Positions 1-64,000 of a DNA stretch of 64,000 bases are shown here, one piece after another (within the stretch, counting starts at the first letter, position 1; each line of letters starts with the position of its first letter). The notes under the pieces are model-generated. The model was not told the origin of the DNA. It saw only the letters and a program-made list of their open reading frames with translations, and did no database searches. The stretch is taken from positions 496,001 through 560,000 of the forward strand of contig NC_010161.1 of assembly GCF_000196435.1 (NCBI RefSeq), written 5' to 3'. The translations under genes were made by a program, and so were the position numbers. The stretch is from Bartonella tribocorum CIP 105476 (GTDB lineage: Bacteria > Pseudomonadota > Alphaproteobacteria > Rhizobiales > Rhizobiaceae).

Positions 1-1187
1 AAAAGATGGGAAAGATTGTTTCGTAATCTACCCGCTTGATGTTTAAGTGTTTCTATCACTTGAGTATTTATATAACAAAATACGTATTTATTGTCAAATG
101 ATATTTTATCTTTTTTGATATTTTTTTAAATACGTTGTGTATTGATAATATCTTATGCTTATGAATTGCTTCTTTTATATTTATATATATTTAAAGCTAT
201 ATTATGGGCTTTCTGAAACGATTGCGTTATATTTTGAATCTATACATTTATAATATTTAGAAACGCTCTCATAATGCGTATTTTTATCCTTATAACCTAT
301 CTGTTTTTTCACTAAATGAATTTAAAATTTTTTGTGAATTTTGTTTATAACGCATTTGCAACTTAACAGCTTTTTATAGAGATGATTTTTTTATAACCAA
401 TGCATTCTCTATAGCTGTTATCTTCTTTATAGCCACAGTGTTATTTTTCATTCTCATAAGAGAAACGATAAATAGGATATAGGATAATTACGATTTATAG
501 ATTGTTATGAAAACATCTCAATAGAAACTGATAATTATAGAGATTAGCAAAATCCCTTTTAATAGGCTTTTGTTATTTTGATTAGTTCTTTTTAAAAGAT
601 AAAATTATATTTTTAGTGAGTGATTAAAGCGTATCTTATGAAAAGCGTATGACCTTTTAAAACCTTCAAAAGATAGCTTATAACCCATAAGAGATGCTAT
701 CAAGATCATTATGGTTATGAGTTTTGACGGGGTTTTGAGTTTTGAGGGTTGCTGCTATTATGTAAAAAAACGATAAAAATTAAAAACATTATATTTCAAT
801 GTGTTAAGATTTTATAGACCTTAAAAAAACAACCCATATTGATAACACAACCTATAAATTCAACTAATAATATACGTTTTGAGGGGGGGGGTGACGATTT
901 TTACACCTTCAAAACCTATAAGCAAAATGAATATATATATAACTCTCTTTAAACAAAGCTTTTGAAAACAATAAAGCTATCATTTTAGATTACGATATAA
1001 CCTCTTAAAGGCAATCCAAATGAGAGTATCTAAAAGTGCAAGTTTCTTCTTTTTAGAATAACGCATGATAAATTATCCTTTTAAAGATTGTATCTAATCA
1101 ACTTAACAAAAGAGGTATAGATTATGGTTATAAGCTCTATACCCCTTATGCGTTTATCATACCCATTATGTGAGCATGCTTTATAAG
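1..1187. other. AT-rich intergenic region, no gene recognised
   Basis: No reading frame here resembles a protein, and no tRNA cloverleaf was recognised. The stretch is very AT-rich and contains an uninterrupted run of nine G at 883-891. A hairpin near the right end fits a terminator for the minus-strand restriction gene. It may be the end of the island or decayed sequence; I see nothing else supportable. Confidence 0.5.
1100..1143 (-). terminator. Hairpin downstream of the restriction-methylase gene
   Basis: GGTATAGA at 1114-1121 is perfectly complementary to TCTATACC at 1136-1143. Read on the minus strand the stem is followed by TCTTTTG, a modest U-tract. It lies about 45 bp after the stop of the methylase-helicase gene, so it would end that transcript. 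Confidence 0.45.
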
Positions 1188-4100
1188 TTATTCAGTTTCT
1201 CTTATTTCCAATTTTGGTAAGTTTTTTACGATTTTCATTGTTTCTAAACTTACGGTAATAACCCTTTGAAATAATTCTAGAGGATAAGCAGGGTTTCCAA
1301 TGGTCTCGACAGCATAGCGATTGGCATCATTAACAATGCCACTCTTTTTATCGGTCTTAACACATTGACGCCCCATAACCCATTCAAGAGCAGGCTTGCC
1401 ATTGACTATATACTCATAAGCTTCAAGAGGGATATCTGTTATGGTAATATTGCTATTGTAAAAAACAGTTGATTTATCCTTTTCCTTACTATTCCCAGCG
1501 AATTTCATTTCAGTTACATAATAGAATTTTTCGGGATTAGAGATGTCAGTTAATTTTGGATTACCCTTTTTAAAGGTTACTGGATAAGGCTCTACATCTT
1601 CATAATTCACGTGCAAATGACCCAGTTCACGCCCTGCTGTTACAAACTTCCAAAAATCATCAGAACTCTTTACACACGGGATACGAGGCAATTCTTTAGA
1701 GAGGTTATCAGCATAACGAGCACGATAATCTTCCGAATGCAAAATTCCGTAAACGTAATAGAATAGATCATCTTTTGTTATGGTTTCATGAGGATAAGCC
1801 GCTTTAAAATGTGCTAATCCTTCATCAGTAATGGCATCACGCCTCTGTAAACCAGCTGTTGTGTTTTTCTCTGTAGAATTTGCAAATAAATGGGTTTGTT
1901 TTTCATTTTTTAAAGATTCAACAGATTCATAGAAATATCGTGGAAAGCATTGACTTTTTTCTATTGAATCAAAATTAGGTATATCCTTACCCATGAGTAC
2001 AGAAAATCCTTTCATTGCACCTGTACCTGTAATTTGTATTACTCTATTTTCAACCGCTTGTTCCATCGGGAATATACATGGAATTTGAGCAACCATTTCA
2101 TTAAAGGCACGATTATAATAGAGCCATTGTTGTGTAAAAGGACGATATAAACTTTGAATAAGGCATGTATCTTCAAATTCAAAAATCTTTCCTTTAGTTA
2201 AATGTTTCTTAAGATTAATACTCCAACTAATTTTGCTTTCATCGGCATTAACAAAATTATCTACAGTTTTAGTACGTGTTTTACCGTTATCATGTGTATA
2301 AACACCATTAAAACGCTCCACTTCACTATTGTAGAAAGTAATCATATTACTCATATTCTTCGCGAGAGTTTCATTGCTTGCATTGTATGCCCAAGCATCA
2401 CGATTGGTCTTTAGACCACAAGAATAAATCTCAAACAGTTTTTTACTATGAGGTTTCTTATCACCTATAGCTAAAAAGGCATTGAAACTGTCATCCCGTT
2501 GACCAAGCCAATCACCATGTTTATCTGGTGTAATTATTTGCCAACCTTTTTTGCTCCGTGTAATGCCATCAATGCTCCTAAATTTTTCAATTATTGTTAG
2601 CTTTTCTTCTCTATTGAGATAATCCCCAATATCACGGAAATATATTTTCCCATGCTGCTGTGCATTTGGATTTTTAACCAAAATAGAAATCGCTATAGGG
2701 GCACGAGAGCCAGAACCAAAAATCTTGCCGCCTTCTTTTCGCGAAAGTTCTCCAGACGTTCGTTGATTGCCCCGTAAATGGAAAATATAAAGGCTGCTAA
2801 ATTCTTCAACAAGGCACTTTCGCAAGCCATTTAAAGAACATGCATTAATAAACCCTGCGTTTGTCACAAAACCAATAATACCACAATCTTTTATACGGTC
2901 ACTAGCCCATCGAATTGCTCGTATATAGCTATCATAAAGTGCTTGCATATTGATTGATTCAGATTGAGCAGCATAAGTTTCACTGATACGATTATCTAAT
3001 ATGGGATAAGGAGTATTCTTCGCATTATCATTAGCACTTTTTTGACCAGTTGAATAAGGCGGGTTGCCGAAGATAACTTTAATATCCAGCTTTTTCTGAT
3101 GTTCCAAATATTCACTGTTTTCTTTGAGTATACCTTCCATAAGATCTTGTTTTTCAATCATTCGAAACGTATCAGTCAAACCAATATGCTTGAAAGGGAT
3201 ATAATTTCCTTTCATAAGACCATGATAGGTTGCTTCGATATTAATGGCTGCTATGTAATAGGCTAGCAAGACAATCTCATTTGCATGGATATCATAACGG
3301 TATTTATATTCCATATCCTCGGGTTTGATGAGATCTGATTGTAATAGCCTTGTGATAAAGGTACCCGTTCCAGTGAAAGGGTCAAGAATGGAGACACCTC
3401 GTGATCCTAGACTTTTTCCAAATTCATTGCGTAAAACATCATCAACAGAATGAATGATAAAATCAACAACCTCAATGGGGGTATAAACAATTCCTAATTT
3501 TTCTACTGTACGCGGAAAAGCATAACGGAAAAATTCATTATAAAGCTCTACAATTAAGCTTTGTTGTGCTTCAAGAGTGGTAAATCCACGCGTGTAAAAT
3601 TGTACACTCCTAGAAATATTTTTGAGAGCTTGAGATTCTTCAGGAGTAACTTGATCAAGGGTATTAAGTACACGTTGTAAGGCACAAGATACGGGATTCT
3701 CCTGAACAAACTTATGCCCTTCAAATAAAGCATTAAAGACTGGACGCGTTACAAGATGTTGCGCAAGCATTTCAATTGCATTTTGTTCGGAGATAGTTGT
3801 GTTTAAATTGCTCCGCAATTCGGTCATAAAATCATTAAACACCTGCCGTGTTTCAGTTTCTGATTTTGTTAAAACCTCAGTTAAGCGTGTGATATGGGTT
3901 TGAGCAAGATCACCAACATTTATTGCCCATTTCTTCCAATAGCTAGGGTCGTAATATCTATTGACAATAGCAGTTCTAATGGCATCTTCACTTTTAGAAA
4001 AAAGGGAGAGTTCTCCCTGTTCTTCACATGTGTGAGAGGATTCGTAAGTTGCTAACCCAATATTAAGTCCTGAATACTCTAATTTTGAGCGTATAGGTAA

Positions 4101-5669
4101 ATCATCAATAACCGTGGTCGTATCTTCTAACGCAAGTTCTTGAGAAGCAGCAACGATTTCAAGAGTATCGCTTACGTCTTGTTTTTTGTGCATATGATGA
4201 ATTATTTTATTAAAGTTATCATCATGGGCACGTAAAGCATTGAGAACTTGCCAGATGACATTATACTTTTTGTTGTTTTCTAAGGCTATTTCTGGTGGAA
4301 TGTCAGCGGGTATCCCAATGGGTAGAATGATATAGCCTCTTTTTTTACCCTCTGCTCGACGCATAACACGTCCTATTGCTTGGATAATCTCAATTTGACT
4401 TTTTCGCGGGTGTAAAAATAGAACAGCATCAAGAGCAGGAACATCAACACCTTCAGAAAGACAGCGTACATTGGTGAGCGCACGACACGTATTTTCCCCC
4501 GCATCTTCCTTTAACCAGTCAAGTTGTTTTGTACGCTCTTTAGCACTAAAGGTTCCATCAATATGGGCAAGGGTACAGTTAAGAGGGGGAGTATCTTTAT
4601 AGTTTTTATGAAGGGCGCACAAAGATTCTTGCACTTTTTCTTTTTTGAATTCCTTGCATATGCGTTTAGAAGTCTCAATATCTTTGCAAAAAGCTAAAGC
4701 TCTACGCATAGGCTTGGGGTCATCTTCAAGATCAAGTTTCAAGTCCATTTTAGTAAGGGCTCTATAACAGCCATTAATCTTGGTCCTATCGTCAAGAATA
4801 AGTTCATAATTCTTATCGGTAATAAGATGTTGAATGGATTGACTTACTTCTTTTTCATTGACAACTAATATGATCACTTTACAAGGTGATAACAGTTTAT
4901 CCTCTAAAGCCCTTGAAAAGCTGTAAGTGTAAAGTTGTTTGCCATAGAGTTTTTCGTTATCCATGGACACCAAAACGTTATTGGATAAGAAAGCATTTCT
5001 TTTCAGCTTGTCACTAAAGATCTTAGGCGTTGCTGTCATATATAGACGTTTTTTACCCCGAATGATTCTGTTATCATGAACCTTGATAAATTCAGATTCA
5101 CGCTTGTCTGTTCCTAACACAGCCCCAGTTGTTCTATGTGCTTCATCGCAAATGATTAGATCAAATTCGGGTAAACCATGCTCTTTTTGCGCATCTGAAA
5201 TCACTTGGATAGAATGGTAAGTTGAAAACACCACCGTCATTGCATCTGCTAGGTTTTCGCAAGCTTCTTTGGCAAGGGTTTGTGCATCCGTGGTAGCAGG
5301 GAGAACAAGATCTGATGTTTCCATGCCAACAATATCCTCTTGGTTTTTACGACGCTTGCCTACTTTTGTATCCGAACACACAGCAAAAGAACGCAAAGGT
5401 ACTTGTGCATCGGCTGTCCATTCACGGATTGTTTGTGAGACTAAAGCCAGAGAAGGGACCAGAAACAACACACGCTTGCCTTTCCCAGCAAGGGTTTCTG
5501 CTATCTTCAAACTGGTGAAAGTCTTCCCCGTACCACATGCCATGATCAGCTTGCCACGGTCTGCTTCTTTTAAACCTTCACAGACTTTCTTGATGGCTTC
5601 TTCTTGATGGGGACAGGCTCTTTGGTTGATTTCAGAACCACTTCTTTTTTTGTTGCAAATATTTGCCAA
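1188..5669 (-). CDS. Type ISP-like restriction enzyme, helicase plus methyltransferase part
   Basis: This part would translocate on DNA and methylate adenine at the recognition site. Helicase motifs come first: ACGTGKT near residue 45 (Walker A), a DEAH box near 175, TATPK, and a motif VI-like segment ending in QAIGRVMRR. The N6-adenine methyltransferase follows, with DPFTGTGTF near 760 and catalytic NPPY near 867, then a long C-terminal region that should hold the target recognition domain. The only start in frame is TTG at 5669, which is unconvincing. The missing N-terminal nuclease lies immediately upstream in another frame and overlaps by about 100 bp (5570-6151). Adding one base, or a -1 slip, would join them into a protein of about 1654 residues, close to the usual length of LlaGI-type single-chain enzymes. 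The gene is therefore probably broken, switched off by slippage, or expressed by frameshifting. Confidence 0.85.
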   Translation of the reverse strand: MANICNKKRSGSEINQRACPHQEEAIKKVCEGLKEADRGKLIMACGTGKTFTSLKIAETLAGKGKRVLFLVPSLALVSQTIREWTADAQVPLRSFAVCSDTKVGKRRKNQEDIVGMETSDLVLPATTDAQTLAKEACENLADAMTVVFSTYHSIQVISDAQKEHGLPEFDLIICDEAHRTTGAVLGTDKRESEFIKVHDNRIIRGKKRLYMTATPKIFSDKLKRNAFLSNNVLVSMDNEKLYGKQLYTYSFSRALEDKLLSPCKVIILVVNEKEVSQSIQHLITDKNYELILDDRTKINGCYRALTKMDLKLDLEDDPKPMRRALAFCKDIETSKRICKEFKKEKVQESLCALHKNYKDTPPLNCTLAHIDGTFSAKERTKQLDWLKEDAGENTCRALTNVRCLSEGVDVPALDAVLFLHPRKSQIEIIQAIGRVMRRAEGKKRGYIILPIGIPADIPPEIALENNKKYNVIWQVLNALRAHDDNFNKIIHHMHKKQDVSDTLEIVAASQELALEDTTTVIDDLPIRSKLEYSGLNIGLATYESSHTCEEQGELSLFSKSEDAIRTAIVNRYYDPSYWKKWAINVGDLAQTHITRLTEVLTKSETETRQVFNDFMTELRSNLNTTISEQNAIEMLAQHLVTRPVFNALFEGHKFVQENPVSCALQRVLNTLDQVTPEESQALKNISRSVQFYTRGFTTLEAQQSLIVELYNEFFRYAFPRTVEKLGIVYTPIEVVDFIIHSVDDVLRNEFGKSLGSRGVSILDPFTGTGTFITRLLQSDLIKPEDMEYKYRYDIHANEIVLLAYYIAAINIEATYHGLMKGNYIPFKHIGLTDTFRMIEKQDLMEGILKENSEYLEHQKKLDIKVIFGNPPYSTGQKSANDNAKNTPYPILDNRISETYAAQSESINMQALYDSYIRAIRWASDRIKDCGIIGFVTNAGFINACSLNGLRKCLVEEFSSLYIFHLRGNQRTSGELSRKEGGKIFGSGSRAPIAISILVKNPNAQQHGKIYFRDIGDYLNREEKLTIIEKFRSIDGITRSKKGWQIITPDKHGDWLGQRDDSFNAFLAIGDKKPHSKKLFEIYSCGLKTNRDAWAYNASNETLAKNMSNMITFYNSEVERFNGVYTHDNGKTRTKTVDNFVNADESKISWSINLKKHLTKGKIFEFEDTCLIQSLYRPFTQQWLYYNRAFNEMVAQIPCIFPMEQAVENRVIQITGTGAMKGFSVLMGKDIPNFDSIEKSQCFPRYFYESVESLKNEKQTHLFANSTEKNTTAGLQRRDAITDEGLAHFKAAYPHETITKDDLFYYVYGILHSEDYRARYADNLSKELPRIPCVKSSDDFWKFVTAGRELGHLHVNYEDVEPYPVTFKKGNPKLTDISNPEKFYYVTEMKFAGNSKEKDKSTVFYNSNITITDIPLEAYEYIVNGKPALEWVMGRQCVKTDKKSGIVNDANRYAVETIGNPAYPLELFQRVITVSLETMKIVKNLPKLEIRETE

Positions 5670-6151
5670 TCTATCCGACTGTTTTCCATATGACGAAGGT
5701 CAATGCGATAAACGGGTATCGCTTGTCCTTTAATCATGGCATTCACATTGTCACTTAATTCCACTTCCGTACTGTCAACAAGAAGACGATATTTAAAGAT
5801 GTCTTTTCCAGATGCCGCGATAAAGCTATCAATATCCTTTTTACTAATCTGATGATCTGCTTGATAAAACTTACATTGAATAGCGACATAACCCTCTTGA
5901 TTGCGAAGCTTGGCAACTAGATCAATACCGATATCATTTTTATTCCAATCTTCACGCTCTTTAGCCCATTCATAATAGCTCTCAACTTTTTCGTATCTCC
6001 CATAGTGGAGAGGGTCATACATAAGATATTTTGTCACAAAATCTTCAAACACTTTCCCCCGTAGAGCATTTGATGTTGCCTGTTCACGATAGGATTGTAA
6101 AAGGGAGCGTAAAGTGACGTGTTCATGATCAGAGTTAACATATTGCAGCAT
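5570..6151 (-). CDS. Mrr-like nuclease domain of the same type ISP restriction enzyme
   Basis: A 193-residue frame starting at ATG 6151. It contains a PD-(D/E)XK-type core: G-I-D at residues 75-77 followed by Q-C-K at 92-94, the usual arrangement of Mrr-like catalytic domains. In single-chain type ISP enzymes this domain sits at the N-terminus, directly before the helicase. Here the last 30 residues run out of frame while the helicase frame is already open. Homopolymers in the overlap are seven T at 5645-5651 and four G at 5609-5612 (plus strand). Joining at the latter would give a sensible EPVPHQEEA junction leading into the helicase. It is an N-terminal fragment of the neighbouring gene, not a free-standing nuclease by design. 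Confidence 0.8.
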   Translation of the reverse strand: MLQYVNSDHEHVTLRSLLQSYREQATSNALRGKVFEDFVTKYLMYDPLHYGRYEKVESYYEWAKEREDWNKNDIGIDLVAKLRNQEGYVAIQCKFYQADHQISKKDIDSFIAASGKDIFKYRLLVDSTEVELSDNVNAMIKGQAIPVYRIDLRHMENSRIDWQIFATKKEVVLKSTKEPVPIKKKPSRKSVKV

Positions 6152-6187
6152 ATTATAACAGAGCTCCGTTTTGGTATGAGAGGATTA

Positions 6188-6204
6188 ATTCTTTTCAAAA
6201 GAAT
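6188..6204. promoter_or_regulatory. 17-bp palindrome between divergent genes
   Basis: ATTCTTTT-C-AAAAGAAT is a perfect palindrome with 8-bp arms and a one-base centre. It sits between the start of the minus-strand nuclease gene (6151) and a small plus-strand frame (6209). This is where a controller would bind to regulate both, but no regulator is proven. Confidence 0.35.
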
Positions 6205-6208
6205 CAAA

Positions 6209-6388
6209 ATGAAGCTTATTAAATCTATTTTGAACGAATTGAGAAAAAACGCAGAAAAATGCGAAAAAACGGATAATTTTTTTTCAAAAGGGATTTTTAA
6301 AGGCTATTTATCCACAGCCTATGATGCATGGTTAGATCAGCAAAGTAGTAAAATTTGCTATTCGTTTTATGATAAAAAAGACAAATGA
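6209..6388 (+). CDS. Hypothetical 59-residue protein beside the restriction gene
   Basis: A small lysine-rich frame from ATG 6209, divergent from the restriction gene. I do not recognise a family. It might be a real accessory gene because a palindrome lies just before it and a terminator-like hairpin pointing the same way follows at 6441. The Shine-Dalgarno sequence is weak, so it could equally be a chance frame. Confidence 0.3.
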   Translation: MKLIKSILNELRKNAEKCEKTDNFFSKGIFKGYLSTAYDAWLDQQSSKICYSFYDKKDK

Positions 6389-6440
6389 ACTATGTGCTTT
6401 TAAGATATCAAAGTAAGTATTTTGATAAGTTTTATAGAGA

Positions 6441-6488
6441 GGTTTTGTAGGTTCTTACCCCCCCAAAACCCCTACAAAACCCCTTTTT
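6441..6488 (+). terminator. Intrinsic terminator, plus-strand
   Basis: GGTTTTGTAGG at 6441-6451 pairs perfectly with CCTACAAAACC at 6471-6481, and TTTTT follows at 6484. The loop contains seven C at 6458-6464. It would end a plus-strand transcript such as one from 6209. The surrounding 6389-6693 stretch holds no gene. Confidence 0.6.
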
Positions 6489-6606
6489 ATATATATTATA
6501 GATTGTATTTACGGATTGTATTTAATATAGGTTGTTTCTTTAAAACGTTAACATATTGAAATATAATAACTTTTATTTCTAATTAAAAAAATAAAATAAT
6601 ACCTAT

Positions 6607-6643
6607 AAAAAGCACCCCCAAAACTCATAATGGGGAGTGCTTT
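6607..6643 (-). terminator. Intrinsic terminator of the primase-helicase operon
   Basis: Read on the minus strand, AAGCAC-x-CCCC pairs with GGGG-x-GTGCTT and is followed by a run of T (A at 6607-6611). It lies about 50 bp beyond the stop of the DUF3987 gene, in the right orientation to end that operon. Confidence 0.65.
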
Positions 6644-6693
6644 GAAGAGTTCACTGTTATATTGTTAATGTTCTATAAGATTTCCAAATTGCC

Positions 6694-8310
6694 TCAGTGT
6701 GATGTTTTATGGCTTTTCACTAAGGGATTCCATTCATAGCGTATGGTAGGGCGACCGCCTTGTGAGCTCTTGTCTTCAGAGATTTCACGTATATAGTTAC
6801 AACGGCATAAAAGCTCTAAAGCTTGCTTAACGGCTCCATTATCTTTGAAACATTTCCAATCACGTTTATAAATATCCCTTGTTGTAAAAACATCGGGTAA
6901 ACAATCACAACGCTCGACAATTAATTTTGCCCCCTCTGTTGCTAAGCTATCCGCCGCCGCATAAAGCCTTTTGACATGACTTAATAAATATTTTTCCCAT
7001 CGCAAGGCTCTTTCAAGGGCATCTCTATTGATTTCAAAACGCCCACCATCAGCCAGTTCAAAAATCAACGCAAGGGTTGGTATGGTTTGATTCATTTTCA
7101 AAAGATGTGCTTTTAAACTTGATGAGAAATGACCATTCTTTATTCTTTTCTGGAAATCTTCCCACCATTCACGAAACATTTCTTGGGCTTCGGCAGAAAA
7201 GCGTATAGTTATCGGATATTTTGGTGATCCTAATGGTTTATCATAAAGAGAACGAAAAAACCCTTGATAACTTTCCCATGCCTTTTGATTGGGAGGTCTA
7301 TCAATCCATAACTGCTCTTGTCGTTCATCGGGAAAGATCAGCATTTGAAACCGTTGCATAAGACCATCATCGTTTATTCCACGGTGCATGTCTTGAATAA
7401 TGGGAATAATACGTGCAGGTTGAATACCCCCTATAATAGAGACAGTTGCATTGGGAATAAAAATGGTTCCCCGCCCTATACGGTCATAGGTGTATGACTT
7501 ATTGCCATTAAAAGCTGTTAGATAGAAAGAACGGTCTGATTGATATTCCTTTCTTTCCAAATTGGCTAAAAAACCAGCCAGTTCATCACGCACCAACAAG
7601 AGACCACGGGGGTTTTCTTTTAAGAGTTCCCCAAGCTTTTCAACGGTCACATCATTGACGATAAGGCGTCGTTTTATAGAACTATCATCTTCCTCACTTT
7701 CTTTGTGTTCAAGAGCTTGTGAAAGAAGAGCAAGGGCTTGTTCTTCATCTTGATCTTTGAGTGCTTTATAGGCTTGTTTTTTCTTTTCTCGTTTATCTAA
7801 TTCACTAAGAATCTCTTTTGTTTCTTGCTGTTTTTTCTTCTTTACCCACTCTTGATGCCATTCATCTTGAAATTCATAGAGAGGTTCTAAAGCAGCGTCC
7901 ATGGTACCTGTTTTCATGGTCGAAGGTTCCCCCACAATGACACCCCAGAGATTAGGAACAATTTTCCAATTGGCATGTTGTTTTGGGGCAACCCGCACGC
8001 CATTGCCAATCACAGCAGCCAAAGCACAGAGAGCAGAGATAGCAATAAAATCCATAGGGGCTTGTTGGCTATCCGCAACGTCATAAACATAGTTCATTAA
8101 TGGCGTTGGCAACTGTAATAAGCTAAAAGGCTCGACGTGTAAGAGAGCCGTATTAATCGATTGCAATTCCCCCCAACCATTTTGTTGCAATGCTTGTTTA
8201 TAAGGAATGGCTTCTAAACAAGTCTTATCATTTAAAAAAACATTATCGTTATTATTGCATGAAACATTTTGATTGTTGGTATCGACAATATTGTTGTTAT
8301 TCTCTCTCAT
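6694..8310 (-). CDS. DUF3987 / YfjI-family primase-helicase-like protein
   Basis: 538 residues from ATG 8310, overlapping the stop of the upstream Toprim gene by 4 bp (ATGA), so the two are translationally coupled. A P-loop-like motif GEPSTMKT lies near residue 126 after a hydrophobic segment, as in DUF3987 proteins of phages and satellite islands. These act with a Toprim/primase partner and are thought to be replication ATPases. An asparagine-rich N-terminus (NNNNIVDTNNQN) precedes the domain. The C-terminus has winged-helix character (DIYKRDWKCFKDNGAVKQAL). It looks intact, unlike its neighbours. I am confident of the family; the replication role is inferred from it. Confidence 0.85.
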   Translation of the reverse strand: MRENNNNIVDTNNQNVSCNNNDNVFLNDKTCLEAIPYKQALQQNGWGELQSINTALLHVEPFSLLQLPTPLMNYVYDVADSQQAPMDFIAISALCALAAVIGNGVRVAPKQHANWKIVPNLWGVIVGEPSTMKTGTMDAALEPLYEFQDEWHQEWVKKKKQQETKEILSELDKREKKKQAYKALKDQDEEQALALLSQALEHKESEEDDSSIKRRLIVNDVTVEKLGELLKENPRGLLLVRDELAGFLANLERKEYQSDRSFYLTAFNGNKSYTYDRIGRGTIFIPNATVSIIGGIQPARIIPIIQDMHRGINDDGLMQRFQMLIFPDERQEQLWIDRPPNQKAWESYQGFFRSLYDKPLGSPKYPITIRFSAEAQEMFREWWEDFQKRIKNGHFSSSLKAHLLKMNQTIPTLALIFELADGGRFEINRDALERALRWEKYLLSHVKRLYAAADSLATEGAKLIVERCDCLPDVFTTRDIYKRDWKCFKDNGAVKQALELLCRCNYIREISEDKSSQGGRPTIRYEWNPLVKSHKTSH

Positions 8311-9207
8311 TTATTTATACCTTTCAGTATCAAAACATCATTGAAATCTAGACCATAGGGGGCTTGCATGATAAAAACCTCAAAGCCTTGTCTATAAGCA
8401 CGTGCAGCGAGGGTAAAACCTGCTTTACGACCAGCCTCATCACCATCCATTGCAATGGTGAGACGGGATTTGGTATCGGGTAAATTCACATGCATCATGC
8501 CATGGGTTGAAAGAGACGCCCATAAATTCACGGGCTCTGATAACAACCCAGACAGCAGAGCCAGACCGGTTTCAATGCCCTCACAAATGACCAGATGTTT
8601 TGGATTACCTTGACTTAATTGCACCGCGCCACCCGTTACAGATCCCAACATGGCTTTGGCTGGTTTTTGATCTGTTTTACAGCCATTGTTTTGTAAAAAG
8701 GTTCTATGAATGGCAAAGAAACCAGCCCCCTTAACAAGAGCAATCAACGCGGGCAGTTTAACTCCAGAGAGGTGTAGACATTTGTCGTAAAAGCGTAAAT
8801 CAGTAGGCAAATCACACGTGATCCCCCGCATACGTAAATAGGTTTCTGCTAAAGTATTTTTGATTGGTTGGCTTTGTTGCCAAATTACTTTTGCTCTCTC
8901 TGCTTTTCGTTTTGCTTGTTTGAGATCAGCACAAAACTGTTTTGAGAAAGAAAGCATATGAGTATAAGCTTGTTTTCCAAGCAGCCCAATTCTAATAAGC
9001 GCTTGTATGATCTCTCTAAAAGAGCAGCCAGCATAACAATAGAGTAAAAGACGCCCATCATTTCCATTGGCAATCATTTCCATTGGCAAGGGATAAGCTA
9101 GGCAGCCTATCATCATGAGCAGGGCAATGAGCAAGTCCATAACGCCCATGCCAAACCCTCGGCACAGCACGTGTGATGCCCCGCGCATTCTTAAAAGAAC
9201 ACATCAT
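8307..9207 (-). pseudogene. Toprim primase-like gene broken by a 16-bp tandem duplication
   Basis: The open part (stop at 8307) carries the Toprim motifs CEGIETG and AMDGDEAGR and the second half of a zinc finger, CYAGC. The first half of the finger (HCPAHDDR, then PSLSLANGND) is present but in another frame, starting from ATG 9207 (or 9204). The frame changes exactly at a perfect 16-bp tandem repeat (9058-9089). Removing one copy restores an 885-bp gene of 294 residues. A shorter frame starting at 9188 therefore has a wrong N-terminus (MRGASHVLC...). The family synthesises or anchors primers beside the DUF3987 partner. As it stands the zinc finger is lost, and the gene is inactive unless the repeat collapses. 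Confidence 0.85.
9058..9089. repeat. Perfect 16-bp tandem duplication inside the Toprim gene
   Basis: TCATTTCCATTGGCAA occurs at 9058-9073 and again, back to back and without mismatch, at 9074-9089. Sixteen is not a multiple of three, so the second copy shifts the frame of the primase-like gene exactly between its zinc-finger halves. Confidence 0.95.
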
Positions 9208-9227
9208 TTTTAATCCTATAACGTTGC

Positions 9228-9306
9228 GTCACAGGACGGATTGTGCTATTGTGAGGGTGATGAGTTTGAGAAAGCCTTGTCCGTCCTTACGTGACAAGGT
9301 TTTTTT
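9228..9306 (+). ncRNA. Possible small RNA or attenuator with an intrinsic terminator
   Basis: Two nested hairpins lie between the AlpA-like and Toprim genes. A long stem pairs 9228-9240 (GTCACAGGACGGA) with 9280-9295. A terminator stem pairs CCTTGTC 9275-9281 with GACAAGG 9293-9299 and is followed by seven T (9300-9306). The two stems share bases, so they would be alternatives. The terminator faces the plus strand although all nearby genes read the other way, hence the suggestion of a small antisense RNA. No promoter was identified with confidence. Confidence 0.35.
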
Positions 9307-9505
9307 ATGCCGCGTCACTTTGACGTTGCTGTTTCGCTTGTTCGATTACATTCAAAAGATCCGATTGTAACCAACGGGATAAAAAACCGAATTTTAAAGG
9401 TTTTGGGAGAGAGCCATTGGTCACATGACGGCGGAATGTTGAGACACTCATATGAAGCAATTTTGCACTTTCACGGTCTGTTAAAAGAATATCATTTTCT
9501 GTCAT
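9305..9505 (-). CDS. AlpA-type helix-turn-helix regulator (excisionase-like)
   Basis: 66 residues from ATG 9505, preceded by AAAGGA. The sequence LLTDRESAKLLHMSVSTFRRHV is a MerR/AlpA-like winged helix, and KPLKFGFLSRWLQSDL is the typical second half, in which the protein reads its own operator. AlpA-like proteins of P4-type satellites switch on integrase or excision genes. It lies between the broken integrase and the primase-like genes, the normal place for the master regulator of such an island. It appears intact. Confidence 0.8.
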   Translation of the reverse strand: MTENDILLTDRESAKLLHMSVSTFRRHVTNGSLPKPLKFGFLSRWLQSDLLNVIEQAKQQRQSDAA

Positions 9506-9714
9506 TCTAAAATCCTTTCATAATAAAAAAATGGTAACAAATCATAAGCATTTATTAACCATATTTTTGAATCATTGGAAAGGTATTTAGTCTATAGAAA
9601 ACAATATTTTATCATACAATTTCTGATGTGATGATTTATGAGTCTTATTGAGAGAGAATGAGAGAAAAGAGAGCTAAAGTTATCCACAGATCATGGGGTT
9701 ATGCACCCCATATC

Positions 9715-10879
9715 TTAAGATTGACCAGTGACATAAGCCGCCCATTTATCCATATAGACCCGACGCTGTTCTAAATAGTCAGTACGACGATAGGCACGCT
9801 CTACTTTACCGCCCCGTATGACTTAAAATGGTTTCAGCGACCTCATAGGGGGCATCGGTTGTTTCAGCGAGCCAATCACGTAAACTAGAGCGAAAACCAT
9901 GGGGGCAGGCTTTAAGACCAGTTTGCTGCATGTATTGAGCCATACAATTTACACCAAGGGGACCGCGACCTTTAGCAGAAAAAAAGAAATCATTGCGAGA
10001 GAGCAAACGCGCTTGTTTTAAAATATCTAATGCCTCTGTTGATAAGGGCACGCGAAATTCTTTTGTTGTATCACGCTTTCCTTTCATATTTTCAGCAGGG
10101 ATAGTCCATATATCCCCATCAATCTGATTTTCACGAATATGACGTAAGGGATTAGTACGAACTCCTGTCAGAATAAGCAACCGCAAAGCCAAATGTGTCA
10201 TAGTTATTTTTTGGCAAAGCGTTTGATAAAAAGCCGGCACATCTCTCCAATCCATGGCTGGTCTATTAATAACATTATGACGTTGTTTGCCTAAGAGCGC
10301 GCGTGCTTTTTCTACAGCTTGTAAATCAACATCCAATCCTAAGGCAGCCGCATGTTTGAGACAAAGATTAAGACGATTCAGTGCTTTACGCGCGGTATCA
10401 GCTTTTGTATGCCAGATAGGAGCAAGGGTATTGCGTATTTCTGTTTGCGTAATCTCAGAAACGGGCAGACAGCCTAATTTAGGGAGAATATGAAGGCGTA
10501 ATGGTAAAAACCAATGTCCATCTTTACCGTCACCTTTTAATTCAGCTTTCCGACTTTCAAAAGTATCCAAGGCAATATCTTTTAAATAATGGAGATTACG
10601 CATTGCTTCACGCTTTTGTTTCTCACGTTCTTTAATGGGGTCACGACCCTCATGCAAAACAGAACGCCATTGGTTTGCCAATTCACGGGCTTTTTTTAAA
10701 GAAACATGTCTTAAGGCACCCAAGCCCATTTCACGGCGGCGCCCGTGAATGGTATAACGATAAAGCCATTGAGCACCCCCATCTTTACGCTTATGAAGTA
10801 ACAAGCCGGCACCATCATTATATTTGCCAGCCCCCAATGTTGCGACAGACCTTGCATTAAGACGGTTCATAAGAGCCAT
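9715..10879 (-). pseudogene. P4-type tyrosine integrase, frameshifted before the catalytic tyrosine
   Basis: The start is ATG 10879, preceded by AAAGGA, and matches the start at 63842. The DUF4102 N-terminal domain is followed by the catalytic domain with TGVRTNPLRH and HGFRSSLRDWL (Arg, His-x-x-Arg). The open frame ends prematurely at 9806 after LSHTGR. In another frame the expected C-terminus continues: GGKVERAYRRTDYLEQRR, stopping at 9715. It contains the catalytic tyrosine in AYRRTDY. Restoring two bases gives 388 residues, matching the intact 385-residue homologue at 24750. The enzyme as encoded lacks its nucleophile and cannot recombine DNA. Confidence 0.9.
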
Positions 10880-10945
10880 TTTTAGTCCTTTCTTATACAA
10901 ATTTGATCCACACACTCATCCCACTTGTTATGTGCAAATGAGTGG
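10880..10945 (-). repeat. Integrase leader, inverted copy of 63763-63841
   Basis: The region just upstream of the broken integrase is nearly identical, in opposite orientation, to the region upstream of the integrase at 63842, including CCACTCATTTGCACATAACA. Homology continues into both coding sequences. The two integrase ends form a long-range inverted repeat about 53 kb apart. Confidence 0.85.
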
Positions 10946-10976
10946 TCTTGATTGATTCAAGATAAGCAGGTTTGAA

Positions 10977-11492
10977 ATGAGAGAATCTTACGATATTCGA
11001 GACTCTCACTCAACATACAAAACAGTGAATTATCATTATAAATCAATATCTTGTACGGAACATATCGGTTGGTTGCGTCACAATGGCTATGAGAAGGCAC
11101 TGATGGTTCTCCCCCATGATGGTGCGACCAGAGACCGTGTGCACAATGTGAGTTTTGAGAGTGCTTTAAATGATGCGGGTTTTGAAACGCAGGTCATTCC
11201 TAATCAAGGGGCTGGGGCTGTCAAAATGCGAATAGAGGCAGTGCGACGTATTTTGCCTTCAGTTTGGTTCAATGAAGAGACGACTGTAGCAGGGCGTAAG
11301 GCACTGAATTGGTATCATGAGAAATGGGATGAGAAGCGTAATATTGGTTTGGGAGCAGAACATGATTGGTCCAGTCATGGTGCAGATGCTTTTGGATTGA
11401 TGTGCATTGTTTATGAAGCACCACGCATTAAACCGCAACAAGAACGTTATCGCGCTATAGAAAGAGAAGCGGCATCATGGATGGCATTCTAA
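10977..11492 (+). CDS. C-terminal fragment of a phage terminase large subunit
   Basis: From about residue 32 onward (GWLRHNGYEKALMVLPHDG, then VRRILPSVWFNEETT, then EHDWSSHGADAFGLM) the protein matches the nuclease half of large terminases from P22/N4-like podoviruses. The N-terminal ATPase half, with Walker motifs, is absent. The first 30 residues look unrelated and the fragment begins right after the integrase leader. The rearrangement that brought in the integrase therefore probably removed the front of this gene. The ATG 10977 start may be fortuitous. The end overlaps the portal gene start by 16 bp, as in a normal packaging operon. DNA packaging by this block would fail without another terminase. 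Confidence 0.75.
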   Translation: MRESYDIRDSHSTYKTVNYHYKSISCTEHIGWLRHNGYEKALMVLPHDGATRDRVHNVSFESALNDAGFETQVIPNQGAGAVKMRIEAVRRILPSVWFNEETTVAGRKALNWYHEKWDEKRNIGLGAEHDWSSHGADAFGLMCIVYEAPRIKPQQERYRAIEREAASWMAF

Positions 11493-13531
11493 GTTATAAC
11501 TCTAAAAAAACGGCAGATTTTGATGAATATGAACTCTATAGGCGCTTAAAATCTTGGTATAAGGAAGATATTGAACACGTCAATGAATGGCGTGAACAAG
11601 CGCGTGAAGATTTTGATTTTTATAATGGTCGTCAATGGGCTGAAGAAGATCTTGCGGTTTTGAAGGCGCAACGCCGCCCTGTTATGACCTTTAACCGTAT
11701 TGCCCCCCTTGTTAACGCAATTGTTGGGGCTGAACGTAATAACAAGCGTGAAGTACAGTTTCAACCAAGGCAAGCAGGAGCCGCAATATCCAATGAATTA
11801 CTCACTGGAGCAGCAGAATGGTTTCGTGATGAGGCAGAGGCGGAATATGCCGATTCCGATGCTTTTCAAGATATGGTCATTTGCGGCATGGGCTGGACAG
11901 ATACACGGCTTGATTATGAAACAGAACCTGAAGGAATTCCTGCTGTCCAGCGTTTAGATCCACTGAAAATGGTATGGGATGCCAATGCCGTAAGACCCAA
12001 TCTCATTGATGCGCAGCGTATGTGGTATGTTGATCGTAAACCCATTGAGGATGCTAAAAGTCTTTTTCCTGATGTGGCTGTTGAAGATCTCCATGCTGAT
12101 TGGACAACAGATAATACAACCGCTTGTGAGGAGTATCATGTCTCACTTGATGCTTATAATGATCATGCCAATGCAGATTCTTTATCACAGTCGGCTTTTG
12201 AAAAACGCTATGTTACGCTGGTTGAATGCCGTTGGTTTGAATATGAAGCTTATTTCAAGGCACCTGATCTTCAAACAGGACAGATGCGCAGTTATAGTAA
12301 ACAAGAGTTTGAACAGCTTCAAAGGGTTTCACCACAACTACAAGGGGTGCGTTTTAATAAAAAGGTGATCAAGCGCGCTTTTCTGGGACGGCGTCTTTTA
12401 GCAAAGCCGGATAAACCCTTAGCACCAGATGGACAGCTTGGCTGGGAATGTATCACAGGCACACTGGATAAGCTTAAAAACCAGTTTTACGGGATTGTTC
12501 GCCCCGCAAAAGATCCGCAAAAATGGTCGAATAAATATTTTAGCCAAGTCATGTATATTTTAAACAGTCAAGCCAAAGGTGGTTTGATGGCAGAACGTGG
12601 AGCTTTTGATGATGAGCGCCAAGCATTAGAAAATTGGACACGAACCGATACGATTACGTGGGTTAAAAACGGGGCGCTTACAGGAGGAAAAATCCAACCA
12701 AAGCCAAGTGCACAATTCCCTAATGGCTTTTTTCAGTTGTTTAATGAATCGCGTGAAGCAATAACACATGTCACAGGATTGTCGGCGGAGTTTATAGGCA
12801 CAAGAGAGGTTAATCAAGCAAATGTGTTAGAAAATACACGCCGGCAATCAACGCTTAATTTGCTTGCTGGCTTATTTGATAATCTTAAGCTTTATCGATG
12901 TCGACAGGGAAAGATTATCCTTTATCTGATTCAAAACTATCTTTCCGATGGGCGTTTGGTTCGAATTTCTGGACCAGAAAATGCGCAGTATGTTCCATTA
13001 ACACGTGAAGCTGTCACAACGCTTGAATACGACATTATTGTCGATGATTCACCAACAAGCCCCAATGAAAAAGAGAGAACTTTTGCGGCAATTACGCAAA
13101 TGTTGCCGTTGCTTGGTGGTTTCTTAACACCGGAGATGATTCCAGATCTTTTAAAGCTTTCTCCACTACCGGCAACATTGGTGGCAAATTTAACGGCAAA
13201 AGCACAGCAGGCACAACAAGAACAACAGCAGCAGCAAATGATGCAACAAAACCAAGGAGCACAATTAACTCCAGAGCAACAAGCAAAGATTGCTGCTCTC
13301 CAGCAAGAAGCACAAGCAAAGGGCACACTTTATCAACTTGATGCACAACAAAAGCAGGTAGCGTTGCAGCAGAAAAATATTGAACTTTTCTTGAAACAAG
13401 AACAAGCCCGCATGCAGCTAGAACTTCAACAGGCAAAAAATGAGATAGCGCAGCGCGACCTAGAGCGAAAGGCGTATCGAGCGCAGTTGGAACAGTATCG
13501 AGCAACAACAGCAAGAGCGCAAATCTATTAA
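11477..13531 (+). CDS. Portal protein, P22-like podovirus type
   Basis: 684 residues. The dodecameric ring at the capsid vertex through which DNA enters. The opening half (FYNGRQWAEEDLAVLKAQ, then PVMTFNRIAPLVNAIVG) is characteristic of the P22-like portal family. The C-terminal 130 residues are a glutamine-rich coiled coil (QQAQQEQQQQQMMQQNQ), comparable in position to the P22 barrel helix but low in complexity. ATG 11477 overlaps the terminase fragment and follows a purine-rich stretch. It heads a co-oriented block running to 24610. Confidence 0.85.
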   Translation: MDGILSYNSKKTADFDEYELYRRLKSWYKEDIEHVNEWREQAREDFDFYNGRQWAEEDLAVLKAQRRPVMTFNRIAPLVNAIVGAERNNKREVQFQPRQAGAAISNELLTGAAEWFRDEAEAEYADSDAFQDMVICGMGWTDTRLDYETEPEGIPAVQRLDPLKMVWDANAVRPNLIDAQRMWYVDRKPIEDAKSLFPDVAVEDLHADWTTDNTTACEEYHVSLDAYNDHANADSLSQSAFEKRYVTLVECRWFEYEAYFKAPDLQTGQMRSYSKQEFEQLQRVSPQLQGVRFNKKVIKRAFLGRRLLAKPDKPLAPDGQLGWECITGTLDKLKNQFYGIVRPAKDPQKWSNKYFSQVMYILNSQAKGGLMAERGAFDDERQALENWTRTDTITWVKNGALTGGKIQPKPSAQFPNGFFQLFNESREAITHVTGLSAEFIGTREVNQANVLENTRRQSTLNLLAGLFDNLKLYRCRQGKIILYLIQNYLSDGRLVRISGPENAQYVPLTREAVTTLEYDIIVDDSPTSPNEKERTFAAITQMLPLLGGFLTPEMIPDLLKLSPLPATLVANLTAKAQQAQQEQQQQQMMQQNQGAQLTPEQQAKIAALQQEAQAKGTLYQLDAQQKQVALQQKNIELFLKQEQARMQLELQQAKNEIAQRDLERKAYRAQLEQYRATTARAQIY

Positions 13532-13547
13532 AGGAGCAAAAGAGAAT

Positions 13548-14444
13548 ATGGAAGAAGAGTTTACACCTGAAGAACAAGCAATTTATGACGAACATTTTGC
13601 CAGTGATCATGCTGTTGAGTTAGTCGAGCCTGAGCAAGTTGAAGAGGTGTTTGAAGCAGAAGAAAGTTTTGAACAGCCCCCTGTCGAACCGGTTGGCGAA
13701 GAGCCCCATTCTGGTGTGATAGAGCAAGAACGACAAGCACGCCAAAAGGCAGAGCAAAATGCTATGGAAGCGCGTGAACTTGCCATTGAGTTTGCGCAGA
13801 AATATGCACAAATGCAAGAAGAGGTGGTAAGACGCCGCGATGAAAATATTCCTACCCTAGAAGATGATCCAAAAGCACATGTTGCATGGCTTAGTCATAA
13901 GGTACAGGAACAACAGAAATTGCTTGATGAGTTTTCTCGTATAAGAGAGAGCCAAGAACGTTTGAATCAAGAGGAATATGAACGCCAGCAGTTAGGGGAT
14001 TATTTTGAAGAATCCAAAGCGCAGGTACAAGATAAATATCCAGATTTAGACAGTATCACCGATTATCTCTACGAAAGAGCAGATAGTGTCCTACAAGCGC
14101 AGGCAGATCTTTATCCACAATGGAGAGATCCCGCAGCGCGGCAACAGCAAATTGGTGCTGAATTACGTCAAATATGCCAGCAGTGTCAGAAAGCCAGTAT
14201 AAACCCAATAGAGGTGCTGGTGCAAAAAGCAAAGGCTTTTGGCTATAGTGGAGCACCAATAAAGGATGACGTGGAAACCCTTCAAGAGCGCTCTCAAGCA
14301 GCGCGGACACTTACAGCGCGTGGTGGACAAGTTCCAACAGGTGGTATGGACGTGAAAACACTCTTTTCCATGCCAGAAGCCGAATTTGCTGTATGGGTGG
14401 AGAAAAATCCCGAAAAATTTGAGCAAATTATGAGCAGAGCGTGA
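13548..14444 (+). CDS. Putative capsid scaffold protein
   Basis: 298 residues, ATG 13548 with AAGGAG upstream. The N-terminus is very acidic (EEEFTPEEQAIYDEHF), the middle is coiled coil rich in E, Q and R, and the C-terminal tail ends with EFAVWVEKNPEKFEQIMSR. Composition, length and position between portal and capsid are those of podovirus scaffolding proteins, which template procapsid assembly and then leave. No enzymatic motif is seen. The assignment rests on context and composition. Confidence 0.65.
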   Translation: MEEEFTPEEQAIYDEHFASDHAVELVEPEQVEEVFEAEESFEQPPVEPVGEEPHSGVIEQERQARQKAEQNAMEARELAIEFAQKYAQMQEEVVRRRDENIPTLEDDPKAHVAWLSHKVQEQQKLLDEFSRIRESQERLNQEEYERQQLGDYFEESKAQVQDKYPDLDSITDYLYERADSVLQAQADLYPQWRDPAARQQQIGAELRQICQQCQKASINPIEVLVQKAKAFGYSGAPIKDDVETLQERSQAARTLTARGGQVPTGGMDVKTLFSMPEAEFAVWVEKNPEKFEQIMSRA

Positions 14445-14541
14445 GATGTGCGTGGTGGCGCAACAGAGATAACCAAGTGATTGTTATCGTTTGGTTATGC
14501 CGCAAGGCGAGTTTTAAAAACCAAGAAAGGCATTGTTTGAA

Positions 14542-15684
14542 ATGGCAGTAACACAGGTAAATCTTAATGACCCATTAGCCGTTGGCGTTTGGGCTAAGAT
14601 GCTAAACACAGAAACTTCAAAAGCGTTGCCCATTGCACCGCTGATGGGAAAAGGAAAAAACAGCATTATTCAAGTGTTGGATATGCTAGGAAAATCCGCT
14701 GGTGACTCTGTGACGAGCGGATTAAGAGTCCAACTGATGGGGGATGGCGTTAGCGAGGGACAAACACTGGAGGGGAATGAAGAAGCACTCCAGTTTATGA
14801 ATGAAACGGTGCGTATTAACGAGCTTTCTCATGCTGTACGCGTAAAATATGAAGGCACCATTGATCAACAACGTGTCTTATTTGATTTACGAACAGAAGC
14901 AAAGGATGGACTTGTTGATTGGTATGCAGACCGCTTAAGTTTGATGTTCTTCATTCAGGCAGCAGGTTATACAGCACCATGGATTCACTTTGAAGGACGT
15001 ACTATAACGCTTAAACCGGTTCATTATGGTTTTAATGCTCCATTAGAGCCAAGCAAATTGCGTATTATTCGCCCGAATAAGAAAAAGACTGATGAAGAAC
15101 TTACAAAAGACGATGTTTTTACATTAGATCTTATAGATCAGGCTGTTGAACGCGCTAAACTTGCTAATCCACGTTTGCGCCCTGTTCGTGTTGATGGAAA
15201 ATCGGCATATGTGATGTATCTCCACCCAACACAGGTGACCCAATTGCGTACCAATACAAAGAGCGGGCAATGGTTAGACATTACCAAGGCAGCTTATGAT
15301 GGTTCACGGTCTCAGAACCCAATTTTTGAGGGCTCTCTGGGGATGTATAATGGAGTTATCTTACGTGAAGCTGAACATGTCCCCAATGGTATCAATTCAA
15401 AGACACAAGAGCCTGTAACATCTGTTCGCCGTGCTGTGTTGCTTGGTGCACAAAGTGTTATCATGGCTTATGGGCGCGTTGGCAATGGAGCAACAGGAGG
15501 CGATGGGAAAGGGGGAACACGCTATAAACTTGTTGAAGAACTGTTTGATTATCAACGTGAATTTGGGGTTGCAGCTAAAACCATTATAGGCATGAAAAAA
15601 TCACGCTACACCTTGCCTCATTCTGATCAAGGGGGACAGGATTTTGGTACCATTGTTATCCCTTCTTTTGCTGAAGCAAGCTAA
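14542..15684 (+). CDS. Major capsid protein, N4-gp56 family
   Basis: 380 residues. I start at ATG 14542 rather than the in-frame TTG at 14533 because AAGAAAGG lies at suitable distance. The N-terminus AVTQVNLNDPLAVGVWA and the following GKSAGDSVTSGLRVQL and EGNEEAL segments are typical of N4-gp56 family capsid proteins. It forms the icosahedral shell. It follows scaffold and portal in the usual order, and looks intact. Confidence 0.85.
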   Translation: MAVTQVNLNDPLAVGVWAKMLNTETSKALPIAPLMGKGKNSIIQVLDMLGKSAGDSVTSGLRVQLMGDGVSEGQTLEGNEEALQFMNETVRINELSHAVRVKYEGTIDQQRVLFDLRTEAKDGLVDWYADRLSLMFFIQAAGYTAPWIHFEGRTITLKPVHYGFNAPLEPSKLRIIRPNKKKTDEELTKDDVFTLDLIDQAVERAKLANPRLRPVRVDGKSAYVMYLHPTQVTQLRTNTKSGQWLDITKAAYDGSRSQNPIFEGSLGMYNGVILREAEHVPNGINSKTQEPVTSVRRAVLLGAQSVIMAYGRVGNGATGGDGKGGTRYKLVEELFDYQREFGVAAKTIIGMKKSRYTLPHSDQGGQDFGTIVIPSFAEAS

Positions 15685-15703
15685 TTATTAAAGGATGGCA
15701 ATT

Positions 15704-16162
15704 ATGGCAGAAAAATCGCTAATTACACAGGAACCTGATGAAACCGGTGAGACTGTTGAAACCGTTGAGACTGTTGGCATGATAGATGAGGGCTTGCCTC
15801 CTCCTTTGCAAGGACGCAACAATTGTACACAGCAGGTTAGTTTTTTTCGGGCACGTGTTAAATGTACAGATCAAGGGTTGATAACGAAAATTGGTGTTCT
15901 ACCCCGCGGGGCTTTTATCAAAAGCATTACAGCTTATATCATGGAGGATTTTGAAGATGTAACAGCTACATTTGGAAAAGAGCCTCATGGTAACGATTAT
16001 GGACAGACAAATCTTTCACAATCTTATGATGGCAATCTGTACCTGCCTGTGGAGGAACGAGATGTTCCGTTAGAAGCTGAAAATGCGATTTATATGACGC
16101 GAGACAAGAAAAGCACCAAAGGTGATGCTGAGGTGATTGTTGAGTTTTACACCAATCGTTAA
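15704..16162 (+). CDS. Hypothetical phage structural protein after the capsid gene
   Basis: 152 residues from ATG 15704, with AAAGGA just upstream. The N-terminus carries short repeats of TGETVETVETV. The rest looks beta-rich (VLPRGAFIKSITAYIMEDF, then GDAEVIVEFYTNR), as in small capsid-associated proteins. I cannot name a family. A head decoration or stabilising role is suggested only by its position immediately after the capsid gene. Confidence 0.55.
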   Translation: MAEKSLITQEPDETGETVETVETVGMIDEGLPPPLQGRNNCTQQVSFFRARVKCTDQGLITKIGVLPRGAFIKSITAYIMEDFEDVTATFGKEPHGNDYGQTNLSQSYDGNLYLPVEERDVPLEAENAIYMTRDKKSTKGDAEVIVEFYTNR

Positions 16163-16236
16163 AGGCATAAGGGGGCGTTTGTTTTTTGCGTCCCCTCTTC
16201 TCTCAAGATATTCTAAGGCATTTGGAAGAGAGTCAT

Positions 16237-16935
16237 ATGACAATAATAGTACAGACGGGTGGTCCGATTGGAGACAAACAGACCATTGTTCCTCATGATA
16301 AAAATTTCATTCAGATGGTGAATGATATTCAGGATGAAATTGATGATCAAACAGATGAATATATTGACCAAGTTCAAAAGGCGATATTTTCGGCTATTCG
16401 GTTTTGTGAACGATTGCCTTTTTATTTCAATGAAAGCCGTGAAGTTGTTTTGACCACTATGAATGGCAAAAGCCGTTATGGCGCTGAGGAAAATCCAGTT
16501 ATTCCAGCTGCTGTTCGTATTGTTGATGCGTACATTTATGAGGATAATCACAGCAAATCAAAGCTTTTGCATACAGACCCGCTTGTTATTGAGAGCCTTG
16601 TGAATGATTGTAACCATAGCATGCCTACGCGATACAGTTATTTTGAACAAAAGCTTATTTTGTATCCAATCCCAGACCGAATTTATTCTATCAGGCTTAT
16701 TTTTGATCCGATAAGAATAAAAGACATTGAGAGTGCGCAAGAAGCTTCAATATGGTTTTTGGAAGCCTATGAACTGATCAAAACGCGTGCAAAATATGAA
16801 ATTTATACCAATATTATTAAAGAACCACAGATGGCAGCTGCAGCTTTTGCCATGTTCCAAGAGCAACTTGATGCGCTACAAATTGAGACTTCACGGCGCA
16901 AGAATTTGTTGAGAGTTCAACATACGGATTTCTGA
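16237..16935 (+). CDS. Head-tail adaptor protein of a podovirus (P22 gp4-like)
   Basis: 232 residues from ATG 16237, with GGAAGAG upstream; an earlier in-frame start at 16186 has no ribosome site. The sequence is helical with conserved-looking SAIRFCERLPFYFNESRE and PIPDRIYSIRLIFDPIR segments, as in phage adaptor proteins that dock on the portal ring. Its stop overlaps the next start (TGATG). Family naming is by resemblance and synteny. Confidence 0.55.
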   Translation: MTIIVQTGGPIGDKQTIVPHDKNFIQMVNDIQDEIDDQTDEYIDQVQKAIFSAIRFCERLPFYFNESREVVLTTMNGKSRYGAEENPVIPAAVRIVDAYIYEDNHSKSKLLHTDPLVIESLVNDCNHSMPTRYSYFEQKLILYPIPDRIYSIRLIFDPIRIKDIESAQEASIWFLEAYELIKTRAKYEIYTNIIKEPQMAAAAFAMFQEQLDALQIETSRRKNLLRVQHTDF

Positions 16936-18392
16936 TGACCTTTATTCCTATTGCTGAGTTTAGACCAGATGTTGCATTTATTAATAGCGGTTATTCTAGT
17001 GAGATCGTGAACGTTTTACCAGCACCCAATTCCTATATTCCAGTTCCCAAAGTTGCGCCGGTTTCAGAACCTTTTCCGGATGTTATTTTGGGGGTCTATG
17101 CAGTAAGATCATTGAGTGGTGTGCGGATTATTATAGGGACATCAACAAAACTTTACGAATATGATAACAGCACGCGCGGCTGGAAAGATATTAGCAAGCT
17201 TGGGGAACAATATCACGCCAATGAAACGGCACCTTGGTCTTTTGCCGTCTTTGGTGATTATATCATTGCCGTTAATAACAATGATACACCGCAAATATTC
17301 GCCTTAAAGACAGCAGAGAGATTTGAGGATTTAGGAGGGAATCCCCCGCGTGCTGGACTTGTTCGTATTTGGGGAGATTTTGTCTGTTTGATGAAATTAA
17401 CAGATAAGCCAAATCGCGTTCATTGGTCAGGTCTCAATGATGCAACACACTGGAAGGTTGGTGAGAAAAGTTGCGATTATCAGGATTTTCCAGATGGAGA
17501 ATATATACAAGGAGCAACGCAAGCAACCAACCCGCTTATTTTTATGCGTTCTGCTATTTATCATGCAACCTTCGTTCCAGGATCTAAAATAATATTTAGT
17601 TTTGTCAAAATAAAAGACAAAATAGGGGCAAAAAGTAGCACGGCAATTACAAGTCGTGGAGACTATACTTTTTTTGTTTCTGATGATGGTTTTTATCAAA
17701 TCAACAATACCGGTGAGATGTTGCCTATTGGCTTTGGCAAAGTCGATAAAACAATCTTTACGCTGTACAATAACTTTGCCATTGATGAGATGAGAGCCTG
17801 TATTGATCCGGTCTATTCACGCGTTTATTTTTCTATAAATGACGATATGATGGGGATGAATATCTATGTTTATGATTGGCTTTTGCAAATATGGAGCGTC
17901 ATCAAAGGTCAGAGACTTCTCTTATTTCCTCTCTTTGCGGCAGGTTATACATTAGAAGGTTTAGACGAAGTACAAGAATGCTTGAGAGATTTACGTGCTT
18001 CTCTTGATAGTAAAATGTGGCAAAATGGCGCGCCAATGTTGGGAGCGTTTACAGAAGACAATAGATTTGGTTTTTTTGCTGGTTCTCCTATGGAAGCTGT
18101 CATTGCTTCACAAACTGTAGGAGATACAGGCAGACAGATTAATCTTATGAATGAGGCTTTTGTTCAAGCAGATACGACAAATGGTCTTTTAAGCGTTGGA
18201 GCTGCTTTTATCATTGATAATAGAAGTCAATTAAATTGGGCGAAAGAGCGTTATGCGGGCTATAGTAGTGGGATGTACAATATTCGCTCTAGGGCACGCT
18301 ATCACGCTTTGCGACTTAGGATACCAGAAAGCACACCATGGACTCATATAACAGGCTTTGATGTGACGCTAAAACCCGCAGGCATAAGATGA
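16935..18392 (+). CDS. Packaged-DNA stabilisation / tail hub protein (P22 gp10-like)
   Basis: 485 residues. N-terminal RPDVAFINSGYSSEIVNVLP and repeated short beta blades (LYEYDNSTRGWKDIS; DYTFFVSDDGFYQINNTG) indicate a beta-propeller-like fold. This agrees with tail accessory proteins that plug the portal-tail channel after packaging. It overlaps its neighbours on both sides by 1-4 bp (translational coupling). It lies after the adaptor gene as expected. Confidence 0.6.
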   Translation: MTFIPIAEFRPDVAFINSGYSSEIVNVLPAPNSYIPVPKVAPVSEPFPDVILGVYAVRSLSGVRIIIGTSTKLYEYDNSTRGWKDISKLGEQYHANETAPWSFAVFGDYIIAVNNNDTPQIFALKTAERFEDLGGNPPRAGLVRIWGDFVCLMKLTDKPNRVHWSGLNDATHWKVGEKSCDYQDFPDGEYIQGATQATNPLIFMRSAIYHATFVPGSKIIFSFVKIKDKIGAKSSTAITSRGDYTFFVSDDGFYQINNTGEMLPIGFGKVDKTIFTLYNNFAIDEMRACIDPVYSRVYFSINDDMMGMNIYVYDWLLQIWSVIKGQRLLLFPLFAAGYTLEGLDEVQECLRDLRASLDSKMWQNGAPMLGAFTEDNRFGFFAGSPMEAVIASQTVGDTGRQINLMNEAFVQADTTNGLLSVGAAFIIDNRSQLNWAKERYAGYSSGMYNIRSRARYHALRLRIPESTPWTHITGFDVTLKPAGIR

Positions 18393-18817
18393 ATTTTAAA
18401 ATTTATAACACCGAAAAATGGAGTGTTGAACAAATGGCGCCCTATTTGGATAAGGTTATAAAATCAATATCTTATTTTCATAAAAAATTCCCTGATGATT
18501 ATACTCCAGAGATTATTTTAAATGATATTTTGAAGGGAGATAAACTTCTCTGGATTATTGTGGATGAGCAGGAAAATTTTATGGCGCATGTCACAACAGA
18601 ATTACAAAAACTTGTCACTGGAGTTTTGCGAGCGGTTATTATTACGCTTGGGGGAAAAGGAGGAGCGCCCTTAACGAAGCTTATTCCCCAAATTGAAGCC
18701 TATTACAAAGAAAAAGGGGCGAAAGAACTTATCATTATCGGTCGGCGTGGGTGGGAAAAATCCCTTAAATCGCATGGCTATTTCGTTAATCTTTTAGAAT
18801 ATAGAAAGCAGCTTTAA
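18389..18817 (+). CDS. Hypothetical phage protein, possibly GNAT-fold
   Basis: 142 residues overlapping the previous gene by 4 bp. The pattern LWIIVDEQENFMAHVTTEL, RAVIITLGGKGG, then IIGRRGWEKSLKSHGYF resembles the acetyltransferase-like proteins found beside tail genes in podoviruses. The acetyl-CoA loop is not convincing, so catalysis is uncertain. It could be a degenerate fold used structurally in the virion. Confidence 0.5.
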   Translation: MNFKIYNTEKWSVEQMAPYLDKVIKSISYFHKKFPDDYTPEIILNDILKGDKLLWIIVDEQENFMAHVTTELQKLVTGVLRAVIITLGGKGGAPLTKLIPQIEAYYKEKGAKELIIIGRRGWEKSLKSHGYFVNLLEYRKQL

Positions 18818-18818
18818 C

Positions 18819-19874
18819 ATGGGAAAAAGTTCAAAACCAATTCAGAATACCCAAAACACGACGCAAACAAATGCCCCTCCTGAATGGGCAAAAGGTATTT
18901 TTGAACACGCAGCTCAAGATGCCATGACTTTTTATAACCAAGGCAGTGGAAAAGCTGTTTATGACGGGCAGCGTGTTGCGGGTTTAAGTGATCAAACAAA
19001 GAATGCGATTAATGGGCTTAGCAATAATACGCATAACTATGATAACAACATTTTAAATGGATTAGCCACAGGGCAAAATTCAACAAGCCAAAACTTAAAA
19101 AATATGGCTTCAGGGCAGCAAATAGGCAATAACCCTTATTTTAATGAAGCACTTCAAAACACATTAAATAAAGCAACAGACACGATTAACAGTTCACTTT
19201 CGGGGGCGGGGCGTTATGGTTCGGGTGCGCATACTGGGGTTCTTGCTAACGAATTGGGGGGCATAGCAACACAAGCTCTCTCACAGCAATATAACCAAGA
19301 TGTCAACAACATGATGAATGCCAATGGTCTCATTGATCAAGCAAACCAAAATCAGTTGGCGGGTGCCAATAACTTCTTTCAAGGTCAAGGTCAGGCAAAT
19401 CTCAATGCGTTGACGGGAGGGAGTGTGCTTGATGCCAATCATCAACGGCAATTGGATGAAGAGCGGCAAAAATGGGAGCAGCAGAACAATCTTGATTGGG
19501 ACCAGTTAAGTAAGTTGCTCGCAGCTGGTGGGGCTGTTGCTGGAAATTATGGAACGCGAACAGGACAAATGACGACATTGACTCCGCAGCCAAAACCTAA
19601 TCCATGGGAGATCGTTGGAAATGTTGGAACTATCCTTGGTACTTTTGCTGGGCTTAGCGACACCAGAGCAAAAGAAAACATCACAGAAGCTGGACAGAGA
19701 AATGGCTATACACTCTATGAATACAACTACAAGGGTTATCCAGAGCGCTATCGCGGGGTGATGGCACAAGATGTTTTGAAATCAAAACCTGAAGCTGTTT
19801 TTTACAATAATGCGACAGGTTTTTTGCATGTGGATTATAGCAAGCTTGGATTTGAAATGGAAAGGGTGCAGTGA
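18819..19874 (+). CDS. Tail protein with C-terminal S74 intramolecular chaperone
   Basis: 351 residues from ATG 18819. The C-terminal 70 residues (LSDTRAKENITEAG, then YRGVMAQDVLKSKPEAV) are a peptidase S74 domain. This trimerises tail fibres and spikes and then cuts itself off at the Ser of the LSD motif. The N-terminal part is Asn/Gln/Gly-rich (NGLSNNTHNYDNNILNGLATG) and lacks a recognisable receptor-binding domain. It is short for a complete spike and may be a tail knob or ejection component borrowing the chaperone. Confidence 0.7.
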   Translation: MGKSSKPIQNTQNTTQTNAPPEWAKGIFEHAAQDAMTFYNQGSGKAVYDGQRVAGLSDQTKNAINGLSNNTHNYDNNILNGLATGQNSTSQNLKNMASGQQIGNNPYFNEALQNTLNKATDTINSSLSGAGRYGSGAHTGVLANELGGIATQALSQQYNQDVNNMMNANGLIDQANQNQLAGANNFFQGQGQANLNALTGGSVLDANHQRQLDEERQKWEQQNNLDWDQLSKLLAAGGAVAGNYGTRTGQMTTLTPQPKPNPWEIVGNVGTILGTFAGLSDTRAKENITEAGQRNGYTLYEYNYKGYPERYRGVMAQDVLKSKPEAVFYNNATGFLHVDYSKLGFEMERVQ

Positions 19875-21823
19875 TGGAACAAAACAGCTTTAATACTTTA
19901 TCACTATTTATGAATCCAAAAGTTTTGCGTCCTTTAATACATCAGGGTCTTTTTCAATTACCTAAATATTTTTTTCAAAAACATTCCACGCCTTCAAACA
20001 CACCGTTTGAAGGACGATACAAGCCTAGTTTTTTGGAACGTGCTGCTTTTTGCACAAATCCTTTTGATGCGAGCGACGAGTCTAATAAGCAAGAAAAAGT
20101 CGATTTTAGTGGGCTTATTCGTGGCTCTCAAAAAGGAGGAGAAGTTGGGAAAAAAACGCCAGCAGAATTGATTATGTCTACGGATGATTTAAAAAACCAA
20201 ATGCCTCCCTTGCCGGATTATTCAAATTATTTTGTCAAAGAGAAAGAGGGTGTAGAGCAAGATAAAAATGGCATTTCAGAGCAAAAAGTCGTTGAAACAT
20301 TGCCTTCTCAATCTTCGTTTGTTGCTAACACAGATAAAGCTGATGAGAATGGAGTACAGCAACAGCAGAAAGATGCCATGGATTATATTGCGCAAAGCAA
20401 TAGGCAGTTTATGACAGAAAATCCGCAAGGAAGCAGCCCTATCAATGAAGAAACACTTTCTCATACGCCTATTTCAGAAGAAGAACATTTAAAAACAAAT
20501 GATATGCCAGAACAAGCAACGGATTATGTAAACGCCGTTGGGAACTTTATCCATAAAGACGAAAATCCAAGCAACTTATGGGAGCGTTTTAGAAAATCAG
20601 AATTTTCCGAGCATCTCATGGATTTTTTTGCGGGGCTTGCGTTAGGAAAGACACCACAGGAAAGTTTTTCAAATGCATCTATTCTTATGCGGCAGGGAAA
20701 CAAGGAACGCGCACAACATAAACAAACTTTGCAATTTTTACAGTCTAAAGGATATAACGATAAAGATGCGCAAGCAATTATACAATACCCTGATCTTGCC
20801 ATGAAAATCATTGGCAGCACATTAAGCCCTCAGGCAAGCGATAGTCAGAAAACTTTAGAGTTTTTGCGTTCAAAAGGGTATAGTAATGAAGACGCACAAG
20901 CAGTTGCGCAATATCCAGATCTTGCTCAGAAGGTCATAGGCAACACGTTAAGCCCCCAAGAAGGCTATAGAACACTCACAGCGGAAGAAAAGGCAGAGCA
21001 GGGATTGCCTGAGGATATGGCTTTCCAAGTCTCAACAAGCACCGGAAAAATTATCCCAGTCCAAGGGGGACAACGTTCCATTGCTTCTGGACTAGGAGGT
21101 GATGCTGATAGCATGCTGTCAAAGCCTGAAGCGGGTTATATGCTTGTTAAGGATGAAAATGCCCCTAACGGCATACGTGCGATGCCAATTGCAGGCAGTG
21201 GTGCAGAACATAAATTAATCCAAGAGCAACGCGAACAGGAAATTAAAAATCAAAAAATACAAATGCAAATTCTGGATACAGCGGAGAGGTCCAATCGTAT
21301 ACTCTCGGCATCTAAAGAATTGCTAAAAATTGTTGAGGAACACCCGCATGTTACTGGTTTTACGGGTTATTGGGGGTCGTTCATACCTGGTTTTAAGGCA
21401 AAAGATTTTGGGCATATGCTTGATTCATTAAAGGCGAATATTGGGATTGATGCCTTGAGAAAAGCGAAAGCATTTTCACCAAATGGTGCATCTGGCTTTG
21501 GGAACTTGTCTAATATGGAATTGCAAACCTTACAAAACTCTGTAGCGGCACTGTATCAAAACCTTTCCGCAGAGCAAATGAAAAAATCTTTAAAAACCGT
21601 TATTGACACTTTCAATAAATCCAATGCGGCAACACGAGCAATTCTTTTTGGTGGTGCAGAGGCAACAAGCGAACTCGTCCGAGCAGCCTATGGGGAAGAT
21701 GCTTATAAGGAAAATAACACGCAGTCAGATGTTCTACTAGAAAAACAGATAGAAGCTTTGCCGGAAGGCATACTGTTTATTGATAGTGATGGACGCATTA
21801 AGGAGAAACAAACCAATGGCTGA
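19874..21823 (+). CDS. Large hypothetical virion protein (ejection-type)
   Basis: 649 residues from ATG 19874, which overlaps the previous stop; GTG 19871 is the alternative. No enzymatic domain was recognised. Two near-identical stretches, TLQFLQSKGYNDKDAQAIIQYPDL and the related segment about 45 residues later, form an internal duplication near residues 285-360. Length and position before another large protein and a transglycosylase match the internal ejection proteins of podoviruses, which build a conduit across the cell envelope. Confidence 0.55.
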   Translation: MEQNSFNTLSLFMNPKVLRPLIHQGLFQLPKYFFQKHSTPSNTPFEGRYKPSFLERAAFCTNPFDASDESNKQEKVDFSGLIRGSQKGGEVGKKTPAELIMSTDDLKNQMPPLPDYSNYFVKEKEGVEQDKNGISEQKVVETLPSQSSFVANTDKADENGVQQQQKDAMDYIAQSNRQFMTENPQGSSPINEETLSHTPISEEEHLKTNDMPEQATDYVNAVGNFIHKDENPSNLWERFRKSEFSEHLMDFFAGLALGKTPQESFSNASILMRQGNKERAQHKQTLQFLQSKGYNDKDAQAIIQYPDLAMKIIGSTLSPQASDSQKTLEFLRSKGYSNEDAQAVAQYPDLAQKVIGNTLSPQEGYRTLTAEEKAEQGLPEDMAFQVSTSTGKIIPVQGGQRSIASGLGGDADSMLSKPEAGYMLVKDENAPNGIRAMPIAGSGAEHKLIQEQREQEIKNQKIQMQILDTAERSNRILSASKELLKIVEEHPHVTGFTGYWGSFIPGFKAKDFGHMLDSLKANIGIDALRKAKAFSPNGASGFGNLSNMELQTLQNSVAALYQNLSAEQMKKSLKTVIDTFNKSNAATRAILFGGAEATSELVRAAYGEDAYKENNTQSDVLLEKQIEALPEGILFIDSDGRIKEKQTNG

Positions 21824-24026
21824 ATTAATTCCTCCTCTCATTCATAGAAAAAATACGAGAGTCATTGGGCATGTAAGTGACTATACACCAGAACAGCTTC
21901 AAGAGCTTTTTTCAAAAAATAAGGAAAGGTTAAGGGGTTCTGTTACAGGAAATAATGGTGCAACAGAGGAAACAGAAGAAGATGGTCCACATCCAAGTGT
22001 TGCGGGTGCTTTTGGATGGGGAGCTCTTCACGGGTTAACTATGGGCTATGATGATGAAATAGCCGGAATATCAGAAGTGGGTCCTATTGCTTATTGGATG
22101 GGAGATAAAGAGGCAGTCAAAAAGTATAATGAAGTGACAAAGCGATGGCGTGATTATCAAAGAGCGGCGAACCGAGATCATTTTTATGCATCTCTTGCGG
22201 GGAATTTAACGGGTGCTGCGGCACCCGTAATTGCTTCTGCCCTCTTTCCACCCGCAGCAGCAGCTACAGCTGCTAGTCGTGCGGCAATTGGAGCTGATGT
22301 GCTTTTGGGAAGCAGAGCAGGTGCCACAGGAGCACAAATAACCAGTAAAGCTCTAGCAGCAGGAGAAAGGGCGGTGCAATCTGCTTTGGCAGAAGGTGCA
22401 GAACGCACAGCAGCAAAAGCGGCAGGTGAAGCAGCAATAAAAGCCGCAGCAAGTAAAGAGGCAGCAAAGTTTAGCTTGGGGCGTGCAGCAAAAACTGGAG
22501 CCATTTATGGCGGAATAGCAGGCAGTGGTGAGGGAGAAGGGTTTGCAGATACTCTCATGTCTGCTGGGTTTGGTGCAGGGCTAGGTGGTGCAACGCCATT
22601 TGTTGCAAGTGGTGTATCAAAAGTGACACCTTTTGCGACAAAATTACTCAAAGCAGCATTGAGAGGACCGGTAAGTCCAGCTGAAATGGCGGCAAAAGCC
22701 GCGCAAATGGCAGAAAAAGAAGCATTTCAAATAAGCGATAGAGCGTTTAAGGATGTAAGCCGGACTTTAGGGGATGAAGGCGTTGATAAGCTTGAGAGGG
22801 CATTAAAACAGCGTGGTCCTGATTCAATGATTATTGATCTTCATGATGGGCTTGCAGCAAGAGCTTTTAGAGCGGCAAAAAAAGACCCTGATACCTATTC
22901 ACTTGTGAGTAATCGTTTGAATGAAAGGCAAGATGCGAGTGTACTGCGGGTAAAGAATGCATTGACAGATGTGATGGGTCCAAAGGTCGATACGCTTAAT
23001 TTAAAGCAAGAGATTATCAAACAAGCACAGAAAAAAGCTGAACCATTTTATGAAAGGGCGAAAGCTTCTCCTATTTCTAATGCTGTCAGTAAAGATTTAT
23101 CGCGGTTGCAAGAAATTCCTGCCTTCCAAAAAGCCTATAAAAAAGCAATTGCGCGAATGCCAAATGAAGCGGATGCAACAGTTATAGGGAGCAATGGATA
23201 TCCAAAGCTGAATATGCGAATTTTACATAAGATGAAAGAGGTTTTGGATGATCAAATTAAGTCTGCACGTATCAAAGGAAAATGGGGATATGCTCGAGAT
23301 TTGACTGATTTCAAACAACGCATTCTGGACGTTTTGGATACATCATCTCCAGAATATATTAAGGCACGGAAAATTTATTATGACGAGCGTACTATCGGTA
23401 ATGCTTTGGAGCAAGGAAAAAAAGCACTGAATAAGAGTGTTGATCTTGATACAATCAACAGACAACTTTCAGATTTGGGGTTGATGGAAAAAGAGGCTTT
23501 TCAAAAAGGTGTACGGTCACAAATAGAAACTGCGGCAGGCAATGCACAGAATTTTGACCACAATCTTTTGAGTTTGTTTGACACAAAAAATGGTCAAGAA
23601 AAATTACAGCGTATTTTTGGTGAGGATAAAGCCAAGCAACTTATGAAAGTGTTGCAACCAGAAGTGGAAAGAACAAAGCTTTTTGCACGATTGCCAAACC
23701 ATATGGGTGAAGTAGAAGAAAAGACAATAGAAGGGGTGAGTATAGGAAAGATTGGTCTCATCAAGGCAGCTATGAAAACTTTTGCAAGGGAATGGAGACG
23801 CAAACTCTTAGGCATTCATAAAGAGACTGAAAGGGATATTGTGGCTCTCATAACAGCGCGGGAAAAAGGGGAGTTTGGGTTAGCAAGAGAAAAAGCTGTT
23901 GAATTAATTAAGAAGTTTCACGAAGCAGAAAAGAAACGCTTAATAACAAAAGAAGATCACACAAAATTACTCAATTTTGTTGGCATTCTTTTGAATAGCA
24001 GTGTTGATAGAACGGTTATAAACTAA
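21816..24026 (+). CDS. Large hypothetical virion protein, alanine-rich (ejection-type)
   Basis: 736 residues from ATG 21816 (AAGGAGA upstream), overlapping the previous gene by 8 bp. Residues about 110-200 are a long Ala/Gly-rich helical tract (PPAAAATAASRAAIGADVLL), which could insert into membranes. The remainder is charged and helical. I do not recognise a family. With the flanking genes it forms the usual trio of internal virion proteins, hence an inferred role in genome delivery. Confidence 0.55.
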   Translation: MAELIPPLIHRKNTRVIGHVSDYTPEQLQELFSKNKERLRGSVTGNNGATEETEEDGPHPSVAGAFGWGALHGLTMGYDDEIAGISEVGPIAYWMGDKEAVKKYNEVTKRWRDYQRAANRDHFYASLAGNLTGAAAPVIASALFPPAAAATAASRAAIGADVLLGSRAGATGAQITSKALAAGERAVQSALAEGAERTAAKAAGEAAIKAAASKEAAKFSLGRAAKTGAIYGGIAGSGEGEGFADTLMSAGFGAGLGGATPFVASGVSKVTPFATKLLKAALRGPVSPAEMAAKAAQMAEKEAFQISDRAFKDVSRTLGDEGVDKLERALKQRGPDSMIIDLHDGLAARAFRAAKKDPDTYSLVSNRLNERQDASVLRVKNALTDVMGPKVDTLNLKQEIIKQAQKKAEPFYERAKASPISNAVSKDLSRLQEIPAFQKAYKKAIARMPNEADATVIGSNGYPKLNMRILHKMKEVLDDQIKSARIKGKWGYARDLTDFKQRILDVLDTSSPEYIKARKIYYDERTIGNALEQGKKALNKSVDLDTINRQLSDLGLMEKEAFQKGVRSQIETAAGNAQNFDHNLLSLFDTKNGQEKLQRIFGEDKAKQLMKVLQPEVERTKLFARLPNHMGEVEEKTIEGVSIGKIGLIKAAMKTFAREWRRKLLGIHKETERDIVALITAREKGEFGLAREKAVELIKKFHEAEKKRLITKEDHTKLLNFVGILLNSSVDRTVIN

Positions 24027-24610
24027 TGATCAATTTTCATCCCAATGTGAAACGTGCTATCTCACAGGCAGCACAAAAATATGGTTTGCCAGAAAGCTTT
24101 CTTGAACGCGTTGCTATGATAGAAAGTAAGGGTAACCCAAATGCAAAAAATAAAAATAGTAGTGCAGGGGGACTGTATCAATTTATCGATTCAACAGCAA
24201 AGCAGTATCAACTGAATAATAAGTTTGATCCCTTTCAAGCAACTGATGCTATGGCACGATTAACGAAGGACAACACGCGTTATTTAGCCACAGCATTAGG
24301 CAGAGAGCCATCACCAGCAGAACTTTATTTGGCACACCAACAAGGACCAGCAGGGGCTGTAAAACTTATCAAAAATCCCAATATGCCAGCAAGCCAGCTT
24401 TTGGGGCGTCAAGCAGTTGTCCTTAACGGAGGAAATGCGGAGGCAACCGCAGGGGATTTTATGAATCATATTTATGGGCTTTACAATAAAACGGGAGATG
24501 CTTTGAAGGGTATGACACAATCCCCCCAAGGCAATTGGCTGAATGCACAAAATGAAGTGGTGCCCAGACGCGGCAGACAGGGCTTTAGCAACAAGAATCA
24601 AGTCGTATAA
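24026..24610 (+). CDS. Lytic transglycosylase (SLT-type) virion protein
   Basis: 194 residues. QKYGLPESFLERVAMIESKG holds the catalytic glutamate (E in MIESKGNP). SSAGGLYQFIDSTAKQY and DPFQATDAMARL are the other conserved blocks of soluble lytic transglycosylase folds. It cleaves the glycan strands of peptidoglycan to open a passage during DNA injection. It has no signal peptide, as expected for a virion-carried enzyme, and overlaps the previous stop by one base. Confidence 0.8.
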   Translation: MINFHPNVKRAISQAAQKYGLPESFLERVAMIESKGNPNAKNKNSSAGGLYQFIDSTAKQYQLNNKFDPFQATDAMARLTKDNTRYLATALGREPSPAELYLAHQQGPAGAVKLIKNPNMPASQLLGRQAVVLNGGNAEATAGDFMNHIYGLYNKTGDALKGMTQSPQGNWLNAQNEVVPRRGRQGFSNKNQVV

Positions 24611-24699
24611 ATATGTGCAAGAGCATATTGATGTCTATAATTTTTTATGTTCCAATAAAAAAATTAAGAATTAAAGAAAAAATCTCAAATCAAAAAATT

Positions 24700-24734
24700 A
24701 AGGTGGTCTAAAAGGTGGACCCAAAAAGGTGGAC
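24700..24734 (+). repeat. Three short direct repeats before the integrase
   Basis: AAGGTGGTC at 24700-24708, AAGGTGGAC at 24712-24720 and AAGGTGGAC at 24726-24734 are spaced 12 and 14 bp apart, directly before the integrase start. Iterated short repeats next to a tyrosine integrase are candidates for arm-type binding sites in an attachment region. Confidence 0.45.
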
Positions 24735-24749
24735 GAGAAGGGAAATTAA

Positions 24750-25907
24750 GTGAGGGGAATCCATAGATTATCAGCATTACTTGTCAAGTCTGCTTCTCAG
24801 GGTAAATATTGTGATGGAGCAGGGCTATGGTTGAATGTTCGAGAAGACAATACGCGCTCTTGGTTCTTTCGTTATACATACCACAACAAACGCCGTGAAA
24901 TGGGGCTCGGTCCAGTTGCACAACTTTCTCTGAAAGAAGCGCGCGAACTTGCCAAGCATTATAGTGCTATTCTCAGAGAAGGCAATGACCCTATTGTCTT
25001 TCGAGAACAAACCGTCTTAAAACAGCAAAGCAACATATTCAGTGAGATTGCAACTGCGGCTTTTGAAAGTAAAAAAGCAGAGTTAAAAAATGAAGGCAAA
25101 AATGGGCGCTGGTTTTCTCCGCTGGAATTGCATGTTATTCCACACATAGGCGGCCTCTCTATAGAAAAATTAACGGCTAATATCATTCGCAATGTTCTGG
25201 CTCCTCTTTGGCATGAAAAAGCAGACACAGCACGAAAAGCACTTAATCGTATTAACATTTGTTTGAAATATGCTGCGGCTCTTGGTTTGGACGTTGATCT
25301 ACAAGCTTGTATGAAAGCACGCGCCCTTTTAGGAAAACCCCGTGCAACATCAACAAATATCCCTGCTATGCCATGGCAAGAAGTTCCGGCATTTTATCAA
25401 AGCTTAGATGATAATATCCTTTCAAATTTAGCACTGAAGTTACTTGTTTTGACAGGAGTACGGTCATATCCATTGCGCTATTTTCGTCTTGAACAAATAG
25501 ATAAAAATATATGGACAATACCCAAAGAAAATATGAAGGGCATTGTAGGGAAAGTTTCAGATTTTCGCGTGCCATTAAGTCATGAAGCTTTGAAAGTGAT
25601 TGAGAAATCCCTCCCCTTTGAAAAAAATGGTTTTCTCTTTTCTGGTCTTACAGGCAAGCCAATTTCTGATGCAAGCATGGCAAAATATATGACAGTTTGT
25701 GGTTTGACTTATCGTCCCCATGGTTTTCGTTCCAGCTTACGGGATTGGATAGCAGAGACAACATCAACACCTTTTGAGATTGCAGAAACTGTTCTTGCGC
25801 ATTCAGTTGGGAGTTCAGTGACAAAAGCTTATATGCGAACGGACTTTTTAGAACAGCGACATGCTCTCTTGGAACAGTGGGCTGCATTTATAACAGGAGC
25901 GACTTGA
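24750..25907 (+). CDS. Tyrosine integrase, P4-type, apparently intact
   Basis: 385 residues, GTG start at 24750 with GAGAAGGG upstream. The DUF4102 N-terminal domain (KYCDGAGLWLNV, RREMGLGP) is followed by the catalytic domain with Arg in TGVRSYPLR, His-x-x-Arg in HGFRSSLRDW, and the nucleophile tyrosine in TKAYMRTDFLEQR. It is homologous to but clearly diverged from the broken copy at 9715-10879. It lies between the podovirus block and the antirepressor modules and is the only complete recombinase in the window. It may mobilise the podovirus block. Confidence 0.9.
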   Translation: MRGIHRLSALLVKSASQGKYCDGAGLWLNVREDNTRSWFFRYTYHNKRREMGLGPVAQLSLKEARELAKHYSAILREGNDPIVFREQTVLKQQSNIFSEIATAAFESKKAELKNEGKNGRWFSPLELHVIPHIGGLSIEKLTANIIRNVLAPLWHEKADTARKALNRINICLKYAAALGLDVDLQACMKARALLGKPRATSTNIPAMPWQEVPAFYQSLDDNILSNLALKLLVLTGVRSYPLRYFRLEQIDKNIWTIPKENMKGIVGKVSDFRVPLSHEALKVIEKSLPFEKNGFLFSGLTGKPISDASMAKYMTVCGLTYRPHGFRSSLRDWIAETTSTPFEIAETVLAHSVGSSVTKAYMRTDFLEQRHALLEQWAAFITGAT

Positions 25908-26178
25908 CAGGCTTATAACAATGTGTCTATTGTCGAATCAGGTGCCTGAAAAACACCTTGAATCGATAGCGGATAGATTGCCGAAACAATCTTTTTTCCG
26001 CACATTAAAGGCTTTGACTTGTTATATGCTACATGCGTATAATAGATTTGTCGGGTGTAGTTACGCTATACAATACTCTTTATGGGGAAAGTGTAACGAC
26101 GGACTATCGACCGTGTTTTCTAGCGCCCGGCACTCTTTTAGAGTGTCAATAGAAAACCTCTAATCGATAGGAGTTCAT
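25904..26178 (+). ncRNA. Antirepressor leader RNA, copy A (putative two-state switch)
   Basis: Promoter P1 is TTGACA 25904 with TATTGT 25928. Box1 is 25948-25969 (GAAAAACAC, TCGATAG). Hairpin H2 is GATTG/CAATC at 25976-25991 inside GCGGA/TCCGC. A second promoter-like element P2 is TTGACT 26014 with TATAAT 26038. Hairpin H5 is GTTACGCT 26060 with AGTGTAAC 26090. Box2 is CTATCGA 26104 and GTGTTTTC 26113. Hairpin H6 is GGCACTC 26129 with GAGTGTC 26141. Box3 is TAGAAAAC 26150 and TCGATAG 26164, running into the GGAG ribosome site. Box2 can pair with Box1 or Box3 but not both. The left end overlaps the integrase stop. Confidence 0.7.
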
Positions 26179-26736
26179 ATGAACACTCTTATAAAAATTA
26201 AAGAACGGATTATTGATCAGGAAACTGTTCAAACCGTTAATGCACGTGATTTGCATGCATTTTTAGGAATCACATCAAAGTTTGCAGACTGGATTAAAAA
26301 TCGCATTAAAGAATGTAAGTTTTTGGAAAATATAAACTTTATAACGCTTTCTAAAAATTTAGAAAACGGTGGAAAGGTAAAAGAATACCACATTACCTTA
26401 GACATGGCTAAACACCTTTCCATGATCGAACGTAATGATAAAGGACATGAAGCGCGTCAATTTTTTAATTTTTTGTTTGACAACATGTCAATATTATGTC
26501 TATTGTCGAATCAGGTGCCTAACAAACACCTTAAGCAACTAGCGGATGGATTGCCGAAACAATCTTTTCTCCGCAAATTTAAATTTTTGACTTATTGTAT
26601 GCGTATAGCGTATAAGGAAGTTTGTCGGGTGTGGTTACACTATAAAATACCCTTGCGGGGAAAGTGTAACGACGGACTAGTTGCCGTGTTTGTTAGCGCC
26701 CGGCACTCTCTTAGAGTGTCATTAACAAACATCTAA
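26179..26736 (+). CDS. Truncated AntA-type antirepressor fused to the next leader
   Basis: The first 95 residues (ETVQTVNARDLHAFLGITSK, KEYHITLDMAKHLSMIER, GHEARQFF) are an AntA domain, almost the same as in the intact gene at 38476. The KilAC half is missing. From about residue 97 the frame runs into leader B (from 26477) and only ends at 26736, 17 bp before the start of the next antirepressor. Ribosomes on this frame would cross Box1, Box2 and Box3 of leader B. The C-terminal 88 residues are therefore leader sequence read as protein. It was probably truncated when module B recombined into it. Confidence 0.7.
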   Translation: MNTLIKIKERIIDQETVQTVNARDLHAFLGITSKFADWIKNRIKECKFLENINFITLSKNLENGGKVKEYHITLDMAKHLSMIERNDKGHEARQFFNFLFDNMSILCLLSNQVPNKHLKQLADGLPKQSFLRKFKFLTYCMRIAYKEVCRVWLHYKIPLRGKCNDGLVAVFVSARHSLRVSLTNI

Positions 26737-26752
26737 CAACTAGGGGGTCACA
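26477..26752 (+). ncRNA. Antirepressor leader RNA, copy B
   Basis: Same architecture as copy A with a different barcode. P1 is TTGACA 26477 with TATTGT 26501. Box1 is CTAACAAACAC 26519 plus CAACTAG 26536. Box2 is CTAGTTG 26677 plus GTGTTTGTTAG 26686. Box3 is TAACAAAC 26723 plus CAACTAG 26737, abutting the GGGGG ribosome site. H5 pairs GTTACACT with AGTGTAAC, a compensated version of copy A. The P2 -10 is weaker (TATAAG). Confidence 0.7.
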
Positions 26753-27499
26753 ATGACTCTCATTAAAATATCAGAACAAGCAATTGGATAAGAGATTGTT
26801 CAAACCGTTAGTGCACGCGAATTGCATGCATTCTTAGAGGTAAAACGGGATTTTTCCAATTGGATTAAAGATCGTATCAATAAATATGATTTTAAAGAGG
26901 AAAGAGATTATATTTTAACGCTCGCCAAAATTGGCGAACGTCAAAATGTGGTATTAAAAGAATATCACCTCACCTTAAGTGTAGCCAAAGAACTTTCTAT
27001 GGTAGAGAACAATAAGAAAGGTAGAGAAGCTCGTTTATATTTTATAGAATGTGAAAAACGTGCAAAGCAAGTGACAACACCACAAGTAGATCTTGCCAAT
27101 GCTTTGGAAAATCCTCTTACGATTAAACAGCTCCTTTTAGAGAGCATCAATCAATTAGAAGACTTAAGAAATGAGGTGAGTACACTCAAGCCAAAAGCCG
27201 AAGCTTTAGAAGGCTTAAAACGTTCTGATGGGTTGTTTGGTCTTATTGAAGCAGCGAAGATGTTAGAAGTGCGACCAAAGGATTTAACGAATTACTTGCG
27301 CAAACATGACTGGGTCTATCGACGAGCTCCAGGGGCGCCTTTGTTGCCTTATCAAGATAAAATCAAGAAAGGATTCATGGATTGCCCTGCTATCACCATT
27401 CAAAGACCGGATGGTACAGAAAAGGTACTCCCTTCCACAAAAATCACATCGAGAGGATTGGCATGTTTAAGAGAGCAAATCCATGGAGGTGTGCAATGA
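26753..27499 (+). pseudogene. AntA-KilAC antirepressor with an early stop codon
   Basis: The start expected from the other copies is ATG 26753 (after GGGGG). Codon 13 is TAA at 26789-26791, where the intact copies have CAA in IDQE; one C-to-T change explains it. After the stop the frame is open: an AntA-like N-terminal domain (SARELHAFLEVKRDFSNWIK), a middle section unique to this copy (ENPLTIKQLLLESINQLEDL), and the common KilAC domain ([39 protein letters not shown]). Restart at TTG 26822 is conceivable but has no clear ribosome site. Antirepressors bind or titrate phage repressors to start lytic growth. Confidence 0.75.
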
Positions 27500-27774
27500 A
27501 GACCAGTATTGATTTTTTATGCGATTTGTGGATGGCATTATCTCAATTGTCTAGACATGAAAATATGAATGACAAAGATTGTACAGCTCTGGTTGATACT
27601 ATGAGTGTCATAGAAAAAGCTTTAATTTCAAAACTTCAAGATGAGATGCCAAGTATACTTAAAATCTTAACAGTTCTTACAGATTTTGGAGCTTCAGAGT
27701 TACCGCATAGCATGAATTCTTTATTGCGCGCTTATGAATCAAATTTCGAGAACCTTATTAGAAACGTTGCTTAA
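27496..27774 (+). CDS. 92-residue antirepressor-module protein, unknown function
   Basis: ATG 27496 overlaps the KilAC stop (ATGA), with GGAGGT just before it inside the antirepressor. The protein begins with [16 protein letters not shown], has a conserved middle (MSVIEKALISKLQDEMPSILKIL) and ends LLRAYESNFENLIRNVA. Three paralogues occur at 30628, 39204 and 59708, always directly after an antirepressor. It is predicted helical, with no known motif seen. Conserved coupling suggests it binds or modulates the antirepressor. Confidence 0.7.
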   Translation: MKTSIDFLCDLWMALSQLSRHENMNDKDCTALVDTMSVIEKALISKLQDEMPSILKILTVLTDFGASELPHSMNSLLRAYESNFENLIRNVA

Positions 27775-27792
27775 GTCATAAATTATGTTCAT

Positions 27793-27815
27793 CTCCCCGT
27801 TTCAAAAGCGGGGAG
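27793..27815. terminator. GC-rich hairpin ending antirepressor module B
   Basis: CTCCCCG 27793-27799 pairs with CGGGGAG 27809-27815. There is no U-tract, so it may be a weak or Rho-assisted terminator or an RNA-stabilising hairpin. Equivalent hairpins follow the 92-residue genes at 30587, 39501 and 59661. Confidence 0.5.
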
Positions 27816-27835
27816 GGGATTATTGGATAAATCTC

Positions 27836-27884
27836 TTGACATCAGCCTTAGATGTAGTACATTGTAGTACAAATAAATAGGAGG
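27836..27884 (+). promoter_or_regulatory. Promoter, operator repeats and ribosome site of the dinJ-yafQ module
   Basis: TTGACA 27836-27841, a 16-bp spacer and TACATT 27858-27863 form a good promoter. TGTAGTACA occurs twice, at 27853-27861 and 27863-27871, covering the -10 as an autoregulatory operator would. AGGAGG at 27879-27884 is a strong ribosome site for the antitoxin. Confidence 0.7.
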
Positions 27885-27893
27885 TTTAAGCGA

Positions 27894-28169
27894 ATGGGTA
27901 AAATTCAAGCACGCATACCTGATGAAGTTCAGGAAGTTGCAAGCGCAGTTATTAAATCCACGGGCTTAACTGTATCAGATGCGGTCCGTATGTTTATGAC
28001 CCGTATTGCTAGAGATAGAGCATTGCCACTTGATCTATTTCAACCTAATCCGGAAACATTGCAGGCTATTGAGGATGCTGAAATGGGACGTGTTGAACGT
28101 ACGTCATTGGATGGTCTGCGAGCCATGATTCGTGATGATAAAGCCGAAGTATGTAAGTCTGAAAAGTGA
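27894..28169 (+). CDS. dinJ: RelB/DinJ-family antitoxin
   Basis: 91 residues. IQARIPDEVQEVASAVIKS, then TGLTVSDAVRMFMTRIARD, is the ribbon-helix-helix of RelB/DinJ antitoxins; the C-terminal tail wraps the toxin. It binds YafQ and represses its own promoter, and repeats overlapping the -10 are visible. It is separated from the toxin gene by 12 bp. Antitoxin-first order with a strong AGGAGG contrasts with the toxin-first modules elsewhere in the window. Confidence 0.88.
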   Translation: MGKIQARIPDEVQEVASAVIKSTGLTVSDAVRMFMTRIARDRALPLDLFQPNPETLQAIEDAEMGRVERTSLDGLRAMIRDDKAEVCKSEK

Positions 28170-28181
28170 CTTTGGCTAGCG

Positions 28182-28463
28182 ATGCGGGAAATTGTTTATA
28201 CTAAATCTTTTCGGCGTGATCTGAAACGTGAAAGTAAAGGGCGGTATGCTGATACATTAGAGACAGATTTGCTGCTTGTGATCAAAGCATTAGCGGAAAA
28301 CGAACCCTTAAAAATGCAGTGGAGAGATCACGCACTAACAGGGCAATGGCGAAACTGTCGTGATTGCCATATTAAACCAGATCTCGTTTTGATCTATCGA
28401 AAGCCTGATGATGAAACTTTAGAACTTTTACGGCTTGGTTCACATTCTGAACTGCGTTTATGA
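28182..28463 (+). CDS. yafQ: YafQ/RelE-family mRNA interferase toxin
   Basis: 93 residues. KSFRRDLKRESKGR, GQWRNCRDCHIKPDLVLIYR and LLRLGSHSEL are typical of YafQ toxins, which cleave mRNA in the ribosome. The final His of GSHSEL corresponds to a catalytic residue in this family. No signs of decay. The 28464-28587 stretch after it holds no recognisable feature. Confidence 0.88.
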   Translation: MREIVYTKSFRRDLKRESKGRYADTLETDLLLVIKALAENEPLKMQWRDHALTGQWRNCRDCHIKPDLVLIYRKPDDETLELLRLGSHSELRL

Positions 28464-28587
28464 TAATTTTTCAAGTTTTTGAAAACCACTGTTTGAGATG
28501 TGTAAAACGATATTATCTCTCGCATCTGTGAGGCGTGCGAAATTGATAATTCATTTGCTAAACAGTTTTGCACGTTTCAGAGTGTAT

Positions 28588-28800
28588 TTAGAGTCGGATA
28601 TTTGGTTTTTGTGTAAAAATATTTTCTACAGCATCTATAAGACGTGAAAAATCAAGTGCTAATAAGAGTATAATGAGTACAATCCATTTCGTATAACGTG
28701 ACATCACTTTTATACTTTTGTAGGTCATGATGATTTCTTGAAGGATTTCTTTTTCTCCTTCTGTAAGTTCTATATCGTCTTGTGTTCTTTTCCTAGCCAT
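28588..28800 (-). CDS. Small single-pass membrane protein of the lysis cassette
   Basis: 70 residues from ATG 28800 (an upstream in-frame start at 28818 is less likely). A charged N-terminal half (RKRTQDDIELTEGEKEILQE) precedes one transmembrane segment (WIVLIILLLALDF). It overlaps the end of the Rz1-like gene. It may be a holin or a membrane anchor; the single span and cytoplasmic helix do not settle which. Confidence 0.5.
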   Translation of the reverse strand: MARKRTQDDIELTEGEKEILQEIIMTYKSIKVMSRYTKWIVLIILLLALDFSRLIDAVENIFTQKPNIRL

Positions 28801-28996
28801 GTTTCCACCCACACACACGTTCGCCCTGCTTGTTATGCTTTAAGATCTCTCTTGCTAAGCTCGAACTGATGACGTCAACATCTTGCCTCTCTAAATAAAT
28901 TGGCAACCAACCGACACAAGAGACATACTTATTTGTCCCGCAACCAACGAGAGAGAGCAGCACGCACATCAGCATCACTTTTCTGATTAACTTCAT
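28793..28996 (-). CDS. Rz1-like outer-membrane spanin lipoprotein
   Basis: 67 residues with a signal sequence KLIRKVMLMCVLLSLVGC ending in a lipobox (LVGC), so it should be a lipoprotein. It starts inside the upstream Rz-like gene in another frame, the nested Rz/Rz1 layout known from lambda-like phages. The body is longer and less proline-rich than classical Rz1, so a general phage lipoprotein is the alternative. Confidence 0.6.
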   Translation of the reverse strand: MKLIRKVMLMCVLLSLVGCGTNKYVSCVGWLPIYLERQDVDVISSSLAREILKHNKQGERVCGWKHG

Positions 28997-29156
28997 TTTC
29001 CACCTCCAGCCGTGTTGTTGTTGCCTTTAAGGTTTTTTCTGTTTGCTTTTGCTGTTCTGCCTTTTTCCCGAGGGTAAAAGCTTTGGCTAAAGCTATAAAA
29101 AGAGCGGCTAAAGCCGCACCTGTTAACAGCAGATTTCTTTTCATCCATAAGATCAT
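28929..29156 (-). CDS. Rz-like inner-membrane spanin
   Basis: 75 residues from ATG 29156, with ATGA overlap onto the endolysin stop. It has an N-terminal membrane anchor (LLLTGAALAALFIALAKAF) and then a coiled coil (KKAEQQKQTEKTLKATTTRL). This is the topology of an inner-membrane spanin, which joins the outer-membrane partner to fuse the envelopes at the last step of lysis. The overlapping lipoprotein frame supports it. Confidence 0.65.
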   Translation of the reverse strand: MILWMKRNLLLTGAALAALFIALAKAFTLGKKAEQQKQTEKTLKATTTRLEVENEVNQKSDADVRAALSRWLRDK

Positions 29157-29815
29157 AAACGGTGTTCCTGAAAACGTTTAGCAACAAAGAAAAGACCAAC
29201 ACCTGCAGCTAAAACCATGATAGTGGCGAGCGCCCATTGCACTGGACCGTTGCCTGCTAATAAGCCGCCAAGTCCAGAAAAAGAACCAATGACTGGTGCA
29301 AGGGCTTCGGCTTTGAAAAGCCCTGTTGGTGCTTGCGTTTCTACGGTTTGGTAATTCGAGGAAACAAAAGCACCTTTCGCCCATAATCCTGCTTCTGCTG
29401 CACGTCGGTGTACAAGACCTTGCAAGCGTTTTCCACCGGCTTTGGTCCATTTCTGTAATTCGATAGGGATTGCTTCATATTCACCGTTATTGAGTTTTTT
29501 TAACAGGGTCGAATTGCAAAACGCTGTTGTTCCTACATTATAGCAAAAGGAAACCAATGCCGCGAATTGTTCATCCGTTAAGGAAACCGTAACAGCGCGT
29601 TCAACAGCATTCTCAAATTGTTTTAAGTCTTGGCAAAGAAGTTCTTCAGCTTGCTTTTCAGTGATTGTCATGCCTTTATGAACAAAAGGTTTTCCGGCAT
29701 TGTTTGTATGTCCATAACCAATGGTCCATACCCCAATGGCATCTTTATAGGCATTCAAACGCAAGCCTTCCCATTGTTTAATCAGTGCTAGTCCTTCTGG
29801 TGATATTGTTCTCAT
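29153..29815 (-). CDS. Phage endolysin (GH24 lysozyme) with a C-terminal membrane segment
   Basis: 220 residues. The catalytic triad pattern E-x8-D-x5-T is present in WEGLRLNAYKDAIGVWTIG, followed by GYGH; residues 1-150 are the T4/P22-type lysozyme fold. After a linker, residues about 187-210 (VQWALATIMVLAAGVGLFFV) form a transmembrane helix with positive residues behind it. A C-terminal anchor is uncommon: SAR endolysins carry theirs at the N-terminus. The enzyme cleaves peptidoglycan during lysis. The spanins follow directly. Confidence 0.88.
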   Translation of the reverse strand: MRTISPEGLALIKQWEGLRLNAYKDAIGVWTIGYGHTNNAGKPFVHKGMTITEKQAEELLCQDLKQFENAVERAVTVSLTDEQFAALVSFCYNVGTTAFCNSTLLKKLNNGEYEAIPIELQKWTKAGGKRLQGLVHRRAAEAGLWAKGAFVSSNYQTVETQAPTGLFKAEALAPVIGSFSGLGGLLAGNGPVQWALATIMVLAAGVGLFFVAKRFQEHRL

Positions 29816-29828
29816 GTATTGCTCCTAT

Positions 29829-29854
29829 AAAAAAGCCCCGCAAAAAGCAGAGCT
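29829..29854 (-). terminator. Intrinsic terminator just upstream of the lysis genes
   Basis: On the minus strand AGCTCTGC (29854-29847) pairs with GCGGGGCT (29841-29834), and six T follow. It sits 14 bp before the endolysin start codon, so late transcripts would need antitermination to reach the lysis genes, or a separate promoter would be required. Confidence 0.6.
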
Positions 29855-29939
29855 GGATTAAAAAATTGACCTCTTTCCCATTCGGAAGGTTGGCTTGTTA
29901 AAACCTATGTAACTTGTTCATCGGAACAAAAGAATGTAT

Positions 29940-29974
29940 TTGACATTATCTATTATGTAGCATATAAACTACAA
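29940..29974 (+). promoter_or_regulatory. Promoter of the higBA-like module, abutting the toxin start
   Basis: TTGACA 29940-29945, 17-bp spacer, TATAAA 29963-29968. TGTAG and CTACA flank the -10 as an inverted repeat, a likely operator. The expected transcription start is close to 29975, exactly where the toxin frame should begin. Confidence 0.65.
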
Positions 29975-30277
29975 ATATTTATTGTTAAAAAAACACACTA
30001 TTTTACAGAGTGGTTAGACTCGTTAAAAGACAAACAAGTGCAAAAGAAAATTGCTGCACGTATTTTCCGCCTTGAATATGGGCTTCTAGGAGACGTGAAA
30101 TATTTCCGTGGCATTGGTGAACTAAAAATAAATTATGGACCAGGCTATAGGATTTATTTTGTAAAACAAGGGAAACAAATCATTTTGTTATTAAATGCTG
30201 GTGATAAATCCACACAACAAAAAGATATCGAAAAAGCCCTTCAATTAGTAAAGGAAATGAAACATGGAAATTACTAA
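29975..30277 (+). CDS. RelE-like addiction-module killer (HigB-type, COG3657-like) without an ATG
   Basis: The family normally begins with a segment like KTHYFTEWLDSLKDKQVQKK. That segment is present in frame from 29975, but the codon at the start position is ATA. The first conventional start is GTG 30038, which would remove about 21 residues of the conserved N-terminus. The remainder (ARIFRLEYGLLGDVKYFRG, GPGYRIYF, LLLNAGDKSTQQKDI) is typical of these RNases. Either an ATG-to-ATA change silences the toxin, or AUA is used on a leaderless message. It overlaps the antitoxin gene by 14 bp. Confidence 0.75.
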   Translation: MFIVKKTHYFTEWLDSLKDKQVQKKIAARIFRLEYGLLGDVKYFRGIGELKINYGPGYRIYFVKQGKQIILLLNAGDKSTQQKDIEKALQLVKEMKHGNY

Positions 30278-30584
30278 ATTTGATGTAAGTGAATATTTTA
30301 ATACACCTGAAGACTTTAAGATCTTATTAGATGATGCTTTAGAAACCAAAAATAGTGGCTATATTGCACATGTATTAGGTATTATTGCGCGTAAACAAGG
30401 AATGACAACTGTTTCTCAAGAGACAGGACTAAATCGCGAGTCTCTTTATCGTTCTTTAAGCGATAAAGGTGATCCACGCCTTTCTACTTTTCTTAGTGTG
30501 TTAAGTGCATTAGATTTACAAATGAGTTTAACGCCTATTCAAAAGAATAGTAAAGAGCAAACAGCTTTAGAAGAAGCCTCTTAA
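30264..30584 (+). CDS. HigA-type antidote protein (helix-turn-helix)
   Basis: 106 residues with AAGGA upstream inside the toxin gene. FDVSEYFNTPEDFKILLDDA, then ARKQGMTTVSQETGLNRESLYRSLS, is the COG3636-type antidote with its Xre-like helix-turn-helix. It neutralises the RelE-like toxin and probably represses the promoter at 29940. It appears intact even though the toxin has a damaged start. Confidence 0.85.
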   Translation: MEITKFDVSEYFNTPEDFKILLDDALETKNSGYIAHVLGIIARKQGMTTVSQETGLNRESLYRSLSDKGDPRLSTFLSVLSALDLQMSLTPIQKNSKEQTALEEAS

Positions 30585-30586
30585 TC

Positions 30587-30614
30587 CCCTCCCCATTTTT
30601 GAGAACGAGGAGGG
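30587..30614. terminator. Bidirectional hairpin between the TA module and antirepressor module C
   Basis: CCCTCC 30587-30592 pairs with GGAGGG 30609-30614, with a loop that contains ATTTTT. It separates the plus-strand antidote gene from the convergent minus-strand 92-residue gene and could serve both. Confidence 0.5.
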
Positions 30615-30627
30615 AGTATATATTTAC

Positions 30628-30906
30628 TTAAGCAACCTTTTTAATGGGGTTCTCTGAATCTGGATTATAAGCGCGCAATAAAGAATCCATGCTATGCGGT
30701 AACTCTGAAGCTCCAAAATCTGTAAGAATTGCTAAAATCTTTGTAATATTGGGTAGTTCATTTTGAAGTTTTAAAACTAAAACTTTTTCTATCAATTCCA
30801 TAACTTCAACTATGGCATTACAATTTTCATCTCCAATGCCTCGATGATTGGAAAATTTAAACAGTGCCATCCATAAATCACATAAGAAGTTGGTATCTAT
30901 CTTCAT
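30628..30906 (-). CDS. 92-residue antirepressor-module protein, copy C
   Basis: Paralogue of the 27496 protein: [19 protein letters not shown], a central [21 protein letters not shown], and an [12 protein letters not shown]...NPIKKVA end. ATG 30906 overlaps the antirepressor stop by 4 bp and has GGAGGT upstream. Function unknown. The ends are far more conserved than residues 18-40, so the variable section may match the partner. Confidence 0.7.
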
Positions 30907-31628
30907 TGCACACCTCCATGGATTTGTTCTCTCAAACATGCCAATCCTCTCGATGTGATTTTCGTTGAAGGGAGTACCTTTTCTGTACCATCCGGTCTTT
31001 GAATGGTGATAGCAGGACAATCCATGAATCCTTTCTTGATTTTATCTTGATAAGGTAACAAAGGCGCCCCTGGAGCCCGTCGATAGACCCAATCATGTTT
31101 ACGCAAATAATCCGTTAAATCCTTTGGTCGCACCTCCAACATCTTTGCCGCTTCAATAAGACCAAACAGACCATCAGAACGTTTTAAACCTTCCAAAGCC
31201 TCTGCTTTTGGAGTTAATTCTGCAATGGTGTTATCCTTCTTCTCGATTTGACTTTGTAGATGATTTAAGACACCAAGTAATGCTTCGGGTTTGGAATAAT
31301 CAACTTGTGGTGTTGCTACCTGCTTTTCCAATTCTTGCCAACGGTCAATGATTTTTGCTCGCAAGGCAGTGTTGTAACCAGACACGAGAATTAAACATTC
31401 ACGCTTGGGCAGGTTATAGCAGTTTTGAGGCTTTCCCTGTTTGTCTAAATAGGTGCCCCCAAATTTGGGGAGACCTCTTTCAGCGTATAATTCTTCAAGT
31501 ATTCTCTTAATATCTCGCATAACATGGTCATGCCTTTTACCACACAATTCGGCAATCTCACGACTAGACATAGTCGGAACCGCTGCGTCGTTAGCAACGT
31601 TTTCGGTAATTTTAATAAAGGTATTCAT
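30903..31628 (-). CDS. Rha-KilAC phage antirepressor
   Basis: 241 residues. The N-terminal Rha domain ([52 protein letters not shown]) binds DNA. A short coiled coil ([18 protein letters not shown]) links it to the KilAC domain ([32 protein letters not shown] end). The KilAC half is almost identical to the copies at 38476 and 59983. Intact. Preceded by leader C, whose Box3 overlaps the GGAG ribosome site. Confidence 0.88.
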
Positions 31629-31901
31629 GTCAACTCCTGCTCGATTAGACGTTTTTGATTGACACTCTAAAAGAGTGCCGGGCGCTCAAAAACACGGCGA
31701 ACAGTCCGTCGTCACGCTTTTCCCATAAGGGTATTGTATAGCGTAACTACACCCGACAAATCTATTATACGCATGTAGCATATAATGAGTCAAAGTCTTT
31801 AATGTGTGGAGAAGAGATTGTGTCGGCAATCTATCCGCTGTTCGTTTAAGGTGTTTTTGAGGCACCTGATTCGATTATTCATATTGTCGCCAGATTGTCA
31901 A
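31629..31901 (-). ncRNA. Antirepressor leader RNA, copy C
   Basis: Coordinates below are plus-strand; the RNA reads right to left. P1 -35 is at 31896-31901. Box1 occupies 31838-31844 and 31851-31861 (RNA sense CTCAAAAACAC, CGAACAG). Box2 occupies 31685-31695 and 31698-31704 (CTGTTCG, GTGTTTTTGAG), fully complementary to Box1 over 11 + 7 bp. Box3 is 31637-31643 and 31651-31658 (TCAAAAAC, CGAGCAG), pairing with one G-U. The P2 -10 is TATAAT. Confidence 0.7.
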
Positions 31902-31929
31902 GAAAATTTCTATAATTTTTTAATTTTGC

Positions 31930-33237
31930 TTACATAGCCTCCTCATCCATATGGATAACGCCTTCGCCTTCATCACATGCGTTAGGTGGGGCGTTTGGAT
32001 CAAGGGTATCATCTTTATCTGGTGTGGTGTTTGCAACGTTTCCAGCCGCATCTTCTTGGGTTTCATCAAAAAGCTCGCAATCTATTTTTGTAGTGTAACC
32101 ACCTGTTTTATCAAGCTTGTGCTTAACACTTTTGATGCGCCATTCTGCTGGAATATAGGGGCGGAAAGGGGGCTCTTGAACAAGCTTTGCTTCTGCTTGT
32201 ACAAAGGGATCACCACCAATATCACATGAGAAAGAAGATTTCCCACGCGATGATTTATTGCGATAAGCCGCAATGGCCCCAACAGCTTCTGATTGATTGT
32301 GGTAGGTATATTTAAGTTCATGAAACGGTGGTTTGCCAACCTTGACTTCCTTTTTTTCACCAGTACGGATATCATGATAGTTTGCAAGTACACCGCCTTT
32401 TTTCTCTTCTTCTTGCTCTTGATTTTCAGGTGTTTTGGCTTCCGTCTCTGCTTTAGGCAAATTGGGGGCGTCACTTTCATCCATATGGATAACATCTTCG
32501 CTGTTATCAACTTCTTCTGGTTCTCGTGCATCAGCGGCGGCTTTTTGGTCATCTCCTGCCTCTGTTGCTAAGCCATTGGCCGCTCCTGCTTCATCACGCG
32601 CACTGTATTTAAAATCCCAAGAGCTGCAGAGTTTTTCATGGATAACAATAACGGGGAGTGTTTCACCAGTGATGGCTTTGCCTTCACCCCGTTTGGCAAG
32701 CACCAATTTGCCATCAACGGGTTTTGCTACCGCATCATAGTCTTCTGCAAGGCGCGTGGCAAAAGCCATATCGCTTTCAGAAGTTTGGTCAATGTGACGC
32801 ACAACAATTTTTGCAAGAGCAGGGTCAACTTTTGGTGTATAGCCATTGCGCTGTGCTATCTCTTGAATAATACTGCCAAGGGTTTGTTGGTGATAGGATT
32901 GGCTTTTGGGTGTTCTATAAGACGTGTTCATAGAGGCGGCGCGTCCTGTCACGCTTAAACTTTGTGGGGGGCTGCTTACAGAGATTTCATCAATCAGATA
33001 GGCTCCCATATCGCGGTTTTTGCCGCCTTCATAGCCAAGTGTGACAGAAATGATTGTTCCGATGAGAGGAATATCAAGAAAGCCATTGTCGCTCTCACGC
33101 GCGCGGTCATCAAGTTCTATGGTGATGCGGTCACTTTTGTCTTCTGCTTCATCCGTAATTTCAATCGATAAGACATAGTCCATCAGAGTTCTTGTGATGT
33201 CCTCTCCATTTGCCATCACTGTGCAAAAAGGTTTCAT
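31930..33237 (-). CDS. Phage late control protein D / tail hub (P2 gpD-like)
   Basis: 435 residues; ATG 33237 overlaps the gpX stop. The family forms the baseplate hub at the tip of contractile tails, structurally like VgrG. Visible blocks are SYHQQTLGSIIQEIAQRNGY, PKVDPALAKIVVRHIDQTSE and a C-terminal EWRIKSVKHKLDKTGGYTT. A charged low-complexity insert at about 250-290 (PKAETEAKTPENQEQEEEKK) is unusual. The phrase VIHMDE occurs both there and at the extreme C-terminus. Last gene of the tail operon, as in P2. Confidence 0.85.
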   Translation of the reverse strand: MKPFCTVMANGEDITRTLMDYVLSIEITDEAEDKSDRITIELDDRARESDNGFLDIPLIGTIISVTLGYEGGKNRDMGAYLIDEISVSSPPQSLSVTGRAASMNTSYRTPKSQSYHQQTLGSIIQEIAQRNGYTPKVDPALAKIVVRHIDQTSESDMAFATRLAEDYDAVAKPVDGKLVLAKRGEGKAITGETLPVIVIHEKLCSSWDFKYSARDEAGAANGLATEAGDDQKAAADAREPEEVDNSEDVIHMDESDAPNLPKAETEAKTPENQEQEEEKKGGVLANYHDIRTGEKKEVKVGKPPFHELKYTYHNQSEAVGAIAAYRNKSSRGKSSFSCDIGGDPFVQAEAKLVQEPPFRPYIPAEWRIKSVKHKLDKTGGYTTKIDCELFDETQEDAAGNVANTTPDKDDTLDPNAPPNACDEGEGVIHMDEEAM

Positions 33238-33458
33238 GATTGACTGCCCCAAATTCTAATCACCGGTGTGGCTTTAGGATAGGGAAGGGTTGGCAAAACG
33301 ATTGTGATGCCTGCTTTTAAGATGGGTCCATAGTCTGCAAGACCAAAGTTTGCTGCATAAACGCGTTCAACAGCAAGGGCTTGTTGACCCTTGGCATAGT
33401 ATTTCCAGCAAATGGCATCAACCATATCGCCTTCTTTTGTCACGTAAAGATCACTCAT
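33234..33458 (-). CDS. Tail protein X (P2 gpX-like, LysM)
   Basis: 74 residues. GDMVDAICWKYYAKGQQALA and the end ITIVLPTLPYP match the small LysM-containing tail protein X of myoviruses, which sits near the hub. It overlaps both neighbours by 4 bp, typical of coupled tail genes. Confidence 0.85.
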   Translation of the reverse strand: MSDLYVTKEGDMVDAICWKYYAKGQQALAVERVYAANFGLADYGPILKAGITIVLPTLPYPKATPVIRIWGSQS

Positions 33459-33835
33459 AGCTCTTCACCATATTCTCTCAACTTTATTGTAAATTCTTGT
33501 TTTTTTGGGGTCCCATTTTGGTGAAAAATGCTTTGTTTTTCCTCTACGGAAAGAATGACAAACTTTCCTAAAATTTTCCCCTGACCCGTCACAAGGATAT
33601 GAGGACCATTATGCGCCATTTGTCGCAAATACTCGATTTGTCCGTGACCGCCTTTAAAATCTGGATAGATCACACCGGTTAAAGAAAACTCTGCATTTGC
33701 CACAGCAGGCAATTGAAGAGCAGCTTTGCGCCCCAATCGCCCTTGCTCGACCCATGGAACACCATAAGACATGTCAAGGGTTTGATAAGCGGCCGTTTCA
33801 ATGGAAAAGATAAAACTACCCAAAGCTAACATCAT
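33455..33835 (-). CDS. Tail protein U (P2 gpU-like)
   Basis: 126 residues. LGSFIFSIETAAYQTLDMSY, ALQLPAVANAEFSLTGVIYP and GKFVILSVEEKQSIF are the usual gpU segments. gpU acts in tail completion near the tape measure. It lies 5 bp after the tape-measure gene and overlaps X by 4 bp. Confidence 0.85.
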   Translation of the reverse strand: MMLALGSFIFSIETAAYQTLDMSYGVPWVEQGRLGRKAALQLPAVANAEFSLTGVIYPDFKGGHGQIEYLRQMAHNGPHILVTGQGKILGKFVILSVEEKQSIFHQNGTPKKQEFTIKLREYGEEL

Positions 33836-33840
33836 GATGT

Positions 33841-35976
33841 TTAATCCGAAAGGCTAGAGGCGATAGCCAAGCGCTGTTGTTTGGCATAGTGTTCAAGGGC
33901 TTGATTGACTGCGTTTCTGATTTCATCTTTAAGACCATTGGGGACGGAAATATTTAAATTTGAAATCATCACGCGGGCATCGATTTCTACCGGCTTATGA
34001 ACGGTAATGGGCTTGGGAGCTTTGAAGGCGCCCGCTTTTGTATTTGGAGCTTCCATATGCTTTGTTTCAACGCCCCCTGTATTAAAGCCACTTTTGCGTT
34101 TTTCAGGGGGGGTATTTGTAACCACGGCTGTATCGAGCATTTTTTTTGCCCGTGTATTGGTTTCTTCGGTAAAGGTTTTAATGGTCTGCGTTGAAGTTTT
34201 GTTGATTGAAACATTAAACCCTAACTTTTCTTTCATCCAGTTTGGCATCCAACTGGTTAATTTACTCATCATGCCGCTGAGCCAGTCAGACAGAGCGTTC
34301 CATTTGCTTTTGATGCCATCCCAAAGCCCATTAATCAGATTGGAGCCTGCTTCCATTAAATCGACACCGAACAGCCATTCAATGAGTTCATTGATTTTTT
34401 TCGAAATCCAAGAGAGTGGTGAAAAGTTTTTAAAGAGCGCCAAGAGGTTATTGAAAGCATTACTACATAAGCTTGCAAAAGAATCCCATAGCTTGCTTAT
34501 AAAGCTTATGACTGTGTCCCAATTTTTGTAGAGCAGATATCCGGCAGCAACAAGAGCTGCAATGCCGCCAAGTATCCAGCCAATAGGTGTGGTCATGATA
34601 GCAACACCAAGCGATATAAAAGCAGAACCAACGGCGGTTATTGCTGGAATAAGTGAAGTTACAAGAGATACCGCAAGACCCGCAACTGCGGAAGCAGCCG
34701 GGACCATTGCTGCAATGAATGATCCGATAAGAATTGTTCCAACTACAGCTAAAGATGCTGCTATCCAGCCATTGAGTTTATCCCAATATTTATAGAGTAC
34801 AGCAAGTGTTGCAATACCGCCAATGAGCCAACCGATAGGGGTGGTCATCATAGTATAGCCAAGGCTAACAAACGCTACTCCCACGGCTGTTAATGCGGCA
34901 ATGAGTGGACCAAAAATGAAGGAACCAAGAGCGACAAGCCCCACCTTGAAAAGAGTTATTTCACCAATTAGAGGTTCTAGCCATTGAAACCAGCCTTTAA
35001 TCCTTTCTGTGAGATCACTGATACCTTTTCTTAAATCAGAGGTAGGATTAAGCAAATCTTGCAAGACTTTTCTTAAGGTTTTAGCCCAGCTCGCAACGGT
35101 TGTTTGAATGAGGTCACGGTTTTCATCAATCAACTTTGAAAAACCGTCAACCATATCATTGATCACGGGCATAAAGCGTGCACCAAGAAAGTTCGCGATA
35201 CCACCTATTTTTTTCTTAAAGGCACCAAGCTTGTCACTTAAATCTGCGGCATAGCGTGCAACATCGGCGCCTATCAGCCACTTTCCTTTTCTCGCCTTTG
35301 CAAACAGCTCTTTGATGGGCGCCATGCCTTGTGCAAGCATGGATGCCATCTCTTTACCATCACCCCCAAACAGCAGAGCAGCAATATGCTGTCTTTGTGC
35401 TTGATTTTTCATTTTACTCATTTTTTCGGTAATTTCTTCTAGTAAGAGAGAATTTGATTTGAGTTTGCCAGAAGCATTTTTGACAGAAATACCAAGCGCT
35501 TCAAATCCCATCATGCCTCTTTTTTGTCCAGCATATGCTTGCGCAGAACGCCTATTTAAGGTTGCCAAGGATTGTTGAAAGAGTTCGGCAGAATATCCTG
35601 AATTATCAGCAGCATCACCCCATAATTGAAGTGATGCAACACTCATACCTAAATGGTGTGAGGCATGGTGAAGACTATCTCCCAGATGCATGGTTTTCAT
35701 GGTGAGGGCGGTCACACTTGCCACAAGCCCCCCACCAGCAAGCCCTAAGACACCGGTAAAGACCGAAGCACGACTTGCAGCTGTGCTAAGAGCACCTTGA
35801 ACACCATGAAGACTTTTTGTCATGTTTTTTACAGCAGCAGAAAAGCGCGGAATACCCATTCTATGAGAGAGTGTTTTTGACAATGTATTAAATTGTTTTT
35901 GTACACGTTTAAGAGGTGCGGTGAGTTCGTCTTCAAGAGACAATTTCACCTTTGCATCGGCAACTTTTTCACTCAT
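33841..35976 (-). CDS. Tail tape measure protein
   Basis: 711 residues. It sets tail length and helps DNA cross the inner membrane. The N-terminal third is helical and charged (DELTAPLKRVQKQFNTLSKTL). A central hydrophobic region has two copies of a TTPIGWLIGGIA block followed by YKYWD/YKNWD, residues about 370-500, an internal duplication. The ATG overlaps the end of the gpE' frame (ATGA), as expected for the gpE/E'-T order. It is short for P2-like phages, implying a fairly short tail. Confidence 0.88.
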   Translation of the reverse strand: MSEKVADAKVKLSLEDELTAPLKRVQKQFNTLSKTLSHRMGIPRFSAAVKNMTKSLHGVQGALSTAASRASVFTGVLGLAGGGLVASVTALTMKTMHLGDSLHHASHHLGMSVASLQLWGDAADNSGYSAELFQQSLATLNRRSAQAYAGQKRGMMGFEALGISVKNASGKLKSNSLLLEEITEKMSKMKNQAQRQHIAALLFGGDGKEMASMLAQGMAPIKELFAKARKGKWLIGADVARYAADLSDKLGAFKKKIGGIANFLGARFMPVINDMVDGFSKLIDENRDLIQTTVASWAKTLRKVLQDLLNPTSDLRKGISDLTERIKGWFQWLEPLIGEITLFKVGLVALGSFIFGPLIAALTAVGVAFVSLGYTMMTTPIGWLIGGIATLAVLYKYWDKLNGWIAASLAVVGTILIGSFIAAMVPAASAVAGLAVSLVTSLIPAITAVGSAFISLGVAIMTTPIGWILGGIAALVAAGYLLYKNWDTVISFISKLWDSFASLCSNAFNNLLALFKNFSPLSWISKKINELIEWLFGVDLMEAGSNLINGLWDGIKSKWNALSDWLSGMMSKLTSWMPNWMKEKLGFNVSINKTSTQTIKTFTEETNTRAKKMLDTAVVTNTPPEKRKSGFNTGGVETKHMEAPNTKAGAFKAPKPITVHKPVEIDARVMISNLNISVPNGLKDEIRNAVNQALEHYAKQQRLAIASSLSD

Positions 35977-36164
35977 TTTGTCTTATACCTTTCTGCTGCT
36001 TGTTTTCGCCAGAATATGAGTTCTTGTGGTTCCATTTCCATCATCTCTGAAAGGGACCAATGGAACACAATGGCGATATCGGCTATGAGTTTTGCGGCGG
36101 TTTCCCAGTCGAGGTATCCCGCCGTTTGATAAAAGACTCCAAGATCTCTCCAATGCTTGACAAA
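35973..36164 (-). CDS. gpE' frame: GpE-family extension reached by a -1 shift from gpE
   Basis: This open stretch has no ATG, GTG or TTG before its conserved core. That core reads LDWETAAKLIADIAIVFHW, then SEMMEMEPQELIFWRKQAA, typical of the GpE family. It can be entered only from the upstream gpE frame by a -1 shift. The overlap window is 36086-36164 and contains TTTT at 36131-36134 and GGGAAAC (plus-strand GTTTCCC, 36100-36106). P2 makes E+E' in this way. The fused product would have 132 residues and acts as tail assembly chaperone with gpE. Confidence 0.75.
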   Translation of the reverse strand, partial: FVKHWRDLGVFYQTAGYLDWETAAKLIADIAIVFHWSLSEMMEMEPQELIFWRKQAAERYKTK

Positions 36165-36370
36165 TCATTGATATCAAGTTCACTGATAGCCTCATGCGGC
36201 CATCCAGAAAGGCGTGCGATCATAGCGATTGTTTGCTCTACGCCTTCTTTTTTGTCGATTGCTTGCAAATCTTTTGTTTTGGGGCGCTGTAAGGTAATTG
36301 TGGTGTGTTCTTTTCCTTCAAAGGTAATAGGGATAAGCAATTGATGGGTAACACTTTGTTGTATAGTCAT
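36083..36370 (-). CDS. Tail assembly chaperone gpE
   Basis: 95 residues. HQLLIPITFEGKEHTTITLQ and PHEAISELDINDLSSIGEIL match the gpE/Mu gp41-like tail assembly protein. It lies directly after the tube gene and before the tape measure, the fixed position of frameshifting tail chaperones in contractile-tailed phages. The -1 product continues into the gpE' frame. Confidence 0.82.
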   Translation of the reverse strand: MTIQQSVTHQLLIPITFEGKEHTTITLQRPKTKDLQAIDKKEGVEQTIAMIARLSGWPHEAISELDINDLSSIGEILESFIKRRDTSTGKPPQNS

Positions 36371-36371
36371 T

Positions 36372-36878
36372 TTATAATCCTATGTTTTCTCTGTGGTCTG
36401 CGAGTTGATTGACGCCATTGAATTTTCTCACCAAGTTGAGAACGTCTATCTCAACGATTTCAATGTCCTTCTGGACATATTTGAAATATTGCAATGTGAA
36501 TGTTGCTGTAGAAGTTGCTTTGCCTCCCGGTTGCCATTCTGCCATTTCAAAGCCTTTGCAAAGTCCTCTCATGGTCATGACAACACCTTCTGCGGGTGTG
36601 CCTTGTGCTTGCATTGAACTGCGCAATGAGATGTTGACATCTGTGCGTCCCAACAGTGCCATTAATTCTGGAGAGCAATCAGAAATGGTCATGCTAAGCG
36701 TGAGGGTTTCAAGACCAAGATCAACCTCAATGGAGCTATCCATGCCACCGCCGCGATAACTCTCAACGACCAAACTCAAATTTGGTAGGGTGACACTTTC
36801 ACATTTTGCTTGATAGGGAATACCGTCGACAAAAATGTTAAAATATTTCAAAACTCTTGGTAAAACAGGTACGGTCAT
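36372..36878 (-). CDS. Major tail tube protein (P2 FII-like)
   Basis: 168 residues. LPRVLKYFNIFVDGIPYQAK, then YRGGGMDSSIEVDLGLETL, is characteristic of the FII tube family. Copies stack into the inner tube inside the contractile sheath. It starts one base within the sheath stop codon, indicating translational coupling. Confidence 0.88.
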   Translation of the reverse strand: MTVPVLPRVLKYFNIFVDGIPYQAKCESVTLPNLSLVVESYRGGGMDSSIEVDLGLETLTLSMTISDCSPELMALLGRTDVNISLRSSMQAQGTPAEGVVMTMRGLCKGFEMAEWQPGGKATSTATFTLQYFKYVQKDIEIVEIDVLNLVRKFNGVNQLADHRENIGL

Positions 36879-38089
36879 TAAAAGATCTCCTCTAGGTAAT
36901 CATTGATGATTTGTGAACGGAACGTGATGTGTTCTGCGGGTGTTGTCGGGGTAAATTCCACATTGAAATAGACTTTTCCGCTTTCAATGGCGCTTGCTGT
37001 ATTAAGCTCTAGATCAGGCGTACAACGCCCACCAAGAATAGCGCCTTGTGCTTTCAAATCACGCAAATAGGCATTGACGCTTTCACTGACATCATGCATG
37101 TAGGTTTTTTTGATATTGCGGTCGACAGCCCATAGATGTCCGCGCAAAATAGCATCATTGATCATATCCGCGGTGCGCACCACGGATAAAAAAGCAAATT
37201 TTGTATCGCTTGAGAGTGTGCGATTGCCCCAAAGGCGATAGCCATTTTCGCGAATGATTGTTGTGATGTTTTGTTCATTGAAAAGGTTGGCACGGCTTGA
37301 TCTGTCCCCAATGGAAAAATCAATGGGGCGCGCAGTTCCCACAATGCCATTGATCACTTTATTGGAAGGGGAATGCCAAAAGCCATGGGTAAAATCATTT
37401 TTGGCAATGACACCAGCAACCGCTGCACTTGCCGGCTGTTCTATGATCTTTCCAGCACGATTTACCTTTACAAACGGGTCAATGAGAATGGCGCGTTTTG
37501 AATCAAAATCCTTTGCTGTGCTAAGAGCTGCTTCATCTGTTGTGTTTGGAGCATCAAGCACCACAATGGCGCGCAAACGCTCTGCAATGCCAATCAGTTC
37601 TGCTGCGACGGGGTTGGCAGTTGCACCAGTTTCATTCCCTTCAATACCCACACTGGAAGGGCGTTGATGTGTAAAGCCTGGCGCAATCAGAATACGTGGT
37701 GTTTGTCCTACAATGGATTGTGCTCCAATGAAAGCATGAACACCTTCATAAGCGCCATTTGCGTTTACACCGCCTAGAATATTGGTAAGTGTTGCATTTT
37801 CGTCGTCACCTTCTTTTACACGGACGACAACGACAATTGCTCCTACTTGTTTAAAAATCAGATCAAGGGCATTGGGTAATGTACCTTGACGCTTACCCGT
37901 TTTATCGAGTTTTGCGGCTTGTGAAAGAGAGCCTGCGACCAAAACCGGTGTGTTGAGGGGGAATGCTTGTTCATCGGCATCGGGTGCTGTGCCAACAATT
38001 CCGATAACGGCAGACTGAACCGCACGAAGGGAGCGGGTGCCGTCGTCAACCTCAACGACTTCAACACCGTGTAAAAAACCTGTTGCCAT
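36878..38089 (-). CDS. Contractile tail sheath protein (P2 FI-like)
   Basis: 403 residues. GVEVVEVDDGTRSLRAVQSAVIGIVG at the N-terminus and the C-terminal block SVNAYLRDLKAQGAILGGRC, ending with EHITFRSQIINDYL, are standard sheath signatures. It forms the contracting outer sleeve. Its upstream neighbour on the late strand is separated by the inserted antirepressor module D and a TA cluster. Confidence 0.9.
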   Translation of the reverse strand: MATGFLHGVEVVEVDDGTRSLRAVQSAVIGIVGTAPDADEQAFPLNTPVLVAGSLSQAAKLDKTGKRQGTLPNALDLIFKQVGAIVVVVRVKEGDDENATLTNILGGVNANGAYEGVHAFIGAQSIVGQTPRILIAPGFTHQRPSSVGIEGNETGATANPVAAELIGIAERLRAIVVLDAPNTTDEAALSTAKDFDSKRAILIDPFVKVNRAGKIIEQPASAAVAGVIAKNDFTHGFWHSPSNKVINGIVGTARPIDFSIGDRSSRANLFNEQNITTIIRENGYRLWGNRTLSSDTKFAFLSVVRTADMINDAILRGHLWAVDRNIKKTYMHDVSESVNAYLRDLKAQGAILGGRCTPDLELNTASAIESGKVYFNVEFTPTTPAEHITFRSQIINDYLEEIF

Positions 38090-38203
38090 TTTATACTCCT
38101 TTGAAATATTGGCTAGAAATGAATGGGGAAACGAAGGGGATGATTGCTGTGTTTTAAGCGTCCAGCATTTATAGATGAAATTAACAAAAATATAGAAAGG
38201 TGC

Positions 38204-38475
38204 TTGACATTATTTATGCAATGTGTATTTTCGAATCAGGTGCCTGAAAAACGCCTTAAATACCAAGCGGACAAACTACCGACATAGTTTATTTTCCGCA
38301 CATTAAATACTTTGACTCGTTATATGCTACGTGCGTATAATAATTCTGTCGGGTGTGGTTATGCTATACAATACCCTTTCGGGGAAAGCGTAACGACGGA
38401 CTTGGTACCGTGTTTTTCAGCGCCCGACACTCTTTAGAGTGTCAATGAAAAACCTCTATTACCAAGGAGTTCGTT
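38204..38475 (+). ncRNA. Antirepressor leader RNA, copy D
   Basis: P1 -35 is TTGACA 38204-38209. Box1 is CTGAAAAACGC 38244 plus TACCAAG 38261. H2 is AAACTA 38273 with TAGTTT 38285, a compensated change from GATTG/CAATC in copies A and B, inside GCGGA/TCCGC. Box2 is CTTGGTA 38401 plus GTGTTTTTCAG 38410. H6 lies between. Box3 is TGAAAAAC 38446 plus TACCAAG 38460, which continues into GGAG. It lies antisense to the direction of the late operon. Confidence 0.7.
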
Positions 38476-39207
38476 ATGAACACACTTATAGAAATATCAG
38501 AACAGGTTATTGATCAAGAAACTGTTCAAACTGTTAATGCACGCGATTTGCATGCGTTTTTAGAGATAAAAGCCCGCTTCAATGATTGGATTAAAAATCG
38601 CATTAAAGAATATAAGTTTCAGGAAAATATAAACTTTATAACGCTTACTAAAAATTTAGTAAACGGTGGAAAGGTAAAAGAATACCACATTACCTTAGAC
38701 ATGGCTAAACACCTTTCAATGATAGAGCGTAATGATAAAGGGCATGAAGCTCGTCAATATTTTATCAAATGTGAACGGCTTTTGAAACAAGTCGCTACTC
38801 CACAAGTTGATTATTCCAAACCAGAAGCATTACTGGGTGTTTTGAATCATCTACAAAGCCAAATCGAGCAAAAAGATCATGCTATTGCAGAATTGACACC
38901 AAAAGCCGAAGCTTTGGAAGGTTTAAAACGTTCTGATGGTTTGTTTGGTCTTATTGAAGCGGCAAAGATGTTGGAGGTGCGACCAAAGGATTTAACGGAT
39001 TACTTGCGTAAACATGATTGGGTCTATCGACGGGCTCCAGGGGCGCCTTTGTTACCTTATCAGGATAAAATCAAGAAAGGCTTTATGGATTGTCCTGCTA
39101 TCACCATTCAAAGACCGGATGGTACAGAAAAGGTACTCCCTTCAACAAAAATCACATCCAGAGGATTGGCATGTTTGAGAGAACAAATCCATGGAGGTGT
39201 GCAATGA
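38476..39207 (+). CDS. AntA-KilAC phage antirepressor, intact
   Basis: 243 residues. The AntA domain (ETVQTVNARDLHAFLEIKAR, GHEARQYFIKCERLLKQ) is joined through [18 protein letters not shown] to the KilAC domain shared by all copies. It is the best full-length reference for the truncated gene at 26179 and the nonsense copy at 26753. Phage antirepressors relieve repression by sequestering repressor or competing at operators. It is inserted between the sheath gene and a TA cluster, transcribed against the late genes. Confidence 0.88.
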   Translation: MNTLIEISEQVIDQETVQTVNARDLHAFLEIKARFNDWIKNRIKEYKFQENINFITLTKNLVNGGKVKEYHITLDMAKHLSMIERNDKGHEARQYFIKCERLLKQVATPQVDYSKPEALLGVLNHLQSQIEQKDHAIAELTPKAEALEGLKRSDGLFGLIEAAKMLEVRPKDLTDYLRKHDWVYRRAPGAPLLPYQDKIKKGFMDCPAITIQRPDGTEKVLPSTKITSRGLACLREQIHGGVQ

Positions 39208-39482
39208 ATACCAGTATAGACTTTTTATGCGATTTGTGGATGGCGTTGTATCAATTTTCTGATCGTGATGATATTGAAGACAAGGCTTTTAATACTCTCA
39301 TTGAGACTATGGATGCGATAGAAAAAGCTTTAATTTTTAAGCTTCAAGACGAAACCCCAAATGCACTGAAAATTTTGGCAATGATTACAAATTTTGGAAC
39401 TTTAAGACCACCTCCGATTATAGAGTCTTTGTTAAAATCTTACGAACCCAATTTAGACAGCCCCATTAAAAAGGTTGCTTAA
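39204..39482 (+). CDS. 92-residue antirepressor-module protein, copy D
   Basis: Paralogue of the 27496, 30628 and 59708 proteins. ATG 39204 overlaps the antirepressor stop and GGAGGT precedes it. It is closest to the 59708 copy (shared YQFSDRDDIEDKAFNTLIET-like section and PPPIIESLLKSYEPN). That is notable because the 59708 partner has a Rha rather than an AntA N-terminus. Confidence 0.7.
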   Translation: MNTSIDFLCDLWMALYQFSDRDDIEDKAFNTLIETMDAIEKALIFKLQDETPNALKILAMITNFGTLRPPPIIESLLKSYEPNLDSPIKKVA

Positions 39483-39500
39483 TTAAAAAACATGACTCAT

Positions 39501-39523
39501 CTCCCCGTCTTTAGGGCGGGGAG
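39501..39523. terminator. GC-rich hairpin ending antirepressor module D
   Basis: CTCCCCG 39501-39507 pairs with CGGGGAG 39517-39523. No U-tract follows on either strand. It separates the convergent 92-residue and HigA genes. Confidence 0.5.
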
Positions 39524-39527
39524 AAGG

Positions 39528-39869
39528 TTACGAATGGCTATGTTCCATTTGCGCATTCATTTCTCTAGCTGTTAGTGTTGGAACTTTGCTAACATCTGTT
39601 TCCCGCTCTGCATGCCAAGCATCATAATTGGCTTGCATACGTAACCATATGGCAGCTCCATCACCAAACATTTTTCCAAGGCAAGCAGAAATAGCAGGAG
39701 AAACAGGCTTTTTTGCCTTCAGGATATCATAAAGATGTTGGCGTGATATACCGAGCATCTGTGCAATTTCTAATTTTGTTTTGCCTGTCTCAGGAATAAT
39801 ATCTGCTAAAACTTCTCCTGGATGAGTAGGGCAGCGGTTTTTATCTCTTTGTGCAGGAATGTCATTCAT
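39528..39869 (-). CDS. higA: HigA-type antitoxin
   Basis: 113 residues. I take ATG 39869, which has AAGGA upstream, rather than the longer frame. RCPTHPGEVLADIIPETGKT, then EIAQMLGISRQHLYDILKAK, is the Xre helix-turn-helix of HigA antitoxins, followed by the common LRMQANYDAWHAERE. It partners the HigB gene 10 bp upstream and likely autorepresses. Confidence 0.88.
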   Translation of the reverse strand: MNDIPAQRDKNRCPTHPGEVLADIIPETGKTKLEIAQMLGISRQHLYDILKAKKPVSPAISACLGKMFGDGAAIWLRMQANYDAWHAERETDVSKVPTLTAREMNAQMEHSHS

Positions 39870-39879
39870 AACTGTATCC

Positions 39880-40158
39880 TTAGTGATATTGTTCAAGATC
39901 AACACGGTAAGCATTACATGAGTCAAATTCAAAAGTAATACACCATGGTCCGTTAACGTGGACAGTGTAACGAGTGGGTGAATATCCAATCAAAGAATGA
40001 AAGTTAAATCCTGGAAGATTCATATCTTCTGGTCTTTCAGAAAAATCTAAACGATCAAGGCGAACCATGATACGTTTTACAAGTCTCTTATCAATCTTGG
40101 ATGAATTTCCCGTTTTGAATAATTCTGCCAATGTTTTGCTTTTAAACGTTTTAATCAT
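39880..40158 (-). CDS. higB: HigB-type mRNA interferase toxin
   Basis: 92 residues. KTFKSKTLAELFKTGNSSKI, VKRIMVRLDRLDFSERPEDM and GPWCITFEFDSCNAYRVDL are typical of HigB/RelE toxins. The start ATG 40158 lies 5 bp beyond the -10 box TATATA, so the message probably has no usable leader. Confidence 0.88.
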   Translation of the reverse strand: MIKTFKSKTLAELFKTGNSSKIDKRLVKRIMVRLDRLDFSERPEDMNLPGFNFHSLIGYSPTRYTVHVNGPWCITFEFDSCNAYRVDLEQYH

Positions 40159-40192
40159 TCCTTTATATAGCGTGAAAGACTATAAATGTCAA
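40159..40192 (-). promoter_or_regulatory. Promoter of higBA, abutting the toxin start
   Basis: On the minus strand TTGACA (40192-40187), a 17-bp spacer and TATATA (40169-40164) are followed by AAGGA and then the ATG. The transcription start is predicted within a base or two of the start codon. Confidence 0.65.
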
Positions 40193-40336
40193 CAAATAGC
40201 TTACATTGCATGTGCTAAAAAAGCCCTATCGCTTAAGTTTTTTTATTTAAGGTGAGGAGGAGTTTAATAGCCCCCCTTGAGTGACTTATTTCAATTACAA
40301 AAGATGTTTTTTTCTCCAGTACGTTGTAAAATATCT

Positions 40337-40391
40337 TTACATAATACATATTATACGTACAATACGTATTATCTATTAAAAGGCTATCGTT
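40337..40391 (+). promoter_or_regulatory. Promoter/operator of the phd-like module
   Basis: The AT-rich region before the antitoxin contains overlapping palindromic TATTATACGTACAATACGTA-like elements, including ATACGTAT. These fit a Phd-type autoregulatory operator covering the promoter, and AAGG lies before the start. Confidence 0.45.
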
Positions 40392-40643
40392 ATGAAAAAA
40401 TATAGTTTTACAGATGTCAACCGCGGGGCAGGTGATATTTTAGACGAGGCTATGTCAACACCTGTTGCTTTGACAAAACGAGGGCGTGAAAAAATCATTA
40501 TGCTTCCTGTTGATTTATATCATGAATTAATAAAAGCGCGTTCTAGTGTACAATCTTTTTCCTATGCAGATGCACCGCAAAATATATTAGATGATTTAGA
40601 TCGTGGTTTAGATGACATTTTAAACAGTGATGAACATGTTTAA
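40392..40643 (+). CDS. Phd/YefM-like antitoxin
   Basis: 83 residues. KKYSFTDVNRGAGDILDEAM, then TPVALTKRGREKIIMLPVDLY, is the Phd/YefM DNA-binding fold. The acidic C-terminus DDLDRGLDDILNSDE would bind the toxin. Its end overlaps the toxin start by several bases, and it probably represses the palindrome-rich promoter upstream. Confidence 0.8.
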   Translation: MKKYSFTDVNRGAGDILDEAMSTPVALTKRGREKIIMLPVDLYHELIKARSSVQSFSYADAPQNILDDLDRGLDDILNSDEHV

Positions 40644-41022
40644 AGCAGGGGATGTTGTTCGGTATTATTATTTATGGCACGAACAAGCGCAAAAAGGTGA
40701 ACATTCAGGGCGTAAAGCGCGTCCTTCTTGTGTCATGGTTAAAACTGAAAAGCATCTTTTTTTGTTTCCTATCACTTCTCAAGAGCCAGTTAATTTGCAA
40801 TTTAGCTTAAAAGTACCTGAGATAGAATGCAAACGTGTGGGTTTGCAAAAGCAATCTTGGGTACGTGTTGATGAATTTAATGTTGTTTCTTGCGAATCTT
40901 TGTTTGACTTTGAAGATTTAAAACCACAAGGGCGTTTTAGTCTTGCTTTTATGCGTAAAATTGCACTTAAAATTAAAGAAGTTAAAGCAATAAAGCCACT
41001 TGGAAAAGTTTCTAGAGACTGA
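40630..41022 (+). CDS. PemK/MazF-like toxin paired with the Phd-like antitoxin
   Basis: 130 residues from ATG 40630 (ATG 40636 is equally possible). KAGDVVRYYYLWHEQAQKGE, SGRKARPSCVMVK and FLFPITSQEP resemble the PemK/MazF-like growth-inhibitor fold (KxGDVV, RP, ITS). It would be an endoribonuclease. Pairing with a Phd-type rather than MazE-type antitoxin is a mixed combination. Confidence 0.7.
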   Translation: MNMFKAGDVVRYYYLWHEQAQKGEHSGRKARPSCVMVKTEKHLFLFPITSQEPVNLQFSLKVPEIECKRVGLQKQSWVRVDEFNVVSCESLFDFEDLKPQGRFSLAFMRKIALKIKEVKAIKPLGKVSRD

Positions 41023-41031
41023 GTTATACAA

Positions 41032-41328
41032 TTAAACAGTATGGAGTGTCGGAACTTTGCTAACATCTGTTTCACGTTCAGCATGCCAAGCATCATAATT
41101 GGCTTGAAGCTGTAGCCAAAGGGCTGGTCCATTTCCTAACAATTTACCAATGCGAGCTGCTGTTACGGCTGTGACTGGACGTTCTCCTTTAAGGATACCG
41201 TGCAAGTGCTGGCGTGTTATTTGAAGAATCCTAGCAATTTCGGTTTTGCTTGCATTTAAATGTTCTAAGGATTCAGCTAAAATTTCTCCTGGATGAGAAG
41301 GACAACGATTAGGATTACGTGTGGTCAT
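41032..41328 (-). CDS. Orphan HigA-type antitoxin
   Basis: 98 residues from ATG 41328. NRCPSHPGEILAESLEHLNA, then EIARILQITRQHLHGIL, closely parallels the 39528 HigA, including the shared LQLQANYDAWHAERETDVSK, but no toxin lies next to it. The C-terminus is cut short (VPTLHTV) compared with the 39528 copy. It converges on the PemK-like gene 10 bp away. It could be an anti-addiction antitoxin or a remnant. Confidence 0.75.
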   Translation of the reverse strand: MTTRNPNRCPSHPGEILAESLEHLNASKTEIARILQITRQHLHGILKGERPVTAVTAARIGKLLGNGPALWLQLQANYDAWHAERETDVSKVPTLHTV

Positions 41329-41415
41329 GGATAGTCTTCTTTGCAATTAATTTTAAAACCGTTACAATTTAAACAATATGCCATCGATATTATACCATTT
41401 AAAGAAATTTAAAAA

Positions 41416-41595
41416 ATGAACATCAAGCCTATTCGCACTGAACAAGATTATCAAGAAGCCTTAGAAATTGTGTCTGCAATGTTTGATAATCAACCTCAAG
41501 AGGGGACTCCAGAATTTGATCAAATGAAAACTCTTGTTTTGTTAATTGAAGCTTATGAAGCCGAACACTATCCTGTTTCTCCAACTCATGCGTAA
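41416..41595 (+). pseudogene. N-terminal fragment of a HigA-like (COG5499-type) antitoxin
   Basis: 59 residues from ATG 41416: NIKPIRTEQDYQEALEIVSA, then LVLLIEAYEAEHYPVSP. This is the N-terminal half of a well-known antitoxin family of about 120-130 residues. The helix-turn-helix half and the toxin are absent, and the frame stops at 41595. It is a relic of another TA module in this cluster. Confidence 0.65.
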
Positions 41596-41748
41596 AGAGA
41601 AGCACAAACTCATGGAGGGAATAAACTTGCACGTCAACATCAAGGATTTTACAACCACACCAATAACTGTCTGATCAAATATTGCTAAAAACTCAGATCT
41701 CTTACCATCCTTAATAAAGTGAATACGAAGTTTAAATTCTATTGTCAT
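41542..41748 (-). CDS. Possible small protein, unknown
   Basis: 68 residues from ATG 41748, with GGAGAG nicely placed upstream: TIEFKLRIHFIKDGKRSEFL, then FDQTVIGVVVKSL. The family is unknown. It overlaps the HigA-like fragment on the other strand, and its C-terminal third is Phe/Ser-rich and may be spurious. The ribosome site is the main reason to list it. Confidence 0.3.
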   Translation of the reverse strand: MTIEFKLRIHFIKDGKRSEFLAIFDQTVIGVVVKSLMLTCKFIPSMSLCFSLRMSWRNRIVFGFISFN

Positions 41749-41802
41749 TTTGCTCTCCAAATCAATGGAGAGACCATAACAATCATCTACACTCTCTCAT
41801 AA

Positions 41803-41819
41803 GACTGACACTGTCAGTC
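41803..41819. promoter_or_regulatory. Perfect 17-bp palindrome
   Basis: GACTGACA-C-TGTCAGTC, 8-bp arms around one base, next to the fibre terminator. It could be an operator for the small minus-strand frame at 41748 or part of the terminator region. Confidence 0.3.
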
Positions 41820-41843
41820 AAAAAAGCCCTTTAAAGGGCTTTG
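41820..41843 (-). terminator. Intrinsic terminator after the fibre gene
   Basis: AAAGCCC 41824-41830 and GGGCTTT 41837-41843 form a perfect stem with a TTTAAA loop. On the minus strand a run of T follows. It is placed to end the baseplate-fibre transcript about 95 bp beyond the fibre stop. Confidence 0.7.
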
Positions 41844-41937
41844 AAAGATCTTCAAAGGGGGCTTTAAAGAAAGAAAATCATATACGCTCGCTTATACAAC
41901 AAGCACCATTTGAATTGTGCTCTCTTTGGTTATGTAA

Positions 41938-42512
41938 TTAATCTTTCCACAATCTTATGAGAACAGCGCCATCAGCTCCAAAACCACGTCCTGCTTTTCC
42001 TGAACTATGGGAACCTTGTCCCATCCCACCAGAGCCACCTCTTGATGTATCGCCTCCAGCATCACCACCGTTACCACTTATACCGCTTCCAGCATAACCA
42101 TTGCCGCCTTTGGCAAGTCCTGGATGTTCGTCTGTTGCTAAACCCAAATTTCCACCAACTCCTCCAGCGCCACCAGAGCCTGAGTAACCCGTTCTTGATG
42201 ATATGTTATAATAAGCAGCAGTTCCATTACATCCTCCTGTAGCGGTAATAAAATTCTTTCCAACGATTGTTGTTCCTCCAGAATTACCTGTTGCACCGCG
42301 CGATGCAACAGAAGTTCCTCCTTTACCAATGATGATATCCTCATGACCGTTTAAACTTGCTTTATAGCCATACCACACGCTGCAACCGCCACCGCCTCCC
42401 AAATATGGAGTATCCGATCCACCGCCACTACCGCCACCACCCCAGGCTGTAATTTCGACTTTAGTTTTATCCGTGATCCAATCGGGCCATTCAATTTTGC
42501 CATCTAGAGCAA
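41938..42512 (-). pseudogene. Glycine-rich C-terminal part of the tail fibre, out of frame
   Basis: The frame reads IALDGKIEWPDWITDKTK, then long glycine-rich loops (GSGGAGGVGGNLGLATDEHP) and a closing GADGAVLIRLW typical of phage fibre tips. It has no start of its own near the beginning; an internal ATG at 42402 would skip the first 37 residues. It continues the 42504-43274 gene after a one-base loss at 42513-42514. Polyglycine tips determine receptor binding in some phages, so its loss would remove host recognition. Confidence 0.75.
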
Positions 42513-43274
42513 TTCAGCATCGGCAAGAGCCGGCCAATTGGTGATTTTATCGGTCAAATCTTTTTTAAGACTCTTTATCCCTGCCAATATGGCGGCATCA
42601 ACTTCACTCTTGGTATAAACTCTTTCACCGTCAACGGTTAGTGGTCCTTTCAGTATGCTTCCATTTGCGCTTAAACGGGTAACCACTGATTCTGAGATTG
42701 AAAAACTTCTTCTAAGCCCGGTAGAGCCGGCGGATAAACCAACTAATGGAGATGTGCTAAATGGTGAATTCTTGACGATCTCCAAACCACCACTCATGGT
42801 GACTTTGCTGGTAAACTTATTGTAATTTTTCCATTCATTTGGGCTTGTGAGGCGACCATAGCTGGTCAGATCTTGATTGATCTTGGCTCTAAAATCATCA
42901 AGCCCCACGATATCTTCAATCTTATGTTGGTGCGCACCTAACAGTGAGACAGCACTACCAAAGGTAAAATTGTTGTTGCTTGATTTATAGAGAACATAAT
43001 TGTTGGCGGCGTCCTTAGCCCCCTCGATATCGCTTAAATCAGCAAAAGTGAAGGTTTTATCTGCTGCCATCTTGCCATTAAGGGCACTTTCTAGATCTGT
43101 GATTTCGCTTATGGTATGCGTGTGTTGTAAAGGCGCCTTTTCGTCTACCTTTTCCTCAACTTGCGCTATTGCCTGATCAATCTTGGTCAAGTTTTCACGC
43201 AAAATAGGGAATTCAGAACTGATAAAACGCCCTTCTTGTGGCAATTCCATGTCGAGTTTTTTGGTTTTAGTCAT
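42504..43274 (-). CDS. Tail fibre, N-terminal part (frameshifted)
   Basis: 256 residues from ATG 43274. ETD-like helical start, then APLQHTHTISEITDLESALN, a collar motif common in phage fibres, and YTKSEVDAAILAGIKS near the end. It stops at LADAELL where the next frame carries on with IALDGK. Adding one A in the GAATTG at 42513 gives ADAEIALDGK and a 445-residue fibre. It follows the DUF4815 gene by 14 bp. Confidence 0.8.
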   Translation of the reverse strand: MTKTKKLDMELPQEGRFISSEFPILRENLTKIDQAIAQVEEKVDEKAPLQHTHTISEITDLESALNGKMAADKTFTFADLSDIEGAKDAANNYVLYKSSNNNFTFGSAVSLLGAHQHKIEDIVGLDDFRAKINQDLTSYGRLTSPNEWKNYNKFTSKVTMSGGLEIVKNSPFSTSPLVGLSAGSTGLRRSFSISESVVTRLSANGSILKGPLTVDGERVYTKSEVDAAILAGIKSLKKDLTDKITNWPALADAELL

Positions 43275-43288
43275 CTCTTATTCTCCCC

Positions 43289-46200
43289 TCATAATATACC
43301 GGCGCCAAAATCACACACCATGGAACGCGCCGCCGGTCCACCGGTAAGCGTGAGTTTAAGGCGTGCTTGTTTGGCTGTTTTGTCGCTGCTTACAAATTTG
43401 CGCTCTGTCCAAAGCGGTTCAGCGAGTTGCTCTGTTTCATCGAGTTTCAAAGGGACAAACGCCCCATCATCCAGCTGCATCTCGAGTGTAAAGGTTGCAC
43501 CACCTGGCAAGAAGGTTTTGATATAGCTGGTCAACCTTGCCTTTTCCCCAAAGGAAAAAGCCCGCGTGATATAAGTTGCTGTTTTATGAATCTTTCCTGC
43601 AATCAACTGAACCGGGGCAAATAAGACCGGAGAGAGTTTCTCTGTGCCTTTAAGAATGGCGCGAAGCTTGACCTTTTCACTGATATATTCGCTAAGGCTT
43701 AGCAATTGAAAGGGTAGCAGTTGGTAAACCGTGCCGTTGTTGCGTTCAATTTCAAAGATGACAGAGCAATCGCTTGAAGGCAATTCTACCGCTGCACGCA
43801 CTTGCAAATCAGAACAATCCACAAGATCAAAGGTGCCTAAATCAACCATCTTTTCTGTTTGCCTGTAGCGTGCAGCCAACACCCGAAAGGCTAATGCTTC
43901 ATCTTGATGGGCGCTCCAGCTTTGTGCATTGACAGAAGAAAAGCGCGGACCCGTCACATAGGGGTGGCTTGAGACATATCTTTGGCTGTCTTTATCAAAA
44001 TCCCCAAGTTTAGCCAGTGATACGGAATGATCCGCATCATCGGTTTTAATGACAAAGGCGGTCAGACGGTCATCGGGGACGGTTAAGGGTACATCATAGT
44101 GTGCGCCAGCCCAGCCGGTTTTGGCACCCTTCATTGAATAGGAGGTTTGGGCTTGAATATCAGCGGTTGGATAACCGTTTTCGGTGGTGACCAAATCAAT
44201 CACCAGATCATGGTTTTGATTGCCTATTTTACAAAGATGGAAATCAATCCCCGTGATTTGCCGTGTTTCATCAGGGGTAAAGACTTGGGCTTGCGGGTCT
44301 ACTTGTGTCCATATTTTCACCGTGGTGGTACGTCGCATCACCTTTACATCAATCACCCCTTGACCGGTAAAAAGCCCTGTTGCAACGGTGCCCCCTCTGC
44401 CTCGTGCAATCACATTCTTTGTACCAGCCGTAATATTCGCAGGAATGCTAAAGATGCCTTCAAGGGTGCCTTTGCTATCGGCAACAAGGCGGCTGTTGGG
44501 TAAGACATCCACACCATCAAAGGTAAGGCTTTCCAAGATTTCACCACGACCAAAGCCTTCAATCTTAAAATTCAGCTTAATTTGTCTTAAAAAATCGATT
44601 TGCTCTCGAGTCTCATTGATGAGGTCATCACGTACTTCCGTGTTACGGATCGTTCTCCCGCGATTCCATCCCATATTGAGTTGATTGGTGACACTTGAAA
44701 GCCAATCGGTGCGCTGTTCATGCCAAAAATCTGTTGCGGGGGTAAGGGTGACTATTCCAGGGAGAGGTGCAAAATTTTGATAGGGGTTGATCTTTTCGCA
44801 AGCCGTTGTCAATTCTTGCGCAATGATCACTTCATTGGTCCAGTCAAGCGTGACAGGGGCGTTCAGGGGGGCAGTATAAAAGGTTGGATCAATGGCAAGC
44901 TGTAAAATGCCATGACCAATAGCCCCTGTTTGGGGAAAACCTTCATCGCGATAACTGTCATCGAGAAAAGGGTCTGCAAACATGCCTTTTTTGGCAACGG
45001 GCTCTTTAGAGTCAACATTACTTTTAATGCGCTCTAATTGCATCAGGCGATCAAGAGAGAGCACCCGTTGAAAATAACGCCACATCTCATCATAAGGGGC
45101 AACACGTGTGCCATCATTAGCCACTTGGGGGGTGCTAAGCCAATTGTTGGTAATGGTAGCAAGGGAGAGCACATCATCCGGGACACTGGGAGCCATGGGT
45201 TGGTCTGCCGAGACGCCTTTGATATAGACAACATTGCCTCCTGTGTTGAGACCAATACGGTCAATGCGGGGGAGTTTATAAGTGTAGCTTACAATGATAT
45301 CACCTCCCTCAGCCCCTCCTGAGACGGTGATTTCCTGCGCTGTTACTTTATCCGCTTTTATGCTCGCGCGGTATCGATAGGTCACTTTATAACTACTGCC
45401 GGGGAGTGGTTCATCTCCCATAGGCGCCCAATCAATGGTGTCTCCGGTTTTTTTGAAATCCTTGCCTTCTTTAAATTCCTTGGTTCCTTGAACAATTTTG
45501 ATAAAAGCGGTGATACTTTTGTCCGCCACCCCATCACGCCCGGAGGCAACCGCACCACGGGTTATCGTCACGGTTTTTTCTTTCGTCAACAAAAGGGAAT
45601 GAACAGCAGCAATGGGAGCGTAATAGGTTTTAAAGGTAAAGCTTGTCTTGCCCTTTGGAGGTGCAAAAATATGGGTTTCACTAGGAACGGCACTTGTCGA
45701 AAAGTCCTCGAGTTCTTCATAGCGCAAAGCAGCCAAGCGCTTGCGTTTGAAACCATTGATATTGGCTTCTCCCTCTTGAATACTGAACACTTGCTTTTGT
45801 CCCTCTTGCCCCAAAGCTGTGACACGGCATCCCCCCACGATATAGTGTCCATGAGCGCGATCATACGTCGCAATGGCTTGCATAGCGGGTTCAAGCAGTG
45901 AGGGGGATTTTTGATCAATCAAAACGCCATCTTGCAAAATATAAACCGGAAAAAATGTCCCTTTCTGGTCATCATCTTTGAGAGCCCAGACAAGTTTTGC
46001 GACCTCGCGTGCCGCACCTCCTTCTCCTTCTGCCAAGGACCCTGTAACTTGTCCTAAGAGTTCTGGATCATCCTCATAGGTCACCCATTTCTTTTGCAAC
46101 TTTACACCGATTTCCACGCGCCCCATCATGGAAATATTCGTGAGAACAGCATTTGAGACGGGAAAGATATCGCCTGCGATATAAATCTTGCCCTCCGTTA

Positions 46201-46432
46201 AGGTAACGGTTTTTGTGTCTTTATTGACAAAGGCATCTGCTCGTTCAACGCGGTCTCCTTCTTGTGCCACAAGGCGCCCCAAACGGTCATGACGCCCCCT
46301 GATGATGGTTTGCATTTCATTGAGTTCACCACCTTGAAGAAAAGAGCGCCTGCCATAAAACACAACGCTTTGTTGTTCATCTTTGCCTACCGATCTATCA
46401 ATTGCAAAGGGTAGTCCGCTTTCATGTTTCAT
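43289..46432 (-). CDS. DUF4815-type phage tail/baseplate protein
   Basis: 1047 residues, the largest gene of the tail block. FAIDRSVGKDEQQSVVFYGR, LQGGELNEMQTIIRGRHDR and the ISMMGRVEIGVKL segment fit the DUF4815 family found in alphaproteobacterial prophages. The position between gpI and the fibre suggests a baseplate wedge or fibre-attachment protein. The body is beta-rich with no enzyme motif. It sits one base after gpI. Confidence 0.75.
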   Translation of the reverse strand: MKHESGLPFAIDRSVGKDEQQSVVFYGRRSFLQGGELNEMQTIIRGRHDRLGRLVAQEGDRVERADAFVNKDTKTVTLTEGKIYIAGDIFPVSNAVLTNISMMGRVEIGVKLQKKWVTYEDDPELLGQVTGSLAEGEGGAAREVAKLVWALKDDDQKGTFFPVYILQDGVLIDQKSPSLLEPAMQAIATYDRAHGHYIVGGCRVTALGQEGQKQVFSIQEGEANINGFKRKRLAALRYEELEDFSTSAVPSETHIFAPPKGKTSFTFKTYYAPIAAVHSLLLTKEKTVTITRGAVASGRDGVADKSITAFIKIVQGTKEFKEGKDFKKTGDTIDWAPMGDEPLPGSSYKVTYRYRASIKADKVTAQEITVSGGAEGGDIIVSYTYKLPRIDRIGLNTGGNVVYIKGVSADQPMAPSVPDDVLSLATITNNWLSTPQVANDGTRVAPYDEMWRYFQRVLSLDRLMQLERIKSNVDSKEPVAKKGMFADPFLDDSYRDEGFPQTGAIGHGILQLAIDPTFYTAPLNAPVTLDWTNEVIIAQELTTACEKINPYQNFAPLPGIVTLTPATDFWHEQRTDWLSSVTNQLNMGWNRGRTIRNTEVRDDLINETREQIDFLRQIKLNFKIEGFGRGEILESLTFDGVDVLPNSRLVADSKGTLEGIFSIPANITAGTKNVIARGRGGTVATGLFTGQGVIDVKVMRRTTTVKIWTQVDPQAQVFTPDETRQITGIDFHLCKIGNQNHDLVIDLVTTENGYPTADIQAQTSYSMKGAKTGWAGAHYDVPLTVPDDRLTAFVIKTDDADHSVSLAKLGDFDKDSQRYVSSHPYVTGPRFSSVNAQSWSAHQDEALAFRVLAARYRQTEKMVDLGTFDLVDCSDLQVRAAVELPSSDCSVIFEIERNNGTVYQLLPFQLLSLSEYISEKVKLRAILKGTEKLSPVLFAPVQLIAGKIHKTATYITRAFSFGEKARLTSYIKTFLPGGATFTLEMQLDDGAFVPLKLDETEQLAEPLWTERKFVSSDKTAKQARLKLTLTGGPAARSMVCDFGAGIL

Positions 46433-46433
46433 G

Positions 46434-47540
46434 TTAAAACCTCAATAAAATCTTGAATTGTTCGCGAACATCAGCACGCAAAGGAATGTTGATGGGTGTT
46501 TTGAGAATTTCTATACCGCCACGTAGTTCATCAGCCTCTAACCAAAGTTTACCAGGGGGTGTTTGTTCTGCGAGACAACCATGAACGAGGAGGGAAACAG
46601 AGGCGGCTTGTTTGTCCTCAACATCCTCAAAATCTGTGCGCGCTGCAAGAAACAGCATGGTGCCAGTTGGGGAAGGATTAAATCTGTTGCCGCAATGGCT
46701 GTAAACACCCTCGACCGCTTGTTCGACAGGCTGTACAGCATAGCATCTGCGATAGCCAATCAGAGTGTTATCGAGATCTCTTAAAGCCAAATAAAGGGGA
46801 CGGTTTTGGAACCACTTTGCCATGAGTATATCGCGTTCGTGTTTTTTGACCGAACACCAGGGGAAATTTGCCAACTCCCAAGGGTAATCGATTTGGTTCC
46901 AGCTTAATTCCTCGTCAAAGTCATCAATCCAGTTGCCAATAAGCTTGCCTTCTTGTTTTGTGAGCGTGTGATTAATTTCTGTTGTGCGTCCAAAGGAAAA
47001 CAGTGTATCTCCAGCTGTTAAGCGCACGCCACTCTCAAAATCCAGCATGCTGTCATCAAGGTGTGACATATCGCACTCTATGGTTTCCACATCATAACCA
47101 TAGGTGCTACGGCGAAAATCAGAGCGCAAACTTTTGGAAAGGTCGACAATGGCTTCAATGGCTTCAAGGCTGCTTTGTTCAGGCAATTGATCAAAATAAA
47201 GTTGAAAGGAATTCCACCATGCACGCCCTGACCATGCGGGTGTAAAGTGTGCAGAAAGCTCTAACCATTGAAGTCCCAACTCAATGGCTGCAACAGAGCC
47301 ACGCAAGCGCTGCCATGCAAGCCCTTGATCAATCAAATCATAGAGGTTTGGAACATAAGGTGTGAGTTCACCAAGTCCATATTCTTCAATCAACCATGGC
47401 AAAAAGCGGGGAGGGCGTGTGATCAGTTTTGCACGTGAAATCCCCAAAACAGACCCATCAACATCTTGATGAAAGTCGCAAGCATCGGCAAGGCGTTTCT
47501 CAAATTCTGTTGCATGTGAGGGGAGAAGCGAGCCAACCAT
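46434..47540 (-). CDS. Tail protein I (P2 gpI-like baseplate)
   Basis: 368 residues. MVGSLLPSHATEFEKRLADA and a run with LPWLIEEYGLGELTPYVPNL are the standard start of gpI. The remainder is longer than in P2 (about 176 residues there), with a C-terminal beta domain, as in many rhizobial myoviruses. Its start overlaps the gpJ stop. Confidence 0.82.
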   Translation of the reverse strand: MVGSLLPSHATEFEKRLADACDFHQDVDGSVLGISRAKLITRPPRFLPWLIEEYGLGELTPYVPNLYDLIDQGLAWQRLRGSVAAIELGLQWLELSAHFTPAWSGRAWWNSFQLYFDQLPEQSSLEAIEAIVDLSKSLRSDFRRSTYGYDVETIECDMSHLDDSMLDFESGVRLTAGDTLFSFGRTTEINHTLTKQEGKLIGNWIDDFDEELSWNQIDYPWELANFPWCSVKKHERDILMAKWFQNRPLYLALRDLDNTLIGYRRCYAVQPVEQAVEGVYSHCGNRFNPSPTGTMLFLAARTDFEDVEDKQAASVSLLVHGCLAEQTPPGKLWLEADELRGGIEILKTPINIPLRADVREQFKILLRF

Positions 47541-48367
47541 TAGCGCGCCCGCCCTTTAAAGTTTAAGGTGATTTTGCCAATCGATAAGATTTCTTCATCA
47601 CAAACCGCACTGTCCTTTGTGGGTGTAATGGCAATCACTTTCTGGACACCAGTTATCATTAGTTTTGAAACCCACCACGAGAGGCTTAATTCGCGACCAA
47701 TGGCTTGTTCTTGTTTCCAAGCCGTGCGTAAATTTGCCTCCATTGTCGTGAGAATTTTCAAGGATGTTTCCGGGAGCAGCCAAACATCTGCTTCTAAGTC
47801 CAGCACTTTTTTAACAGCAGCATGCACAATAATGGTATCATTGGTCATGATGATATTTTTTCTGTGAAGAGCTTGTGAAACTGTTTGTATGAGATCTTCA
47901 GAGGCTGTTCCTTCTTCATTATTGCCAAAAACAGCAACATAGATGGTTGGATTTTTGCCTTTACGATAAATAATCGCATCTTTCACTCGACTATCGGCTG
48001 TTAAGGCGATAAGTTTGTAATAGGGTTCTGTTCCACTTCCGTTTCCCCCACGGGCATGAAGCTGTATGCGTTCACGATACCTCTCATCACTCTCACCCTC
48101 TAAGCGGGCAATACCATGCCAGTTTCCCAAAGCATCAAGGGATTCACCGGTTGCAAAATCAAGAATGTTGTTGCGTGCCGCTTCGTTAATACGCTGTCTT
48201 AAAAGCAACTCTCGATAGCTAAAAGCCTCAATAACTTTTACGGCTGGATCACTTTCCAAAAATGTATATTCGGGTAAAAGCTCTTTTAAATGGGTAAGAA
48301 CAGCAGCGCGGATTTCCTCAAAAGAAAGTTCTGTAATAATTTCCGGTTTTGCAAGCGCTCTACTCAT
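47540..48367 (-). CDS. Baseplate assembly protein J (P2 gpJ-like)
   Basis: 275 residues. PEIITELSFEEIRAAVLTHL, then YRELLLRQRINEAARNNILDFATG, is diagnostic of gpJ, and GESDERYRERIQLHARGGNG follows. It builds the wedge edge of the baseplate. It overlaps gpW by 4 bp and gpI by one base. Confidence 0.88.
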   Translation of the reverse strand: MSRALAKPEIITELSFEEIRAAVLTHLKELLPEYTFLESDPAVKVIEAFSYRELLLRQRINEAARNNILDFATGESLDALGNWHGIARLEGESDERYRERIQLHARGGNGSGTEPYYKLIALTADSRVKDAIIYRKGKNPTIYVAVFGNNEEGTASEDLIQTVSQALHRKNIIMTNDTIIVHAAVKKVLDLEADVWLLPETSLKILTTMEANLRTAWKQEQAIGRELSLSWWVSKLMITGVQKVIAITPTKDSAVCDEEILSIGKITLNFKGRAR

Positions 48368-48705
48368 TGTATCAATAATCCTTCCATGGTAATGGGCTTT
48401 CCTGATGGCAAATACATGCCCTCAAAGGACAGAGAAACTTGTCCGGTTCCAAGTATTTTAAAATCAATCTTTTTCAGCTTAAAACGTGGTTCCCACTTGT
48501 CTAAAGCCTCAGCAACGGCGGCATAAAGAGCAACAGCAAAGGCGTTATTCACCGGCGCATCAATGAGTTCTCCAATACGTGAACCATAATCACGTCGCAT
48601 CACCCGTGTGCCAATGCGTGTTGACAAGATATCAATAATCGACTGTCGCAAATGTTCTATGCCAACCAATGGCTTTCCTGTTGTACGGTCCATTCCACTG
48701 TTCAA
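48364..48705 (-). CDS. Baseplate wedge protein W (gp25-like)
   Basis: 113 residues. TGKPLVGIEHLRQSIIDILS, TRIGTRVMRRDYGSRIGELI and EPRFKLKKIDF are typical of gpW/gp25 baseplate proteins. It overlaps gpV and gpJ by 4 bp each, a tightly coupled set. Confidence 0.9.
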   Translation of the reverse strand: MNSGMDRTTGKPLVGIEHLRQSIIDILSTRIGTRVMRRDYGSRIGELIDAPVNNAFAVALYAAVAEALDKWEPRFKLKKIDFKILGTGQVSLSFEGMYLPSGKPITMEGLLIQ

Positions 48706-49367
48706 TTCGGACCTCCTGTCATGGAACCACCAGGGTAAACACCTCCATGAACATGGGTTGCTCCGACATTGGTGCTGTTATGCTTTAATTCCCTTGAATT
48801 GATGGAAACCTCATTGCTTGAATGAAGAGAAATTCCATCTTGTGAATGGAGTGAAATGTTTCCCTTTGCTTTTAAACTCAGATCACTTTCTGAAGTGATT
48901 TTGATGCCTTCTGGTGCACTAAGCTCTAGCTTACCAGCATCTCCTTTGAGTGATACGCCATCAGAGATGGTTAGGATAAACTTTCCTCCCGATTTTATAT
49001 TAAGGGCATAGGTGTTTTGTTCATCATTATATTCAAGGCTGGTGCCATCGGGATAAAGTGTTTTATGAATATTACCTTTATCGGCTACTTGGTTCACATC
49101 GGTATGAATAGAGCCTACAATGACCCCTTGTGATAAATCGCCTGATGATGAAACAACAATGACTTGTTCTCCAACATCGCGCCCTTCATAAGAGCGTGTT
49201 TTACCAGCACGCGCTTGGGTATCTGGAATCCAATCACTGATAAGACTGCCGCTTTTTACCCGGTAGCGTGCGTTTTTATGGTCAACATGGCTAATTTTCC
49301 CTACCACAACCATATTGGCTACGCGTCTTTTTAAATCGGAGATCTCCTTATCGCGTCGCTCTAACAT
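48702..49367 (-). CDS. Baseplate spike protein V (P2 gpV-like)
   Basis: 221 residues from ATG 49367 (AAGGTGA upstream), in preference to the longer frame starting at 49445. An OB-like N-terminal region (NMVVVGKISHVDHKNARYRV, GEQVIVVSSSGDLSQGVIVG) is followed by beta-helical repeats (GNISLHSQDGISLHSSNEVSI), then a His-containing tip THVHGGVYPGG. It forms the membrane-piercing spike. Confidence 0.88.
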   Translation of the reverse strand: MLERRDKEISDLKRRVANMVVVGKISHVDHKNARYRVKSGSLISDWIPDTQARAGKTRSYEGRDVGEQVIVVSSSGDLSQGVIVGSIHTDVNQVADKGNIHKTLYPDGTSLEYNDEQNTYALNIKSGGKFILTISDGVSLKGDAGKLELSAPEGIKITSESDLSLKAKGNISLHSQDGISLHSSNEVSINSRELKHNSTNVGATHVHGGVYPGGSMTGGPN

Positions 49368-49890
49368 GGTCACCTTCAATTTTATGGTATTTGTCTTTGT
49401 TTCCCATACCTGTTTCGGGTTTAAAACCGACAAGGGGTTCAACAACTCCTACGGTTGCATTTCCTTCATCAGGGCAGGGGATATTGGTGACATAAGTCAC
49501 GTCAAAGGTTAAAATTGCACCGTGGAGCGCTAGGGCGCCATTATCACCAAAGGCAAAAGCAATATTTTGCAGGCGGCATGTCTCAACAGTGTTGTTAAGA
49601 TTGGGGTTGGCATGGAAAACCTCCTCCACTTCCCATGCTAATTGGTCAACAAAGCGTGCACCCTCTTCACATGTTGCATAGCATTCAACATCCACCGTTA
49701 AAACACGCCGCCTTAAGCCAAAATCATGTCCATCTTCAATGGTTTCACTTTGCGTTGAGATATTAATAGCTGGCATTGTCTCAATAAATAAGTTGAAGTC
49801 ACGCATATTGAAAACATTGTCACCAGCTACTGTTTTTGCTGCCTTTATCAAAGCAACAAATGTTTCTCTTATCCTCTCGCGGGGATGCAT
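49348..49890 (-). CDS. Hypothetical tail protein upstream of the baseplate genes
   Basis: 180 residues. RERIRETFVALIKAAKTVAG, then VDVECYATCEEGARFVDQLA. It overlaps the gpV start by 20 bp. The position (after head genes, before V) and length are those of tail terminator or completion proteins, but I cannot place the family with certainty. Confidence 0.6.
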   Translation of the reverse strand: MHPRERIRETFVALIKAAKTVAGDNVFNMRDFNLFIETMPAINISTQSETIEDGHDFGLRRRVLTVDVECYATCEEGARFVDQLAWEVEEVFHANPNLNNTVETCRLQNIAFAFGDNGALALHGAILTFDVTYVTNIPCPDEGNATVGVVEPLVGFKPETGMGNKDKYHKIEGDHVRATR

Positions 49891-49923
49891 GGGAGCTCCT
49901 GTTCAATTAAGTGTATAAAGTGA

Positions 49924-49957
49924 TTGACTAGGATTAATAATGATACTATTATTGGTT
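49924..49957 (+). promoter_or_regulatory. Promoter of hicAB copy 1, abutting the toxin start
   Basis: TTGACT 49924-49929, a 17-bp spacer, TATTAT 49947-49952, then ATG at 49958. The predicted transcription start coincides with the toxin start codon, leaving no room for a ribosome site. Confidence 0.7.
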
Positions 49958-50212
49958 ATGAGTAATAAAGTTGAAAAAATAATCAGCTTGATGAAAGCAT
50001 CACCAAAGAACATTAAGTTTTCAGATTTGTTGGCTGTATGTGTCTATTTCTTTGGAGAACCACGGAACAATGGTACAAGCCACTTTGTTTTTAAAACACC
50101 GTGGCTTGGTGATCCTCGTGTGAATATTCAAAAAGATTCTGGTAATAAAGCAAAAGCTTATCAGGTTAAACAAGTCTTACAAGCGATAGAAAGGATGAAA
50201 CATGAACAATAA
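49958..50212 (+). CDS. hicA: HicA mRNA interferase toxin
   Basis: 84 residues from ATG 49958. KVEKIISLMKASPKNIKFSD, NNGTSHFVFKTP with the catalytic His in GTSHFVF, and the end KAYQVKQVLQAIERM are the HicA dsRBD-like fold. Overlaps hicB by 11 bp. Inserted between the capsid-side and baseplate-side parts of the late operon. Confidence 0.88.
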   Translation: MSNKVEKIISLMKASPKNIKFSDLLAVCVYFFGEPRNNGTSHFVFKTPWLGDPRVNIQKDSGNKAKAYQVKQVLQAIERMKHEQ

Positions 50213-50519
50213 TCATTATACATATCGTGTTTTGTGGTCGCAAGAAGATGAGGAATATGTCGGATTATGTGCAGAATTCCCATCTCTTTCATGGTTAGAT
50301 GTTCAAGCAGAGAGAGCTTTAAAAGGCATTATGGATCTCGTTTCAGAGGTTGTTGAGGACATGCAGCATAATGGAGAAGAAGTTCCTGTGCCTTTGTCAC
50401 ATGGTAAATATAGTGGTAAGTTTCAATTAAGAATTCCACCAGAACTTCATAGAAAACTAGCAATTCAAGCTGCCGAAAATGGTGTAAGTTTAAATAGATA
50501 TATTTCTTCTAAACTTTAA
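50202..50519 (+). CDS. hicB: HicB antitoxin
   Basis: 105 residues, AAGGA upstream. YTYRVLWSQEDEEYVGLCAE, FPSLSWLDVQAERALKGI is the partial RNase H fold of HicB. The C-terminal QLRIPPELHRKLAIQAAENGV is a ribbon-helix-helix for autorepression. It neutralises HicA. Confidence 0.88.
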   Translation: MNNNHYTYRVLWSQEDEEYVGLCAEFPSLSWLDVQAERALKGIMDLVSEVVEDMQHNGEEVPVPLSHGKYSGKFQLRIPPELHRKLAIQAAENGVSLNRYISSKL

Positions 50520-50564
50520 AGCTTTTAAAGGCAGCTTATACGCACCAAAAAAAGATAAATTTTT

Positions 50565-50837
50565 ATGGAAACCTCTCAATTAAAACAAATACCCGTTTTC
50601 AAAACGGATGAAGAAGCAGAAAACTTCGTTGATACTGCTAATCTTACGGATTATGACTTAACTGGTTTTAAACCCGTTTATTTTGAATTCTTACCTAAAG
50701 AAGCTTCTATAAATATTCGCTTGCCTCAAGCACTTATGAAAGCTTTAAAGGAAAAAGCGAAAAATCAAGCTATTCCTTATACACGCTATGTCAGACATTT
50801 GATCGAAAAAGATTTACGAACAAGTCACTGTAATTAA
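50565..50837 (+). CDS. CopG/BrnA-like antitoxin, orphan
   Basis: 90 residues. KQIPVFKTDEEAENFVDTAN, then KEASINIRLPQALMKALKEK, is a CopG-type ribbon-helix-helix antitoxin. No toxin of matching family lies on either side, since the neighbours are complete HicAB and BrnTA pairs. It may be an orphan antitoxin. Confidence 0.75.
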   Translation: METSQLKQIPVFKTDEEAENFVDTANLTDYDLTGFKPVYFEFLPKEASINIRLPQALMKALKEKAKNQAIPYTRYVRHLIEKDLRTSHCN

Positions 50838-50907
50838 CTTTGCGCCTATTATTAATAATAGAGCAAACAGAGAGACATTAAAATGTGTTATAGTATAAAC
50901 AAAAGCC

Positions 50908-51216
50908 TTATAACCCAACTGCTTTACGTAAAATGTCATCGACTTTTGATTGCCACCCACGACCCAAGGCTTTAAGTTTTTTTAAAACATCTGGTGACAA
51001 ACGAATTGATACTTGCTCTTTAGGGTTATCAATTTGTGGTCGCCCTCGAGAACGTTTAATGCTTTCAGCTAAATCAGGAAATACTTCTGCAAATGATTTT
51101 GCTTGAGCAATTTGTTCATCTGTCGCTTCTGGAGCGTCTGGATCATATGCAATTTCTTTTTGAATTTCAGCCTCTTCTTCATCGGTGAGAGGTTTAATAT
51201 ATGGATATTTCGTCAT
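50908..51216 (-). CDS. brnA: BrnA antitoxin
   Basis: 102 residues. GGAG upstream of ATG 51216. Acidic N-terminus (PLTDEEEAEIQKEIAYDPDA) for toxin binding, then RGRPQIDNPKEQVSIRLSPD, a ribbon-helix-helix. The start overlaps the brnT stop. Confidence 0.88.
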   Translation of the reverse strand: MTKYPYIKPLTDEEEAEIQKEIAYDPDAPEATDEQIAQAKSFAEVFPDLAESIKRSRGRPQIDNPKEQVSIRLSPDVLKKLKALGRGWQSKVDDILRKAVGL

Positions 51217-51461
51217 AATATTAAACTCCTTTCTTTTTTGCTCGCACGTCTCATAGAAATGATAGAAACCGCTTCATCGCCAAGTGTAGCAAAAACGACT
51301 GCAATAACATTATTGGTAAAAACATTAATAGCCATAAAACGTCCTTGCTTTGCTGGAAGGATGATCGCTGTTTCAAAAAATTCTATTTGAAGATCAGCAA
51401 AATCAAGCCCATGTTTTTCAATGTTTTTGTGTCGTTTAATTTCATCATAAGTAATAATCAT
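51213..51461 (-). CDS. brnT: BrnT ribonuclease toxin
   Basis: 82 residues: YDEIKRHKNIEKHGLDFADL, VVFATLGDEAVSIISMRRAS with KKE at the end, typical of BrnT (RelE fold). The ATG lies 5 bp beyond the -10 box, suggesting a leaderless toxin message. It is co-oriented with the late operon, unlike the HicAB pair beside it. Confidence 0.88.
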   Translation of the reverse strand: MIITYDEIKRHKNIEKHGLDFADLQIEFFETAIILPAKQGRFMAINVFTNNVIAVVFATLGDEAVSIISMRRASKKERSLIL

Positions 51462-51495
51462 AAATTAATGTATTACATTTATTCAAAGAGGTCAA
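51462..51495 (-). promoter_or_regulatory. Promoter of brnTA copy 1, abutting the toxin start
   Basis: On the minus strand TTGACC (51495-51490), a 17-bp spacer and TACATT (51472-51467) are followed by AATTT and the ATG at 51461. The transcription start is predicted at or within a base of the start codon. Confidence 0.7.
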
Positions 51496-51555
51496 TAATA
51501 AAAGTGATACAAAATATCTTTAGTGTTTATTTCCTTTAAATTTCTCTTGGTAACA

Positions 51556-51912
51556 TCAGCGTTCCTGTGCACGTAAAATAAGCTTATACATGCCAGATTC
51601 CGAAGCCTGTACATCCGTCACAATAAAATGCTCTTGAGAAAAGCTATCTTTCGTACTTTCAAGCGTCATAACTACAACGCTATCTTGAGGTTTTGGTGGT
51701 ATTCCCCCGATATCATTGATACAAACATCAAGTTCCTTTCTTGCAATTGTCGTGGGGATTCTGCCACCGGCGTCCGATTCTGAATGCTTAATGCCGTAAA
51801 TTGCTGTGATACGAAAAGATTGCTGATTGTCCTTTCGCGTGTAGATGATGGGCTGCCCAAAAGTGTTGCGCACGTCTTGAATCATTTGGTTTAGCAACCC
51901 GTGCCATCGCAT
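51556..51912 (-). CDS. Hypothetical head-tail joining region protein
   Basis: 118 residues from ATG 51912, with GGAGG upstream. RWHGLLNQMIQDVRNTFGQP, then a small beta domain (DSVVVMTLESTKDSFSQEHF) ending VTDVQASESGMYKLILRA. It follows the capsid gene directly, where lambda-like phages encode connector or tail-attachment proteins (FII-like). Family not certain. Confidence 0.6.
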   Translation of the reverse strand: MRWHGLLNQMIQDVRNTFGQPIIYTRKDNQQSFRITAIYGIKHSESDAGGRIPTTIARKELDVCINDIGGIPPKPQDSVVVMTLESTKDSFSQEHFIVTDVQASESGMYKLILRAQER

Positions 51913-51913
51913 G

Positions 51914-52990
51914 TTATTTTCCTCCACTAACCGCTTTAAAGAGCATTTCAGGACGCGTGCAAATATAAAGCGGATAGCTGTATACCTCCGGTTTTACCCA
52001 TGCGTTACGGTCGTGATCAACAATCAACATGGTGTAGAGCGGTTTTCCAACCGTGTTGGCAAAATCCAAACTTTCTCCCGGTGCAAAGGTTTTTTGAAAC
52101 ACTCCCGGTGCATTGGCAGGCAAGAATTGACATTCATCAGGCTTAATGCCTATGGCGCGCTTTGTTCCAGCTTTCGCACTTACATTATAGTTGTGGATAC
52201 TCCGGTAATTAATGAAAGTGACACCAGCAAAGTCAAAACTGCCAAAGCTGCCCGAGCCAAGAGCGCTTGGTGTTGCAACACCTCCGGCGCTATTTAAAGT
52301 TTGTGCAAGAGCTGTGTTGAGATAAGTCTCACGAATTGTTTTATGGTTTTTCAATTTGGAGAAAAATTCATTTCCACAAAGCCCAATAATGCGTGAACGA
52401 TCAGAAAACGCTCCCTTTGAAGCTTCAATCATTTTCATAATGACTTGATCAACATGGTCTGCAACATTGGTTGTCTCAACATTGAGTTTAAAATCAATTG
52501 GCTTTGGGGGAGTAATTTCCCATTCCTTGTACCAATCTACAATCACCGAGCCATCAGCATCAAGGACAACACCTTGAACAGCGCCAAGTTGCATGTTTTC
52601 CCATGTCAATTCGATTTCAGAAATCAGTTTCTTTTGTTTTCTGGCAATATATTTCATTGCTGTCTCTAACTGATCTTCTGTGCCAAATTCACGACGGTTC
52701 TGGATTTCTTCTGATTTTACGGTATCACTTTTGGCAATCCGTGTTGTTTTGAAAAACCGAAGATTACGACCCTCTCTATCACCTTCTGCCAAAGGTGCGC
52801 CACGTTCACTGGTTTGAATAAGGGAAAATGTATTATCACGCCGTTCAATCCCAACCACTGTGGTACTGGTTTCAACTTCCTCAAAAAGATTAAGAGAGCT
52901 TACAAGACCAGGTTGAAACTCATAGTTTTCAATGGCTTTCATCATTGTGATGCTTGAGAAAGCGTCGTGTTTAAAAAAGTTCATATCCAT
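51914..52990 (-). CDS. Major capsid protein, lambda gpE family
   Basis: 358 residues. SSITMMKAIENYEFQPGLVS, then TTVVGIERRDNTFSLIQTSE, is the start of the phage major capsid protein E family. FAPGESLDFANTVGKPLYTM near the end is also conserved. It forms the shell of the myovirus head, in the lambda-like order protease, decoration, capsid. Confidence 0.88.
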   Translation of the reverse strand: MDMNFFKHDAFSSITMMKAIENYEFQPGLVSSLNLFEEVETSTTVVGIERRDNTFSLIQTSERGAPLAEGDREGRNLRFFKTTRIAKSDTVKSEEIQNRREFGTEDQLETAMKYIARKQKKLISEIELTWENMQLGAVQGVVLDADGSVIVDWYKEWEITPPKPIDFKLNVETTNVADHVDQVIMKMIEASKGAFSDRSRIIGLCGNEFFSKLKNHKTIRETYLNTALAQTLNSAGGVATPSALGSGSFGSFDFAGVTFINYRSIHNYNVSAKAGTKRAIGIKPDECQFLPANAPGVFQKTFAPGESLDFANTVGKPLYTMLIVDHDRNAWVKPEVYSYPLYICTRPEMLFKAVSGGK

Positions 52991-53002
52991 GTGCGCATTC
53001 TC

Positions 53003-53371
53003 CTATCGCAATAAAATATTGTTATGGTCTTCAAGAGACTGAATGGCAGCACTTTTTTTTTCATCTGTAATGGCATCTGGCCATAGTAGTTCAGAAGCCT
53101 TTACAGTGCATAAGCGTGCTGTCATCACGGCACGTTGATCTGCCTCTGTTGCATCAACAGTGGCAAAAGAAATCCCCGCAGGGATTTGACTGCCATCTGA
53201 TGCTGCTGGATTAAGGGGGGTATATTTTTTTGACGCGGTAATTTTTCCCATGACAGTTCCTGCTTCAATGAATGCTCCTGAAGCAAAAACCACTTCTTCG
53301 TTTGACATATCCGTATCGTAGGGTCCAAGATAAGCGCCATTGCGGATGTCTTCATAAAAAACTTGACTCAT
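53003..53371 (-). CDS. Head decoration protein (lambda gpD-like)
   Basis: 122 residues from ATG 53371 with GGAGG upstream; a longer frame from 53398 is out of context. YEDIRNGAYLGPYDTDMSNE, then FIEAGTVMGKITASKKYTPL, resembles head decoration proteins, trimers that clamp the expanded capsid. It overlaps the scaffold stop by 4 bp. Confidence 0.78.
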   Translation of the reverse strand: MSQVFYEDIRNGAYLGPYDTDMSNEEVVFASGAFIEAGTVMGKITASKKYTPLNPAASDGSQIPAGISFATVDATEADQRAVMTARLCTVKASELLWPDAITDEKKSAAIQSLEDHNNILLR

Positions 53372-53805
53372 TTTATTGTCCTCCAAGCTGTTTCCCATTT
53401 TGCATGAATTTTTTCCTTGCTCGTCCCATCTCTATGGGGAGCTGTGGTTGATAGTTTTAAAGATGCGCTTTTCGAGACAGCTGCGGTTAAAACAACATTT
53501 TTTGCTTTCTCAACACTCATGCCGCTTTTAATGGCTTTTGCTGCATCAAAAGAAACGCCTAAGCGCTTTGCTTGCCTTTCAAGGTTTGTCAGTGCCTCGC
53601 CACGTTTTCTTTCCTTTTCAAGAGCCGCTTTTACGCTTTCTTGTTTATCTTCGTCCTCATCTTCGTCTTCGTTTTCCTCTTCTTCGTCGAAGTCTTGAGT
53701 GTCTTCGTCAATGTCGCTCTCGTTTTCGTCCTCTTCGTCCTCATTGATGACGTCGACAATTTTTTCATCATCATCTTCTCTAGCGCGGTATAGGGTGCGT
53801 GCCAT
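53368..53805 (-). CDS. Scaffold domain (Nu3-like) downstream of the prohead protease
   Basis: 145 residues from ATG 53805, AAGGAC upstream. A strikingly acidic tract (EDEEDENESDIDEDTQDFDE and more, about 35 D/E in residues 9-55) precedes helices (KERKRGEALTNLERQAKRL) and a GMSVEKAK motif seen at the C-termini of many phage S49 proteases. It overlaps the protease gene by 175 bp in the -1 frame. In lambda, C and Nu3 share such a region in one frame. A -1 slip at seven A (plus-strand T7 near 53820) would fuse them. Confidence 0.65.
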   Translation of the reverse strand: MARTLYRAREDDDEKIVDVINEDEEDENESDIDEDTQDFDEEEENEDEDEDEDKQESVKAALEKERKRGEALTNLERQAKRLGVSFDAAKAIKSGMSVEKAKNVVLTAAVSKSASLKLSTTAPHRDGTSKEKIHAKWETAWRTIK

Positions 53806-54698
53806 GTGTTTTGTCCTTTTTTTGTTGCTGTTGGGGTTTGTGATATGGAATCCGTTAAGGCTTCCAAAGCTTGCGCAAGAGTGCCCTGCGCATCTGCTAA
53901 TCCAAGCTCTAAAGCTTGGGTGCCTATAAAAGTTTCTGCTTTTGTGTCACGAATTGCGTCCGCACTCAGAGGTCTGTTTTTTGCAACCCAATCGACAAAC
54001 ATTTCGTAGAGCAGGGTGCAATCGGCTTGCATTTTTATCTGTGCTGTATCGCTCAAGGGTTCGTGAGGATTGCCATGCGTTTTGTGATCACCTTCAAAAA
54101 CAAAGGTCCATTTAAGCCCCTGTTTCTCATCCGCACGAGATTGGTCAAGATGGGCGCAAACAACCCCAATGGAGCCTACAACACCGGTGCGTGTAATCCA
54201 TATTTGAGAAGCCGCACAAGCAATGGCATAAGCCGCCGAGCAAGCAAATTCATTGGCATGCGCCCAAATGGGCTTGGCATATTGTTTTGAAAGGGTTTGA
54301 AACTCTTCAACCAAATCAAAGATGCCACCGGCTTCTCCCCCACCACTATCAATATCAAGTAAGACAGCATTCACATCAGGCTGTGCAATGGCTTCACGAA
54401 AAGAAGCCCTTAAACCTTCATAAGAAGTCAAACCCGATAAAGCTCCAAGCCATGCACCGCGGCGTACAAGCGTGCCATGAACGGGTATTATAGCAACATT
54501 GTTTTGCACTACGTAAGTTTCTGGTGGTCTGAAAGGAGCCCCATTCTTTTCTAACAATGCTCTCATGGCAAATTTTTCTCCTTCAAAAAGCCGTGGGGCA
54601 AGAGCATTAAGGATGATATCAAGCTTTGTCGATGCAAGCATATGAGGAACACCAAAAAGCCGTGATGCCAAAAACGGCATGTCAAGATTATTCACCAT
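53631..54698 (-). CDS. S49 prohead protease (lambda gpC-like)
   Basis: 355 residues from ATG 54698. VVQNNVAIIPVHGTLVRRGA, LLDIDSGGGEAGGIFDL, NEFACSAAYAIACAA with the probable serine nucleophile, and TRTGVVGSIGVVCAHLDQSR are S49/SppA motifs. It cleaves scaffold and portal proteins during head maturation. The last 60 or so residues are Lys/Thr-rich and are simply the +1 shadow of the acidic scaffold frame. The natural C-terminus is therefore probably the scaffold, reached by frameshift, or this end is non-functional. Confidence 0.8.
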   Translation of the reverse strand: MVNNLDMPFLASRLFGVPHMLASTKLDIILNALAPRLFEGEKFAMRALLEKNGAPFRPPETYVVQNNVAIIPVHGTLVRRGAWLGALSGLTSYEGLRASFREAIAQPDVNAVLLDIDSGGGEAGGIFDLVEEFQTLSKQYAKPIWAHANEFACSAAYAIACAASQIWITRTGVVGSIGVVCAHLDQSRADEKQGLKWTFVFEGDHKTHGNPHEPLSDTAQIKMQADCTLLYEMFVDWVAKNRPLSADAIRDTKAETFIGTQALELGLADAQGTLAQALEALTDSISQTPTATKKGQNTWHAPYTALEKMMMKKLSTSSMRTKRTKTRATLTKTLKTSTKKRKTKTKMRTKINKKA

Positions 54699-56259
54699 TT
54701 GCCTGCGCCTTACTGTCTTGGTTACTTTCATAACTCTCAGAAGTCTCTGAATCTTCAGTATCAATTAGTTGATTGCTAGCAGAGGGCGCTAGCGCATTAT
54801 CGGTATCAAAGGATAAACCCCGCGTGCGTGCATCTGTGCGTTCTTCTTCGAGTTCGGCATGAATGTTATCAATATCAAAGCCGCGCTCGGCTAGTGCCAT
54901 ACGTCGTGTTTTCAAGCCAGCACGAATTTCTTCTTTTTCTGCCGTGATATCCTTGATGGGATCAATCATTTCAAGGGGTGGTGCAAAGCTTTCACATTGA
55001 AGCCATGGCAAGGAATTTTCTTCCCATCCTGGTAAATTCACGCATTTGCCAAGCACTGCCATTTCGACAAAGCGTGCCCAAACAATTCGATTAAACTGAA
55101 AAGCAATGATATGTTCTCGCCATTGTTTGACGTGCCGTCTAAACTGAATGATAGAGGTTCGCACATTGGAGAAGTTCCCCCGCGTAACATCTCCTGTCAC
55201 AACAGCATAAGGCATATTGAGAGCAGAACAAATTCTTGAAATATTGCGAAATTGAAAAGCCTCATAAGAGCCACCAACCTCAACAGGATTTGAGAATGTA
55301 ATTTGTTTTTCACCATCGACCACGTTAACCGAGCCAGGGTAAATTGGATACTCTTCGGGGACCTCTTCAACCTTCTTTTCCACCTTCTGTTCAATTTTCG
55401 TTTTTTCACGATTCTCCTCTAACTCTGCCTCATGAGATTCCTTCCCTGTAATAAATACCGCAAAAAGAGCCGCTGTTTTTTTTCGTTCAAGTTCTGCATC
55501 ATCATAGGATTCGAGTTGAAAGATTTTTGTCATACAGCGCGTTATTTTTGGAGAACCGCGCAATTGTCCAGCAATCCGGCGCTCTTTGATATGAATGACC
55601 ATTTCAGCAGGCACACGTATGCGCTCTTGACTCTTAAATGCTTTGTTTGCAGGGTAATCATCATAGGGGTGATGTTTCCAGAAATGATAAGCAACGCGCT
55701 TACCACTGGCATCGAATTCAATTCCCATACGAATGTAATTGCCTTCAATCTCAGCCGGTTCATTATAGGTGAGATCTAGCATTTCAGTAGGATAAACTTG
55801 CAACTGAAGAGGCACACCAGAGCACCCATAAAGGTCAACATAATGCAATCTTACAAAGCATTCGCCGGTTAAAAAGACCTCTCGTGCAATGGTTGCTTGC
55901 AGACCATAAAAGCTGGCATCTTCGTCGTAGTCTGCTTCATCAACCCATTGCCACCATAAGTCTAAAAGCTTTTTCTTTTCTTCTTGAAAGCCTTCAATGC
56001 GAGGATAAGGTTTAATCCCATCACTGACAGCCGCAGAGACCCATTCCTCCGTTGCAGACCCATAAAGAGATTCATTGTCATAAAGCCATCTTGAACGAGC
56101 AACAATGGTATCACCACATTCTTCAATCGCTTTATTGATATGTTTTTTTGCAGGGTCAAAACCACTCATACGGCGGCTTTTGCTTGCCGCTTCAAAATGG
56201 GGATTGTGTTGACGAGAAATTGTAAAAAAGCCTGTAATTTTATTGAACAAACCAGCCAT
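54688..56259 (-). CDS. Portal protein, lambda gpB family
   Basis: 523 residues. NPHFEAASKSRRMSGFDPAK, ARSRWLYDNESLYGSATEEW and LNMPYAVVTGDVTRGNFSNV are lambda-type portal signatures. It makes the connector for DNA entry and head-tail joining. A Glu/Lys-rich loop at about 280-305 is an odd insert. It overlaps the gpW-like stop and the protease start. Confidence 0.9.
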   Translation of the reverse strand: MAGLFNKITGFFTISRQHNPHFEAASKSRRMSGFDPAKKHINKAIEECGDTIVARSRWLYDNESLYGSATEEWVSAAVSDGIKPYPRIEGFQEEKKKLLDLWWQWVDEADYDEDASFYGLQATIAREVFLTGECFVRLHYVDLYGCSGVPLQLQVYPTEMLDLTYNEPAEIEGNYIRMGIEFDASGKRVAYHFWKHHPYDDYPANKAFKSQERIRVPAEMVIHIKERRIAGQLRGSPKITRCMTKIFQLESYDDAELERKKTAALFAVFITGKESHEAELEENREKTKIEQKVEKKVEEVPEEYPIYPGSVNVVDGEKQITFSNPVEVGGSYEAFQFRNISRICSALNMPYAVVTGDVTRGNFSNVRTSIIQFRRHVKQWREHIIAFQFNRIVWARFVEMAVLGKCVNLPGWEENSLPWLQCESFAPPLEMIDPIKDITAEKEEIRAGLKTRRMALAERGFDIDNIHAELEEERTDARTRGLSFDTDNALAPSASNQLIDTEDSETSESYESNQDSKAQANGE

Positions 56260-56507
56260 TAATAGCCTCGTGAGATATTAAAATAGAACACGCGTGAACC
56301 TTTGCGCCCTTCAAGGTCCGCTATTTGCTTATTCAGCATCTCAAGAGCTCTGCGAAGTTCCTCAACAGAGCGGTTGCTTACTTGCTTATCGCCATGACGC
56401 ACTGATTGCGCTCCCGAATAAAGAGCCTCTTCAATTTGTTCACGCCGCCTTTTTAAACTTTCCAGTCTGTCAATTTTTCTATTAATTGGTTCTAAAGTTT
56501 CATCCAC
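56259..56507 (-). CDS. Head-tail joining protein (gpW-like) / small coiled-coil protein
   Basis: 82 residues. LEPINRKIDRLESLKRRREQ, then RSVEELRRALEMLNKQIADL: helical, charged, with a C-terminal KGSRVFYF. Position between terminase and portal and length match lambda gpW-like joining proteins. Confidence 0.7.
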   Translation of the reverse strand: MDETLEPINRKIDRLESLKRRREQIEEALYSGAQSVRHGDKQVSNRSVEELRRALEMLNKQIADLEGRKGSRVFYFNISRGY

Positions 56508-56510
56508 AAA

Positions 56511-58439
56511 TTACCTCCAATCCCCTCGCATATAAGGATTTATCACTGTTCTGAATGGCTTCTTTTGAGGCTGTGCTGCCTGCAATCTTTTTGGAGAAGG
56601 GGAGGGCACATGTTCTGATGTTGGCTGCTCTAAAGCGCCTTCAATTTTAAGTTTTTCCAAACGCTCTTCTAAGATATCGACTTCTCGGTTAAGGTTTATT
56701 CCTGCCGAAATCAGACCTTGCAAAGCAGCATAAGCATAGACCCTACAATCCAAGGCTTCGTTTCTTGCCTTTTCACTTTTTTGCCATTCAATACGCTTGA
56801 AGCCTTTAAAATATTTAATGACTTTTCTTTCAGCGGTTAGCTGGTCAAAATATTCCGGGTCAAGGCTTTTGTGAAAGTGTGTTGCACCAGCCCCCGTTGC
56901 TTCAGGACCTGATTTTTTAAACCGTGCTGTAATGATATCTTTCGCGGCGTCAACCCCAACAATATAAAGATTAATCTGTCCTTTATTGTTTTTGCTTGGT
57001 CGGCGTGGCCAGACCGCACGCCAGCCAGCTTGTCCCTTAATGCCCCAGATACGCCGCCCCTCCCGCGGGCGTACATAATTATAAACTGCCTGTGTATGTC
57101 CACCACCAGTATCAATACAAGCCGCTGTTATCCTAATCCCCTCTTTATAGCCTGGATGCGGCCAGCGTTTTGCAAGATATTCATCCAATTGGTCCCACAC
57201 TTCAAAAGAAGAGGGGTCACCAAGGATAACTTGGTAATCAATATGCCAACTTTCTTCACTACGCCCCCATCCCACCACTTCAAGCTCTAAACGATCATTT
57301 TGCACATCAATGCCTGCTGTCAACACGACGGCTTGTTCTGGTGCAAGGGGATAATCTTCGCGTTTTGCATAGAGGCTGTCTGGATCAACAACTTCGCCTG
57401 TTCTGTCCTCCCATGGCTCTCCAAGAACTGTATTGACAAAAGGCTGTAGAAGAGCTGGATCATCTTTGGCATTTAAAAACTCTCTTGCACATTCCCCCCA
57501 TGTAAGCCAAGGTGAATAGAGTGCCGAAATATGATAAGAACGCAAATTCGGTCTGCTTGACTCACTGGTTGGGACCCAGCATGCACCTCTTTCTTCACAC
57601 ATGAGATCTGTTTTTCGGTGTTCGGCATGTTCATGACCACAATGCGCACAAACAAAAACAGCTTTTTCGGGAGCTCCTTTTGGCCATTTGATTTGTGACC
57701 AAACAATCGGCTGGAGTGTACCACATTCATCACAAGGCACGTTGTAATATCGCTGGTCTCCTAGCACAAAATCCTTGGCAATACGGCTTGTGTCACGATG
57801 GGTTGGGGTGGACAATTTAAAGATCTTTCGTTGTACAAAGGTTGATGTGCGCTTTTCCGCAATCATCACTGGATCACCTTCGTTATCGACACTGAGAGGA
57901 TAACCATCCACTTCATCCAAAATCAGATAACGAATAGGCATAGAACGCAGACCAGCTGCACTGTTTGCTCCTGTAAGCATCAGTGCTCCACCATCAAACT
58001 CTTTCGAAAACATGGTATTCCCGCTGTCACGTGTTCGCGCTGGGGCTATGCGTTCACTTAAAACTGGACTTGCCATAATCATGGGATCAAGCCGCGTCTT
58101 TGAAAGCTTTTTGGCTGTCTCAACGGTCGGCATGACATAAAGGGCAGGTCCTGGACTATAATGAATAGCATAACCGCAGAAATTCAATCCTGCCTCTGAC
58201 ATGCCAACCTGCGCTCCTTTCATGACAATGGTTGTTTCAATCGGTTTGTGAGAAGAAAGATTATCCATGATTTCGCGCAAATAGGGGGTGCGTTTTGTTC
58301 TCCACAATCCAGGTTCAGCACTGGCTACGGTGCTAAGGTATCTATTCTTATCCGCCCATTGGGAAACCGTATACGGTGGGTCCGGTTGTCTTGCATCATT
58401 GGCATGGGCGAAAAATTCTGTAACAGCATTCTCATCCAT
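56511..58439 (-). CDS. Terminase large subunit, GpA family
   Basis: 642 residues. The ATPase has VMKGAQVGMSEAGLNFCGY (Walker A-like) and RYLILDEVDGYP (Walker B). A Cys-rich element (CDECG, then CAHCGHEHAEH) follows. The C-terminal nuclease includes LTAGIDVQNDRLELEVVGWG and ACIDTGGGHTQAVYNYVR. It cuts and translocates concatemeric DNA into heads. It appears intact, in contrast to the terminase relic at 10977. Confidence 0.92.
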   Translation of the reverse strand: MDENAVTEFFAHANDARQPDPPYTVSQWADKNRYLSTVASAEPGLWRTKRTPYLREIMDNLSSHKPIETTIVMKGAQVGMSEAGLNFCGYAIHYSPGPALYVMPTVETAKKLSKTRLDPMIMASPVLSERIAPARTRDSGNTMFSKEFDGGALMLTGANSAAGLRSMPIRYLILDEVDGYPLSVDNEGDPVMIAEKRTSTFVQRKIFKLSTPTHRDTSRIAKDFVLGDQRYYNVPCDECGTLQPIVWSQIKWPKGAPEKAVFVCAHCGHEHAEHRKTDLMCEERGACWVPTSESSRPNLRSYHISALYSPWLTWGECAREFLNAKDDPALLQPFVNTVLGEPWEDRTGEVVDPDSLYAKREDYPLAPEQAVVLTAGIDVQNDRLELEVVGWGRSEESWHIDYQVILGDPSSFEVWDQLDEYLAKRWPHPGYKEGIRITAACIDTGGGHTQAVYNYVRPREGRRIWGIKGQAGWRAVWPRRPSKNNKGQINLYIVGVDAAKDIITARFKKSGPEATGAGATHFHKSLDPEYFDQLTAERKVIKYFKGFKRIEWQKSEKARNEALDCRVYAYAALQGLISAGINLNREVDILEERLEKLKIEGALEQPTSEHVPSPSPKRLQAAQPQKKPFRTVINPYMRGDWR

Positions 58440-58469
58440 TATTCATTCTTTGCTCGCTCCAAAACTCTC

Positions 58470-59021
58470 TCATTCTGGAGGTTGAGGATCATGATAAGGA
58501 ACTGGAATATGAACAGCTTCAAGCAAAGCCTTTCGTATGTAATAATCAATGGCACCGATCAGACTTGCAGCATCACATCCAACTTGTGCGGCAATGCTTG
58601 CACCAAATCGATGCGGAAAATTCAACATGGCGTCACGGTGTGCTCTTCCAAACTCACGCGCTGCTCTCTTGACTTCTTCACGGTCAACGGTTGTTTCGCG
58701 TAAGCGTTCAAGGGCAATCTTCTCGCTTTCAAGAGCAACTTGCATTCGCTCCAGTTTAATCTTGTATTCATTAGCGCCCTCTGTAGAGGTTTGTTTGATC
58801 TTTGTTCGCGGTTGACCATCCGGTGCTAAAAATGGAGCAGGGCGTTTTGTTGGATTCTCATTCCAGATGGCTGTTGCAAGCGCTTCATTGACAGAACCAT
58901 CTTCAAAAAGAGCAGCATCAAATTTTCCTGTCTTAAATCGAGAAACCACCGCATTAGGAGAAACACGCATCTTTTTTGCAAATGCCCGAAGCGATAAACC
59001 CTTACGCGTTTTCTTAGTCAT
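58470..59021 (-). CDS. Terminase small subunit (Nu1-like)
   Basis: 183 residues. GLSLRAFAKKMRVSPNAVVS, RFKTGKFDAALF is a winged helix-turn-helix like Nu1. It is followed by a coiled coil (KIKLERMQVALESEKIALER) and a C-terminal domain that contacts the large subunit. It recognises the packaging site. First gene of the head operon. Confidence 0.78.
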   Translation of the reverse strand: MTKKTRKGLSLRAFAKKMRVSPNAVVSRFKTGKFDAALFEDGSVNEALATAIWNENPTKRPAPFLAPDGQPRTKIKQTSTEGANEYKIKLERMQVALESEKIALERLRETTVDREEVKRAAREFGRAHRDAMLNFPHRFGASIAAQVGCDAASLIGAIDYYIRKALLEAVHIPVPYHDPQPPE

Positions 59022-59056
59022 AGTGGCTCCATTTTGAATGGTTTATACGAATTATT

Positions 59057-59105
59057 GTACACTTTAATTATTGACAAGGTTTTATTTTTCGTGTACATAA
59101 AATAT
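59057..59105 (+). promoter_or_regulatory. Promoter/operator of brnTA copy 2, abutting the toxin start
   Basis: TTGACA 59071-59076, a 17-bp spacer, TACATA 59094-59099, ATG at 59106 (+7). GTACAC 59057-59062 and GTGTAC 59091-59096 form an inverted repeat bracketing the promoter, a likely BrnA operator. Confidence 0.7.
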
Positions 59106-59372
59106 ATGAAGATAGTGTGGGATGAACCAAAAAGAGCTTTGAACATTATTAAACATAAGCTTGATTTTGCTGATGTTATTTACTTTGATTGGGAGCATGC
59201 CCTTATTGATGCAACCCATTCAAACCGCATGAAGGCTCTTGGACATTTTGCGGATGGCACAACAGTTATTGTTTTTGCAAAGCTTGGCAATGAAGCAATA
59301 TCCATTATCAGTTTTCGTCGAGCTAATAAAAAAGAAAGAGAGGTTTTCAATGACTATCAAAAAAACCTTTGA
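59106..59372 (+). CDS. brnT: BrnT ribonuclease toxin
   Basis: 88 residues from ATG 59106. KIVWDEPKRALNIIKHKLDF, ALGHFADGTTVIVFAKLGNE and ISIISFRRANKKERE are BrnT hallmarks. It lies between the small terminase gene and antirepressor module E, facing away from the late operon. A longer frame from 59034 would start upstream of the promoter and is not used. Confidence 0.88.
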   Translation: MKIVWDEPKRALNIIKHKLDFADVIYFDWEHALIDATHSNRMKALGHFADGTTVIVFAKLGNEAISIISFRRANKKEREVFNDYQKNL

Positions 59373-59655
59373 AGCAGGATGTGATTACGCAAAAGAAAAT
59401 TGGGATGCTGTGGATTCTCCACCATTGACAGATGAAGAGCTTGCACGCTTAAAGCCAGCTAAAGACGTTTTACCAGCCTCCTTTTTTAAGTATGTAACAG
59501 AAGAGCGCCGTAAACGTGGGCGTCCCCCCGTTGAATCTCCTAAACAAGCGGTTACTCTCCGTCTCGACCCAAACGTTATTGCTTCTTTTAAAAAACAAGG
59601 AAAAGATTGGCGCACACGTATGGGTGAAGTCTTAAAAAAAGCAAGCGGTTGTTAA
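59350..59655 (+). CDS. brnA: BrnA antitoxin
   Basis: 101 residues from ATG 59350 (AGAGG upstream). SPPLTDEELARLKPAKDVLP, then RGRPPVESPKQAVTLRLDPN, parallels the 50908 antitoxin. It binds BrnT and represses the operon. Overlaps brnT by 23 bp. Confidence 0.88.
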   Translation: MTIKKTFEAGCDYAKENWDAVDSPPLTDEELARLKPAKDVLPASFFKYVTEERRKRGRPPVESPKQAVTLRLDPNVIASFKKQGKDWRTRMGEVLKKASGC

Positions 59656-59660
59656 GATAA

Positions 59661-59690
59661 CCCTCTCCCCATTTTTGAGAACGGGGAGGG
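59661..59690. terminator. GC-rich hairpin between brnTA and antirepressor module E
   Basis: CTCCCC 59665-59670 pairs with GGGGAG 59683-59688, extendable on both sides. A T-rich stretch follows on the plus strand (CTGTTTTTG). It can serve both converging transcripts, as at 30587. Confidence 0.6.
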
Positions 59691-59707
59691 GACTTCTGTT
59701 TTTGAAC

Positions 59708-59986
59708 TTAAGCAACCTTTTTAATAGGGCTCTCGAAATTCGGTTCATAAGTTTTCAACAAAGGTTCCATAATCGGAGGAGGTTTTAAGGCTCCAAAATT
59801 TGTAATCATTGCTAAAATTTTGAGTGCATTCGGACTTTCATCTTGAAGCTTTAAAATTAAAGTTTTTTCTATCGCATCCATAGTTTCAATGAGAGCACTA
59901 AAAGCTTTATCTTCAACATCATCACGATCAGAAAACTGATACAACGCCATCCACAAATCGCATAAAAAATCAATACTGGTTTTCAT
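59708..59986 (-). CDS. 92-residue antirepressor-module protein, copy E
   Basis: Fourth paralogue. [40 protein letters not shown], ending LKTYEPNFESPIKKVA. It overlaps the antirepressor stop by 4 bp and has GGAGGT upstream. Function unknown. Very close to the 39204 copy although the two are in modules with different N-terminal domain types. Confidence 0.7.
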   Translation of the reverse strand: MKTSIDFLCDLWMALYQFSDRDDVEDKAFSALIETMDAIEKTLILKLQDESPNALKILAMITNFGALKPPPIMEPLLKTYEPNFESPIKKVA

Positions 59987-60723
59987 TGCACACCTCCATG
60001 GATTTGTTCTCTCAAACATGCCAATCCTCTCGATGTGATTTTTGTGGAAGGGAGTACCTTTTCTGTACCATCCGGTCTTTGAATGGTGATAGCAGGGCAA
60101 TCCATGAATCCTTTCTTGATCTTGTCTTGATAAGGCAACAGAGGTGCTCCTGGAGCCCGTCGATAGACCCAGTCATGTTTGCGCAAGTAATCGGTTAAGT
60201 CCTTTGGTCGCACCTCTAATATCTTTGCAGCTTCAATAAGACCAAACAAACCATCAGAGCGCTTTAAACCTTCTAAAGCTTCTGCTTTTGGAGTCAATTC
60301 AGCAATGGTGTTATCCTTCTTCTCGATTTGATTTTGTAGGTGATTCAAGACACCAAGTAATGCTTCGGGTTTAGAATAGTCAACTTGTGGTGTTGCTATT
60401 TGCTTTTCCAATTCTTGCCAACGGTCAATAATCTTTGCTCGTAAAGTAGTGTTATAACCAGAAACAAGAATTAGACATTCACGCTTTGGAAGGTTGTAAC
60501 AAGGAAGTGTACGCCCTGTTGAGTCTTTGTATAATCCTGAAAAATCACTCACCCCAAATTTGGGGGCAGTACTTTCAGAGTTTAATTCTCCTAACATTTG
60601 TTTAATGTCACGCATGACATGGTCATGTCTTTTACCGCACAACTCAGCAATTTCGCGACTAGACATAGTCTGAGTGGTAGCACTATTAGCAGTGCTTTCT
60701 CTAATTTTTATAAGAGTGTTCAT
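59983..60723 (-). CDS. Rha-KilAC phage antirepressor
   Basis: 246 residues. The Rha domain ([40 protein letters not shown]) plus the linker and KilAC domain almost identical to the 30903 copy. It differs mainly in the wing segment at about residues 40-65. Intact. Controlled by leader E. Confidence 0.88.
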   Translation of the reverse strand: MNTLIKIRESTANSATTQTMSSREIAELCGKRHDHVMRDIKQMLGELNSESTAPKFGVSDFSGLYKDSTGRTLPCYNLPKRECLILVSGYNTTLRAKIIDRWQELEKQIATPQVDYSKPEALLGVLNHLQNQIEKKDNTIAELTPKAEALEGLKRSDGLFGLIEAAKILEVRPKDLTDYLRKHDWVYRRAPGAPLLPYQDKIKKGFMDCPAITIQRPDGTEKVLPSTKITSRGLACLREQIHGGVQ

Positions 60724-61003
60724 AATGAACTCCTTGTTGATAGATGTTTCTTAATGACACTCCAAAAGAGCGCCGGGTGCTAAGAAACACGGCAACAAGC
60801 CCGTCGTTATGCTTTTCCCCCGAAAGGGTATTTTATGACATAACCACACCCGACAAGACCAGTATACGCTATACGCGCATAATGAGTCAAAGCCTTTACA
60901 ATGTGCGGAAGACTGATTATTTCGGCAACCAATCCGCTTGTTGTTTTGAGGTGTTTCTTAGGCACCTGATTCGACAATATGCATAACGTCACTGCCTTGT
61001 CAA
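60724..61003 (-). ncRNA. Antirepressor leader RNA, copy E
   Basis: Plus-strand coordinates; the RNA reads right to left. P1 -35 is 60998-61003. Box1 is 60937-60943 and 60951-60961 (RNA CTAAGAAACAC, CAACAAG). Box2 is 60780-60790 and 60793-60799 (CTTGTTG, GTGTTTCTTAG), perfect to Box1 over 7 + 11 bp. Box3 is 60733-60739 and 60746-60753 (TAAGAAAC, CAACAAG), perfect to Box2, then GGAG. The P2 -10 is TATACT. Confidence 0.7.
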
Positions 61004-61321
61004 GTGATAAAAACTTTTTTCTAAAAATAATACGCTATTGTACAGTGTGTATATGAATACACATTAAATTCGTTATTTTTCAATATATTATGTGTACAAT
61101 GTACAGTCATTTTGAAAATTCTGTCGCTAGCGATAGTTCGCGCTCGTCCGCCCCGCAACGAAGCCAACCCGCTGGGAAGTACCTTTTGAATTGATTTTAT
61201 TGACTTTTTTATGGAAAAAACAAAGCATAAATGATGGTCTTTTTTTTAAATTGCAATAAGAATAGGGAATGCTTAAACTCATAAAGATATGGAATATAGA
61301 GATAAAGCTTGAGAACATGAT
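61004..61321. other. Intergenic region between antirepressor module E and the tail-Z gene
   Basis: No gene recognised. It contains GTGTACA-type motifs around 61094-61105 resembling the brnTA operator, perhaps the scar of a lost TA module. A short GC-rich patch at about 61124-61180 with the palindrome TCGCTAGCGA stands out from the AT-rich surroundings. Confidence 0.4.
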
Positions 61322-61900
61322 CTAGCCTTTTTTATTAGCAGCGTATTCTTGACGTTTAAGTTGTCTCTGTATATTTTTGGTTAATCTTTCATTGGCATAT
61401 TGTGCAATAGCGCTTGCAATCTCTGGCTTGGACATCACTTTAGCAATTGATGGTCCTTCTTGTTTTGCAATGGGGAATTGGTCTCCATCATCTCTTTGAA
61501 ACACATTCCCTCCCATTTTTAACTCAACACGTTTTGGAAAACTGCCTCCCATGATAAAACCATGGGGCAAGATTTCTTTCTTTTTAAACAGTGTGTAAGT
61601 TACGCCGCGTTTTGTTTCTCTTGCTTTAAAAAATTTAAGAGGTATCGGTGTTCCAGAACCAATGATATCTGTCTCGAGAAACTGTGCGGTAGCCTTGTCT
61701 TTAATATAAACACCTCTTCTTATACGCTTTATTTGGGCTGATGAGATGTCGGTAACTTGCTTTTCAGTAAAGCGTTCAACTTGTTTTGCTGCAGTGTTTA
61801 GAGCATTACGCAGAGCCCAATTAAGGCGAGGGGCTTGAAGGCTTGTGAAGGTATCTTTTACCTGTTGAAGATACCATTTTTGGTGGATAATTAATTTCAA
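61322..61900 (-). CDS. Prophage minor tail protein Z-like
   Basis: 192 residues. APRLNWALRNALNTAAKQVE, then a charged beta region and NIQRQLKRQEYAANKKG. It fits the minor tail protein Z / gp10-like family that joins head and tail. It stands apart from the tail block, upstream of the terminase genes and separated from them by module E and brnTA. Confidence 0.7.
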   Translation of the reverse strand: MKLIIHQKWYLQQVKDTFTSLQAPRLNWALRNALNTAAKQVERFTEKQVTDISSAQIKRIRRGVYIKDKATAQFLETDIIGSGTPIPLKFFKARETKRGVTYTLFKKKEILPHGFIMGGSFPKRVELKMGGNVFQRDDGDQFPIAKQEGPSIAKVMSKPEIASAIAQYANERLTKNIQRQLKRQEYAANKKG

Positions 61901-61903
61901 CTT

Positions 61904-62218
61904 TTAAGCCTTTTGGGGGGTAGATATTGATGGCTTGGAAGCTGTAGGTGCTTTTGGTTTTTCGAATGAGGGTTCCTCTGTTACTGTTTCAGATGATGTT
62001 TGGTTGGGTTCTTTTTTTACCTGCTTAATCTGTTCAATTGTCTTGTCGGGTTTTATTTTTGTTTTGACATCAACAAAGGGTTTAGCAGCATTTGCACGCT
62101 TGAGACGTGCGTAGACTTGATTAGAAATCTCAACAAATGGATTATTGGGAGTTGAAGTTTCAAAACGAACAGTGCTTTCATCTTCGCTCCTTTTGAGGCA
62201 ATGAATTAATGACATCAT
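61904..62218 (-). CDS. Hypothetical protein, Lys/Pro/Thr-rich C-terminus
   Basis: 104 residues, 3 bp before the Z-like gene and so co-transcribed. Residues 25-50 (NPFVEISNQVYARLKRANAA) look folded; the rest is disordered (KPKAPTASKPSISTPQKA). No family recognised. Confidence 0.5.
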   Translation of the reverse strand: MMSLIHCLKRSEDESTVRFETSTPNNPFVEISNQVYARLKRANAAKPFVDVKTKIKPDKTIEQIKQVKKEPNQTSSETVTEEPSFEKPKAPTASKPSISTPQKA

Positions 62219-62532
62219 TGGTTACTGAATGGCGTTTGATATGTGCAAAATAGATTAGTCTGTTTTATCAATAAAAACAGTACTTTAAGCCCTCTTGAAA
62301 GCTTAATATTTTATCAAATTTTAGGGGATATTTTTGAACTTTAGATACAATACAACTAGTGCCGTACTGCCACTAAATACGATTTTTCACGTATTGTCAA
62401 TAGAAAAATCACGATATTATATATTTTTAATTTTTTTGATCAAAACTTAGTATTTTAAAAGCCAATCTTTAATTTTATACAAATAACAACATTTATGTTG
62501 TATTTAAACATTTTAGATGTTATATTATATTT
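62219..62532. other. AT-rich intergenic region with the hicAB promoter at its right end
   Basis: No gene seen. At the right end TTGTAT 62498-62503, a 17-bp spacer and TATATT 62521-62526 are followed six bases later by the hicA ATG at 62533. AACAAC-ATTTATGTTGT just upstream may be the operator. Confidence 0.55.
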
Positions 62533-62715
62533 ATGAACAGTCAAGAATTAAAAAGATATCTTACGAAACATGGTTGCAGTTTTACCTCAGGGAAAGGTGG
62601 CCATTTGCTTGTAAAACGTGGTTCTAAAAAATCCGTTTTACCTATGCATGGTACGCGGAAAGAATTAGGAACGGGATTAGTTCAAAAGATTCTTAAAGAT
62701 CTTGACCTAAGGTAA
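62533..62715 (+). CDS. hicA: HicA mRNA interferase toxin
   Basis: 60 residues. NSQELKRYLTKHGCSFTSGK, then GGHLLVKRGSKKSVLPMHG with the catalytic His in GGHLLV. The canonical short HicA. The start lies 7 nt from the end of the -10 box, so it is probably leaderless. Confidence 0.9.
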   Translation: MNSQELKRYLTKHGCSFTSGKGGHLLVKRGSKKSVLPMHGTRKELGTGLVQKILKDLDLR

Positions 62716-62735
62716 GTCTGAATATGGAGATGTAA

Positions 62736-63158
62736 ATGAAATATGCACTTAAATTTATCAAAGATGACAATGATACTCTTCTTGTCGTTTCCAAAGACTT
62801 TCAAGAATTTATTACCTATGGTAACGACGAAAAAGAGGCTTTGGAACACGCTAAAAATGCCCTTTTAACAGTTATTATGGGGCGTTTCCAAGATCGAGAA
62901 GTTGTCCCTTTTGGAGCTCGTGATGCTGCCTATCCTTTTGTTGAAGTATCTTCATTAGTTATTTTAAAAATTGCAATACACAACGCTATGGTTGAAAAGA
63001 ATTTACGCAAAGCTGATCTTACGCGTCTTTTAAAACTCAATCCAATACAAATTGACCGATTATTGGATTTAAACCACGCAACAAAATTAGACTCTTTAGA
63101 ATCCACTCTTATTACTCTTGGCAAAGAAGTTACCATTAGTATCCAAGATGCCGCTTGA
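62736..63158 (+). CDS. hicB: HicB antitoxin
   Basis: 140 residues, GGAG upstream of ATG 62736. YALKFIKDDNDTLLVVSKDF, EFITYGNDEKEALEHAKNAL is the HicB fold. The C-terminal half (NLRKADLTRLLKLNPIQIDR) is an Xre-like helix-turn-helix, unlike the ribbon-helix-helix in the 50202 HicB. Ends 3 bp from a convergent gene. Confidence 0.9.
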   Translation: MKYALKFIKDDNDTLLVVSKDFQEFITYGNDEKEALEHAKNALLTVIMGRFQDREVVPFGARDAAYPFVEVSSLVILKIAIHNAMVEKNLRKADLTRLLKLNPIQIDRLLDLNHATKLDSLESTLITLGKEVTISIQDAA

Positions 63159-63161
63159 AAC

Positions 63162-63614
63162 TTATTGGTTTTGCGTAAAATGTTTATGGAGCGCATTAAG
63201 AGCAACATACAGCGAACCTACAAGATGAGATAGTGATTGATCTTCACTAACAAGATATTGTAATGCGGCATGAAGATTATATTGATGGTAAAAACATTGT
63301 GCTTCTTTGATAACCCCTTTCATTTCTTCATAACAATGAGTTGCTCTTTCAATCCATCGTTGTTGTGCCTTTTCATTTGATGAAGGAGTAAAATCATCAT
63401 AAATTGCATTTGGTAAGGCTTTTGCACAGAGGTAATTATTTCTCACTTCAAGGTATTTTTGTGCTGCATCATACTGATCTTGGTTAATCACACCTTGCAG
63501 ATAAAGCCGTCCGATATAGGTACCGGAAAGCGGATTTTTTGCTTCTTCTATGGTCAAGCCAAAGCGTTTGGCACGCATTTCTATTGCTAATTTCTCAATG
63601 GGGTCATGAGGCAT
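63162..63614 (-). CDS. Hypothetical phage protein, 150 residues
   Basis: PHDPIEKLAIEMRAKRFGLT, then GTYIGRLYLQGVINQDQYDA. This is a recurrent helical protein of alphaproteobacterial prophages, usually near packaging genes. I know no function. It may be the first gene of the late region on the minus strand. Confidence 0.6.
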   Translation of the reverse strand: MPHDPIEKLAIEMRAKRFGLTIEEAKNPLSGTYIGRLYLQGVINQDQYDAAQKYLEVRNNYLCAKALPNAIYDDFTPSSNEKAQQRWIERATHCYEEMKGVIKEAQCFYHQYNLHAALQYLVSEDQSLSHLVGSLYVALNALHKHFTQNQ

Positions 63615-63762
63615 TTTTGTCCGTGAGATACGACCGTTGGGTTCTCTGATACATCCCTTACTCCGTATAACACATTGATTTTAATGATAATCTAGCGTTA
63701 TTCATATTGCATAAGAGTCCCGAATAACCTAAGATTGTCTCATTTTAAATCAGTTTATATTG

Positions 63763-63841
63763 CTTCAATCAAAACCACTCATTTGCACATAACAAGTGGG
63801 ATGAGTGTGTGGATCAAATTTGTATAAGAAAGGATTAAAAA
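63763..63841 (+). repeat. Integrase leader, inverted copy of 10880-10945
   Basis: Near-identical to the leader of the broken integrase, up to and including TATAAGAAAGGA before the start. It marks the left end of another integrase-bearing element running off the window. Confidence 0.85.
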
Positions 63842-64000
63842 ATGGCTCTTATGAACCGTCTTAATGCAAGATCTGTCGCAACATTGGGGGCTGGTAAATA
63901 TAATGATGGTGCCGGCTTGCTTCTTCACAAACGTAAAGATGGAGGTGCTCAATGGATTTTACGGTATACCCTTCACGGGCGTCGTCGTGAAATGGGCTTG
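63842..64000 (+). CDS. P4-type tyrosine integrase, 5' end only
   Basis: The first 53 codons: MNRLNARSVATLGAGKYNDG, then LHKRKDGGAQWILRYTLHGR, the DUF4102 domain. It differs from the 10879 copy in only a few residues (WILRYTLH versus WLYRYTIH). The gene is cut by the window end, so its integrity is unknown. Confidence 0.9.
   Translation, partial: MALMNRLNARSVATLGAGKYNDGAGLLLHKRKDGGAQWILRYTLHGRRREMGL

Follow-up and report, generated by a model that had tools for sequence, protein, structure and literature searches.

What kind of RNA stands in front of the antirepressor genes of Bartonella tribocorum CIP 105476, and what does its repeated occurrence in one genome mean? The stretch of DNA analyzed here (the window; 64,000 nt of contig NC_010161.1) contains five leaders, each of which runs from a TTGACA to a start codon and carries three short boxes in the same order and spacing: leader A (25904..26178, plus strand; it ends at the base before the ATG of an AntA gene), leader B (26477..26752, plus), leader C (31629..31901, minus), leader D (38204..38475, plus), and leader E (60724..61003, minus). 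These leaders and their three-box pairing, which a first-pass annotation had described at these positions, were confirmed. On the plus strand of leader A, Box1 consists of the short box TCGATAG (25963..25969) and an arm, AAAACAC (about 25950-25956, read by eye). The Box2 short box CTATCGA (26104..26110) lies in the P3 loop of a core RNA (26049..26140), and the Box2 arm (26114-26124) follows. The Box3 short box TCGATAG (26164..26170) continues into the ribosome site AGGAG, and the Box3 arm TAGAAAAC was read by eye at 26150-26157. The positions of Box1, core, Box2, and Box3 are 26536-26542, 26623-26713, 26677-26683 (CTAGTTG), and 26737-26743 in leader B; 31838-31844, 31668-31758, 31698-31704 (CTGTTCG), and 31637-31643 (CGAGCAG) in leader C; 38261-38267, 38347-38437, 38401-38407 (CTTGGTA), and 38460-38466 in leader D; and 60937-60943, 60764-60854, 60793-60799 (CTTGTTG), and 60733-60739 in leader E. 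As annotated, the partners change with the code, Box1 and Box3 being reverse complements of Box2 in all five leaders except for Box3 of leader C, which reads CGAGCAG instead of the CGAACAG listed at first and thus forms one G-U pair; the other short-box sequences were as listed. The Box1:Box2 pairing of 7 bp plus an arm of 8-11 bp was too generous for leader A, where the match between the longer Box1 arm and Box2 extends to no more than 6-7 bp. Elsewhere in this genome, leaders D and E are found again with equal blastn scores at 386,771 and 409,365 (G000:C2, 386-410 kb), which suggests related prophages in one genome.

A protein domain scan found an antirepressor (AntA or Phage_pRha) downstream of all five window leaders, and KilAC was matched in four of them, the exception being gene A. 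Gene A (AntA; 26179..26736, plus) is followed by the gene behind leader B (AntA and KilAC; 26753..27499, plus), and the genes behind leaders C, D, and E are at 30903..31628 (Phage_pRha and KilAC, minus), 38476..39207 (AntA and KilAC, plus), and 59983..60723 (Phage_pRha and KilAC, minus), respectively. The 13th codon of the ATG frame of gene B (26753-26791) is a stop, and the frame is open from TTG 26822. The gene A frame crosses the whole of leader B, with its stop right before leader B Box3, and eight tandem pairs of leaders are spaced 570-579 bp apart; translation of the first gene may therefore disturb the second leader. The 15 downstream proteins scanned in this genome were AntA, pRha, and YdcK-solenoid proteins, with one unmatched. 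An assignment of the second downstream gene class to XRE Trp genes was rejected because its proteins consist of YdcK beta-solenoid repeats (213-256 aa in the four scanned, behind L026, L031, L035, and L040).

The first-pass annotation could name no known RNA class for these leaders. This no longer holds, since the core is a relative of Rfam family RF02221 (sRNA-Xcc1) and the layout is that of the c4 locus of phage P1. An Rfam search gave no family at its gathering cut-off within the window; at a relaxed threshold, cmscan matched leader A to RF02221 over the whole length of the family (44.0 bits, E 8.5e-7, under the gathering cut-off of 53 bits). Used as a query, leader A found 24 places in its own genome, and RF02221 also found 24. 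All 24 copies matched model positions 1-87, 23 of them at E ≤ 3.2e-6 and one at 0.095, and the gathering cut-off was reached by two of the 24 and by none of the window leaders. RF02221 was matched at E ≤ 0.001 in 50 of 71 Bartonella genomes, with at least one copy at gathering in 38 of the 71, and in 55 of 398 sampled Pseudomonadota genomes, the present one included. The core folds into a stem P1 that closes P2 and P3; Box2 forms the P3 loop, with its arm as the strand that connects P3 to P1. The C4 model (RF01695) matched nowhere in the genome at E ≤ 10, RF02221 had no match in the loci of phages P1 and P4 with the cut-offs applied there (E ≤ 10 and E ≤ 0.1), and Rfam assigns RF02221 to no clan and C4, c4-a1b1, and c4-2 to the shared clan CL00128. 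By this test, therefore, the core does not belong to the C4 family. Near one RF02221 unit, a match to c4-2 (RF02944) was seen at L058:2890-2958 (34.8 bits, under the gathering cut-off of 41).

To describe the box codes across the genus, we combined the stretches found by a pattern scan of the named genomes (116, one of them from Hymenobacter and excluded) with the copies of the present genome and further Bartonella loci. Leaving out leaders that hold N or lie too close to a locus end, this gave 201 distinct Bartonella leaders with 38 Box2 codes, in which only five code positions are free because the search pattern fixes the CT of Box2 along with the P3 stem. Box1 was perfectly complementary to Box2 in 180 of the 201 leaders, Box3 in 173, and both in 158, and the claim of copy-specific pairing thus stood well above chance: when partners were swapped in 2,000 permutations, both boxes were perfect in 8.7 leaders on average and never in more than 20. 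At least one leader with both boxes perfect was found for 35 of the 38 codes. For the 19 distinct leaders of the own genome, none of 10,000 partner swaps reached the complementarity seen with the own partners in any of four tests. In three copies of this genome, Box1 does not match Box2 (L018, L019, and L024), and in L024 neither box matches; L018 and L019 look recombinant. A minimal pair (L165 and L169) has near-identical sequence between the boxes, yet carries coordinated differences in short boxes and arms at each of the three places.

Covariation was measured in 38 leaders, one drawn at random for each Box2 code, with the structure taken from one row; the leaders in this set are related. 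In Box1:Box2, 96.3% of 650 cells were paired, with a covariation of 0.476 (0.130 in shuffles) and 127 double changes (37.9 in shuffles). In Box2:Box3, the corresponding values were 85.7% of 533 cells, 0.382 (0.141), and 98 (36.2). The core stems were paired in 98.3% of 721 cells with 32 double changes against 11.4 in shuffles, and sliding the partners abolished the pairing of both box helices and of the core. The covariation expected of a wider alignment was accordingly found above shuffles in both helices, but the number of pairs with change on both sides was not. Thus, Box2 occupies the P3 loop and the following strand, Box1 and Box3 are complementary to it, and the code changes together at all three places.

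On this basis, we consider it probable (roughly 0.78) that each leader encodes a C4-type antisense RNA that silences its own antirepressor at Box1 and Box3, with a private code for each copy. The core would be released by processing or, in Bartonella, possibly be made from its own internal promoter, and would then act in trans on transcripts that carry the same code. Its pairing at Box1 would favor early termination, and its pairing at Box3 would hide the ribosome site and keep the antirepressor off in the lysogen. On newly made RNA, Box1 may also pair with Box2 in cis and thereby keep the ribosome site accessible at first. The 7-nt code would spare the many copies in a genome mutual silencing, and it would determine heteroimmunity among prophages, just as in P1 and P7 with their C4 code. 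Adjacent leaders on the same strand within the fetched loci never shared a code (0 of 43 pairs; about 2.3 expected from code frequencies). Selection for differing codes in neighbors was considered and not retained, since this difference is not significant (a chance of about 0.09, with the expectation summed by hand).

The first-pass annotation had instead proposed that Box1:Box2 opens and Box2:Box3 closes the ribosome site. Taken as a rival, this makes the leaders attenuators acting only in cis, with the fold picked by some signal such as promoter choice, a ligand, or transcription speed, and with nothing acting in trans. Both of these mutually exclusive helices are indeed predicted for leader A. 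When the leader was folded whole, Box1:Box2 appeared in the centroid only; the minimum-energy fold keeps Box2 in the P3 loop and lacks the short Box1:Box2 helix. Folded from the core onward, without Box1, the leader forms a long Box2:Box3 hairpin up to the ribosome site. Promoter-like sequences matching at least 9 of 12 positions precede Box1 in 192 of 199 leaders and stand just before the core in 156 of 199 (two of the 201 leaders are omitted because their core start was not located). Transcripts with and without Box1 are therefore possible, as a cis switch would use. In leader A, such a sequence, TTGACT-18-TATAAT (11 of 12), lies at 26014..26043 on the plus strand, 5 nt before the core. It can also form a hairpin, as can the promoter-like sequence before the core in the Bartonella leaders generally. 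A conserved leader peptide was rejected as a further element, since open frames were present in only 19, 12, and 0 of the 201 leaders, which is above shuffled sequences (2.2) and not general.

Against an attenuator confined to cis stand, first, eight tandem pairs of units 271-276 bp apart, in which the upstream unit has no Box3 and there is no room for a gene; seven of the eight upstream units keep a perfect Box1. A purely cis switch fails for such units, since they retain Box1 and Box2 without Box3 or space for a gene. The pairs are found at L130, L169, L115, L217, L227, L229, L176, and L156, and in all eight pairs, the downstream unit bears another code. In a sample of 31 leaders from G461 (8 of 8 hits), G408 (12 of 16), and G419 (11 of 11), the last of which we take to be B. 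henselae Houston-1, Box3 was absent from six, none of them in G419; in the same survey, it was absent from 2 of 11 leaders in stretches of the own genome. For one of the six (G461, CTTGGTA), a gene-linked leader with the same code lies 6.6 kb away, and for the other five, none was seen in the stretches read. In this small sample, the units without Box3 fit action in trans. Second, a cis switch has no need for codes that differ in most copies. Third, the phage P1 RNA with the same layout is an antisense RNA on ant mRNA, according to the accessible part of PMC12197685. We therefore regard regulation in cis alone as unlikely.

That the boxes are DNA operators of a copy-specific DNA-binding protein, with the RNA pairing incidental, is very improbable. 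Direct and inverted repeats could serve as operators, and the short boxes are almost strictly Watson-Crick, with three G-U among 266 cells of Box1:Box2. However, the 14 distinct box pairs with a single mismatch comprised 11 G-U, two A-C, and one transversion, as expected for RNA pairing, and the 11:2 ratio of G-U to A-C departs from equality (one-sided binomial P 0.011). Moreover, the longer arms covary as well, Box2 lies in the loop of a conserved RNA fold, and Box3 continues into the ribosome site.

Equally remote is identity with the Brt RNAs. These precede XRE Trp genes, have been proposed to act as a riboswitch and in trans, and share with the leaders the genus, multiple copies, a similar length, and a place upstream of regulatory genes (PMC5387305, as far as accessible). 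Brt identity, our first reading, was dropped because all 11 matches in G419 (E ≤ 1) fall within 39 kb, whereas Brt1-9 span 277 kb in B. henselae, and XRE was found in none of the 15 own downstream proteins scanned, and the genome has 24 copies against the 34 Brt RNAs printed for B. tribocorum (same source).

The three-box layout can also be followed outside the genus. We took 30 distant RF02221 loci, the best matches of high-scoring genomes from the 55 of 398 Pseudomonadota. In each of four tests, the box matches to the own partner exceeded all 10,000 swaps. Loop matches of 7 nt or more were found upstream in 23 and downstream in 15 of the 30 loci, and arm matches of this length in 25 and 13, respectively. 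Genomes with repeated hits supplied 23 loci (four also among the 30); in these, a loop-region match of 7 nt or more was present upstream in 19, including L295, where the match falls within the stem and not the loop, and downstream in 7. Box3 is thus often weak outside Bartonella (7 of 23 and 15 of 30 loci with a downstream loop match), and Box1 looks the more general target because upstream matches are commoner (19 vs 7 of 23). Between Box1 and the core, a hairpin followed by a T-run was present in 25 of the 30 distant loci compared with 114 of 514 control stretches, and a hairpin with at least three G-C pairs was present in 22 of 30 (by a slightly wider script). Nine of these 22 loci have an antiterminator strand before the terminator (8% in shuffles), which raises the possibility of antitermination. 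The terminator-like hairpins of Bartonella are AT-rich and weak: a loose script found them in 18 of 24, several of these being a different hairpin, and a terminator scan detected none in either leader A or leader B.

A candidate gene of at least 45 codons lies downstream in 28 of the 30 distant loci. Twenty of the 28 proteins were scanned: 10 were of antirepressor type (Bro-N, KilA-N, P22_AR_N, or pRha, one of them under Pfam's cut-off), 2 were SymE, 1 was Rap1a, and 7 were unmatched, and the 10 of 20 is no estimate of the antirepressor share because the first ten were picked for their antirepressor look. The target gene is thus not always an antirepressor, as YdcK-solenoid, SymE, and unmatched genes occur elsewhere. 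The SymE-type toxin genes stand right behind RF02221 cores (L049:1624-1836 and L069:1265-1462) with Box3 at their ribosome site. By eye, all three boxes pair in L069; in L049, Box3 pairs perfectly, and the Box1 pairing includes one G-U. A scan of viral sequences gave nine sites (an earlier, narrower scan had given one contig only), with boxes in seven of them on six contigs; the other two look like chance hits. On one viral contig (L270:8978-9330), two RF02221-like units with boxes lie 330 bp apart, and neither is followed by an evident gene.

More tentatively, and with a probability that we would put well below even, the RF02221 units may form an RNA immunity repertoire, in which, alongside the units linked to genes, orphan units with Box1 and Box2 would silence antirepressors or SymE-like toxins brought in by other mobile elements, using the 7-nt code. 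The orphan units, which have no target gene, would then sit in tandem before a unit of another code. If so, an sRNA family known only for its link to virulence would be a widespread code-based superinfection-immunity system. Silencing of the own antirepressor by a C4-type RNA, the reading that we favor, would by itself provide a widespread Rfam family, whose mechanism is unknown, with a function that can be tested, and it would tie RF02221 to the immunity logic of P1 and P4 despite the differing RNA family. It also predicts that sRNA-Xcc1 beside symE is a silencer of that toxin gene, and the 38 matched codes would be a natural set for studying how RNA-based heteroimmunity diversifies.

Among known systems, the CI RNA of phage P4 is a three-box immunity RNA with boxes seqA, seqB, and seqC, and control in P4 is mainly by transcription termination. 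The leaders share the three boxes; the P4 RNA, however, matches the C4 family (RF01695 at 74.9 bits and isrK at 60.8 bits in the cI stretch), and the core of the leaders does not. In P4, C4 and isrK are over threshold and c4-a1b1 under it, and in the P1 locus, C4 and c4-a1b1 are over threshold and isrK under it.

With sRNA-Xcc1, the leaders share both the sequence and the fold of the core. sRNA-Xcc1 was mapped as an 88-nt RNA (PMC2996969, in excerpt), which is the size of the leader core alone. The accessible parts of PMC2996969 and PMC12189769 present it as an sRNA that acts in trans, is linked to virulence, and has predicted targets; in PMC12189769, C4 and sRNA-Xcc1 are given as two distinct RNAs in the same genome. 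In Xanthomonas integron cassettes, symE lies downstream of sRNA-Xcc1, with regulation called divergent and the mechanism unknown (PMC12444791, in excerpt). In those parts of PMC2996969, PMC12189769, and PMC12444791, no three-box target in the adjacent gene is described. sRNA-Xcc1 is also named in PMC11701678 (likewise in excerpt), and nowhere in the literature covered, which included few subscription papers, is it called a C4-like immunity RNA with targets in its own leader. The C4-like sRNA group of Acinetobacter baumannii resembles the leaders in its many copies per genome and variable loop, but differs in belonging to the C4 family by Rfam and in having cognate targets that were not identified (PMC5320573, accessible sections).

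The closest comparison is with C4 of P1 and P7 (RF01695, with c4-a1b1 as RF03163), an antisense RNA on ant mRNA (PMC12197685) that underlies P1/P7 heteroimmunity (PMC12197685 and PMC5320573, both in excerpt). The P1 record has the order a1 and b1 upstream, C4 RNA, a2 and b2 before icd, and then ant1. Unlike in P1, Box3 of the Bartonella leaders fronts the antirepressor itself and not icd, and there are many copies per genome. The RNAs differ as well: P2 of the leaders has the AUACAA...GGGGAA internal loop of sRNA-Xcc1, and the C4 covariance model is unmatched. Processed C4 RNAs are reported to start with GGW, which the Bartonella core does not. The C4-type mechanism includes cutting of the precursor by RNase P at a GG start; the Bartonella cores begin with TGTCGGG or GTCGGG, many distant cores with GGCCGGG. 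The leaders and C4 nevertheless share the order of sites (a1b1, RNA, and a2b2 over the ribosome site), an antirepressor operon as the target, the P1-P2-P3 stem topology, a two-part pairing through the loop and the following strand, and a code that varies between members (for C4, PMC5320573, in excerpt).
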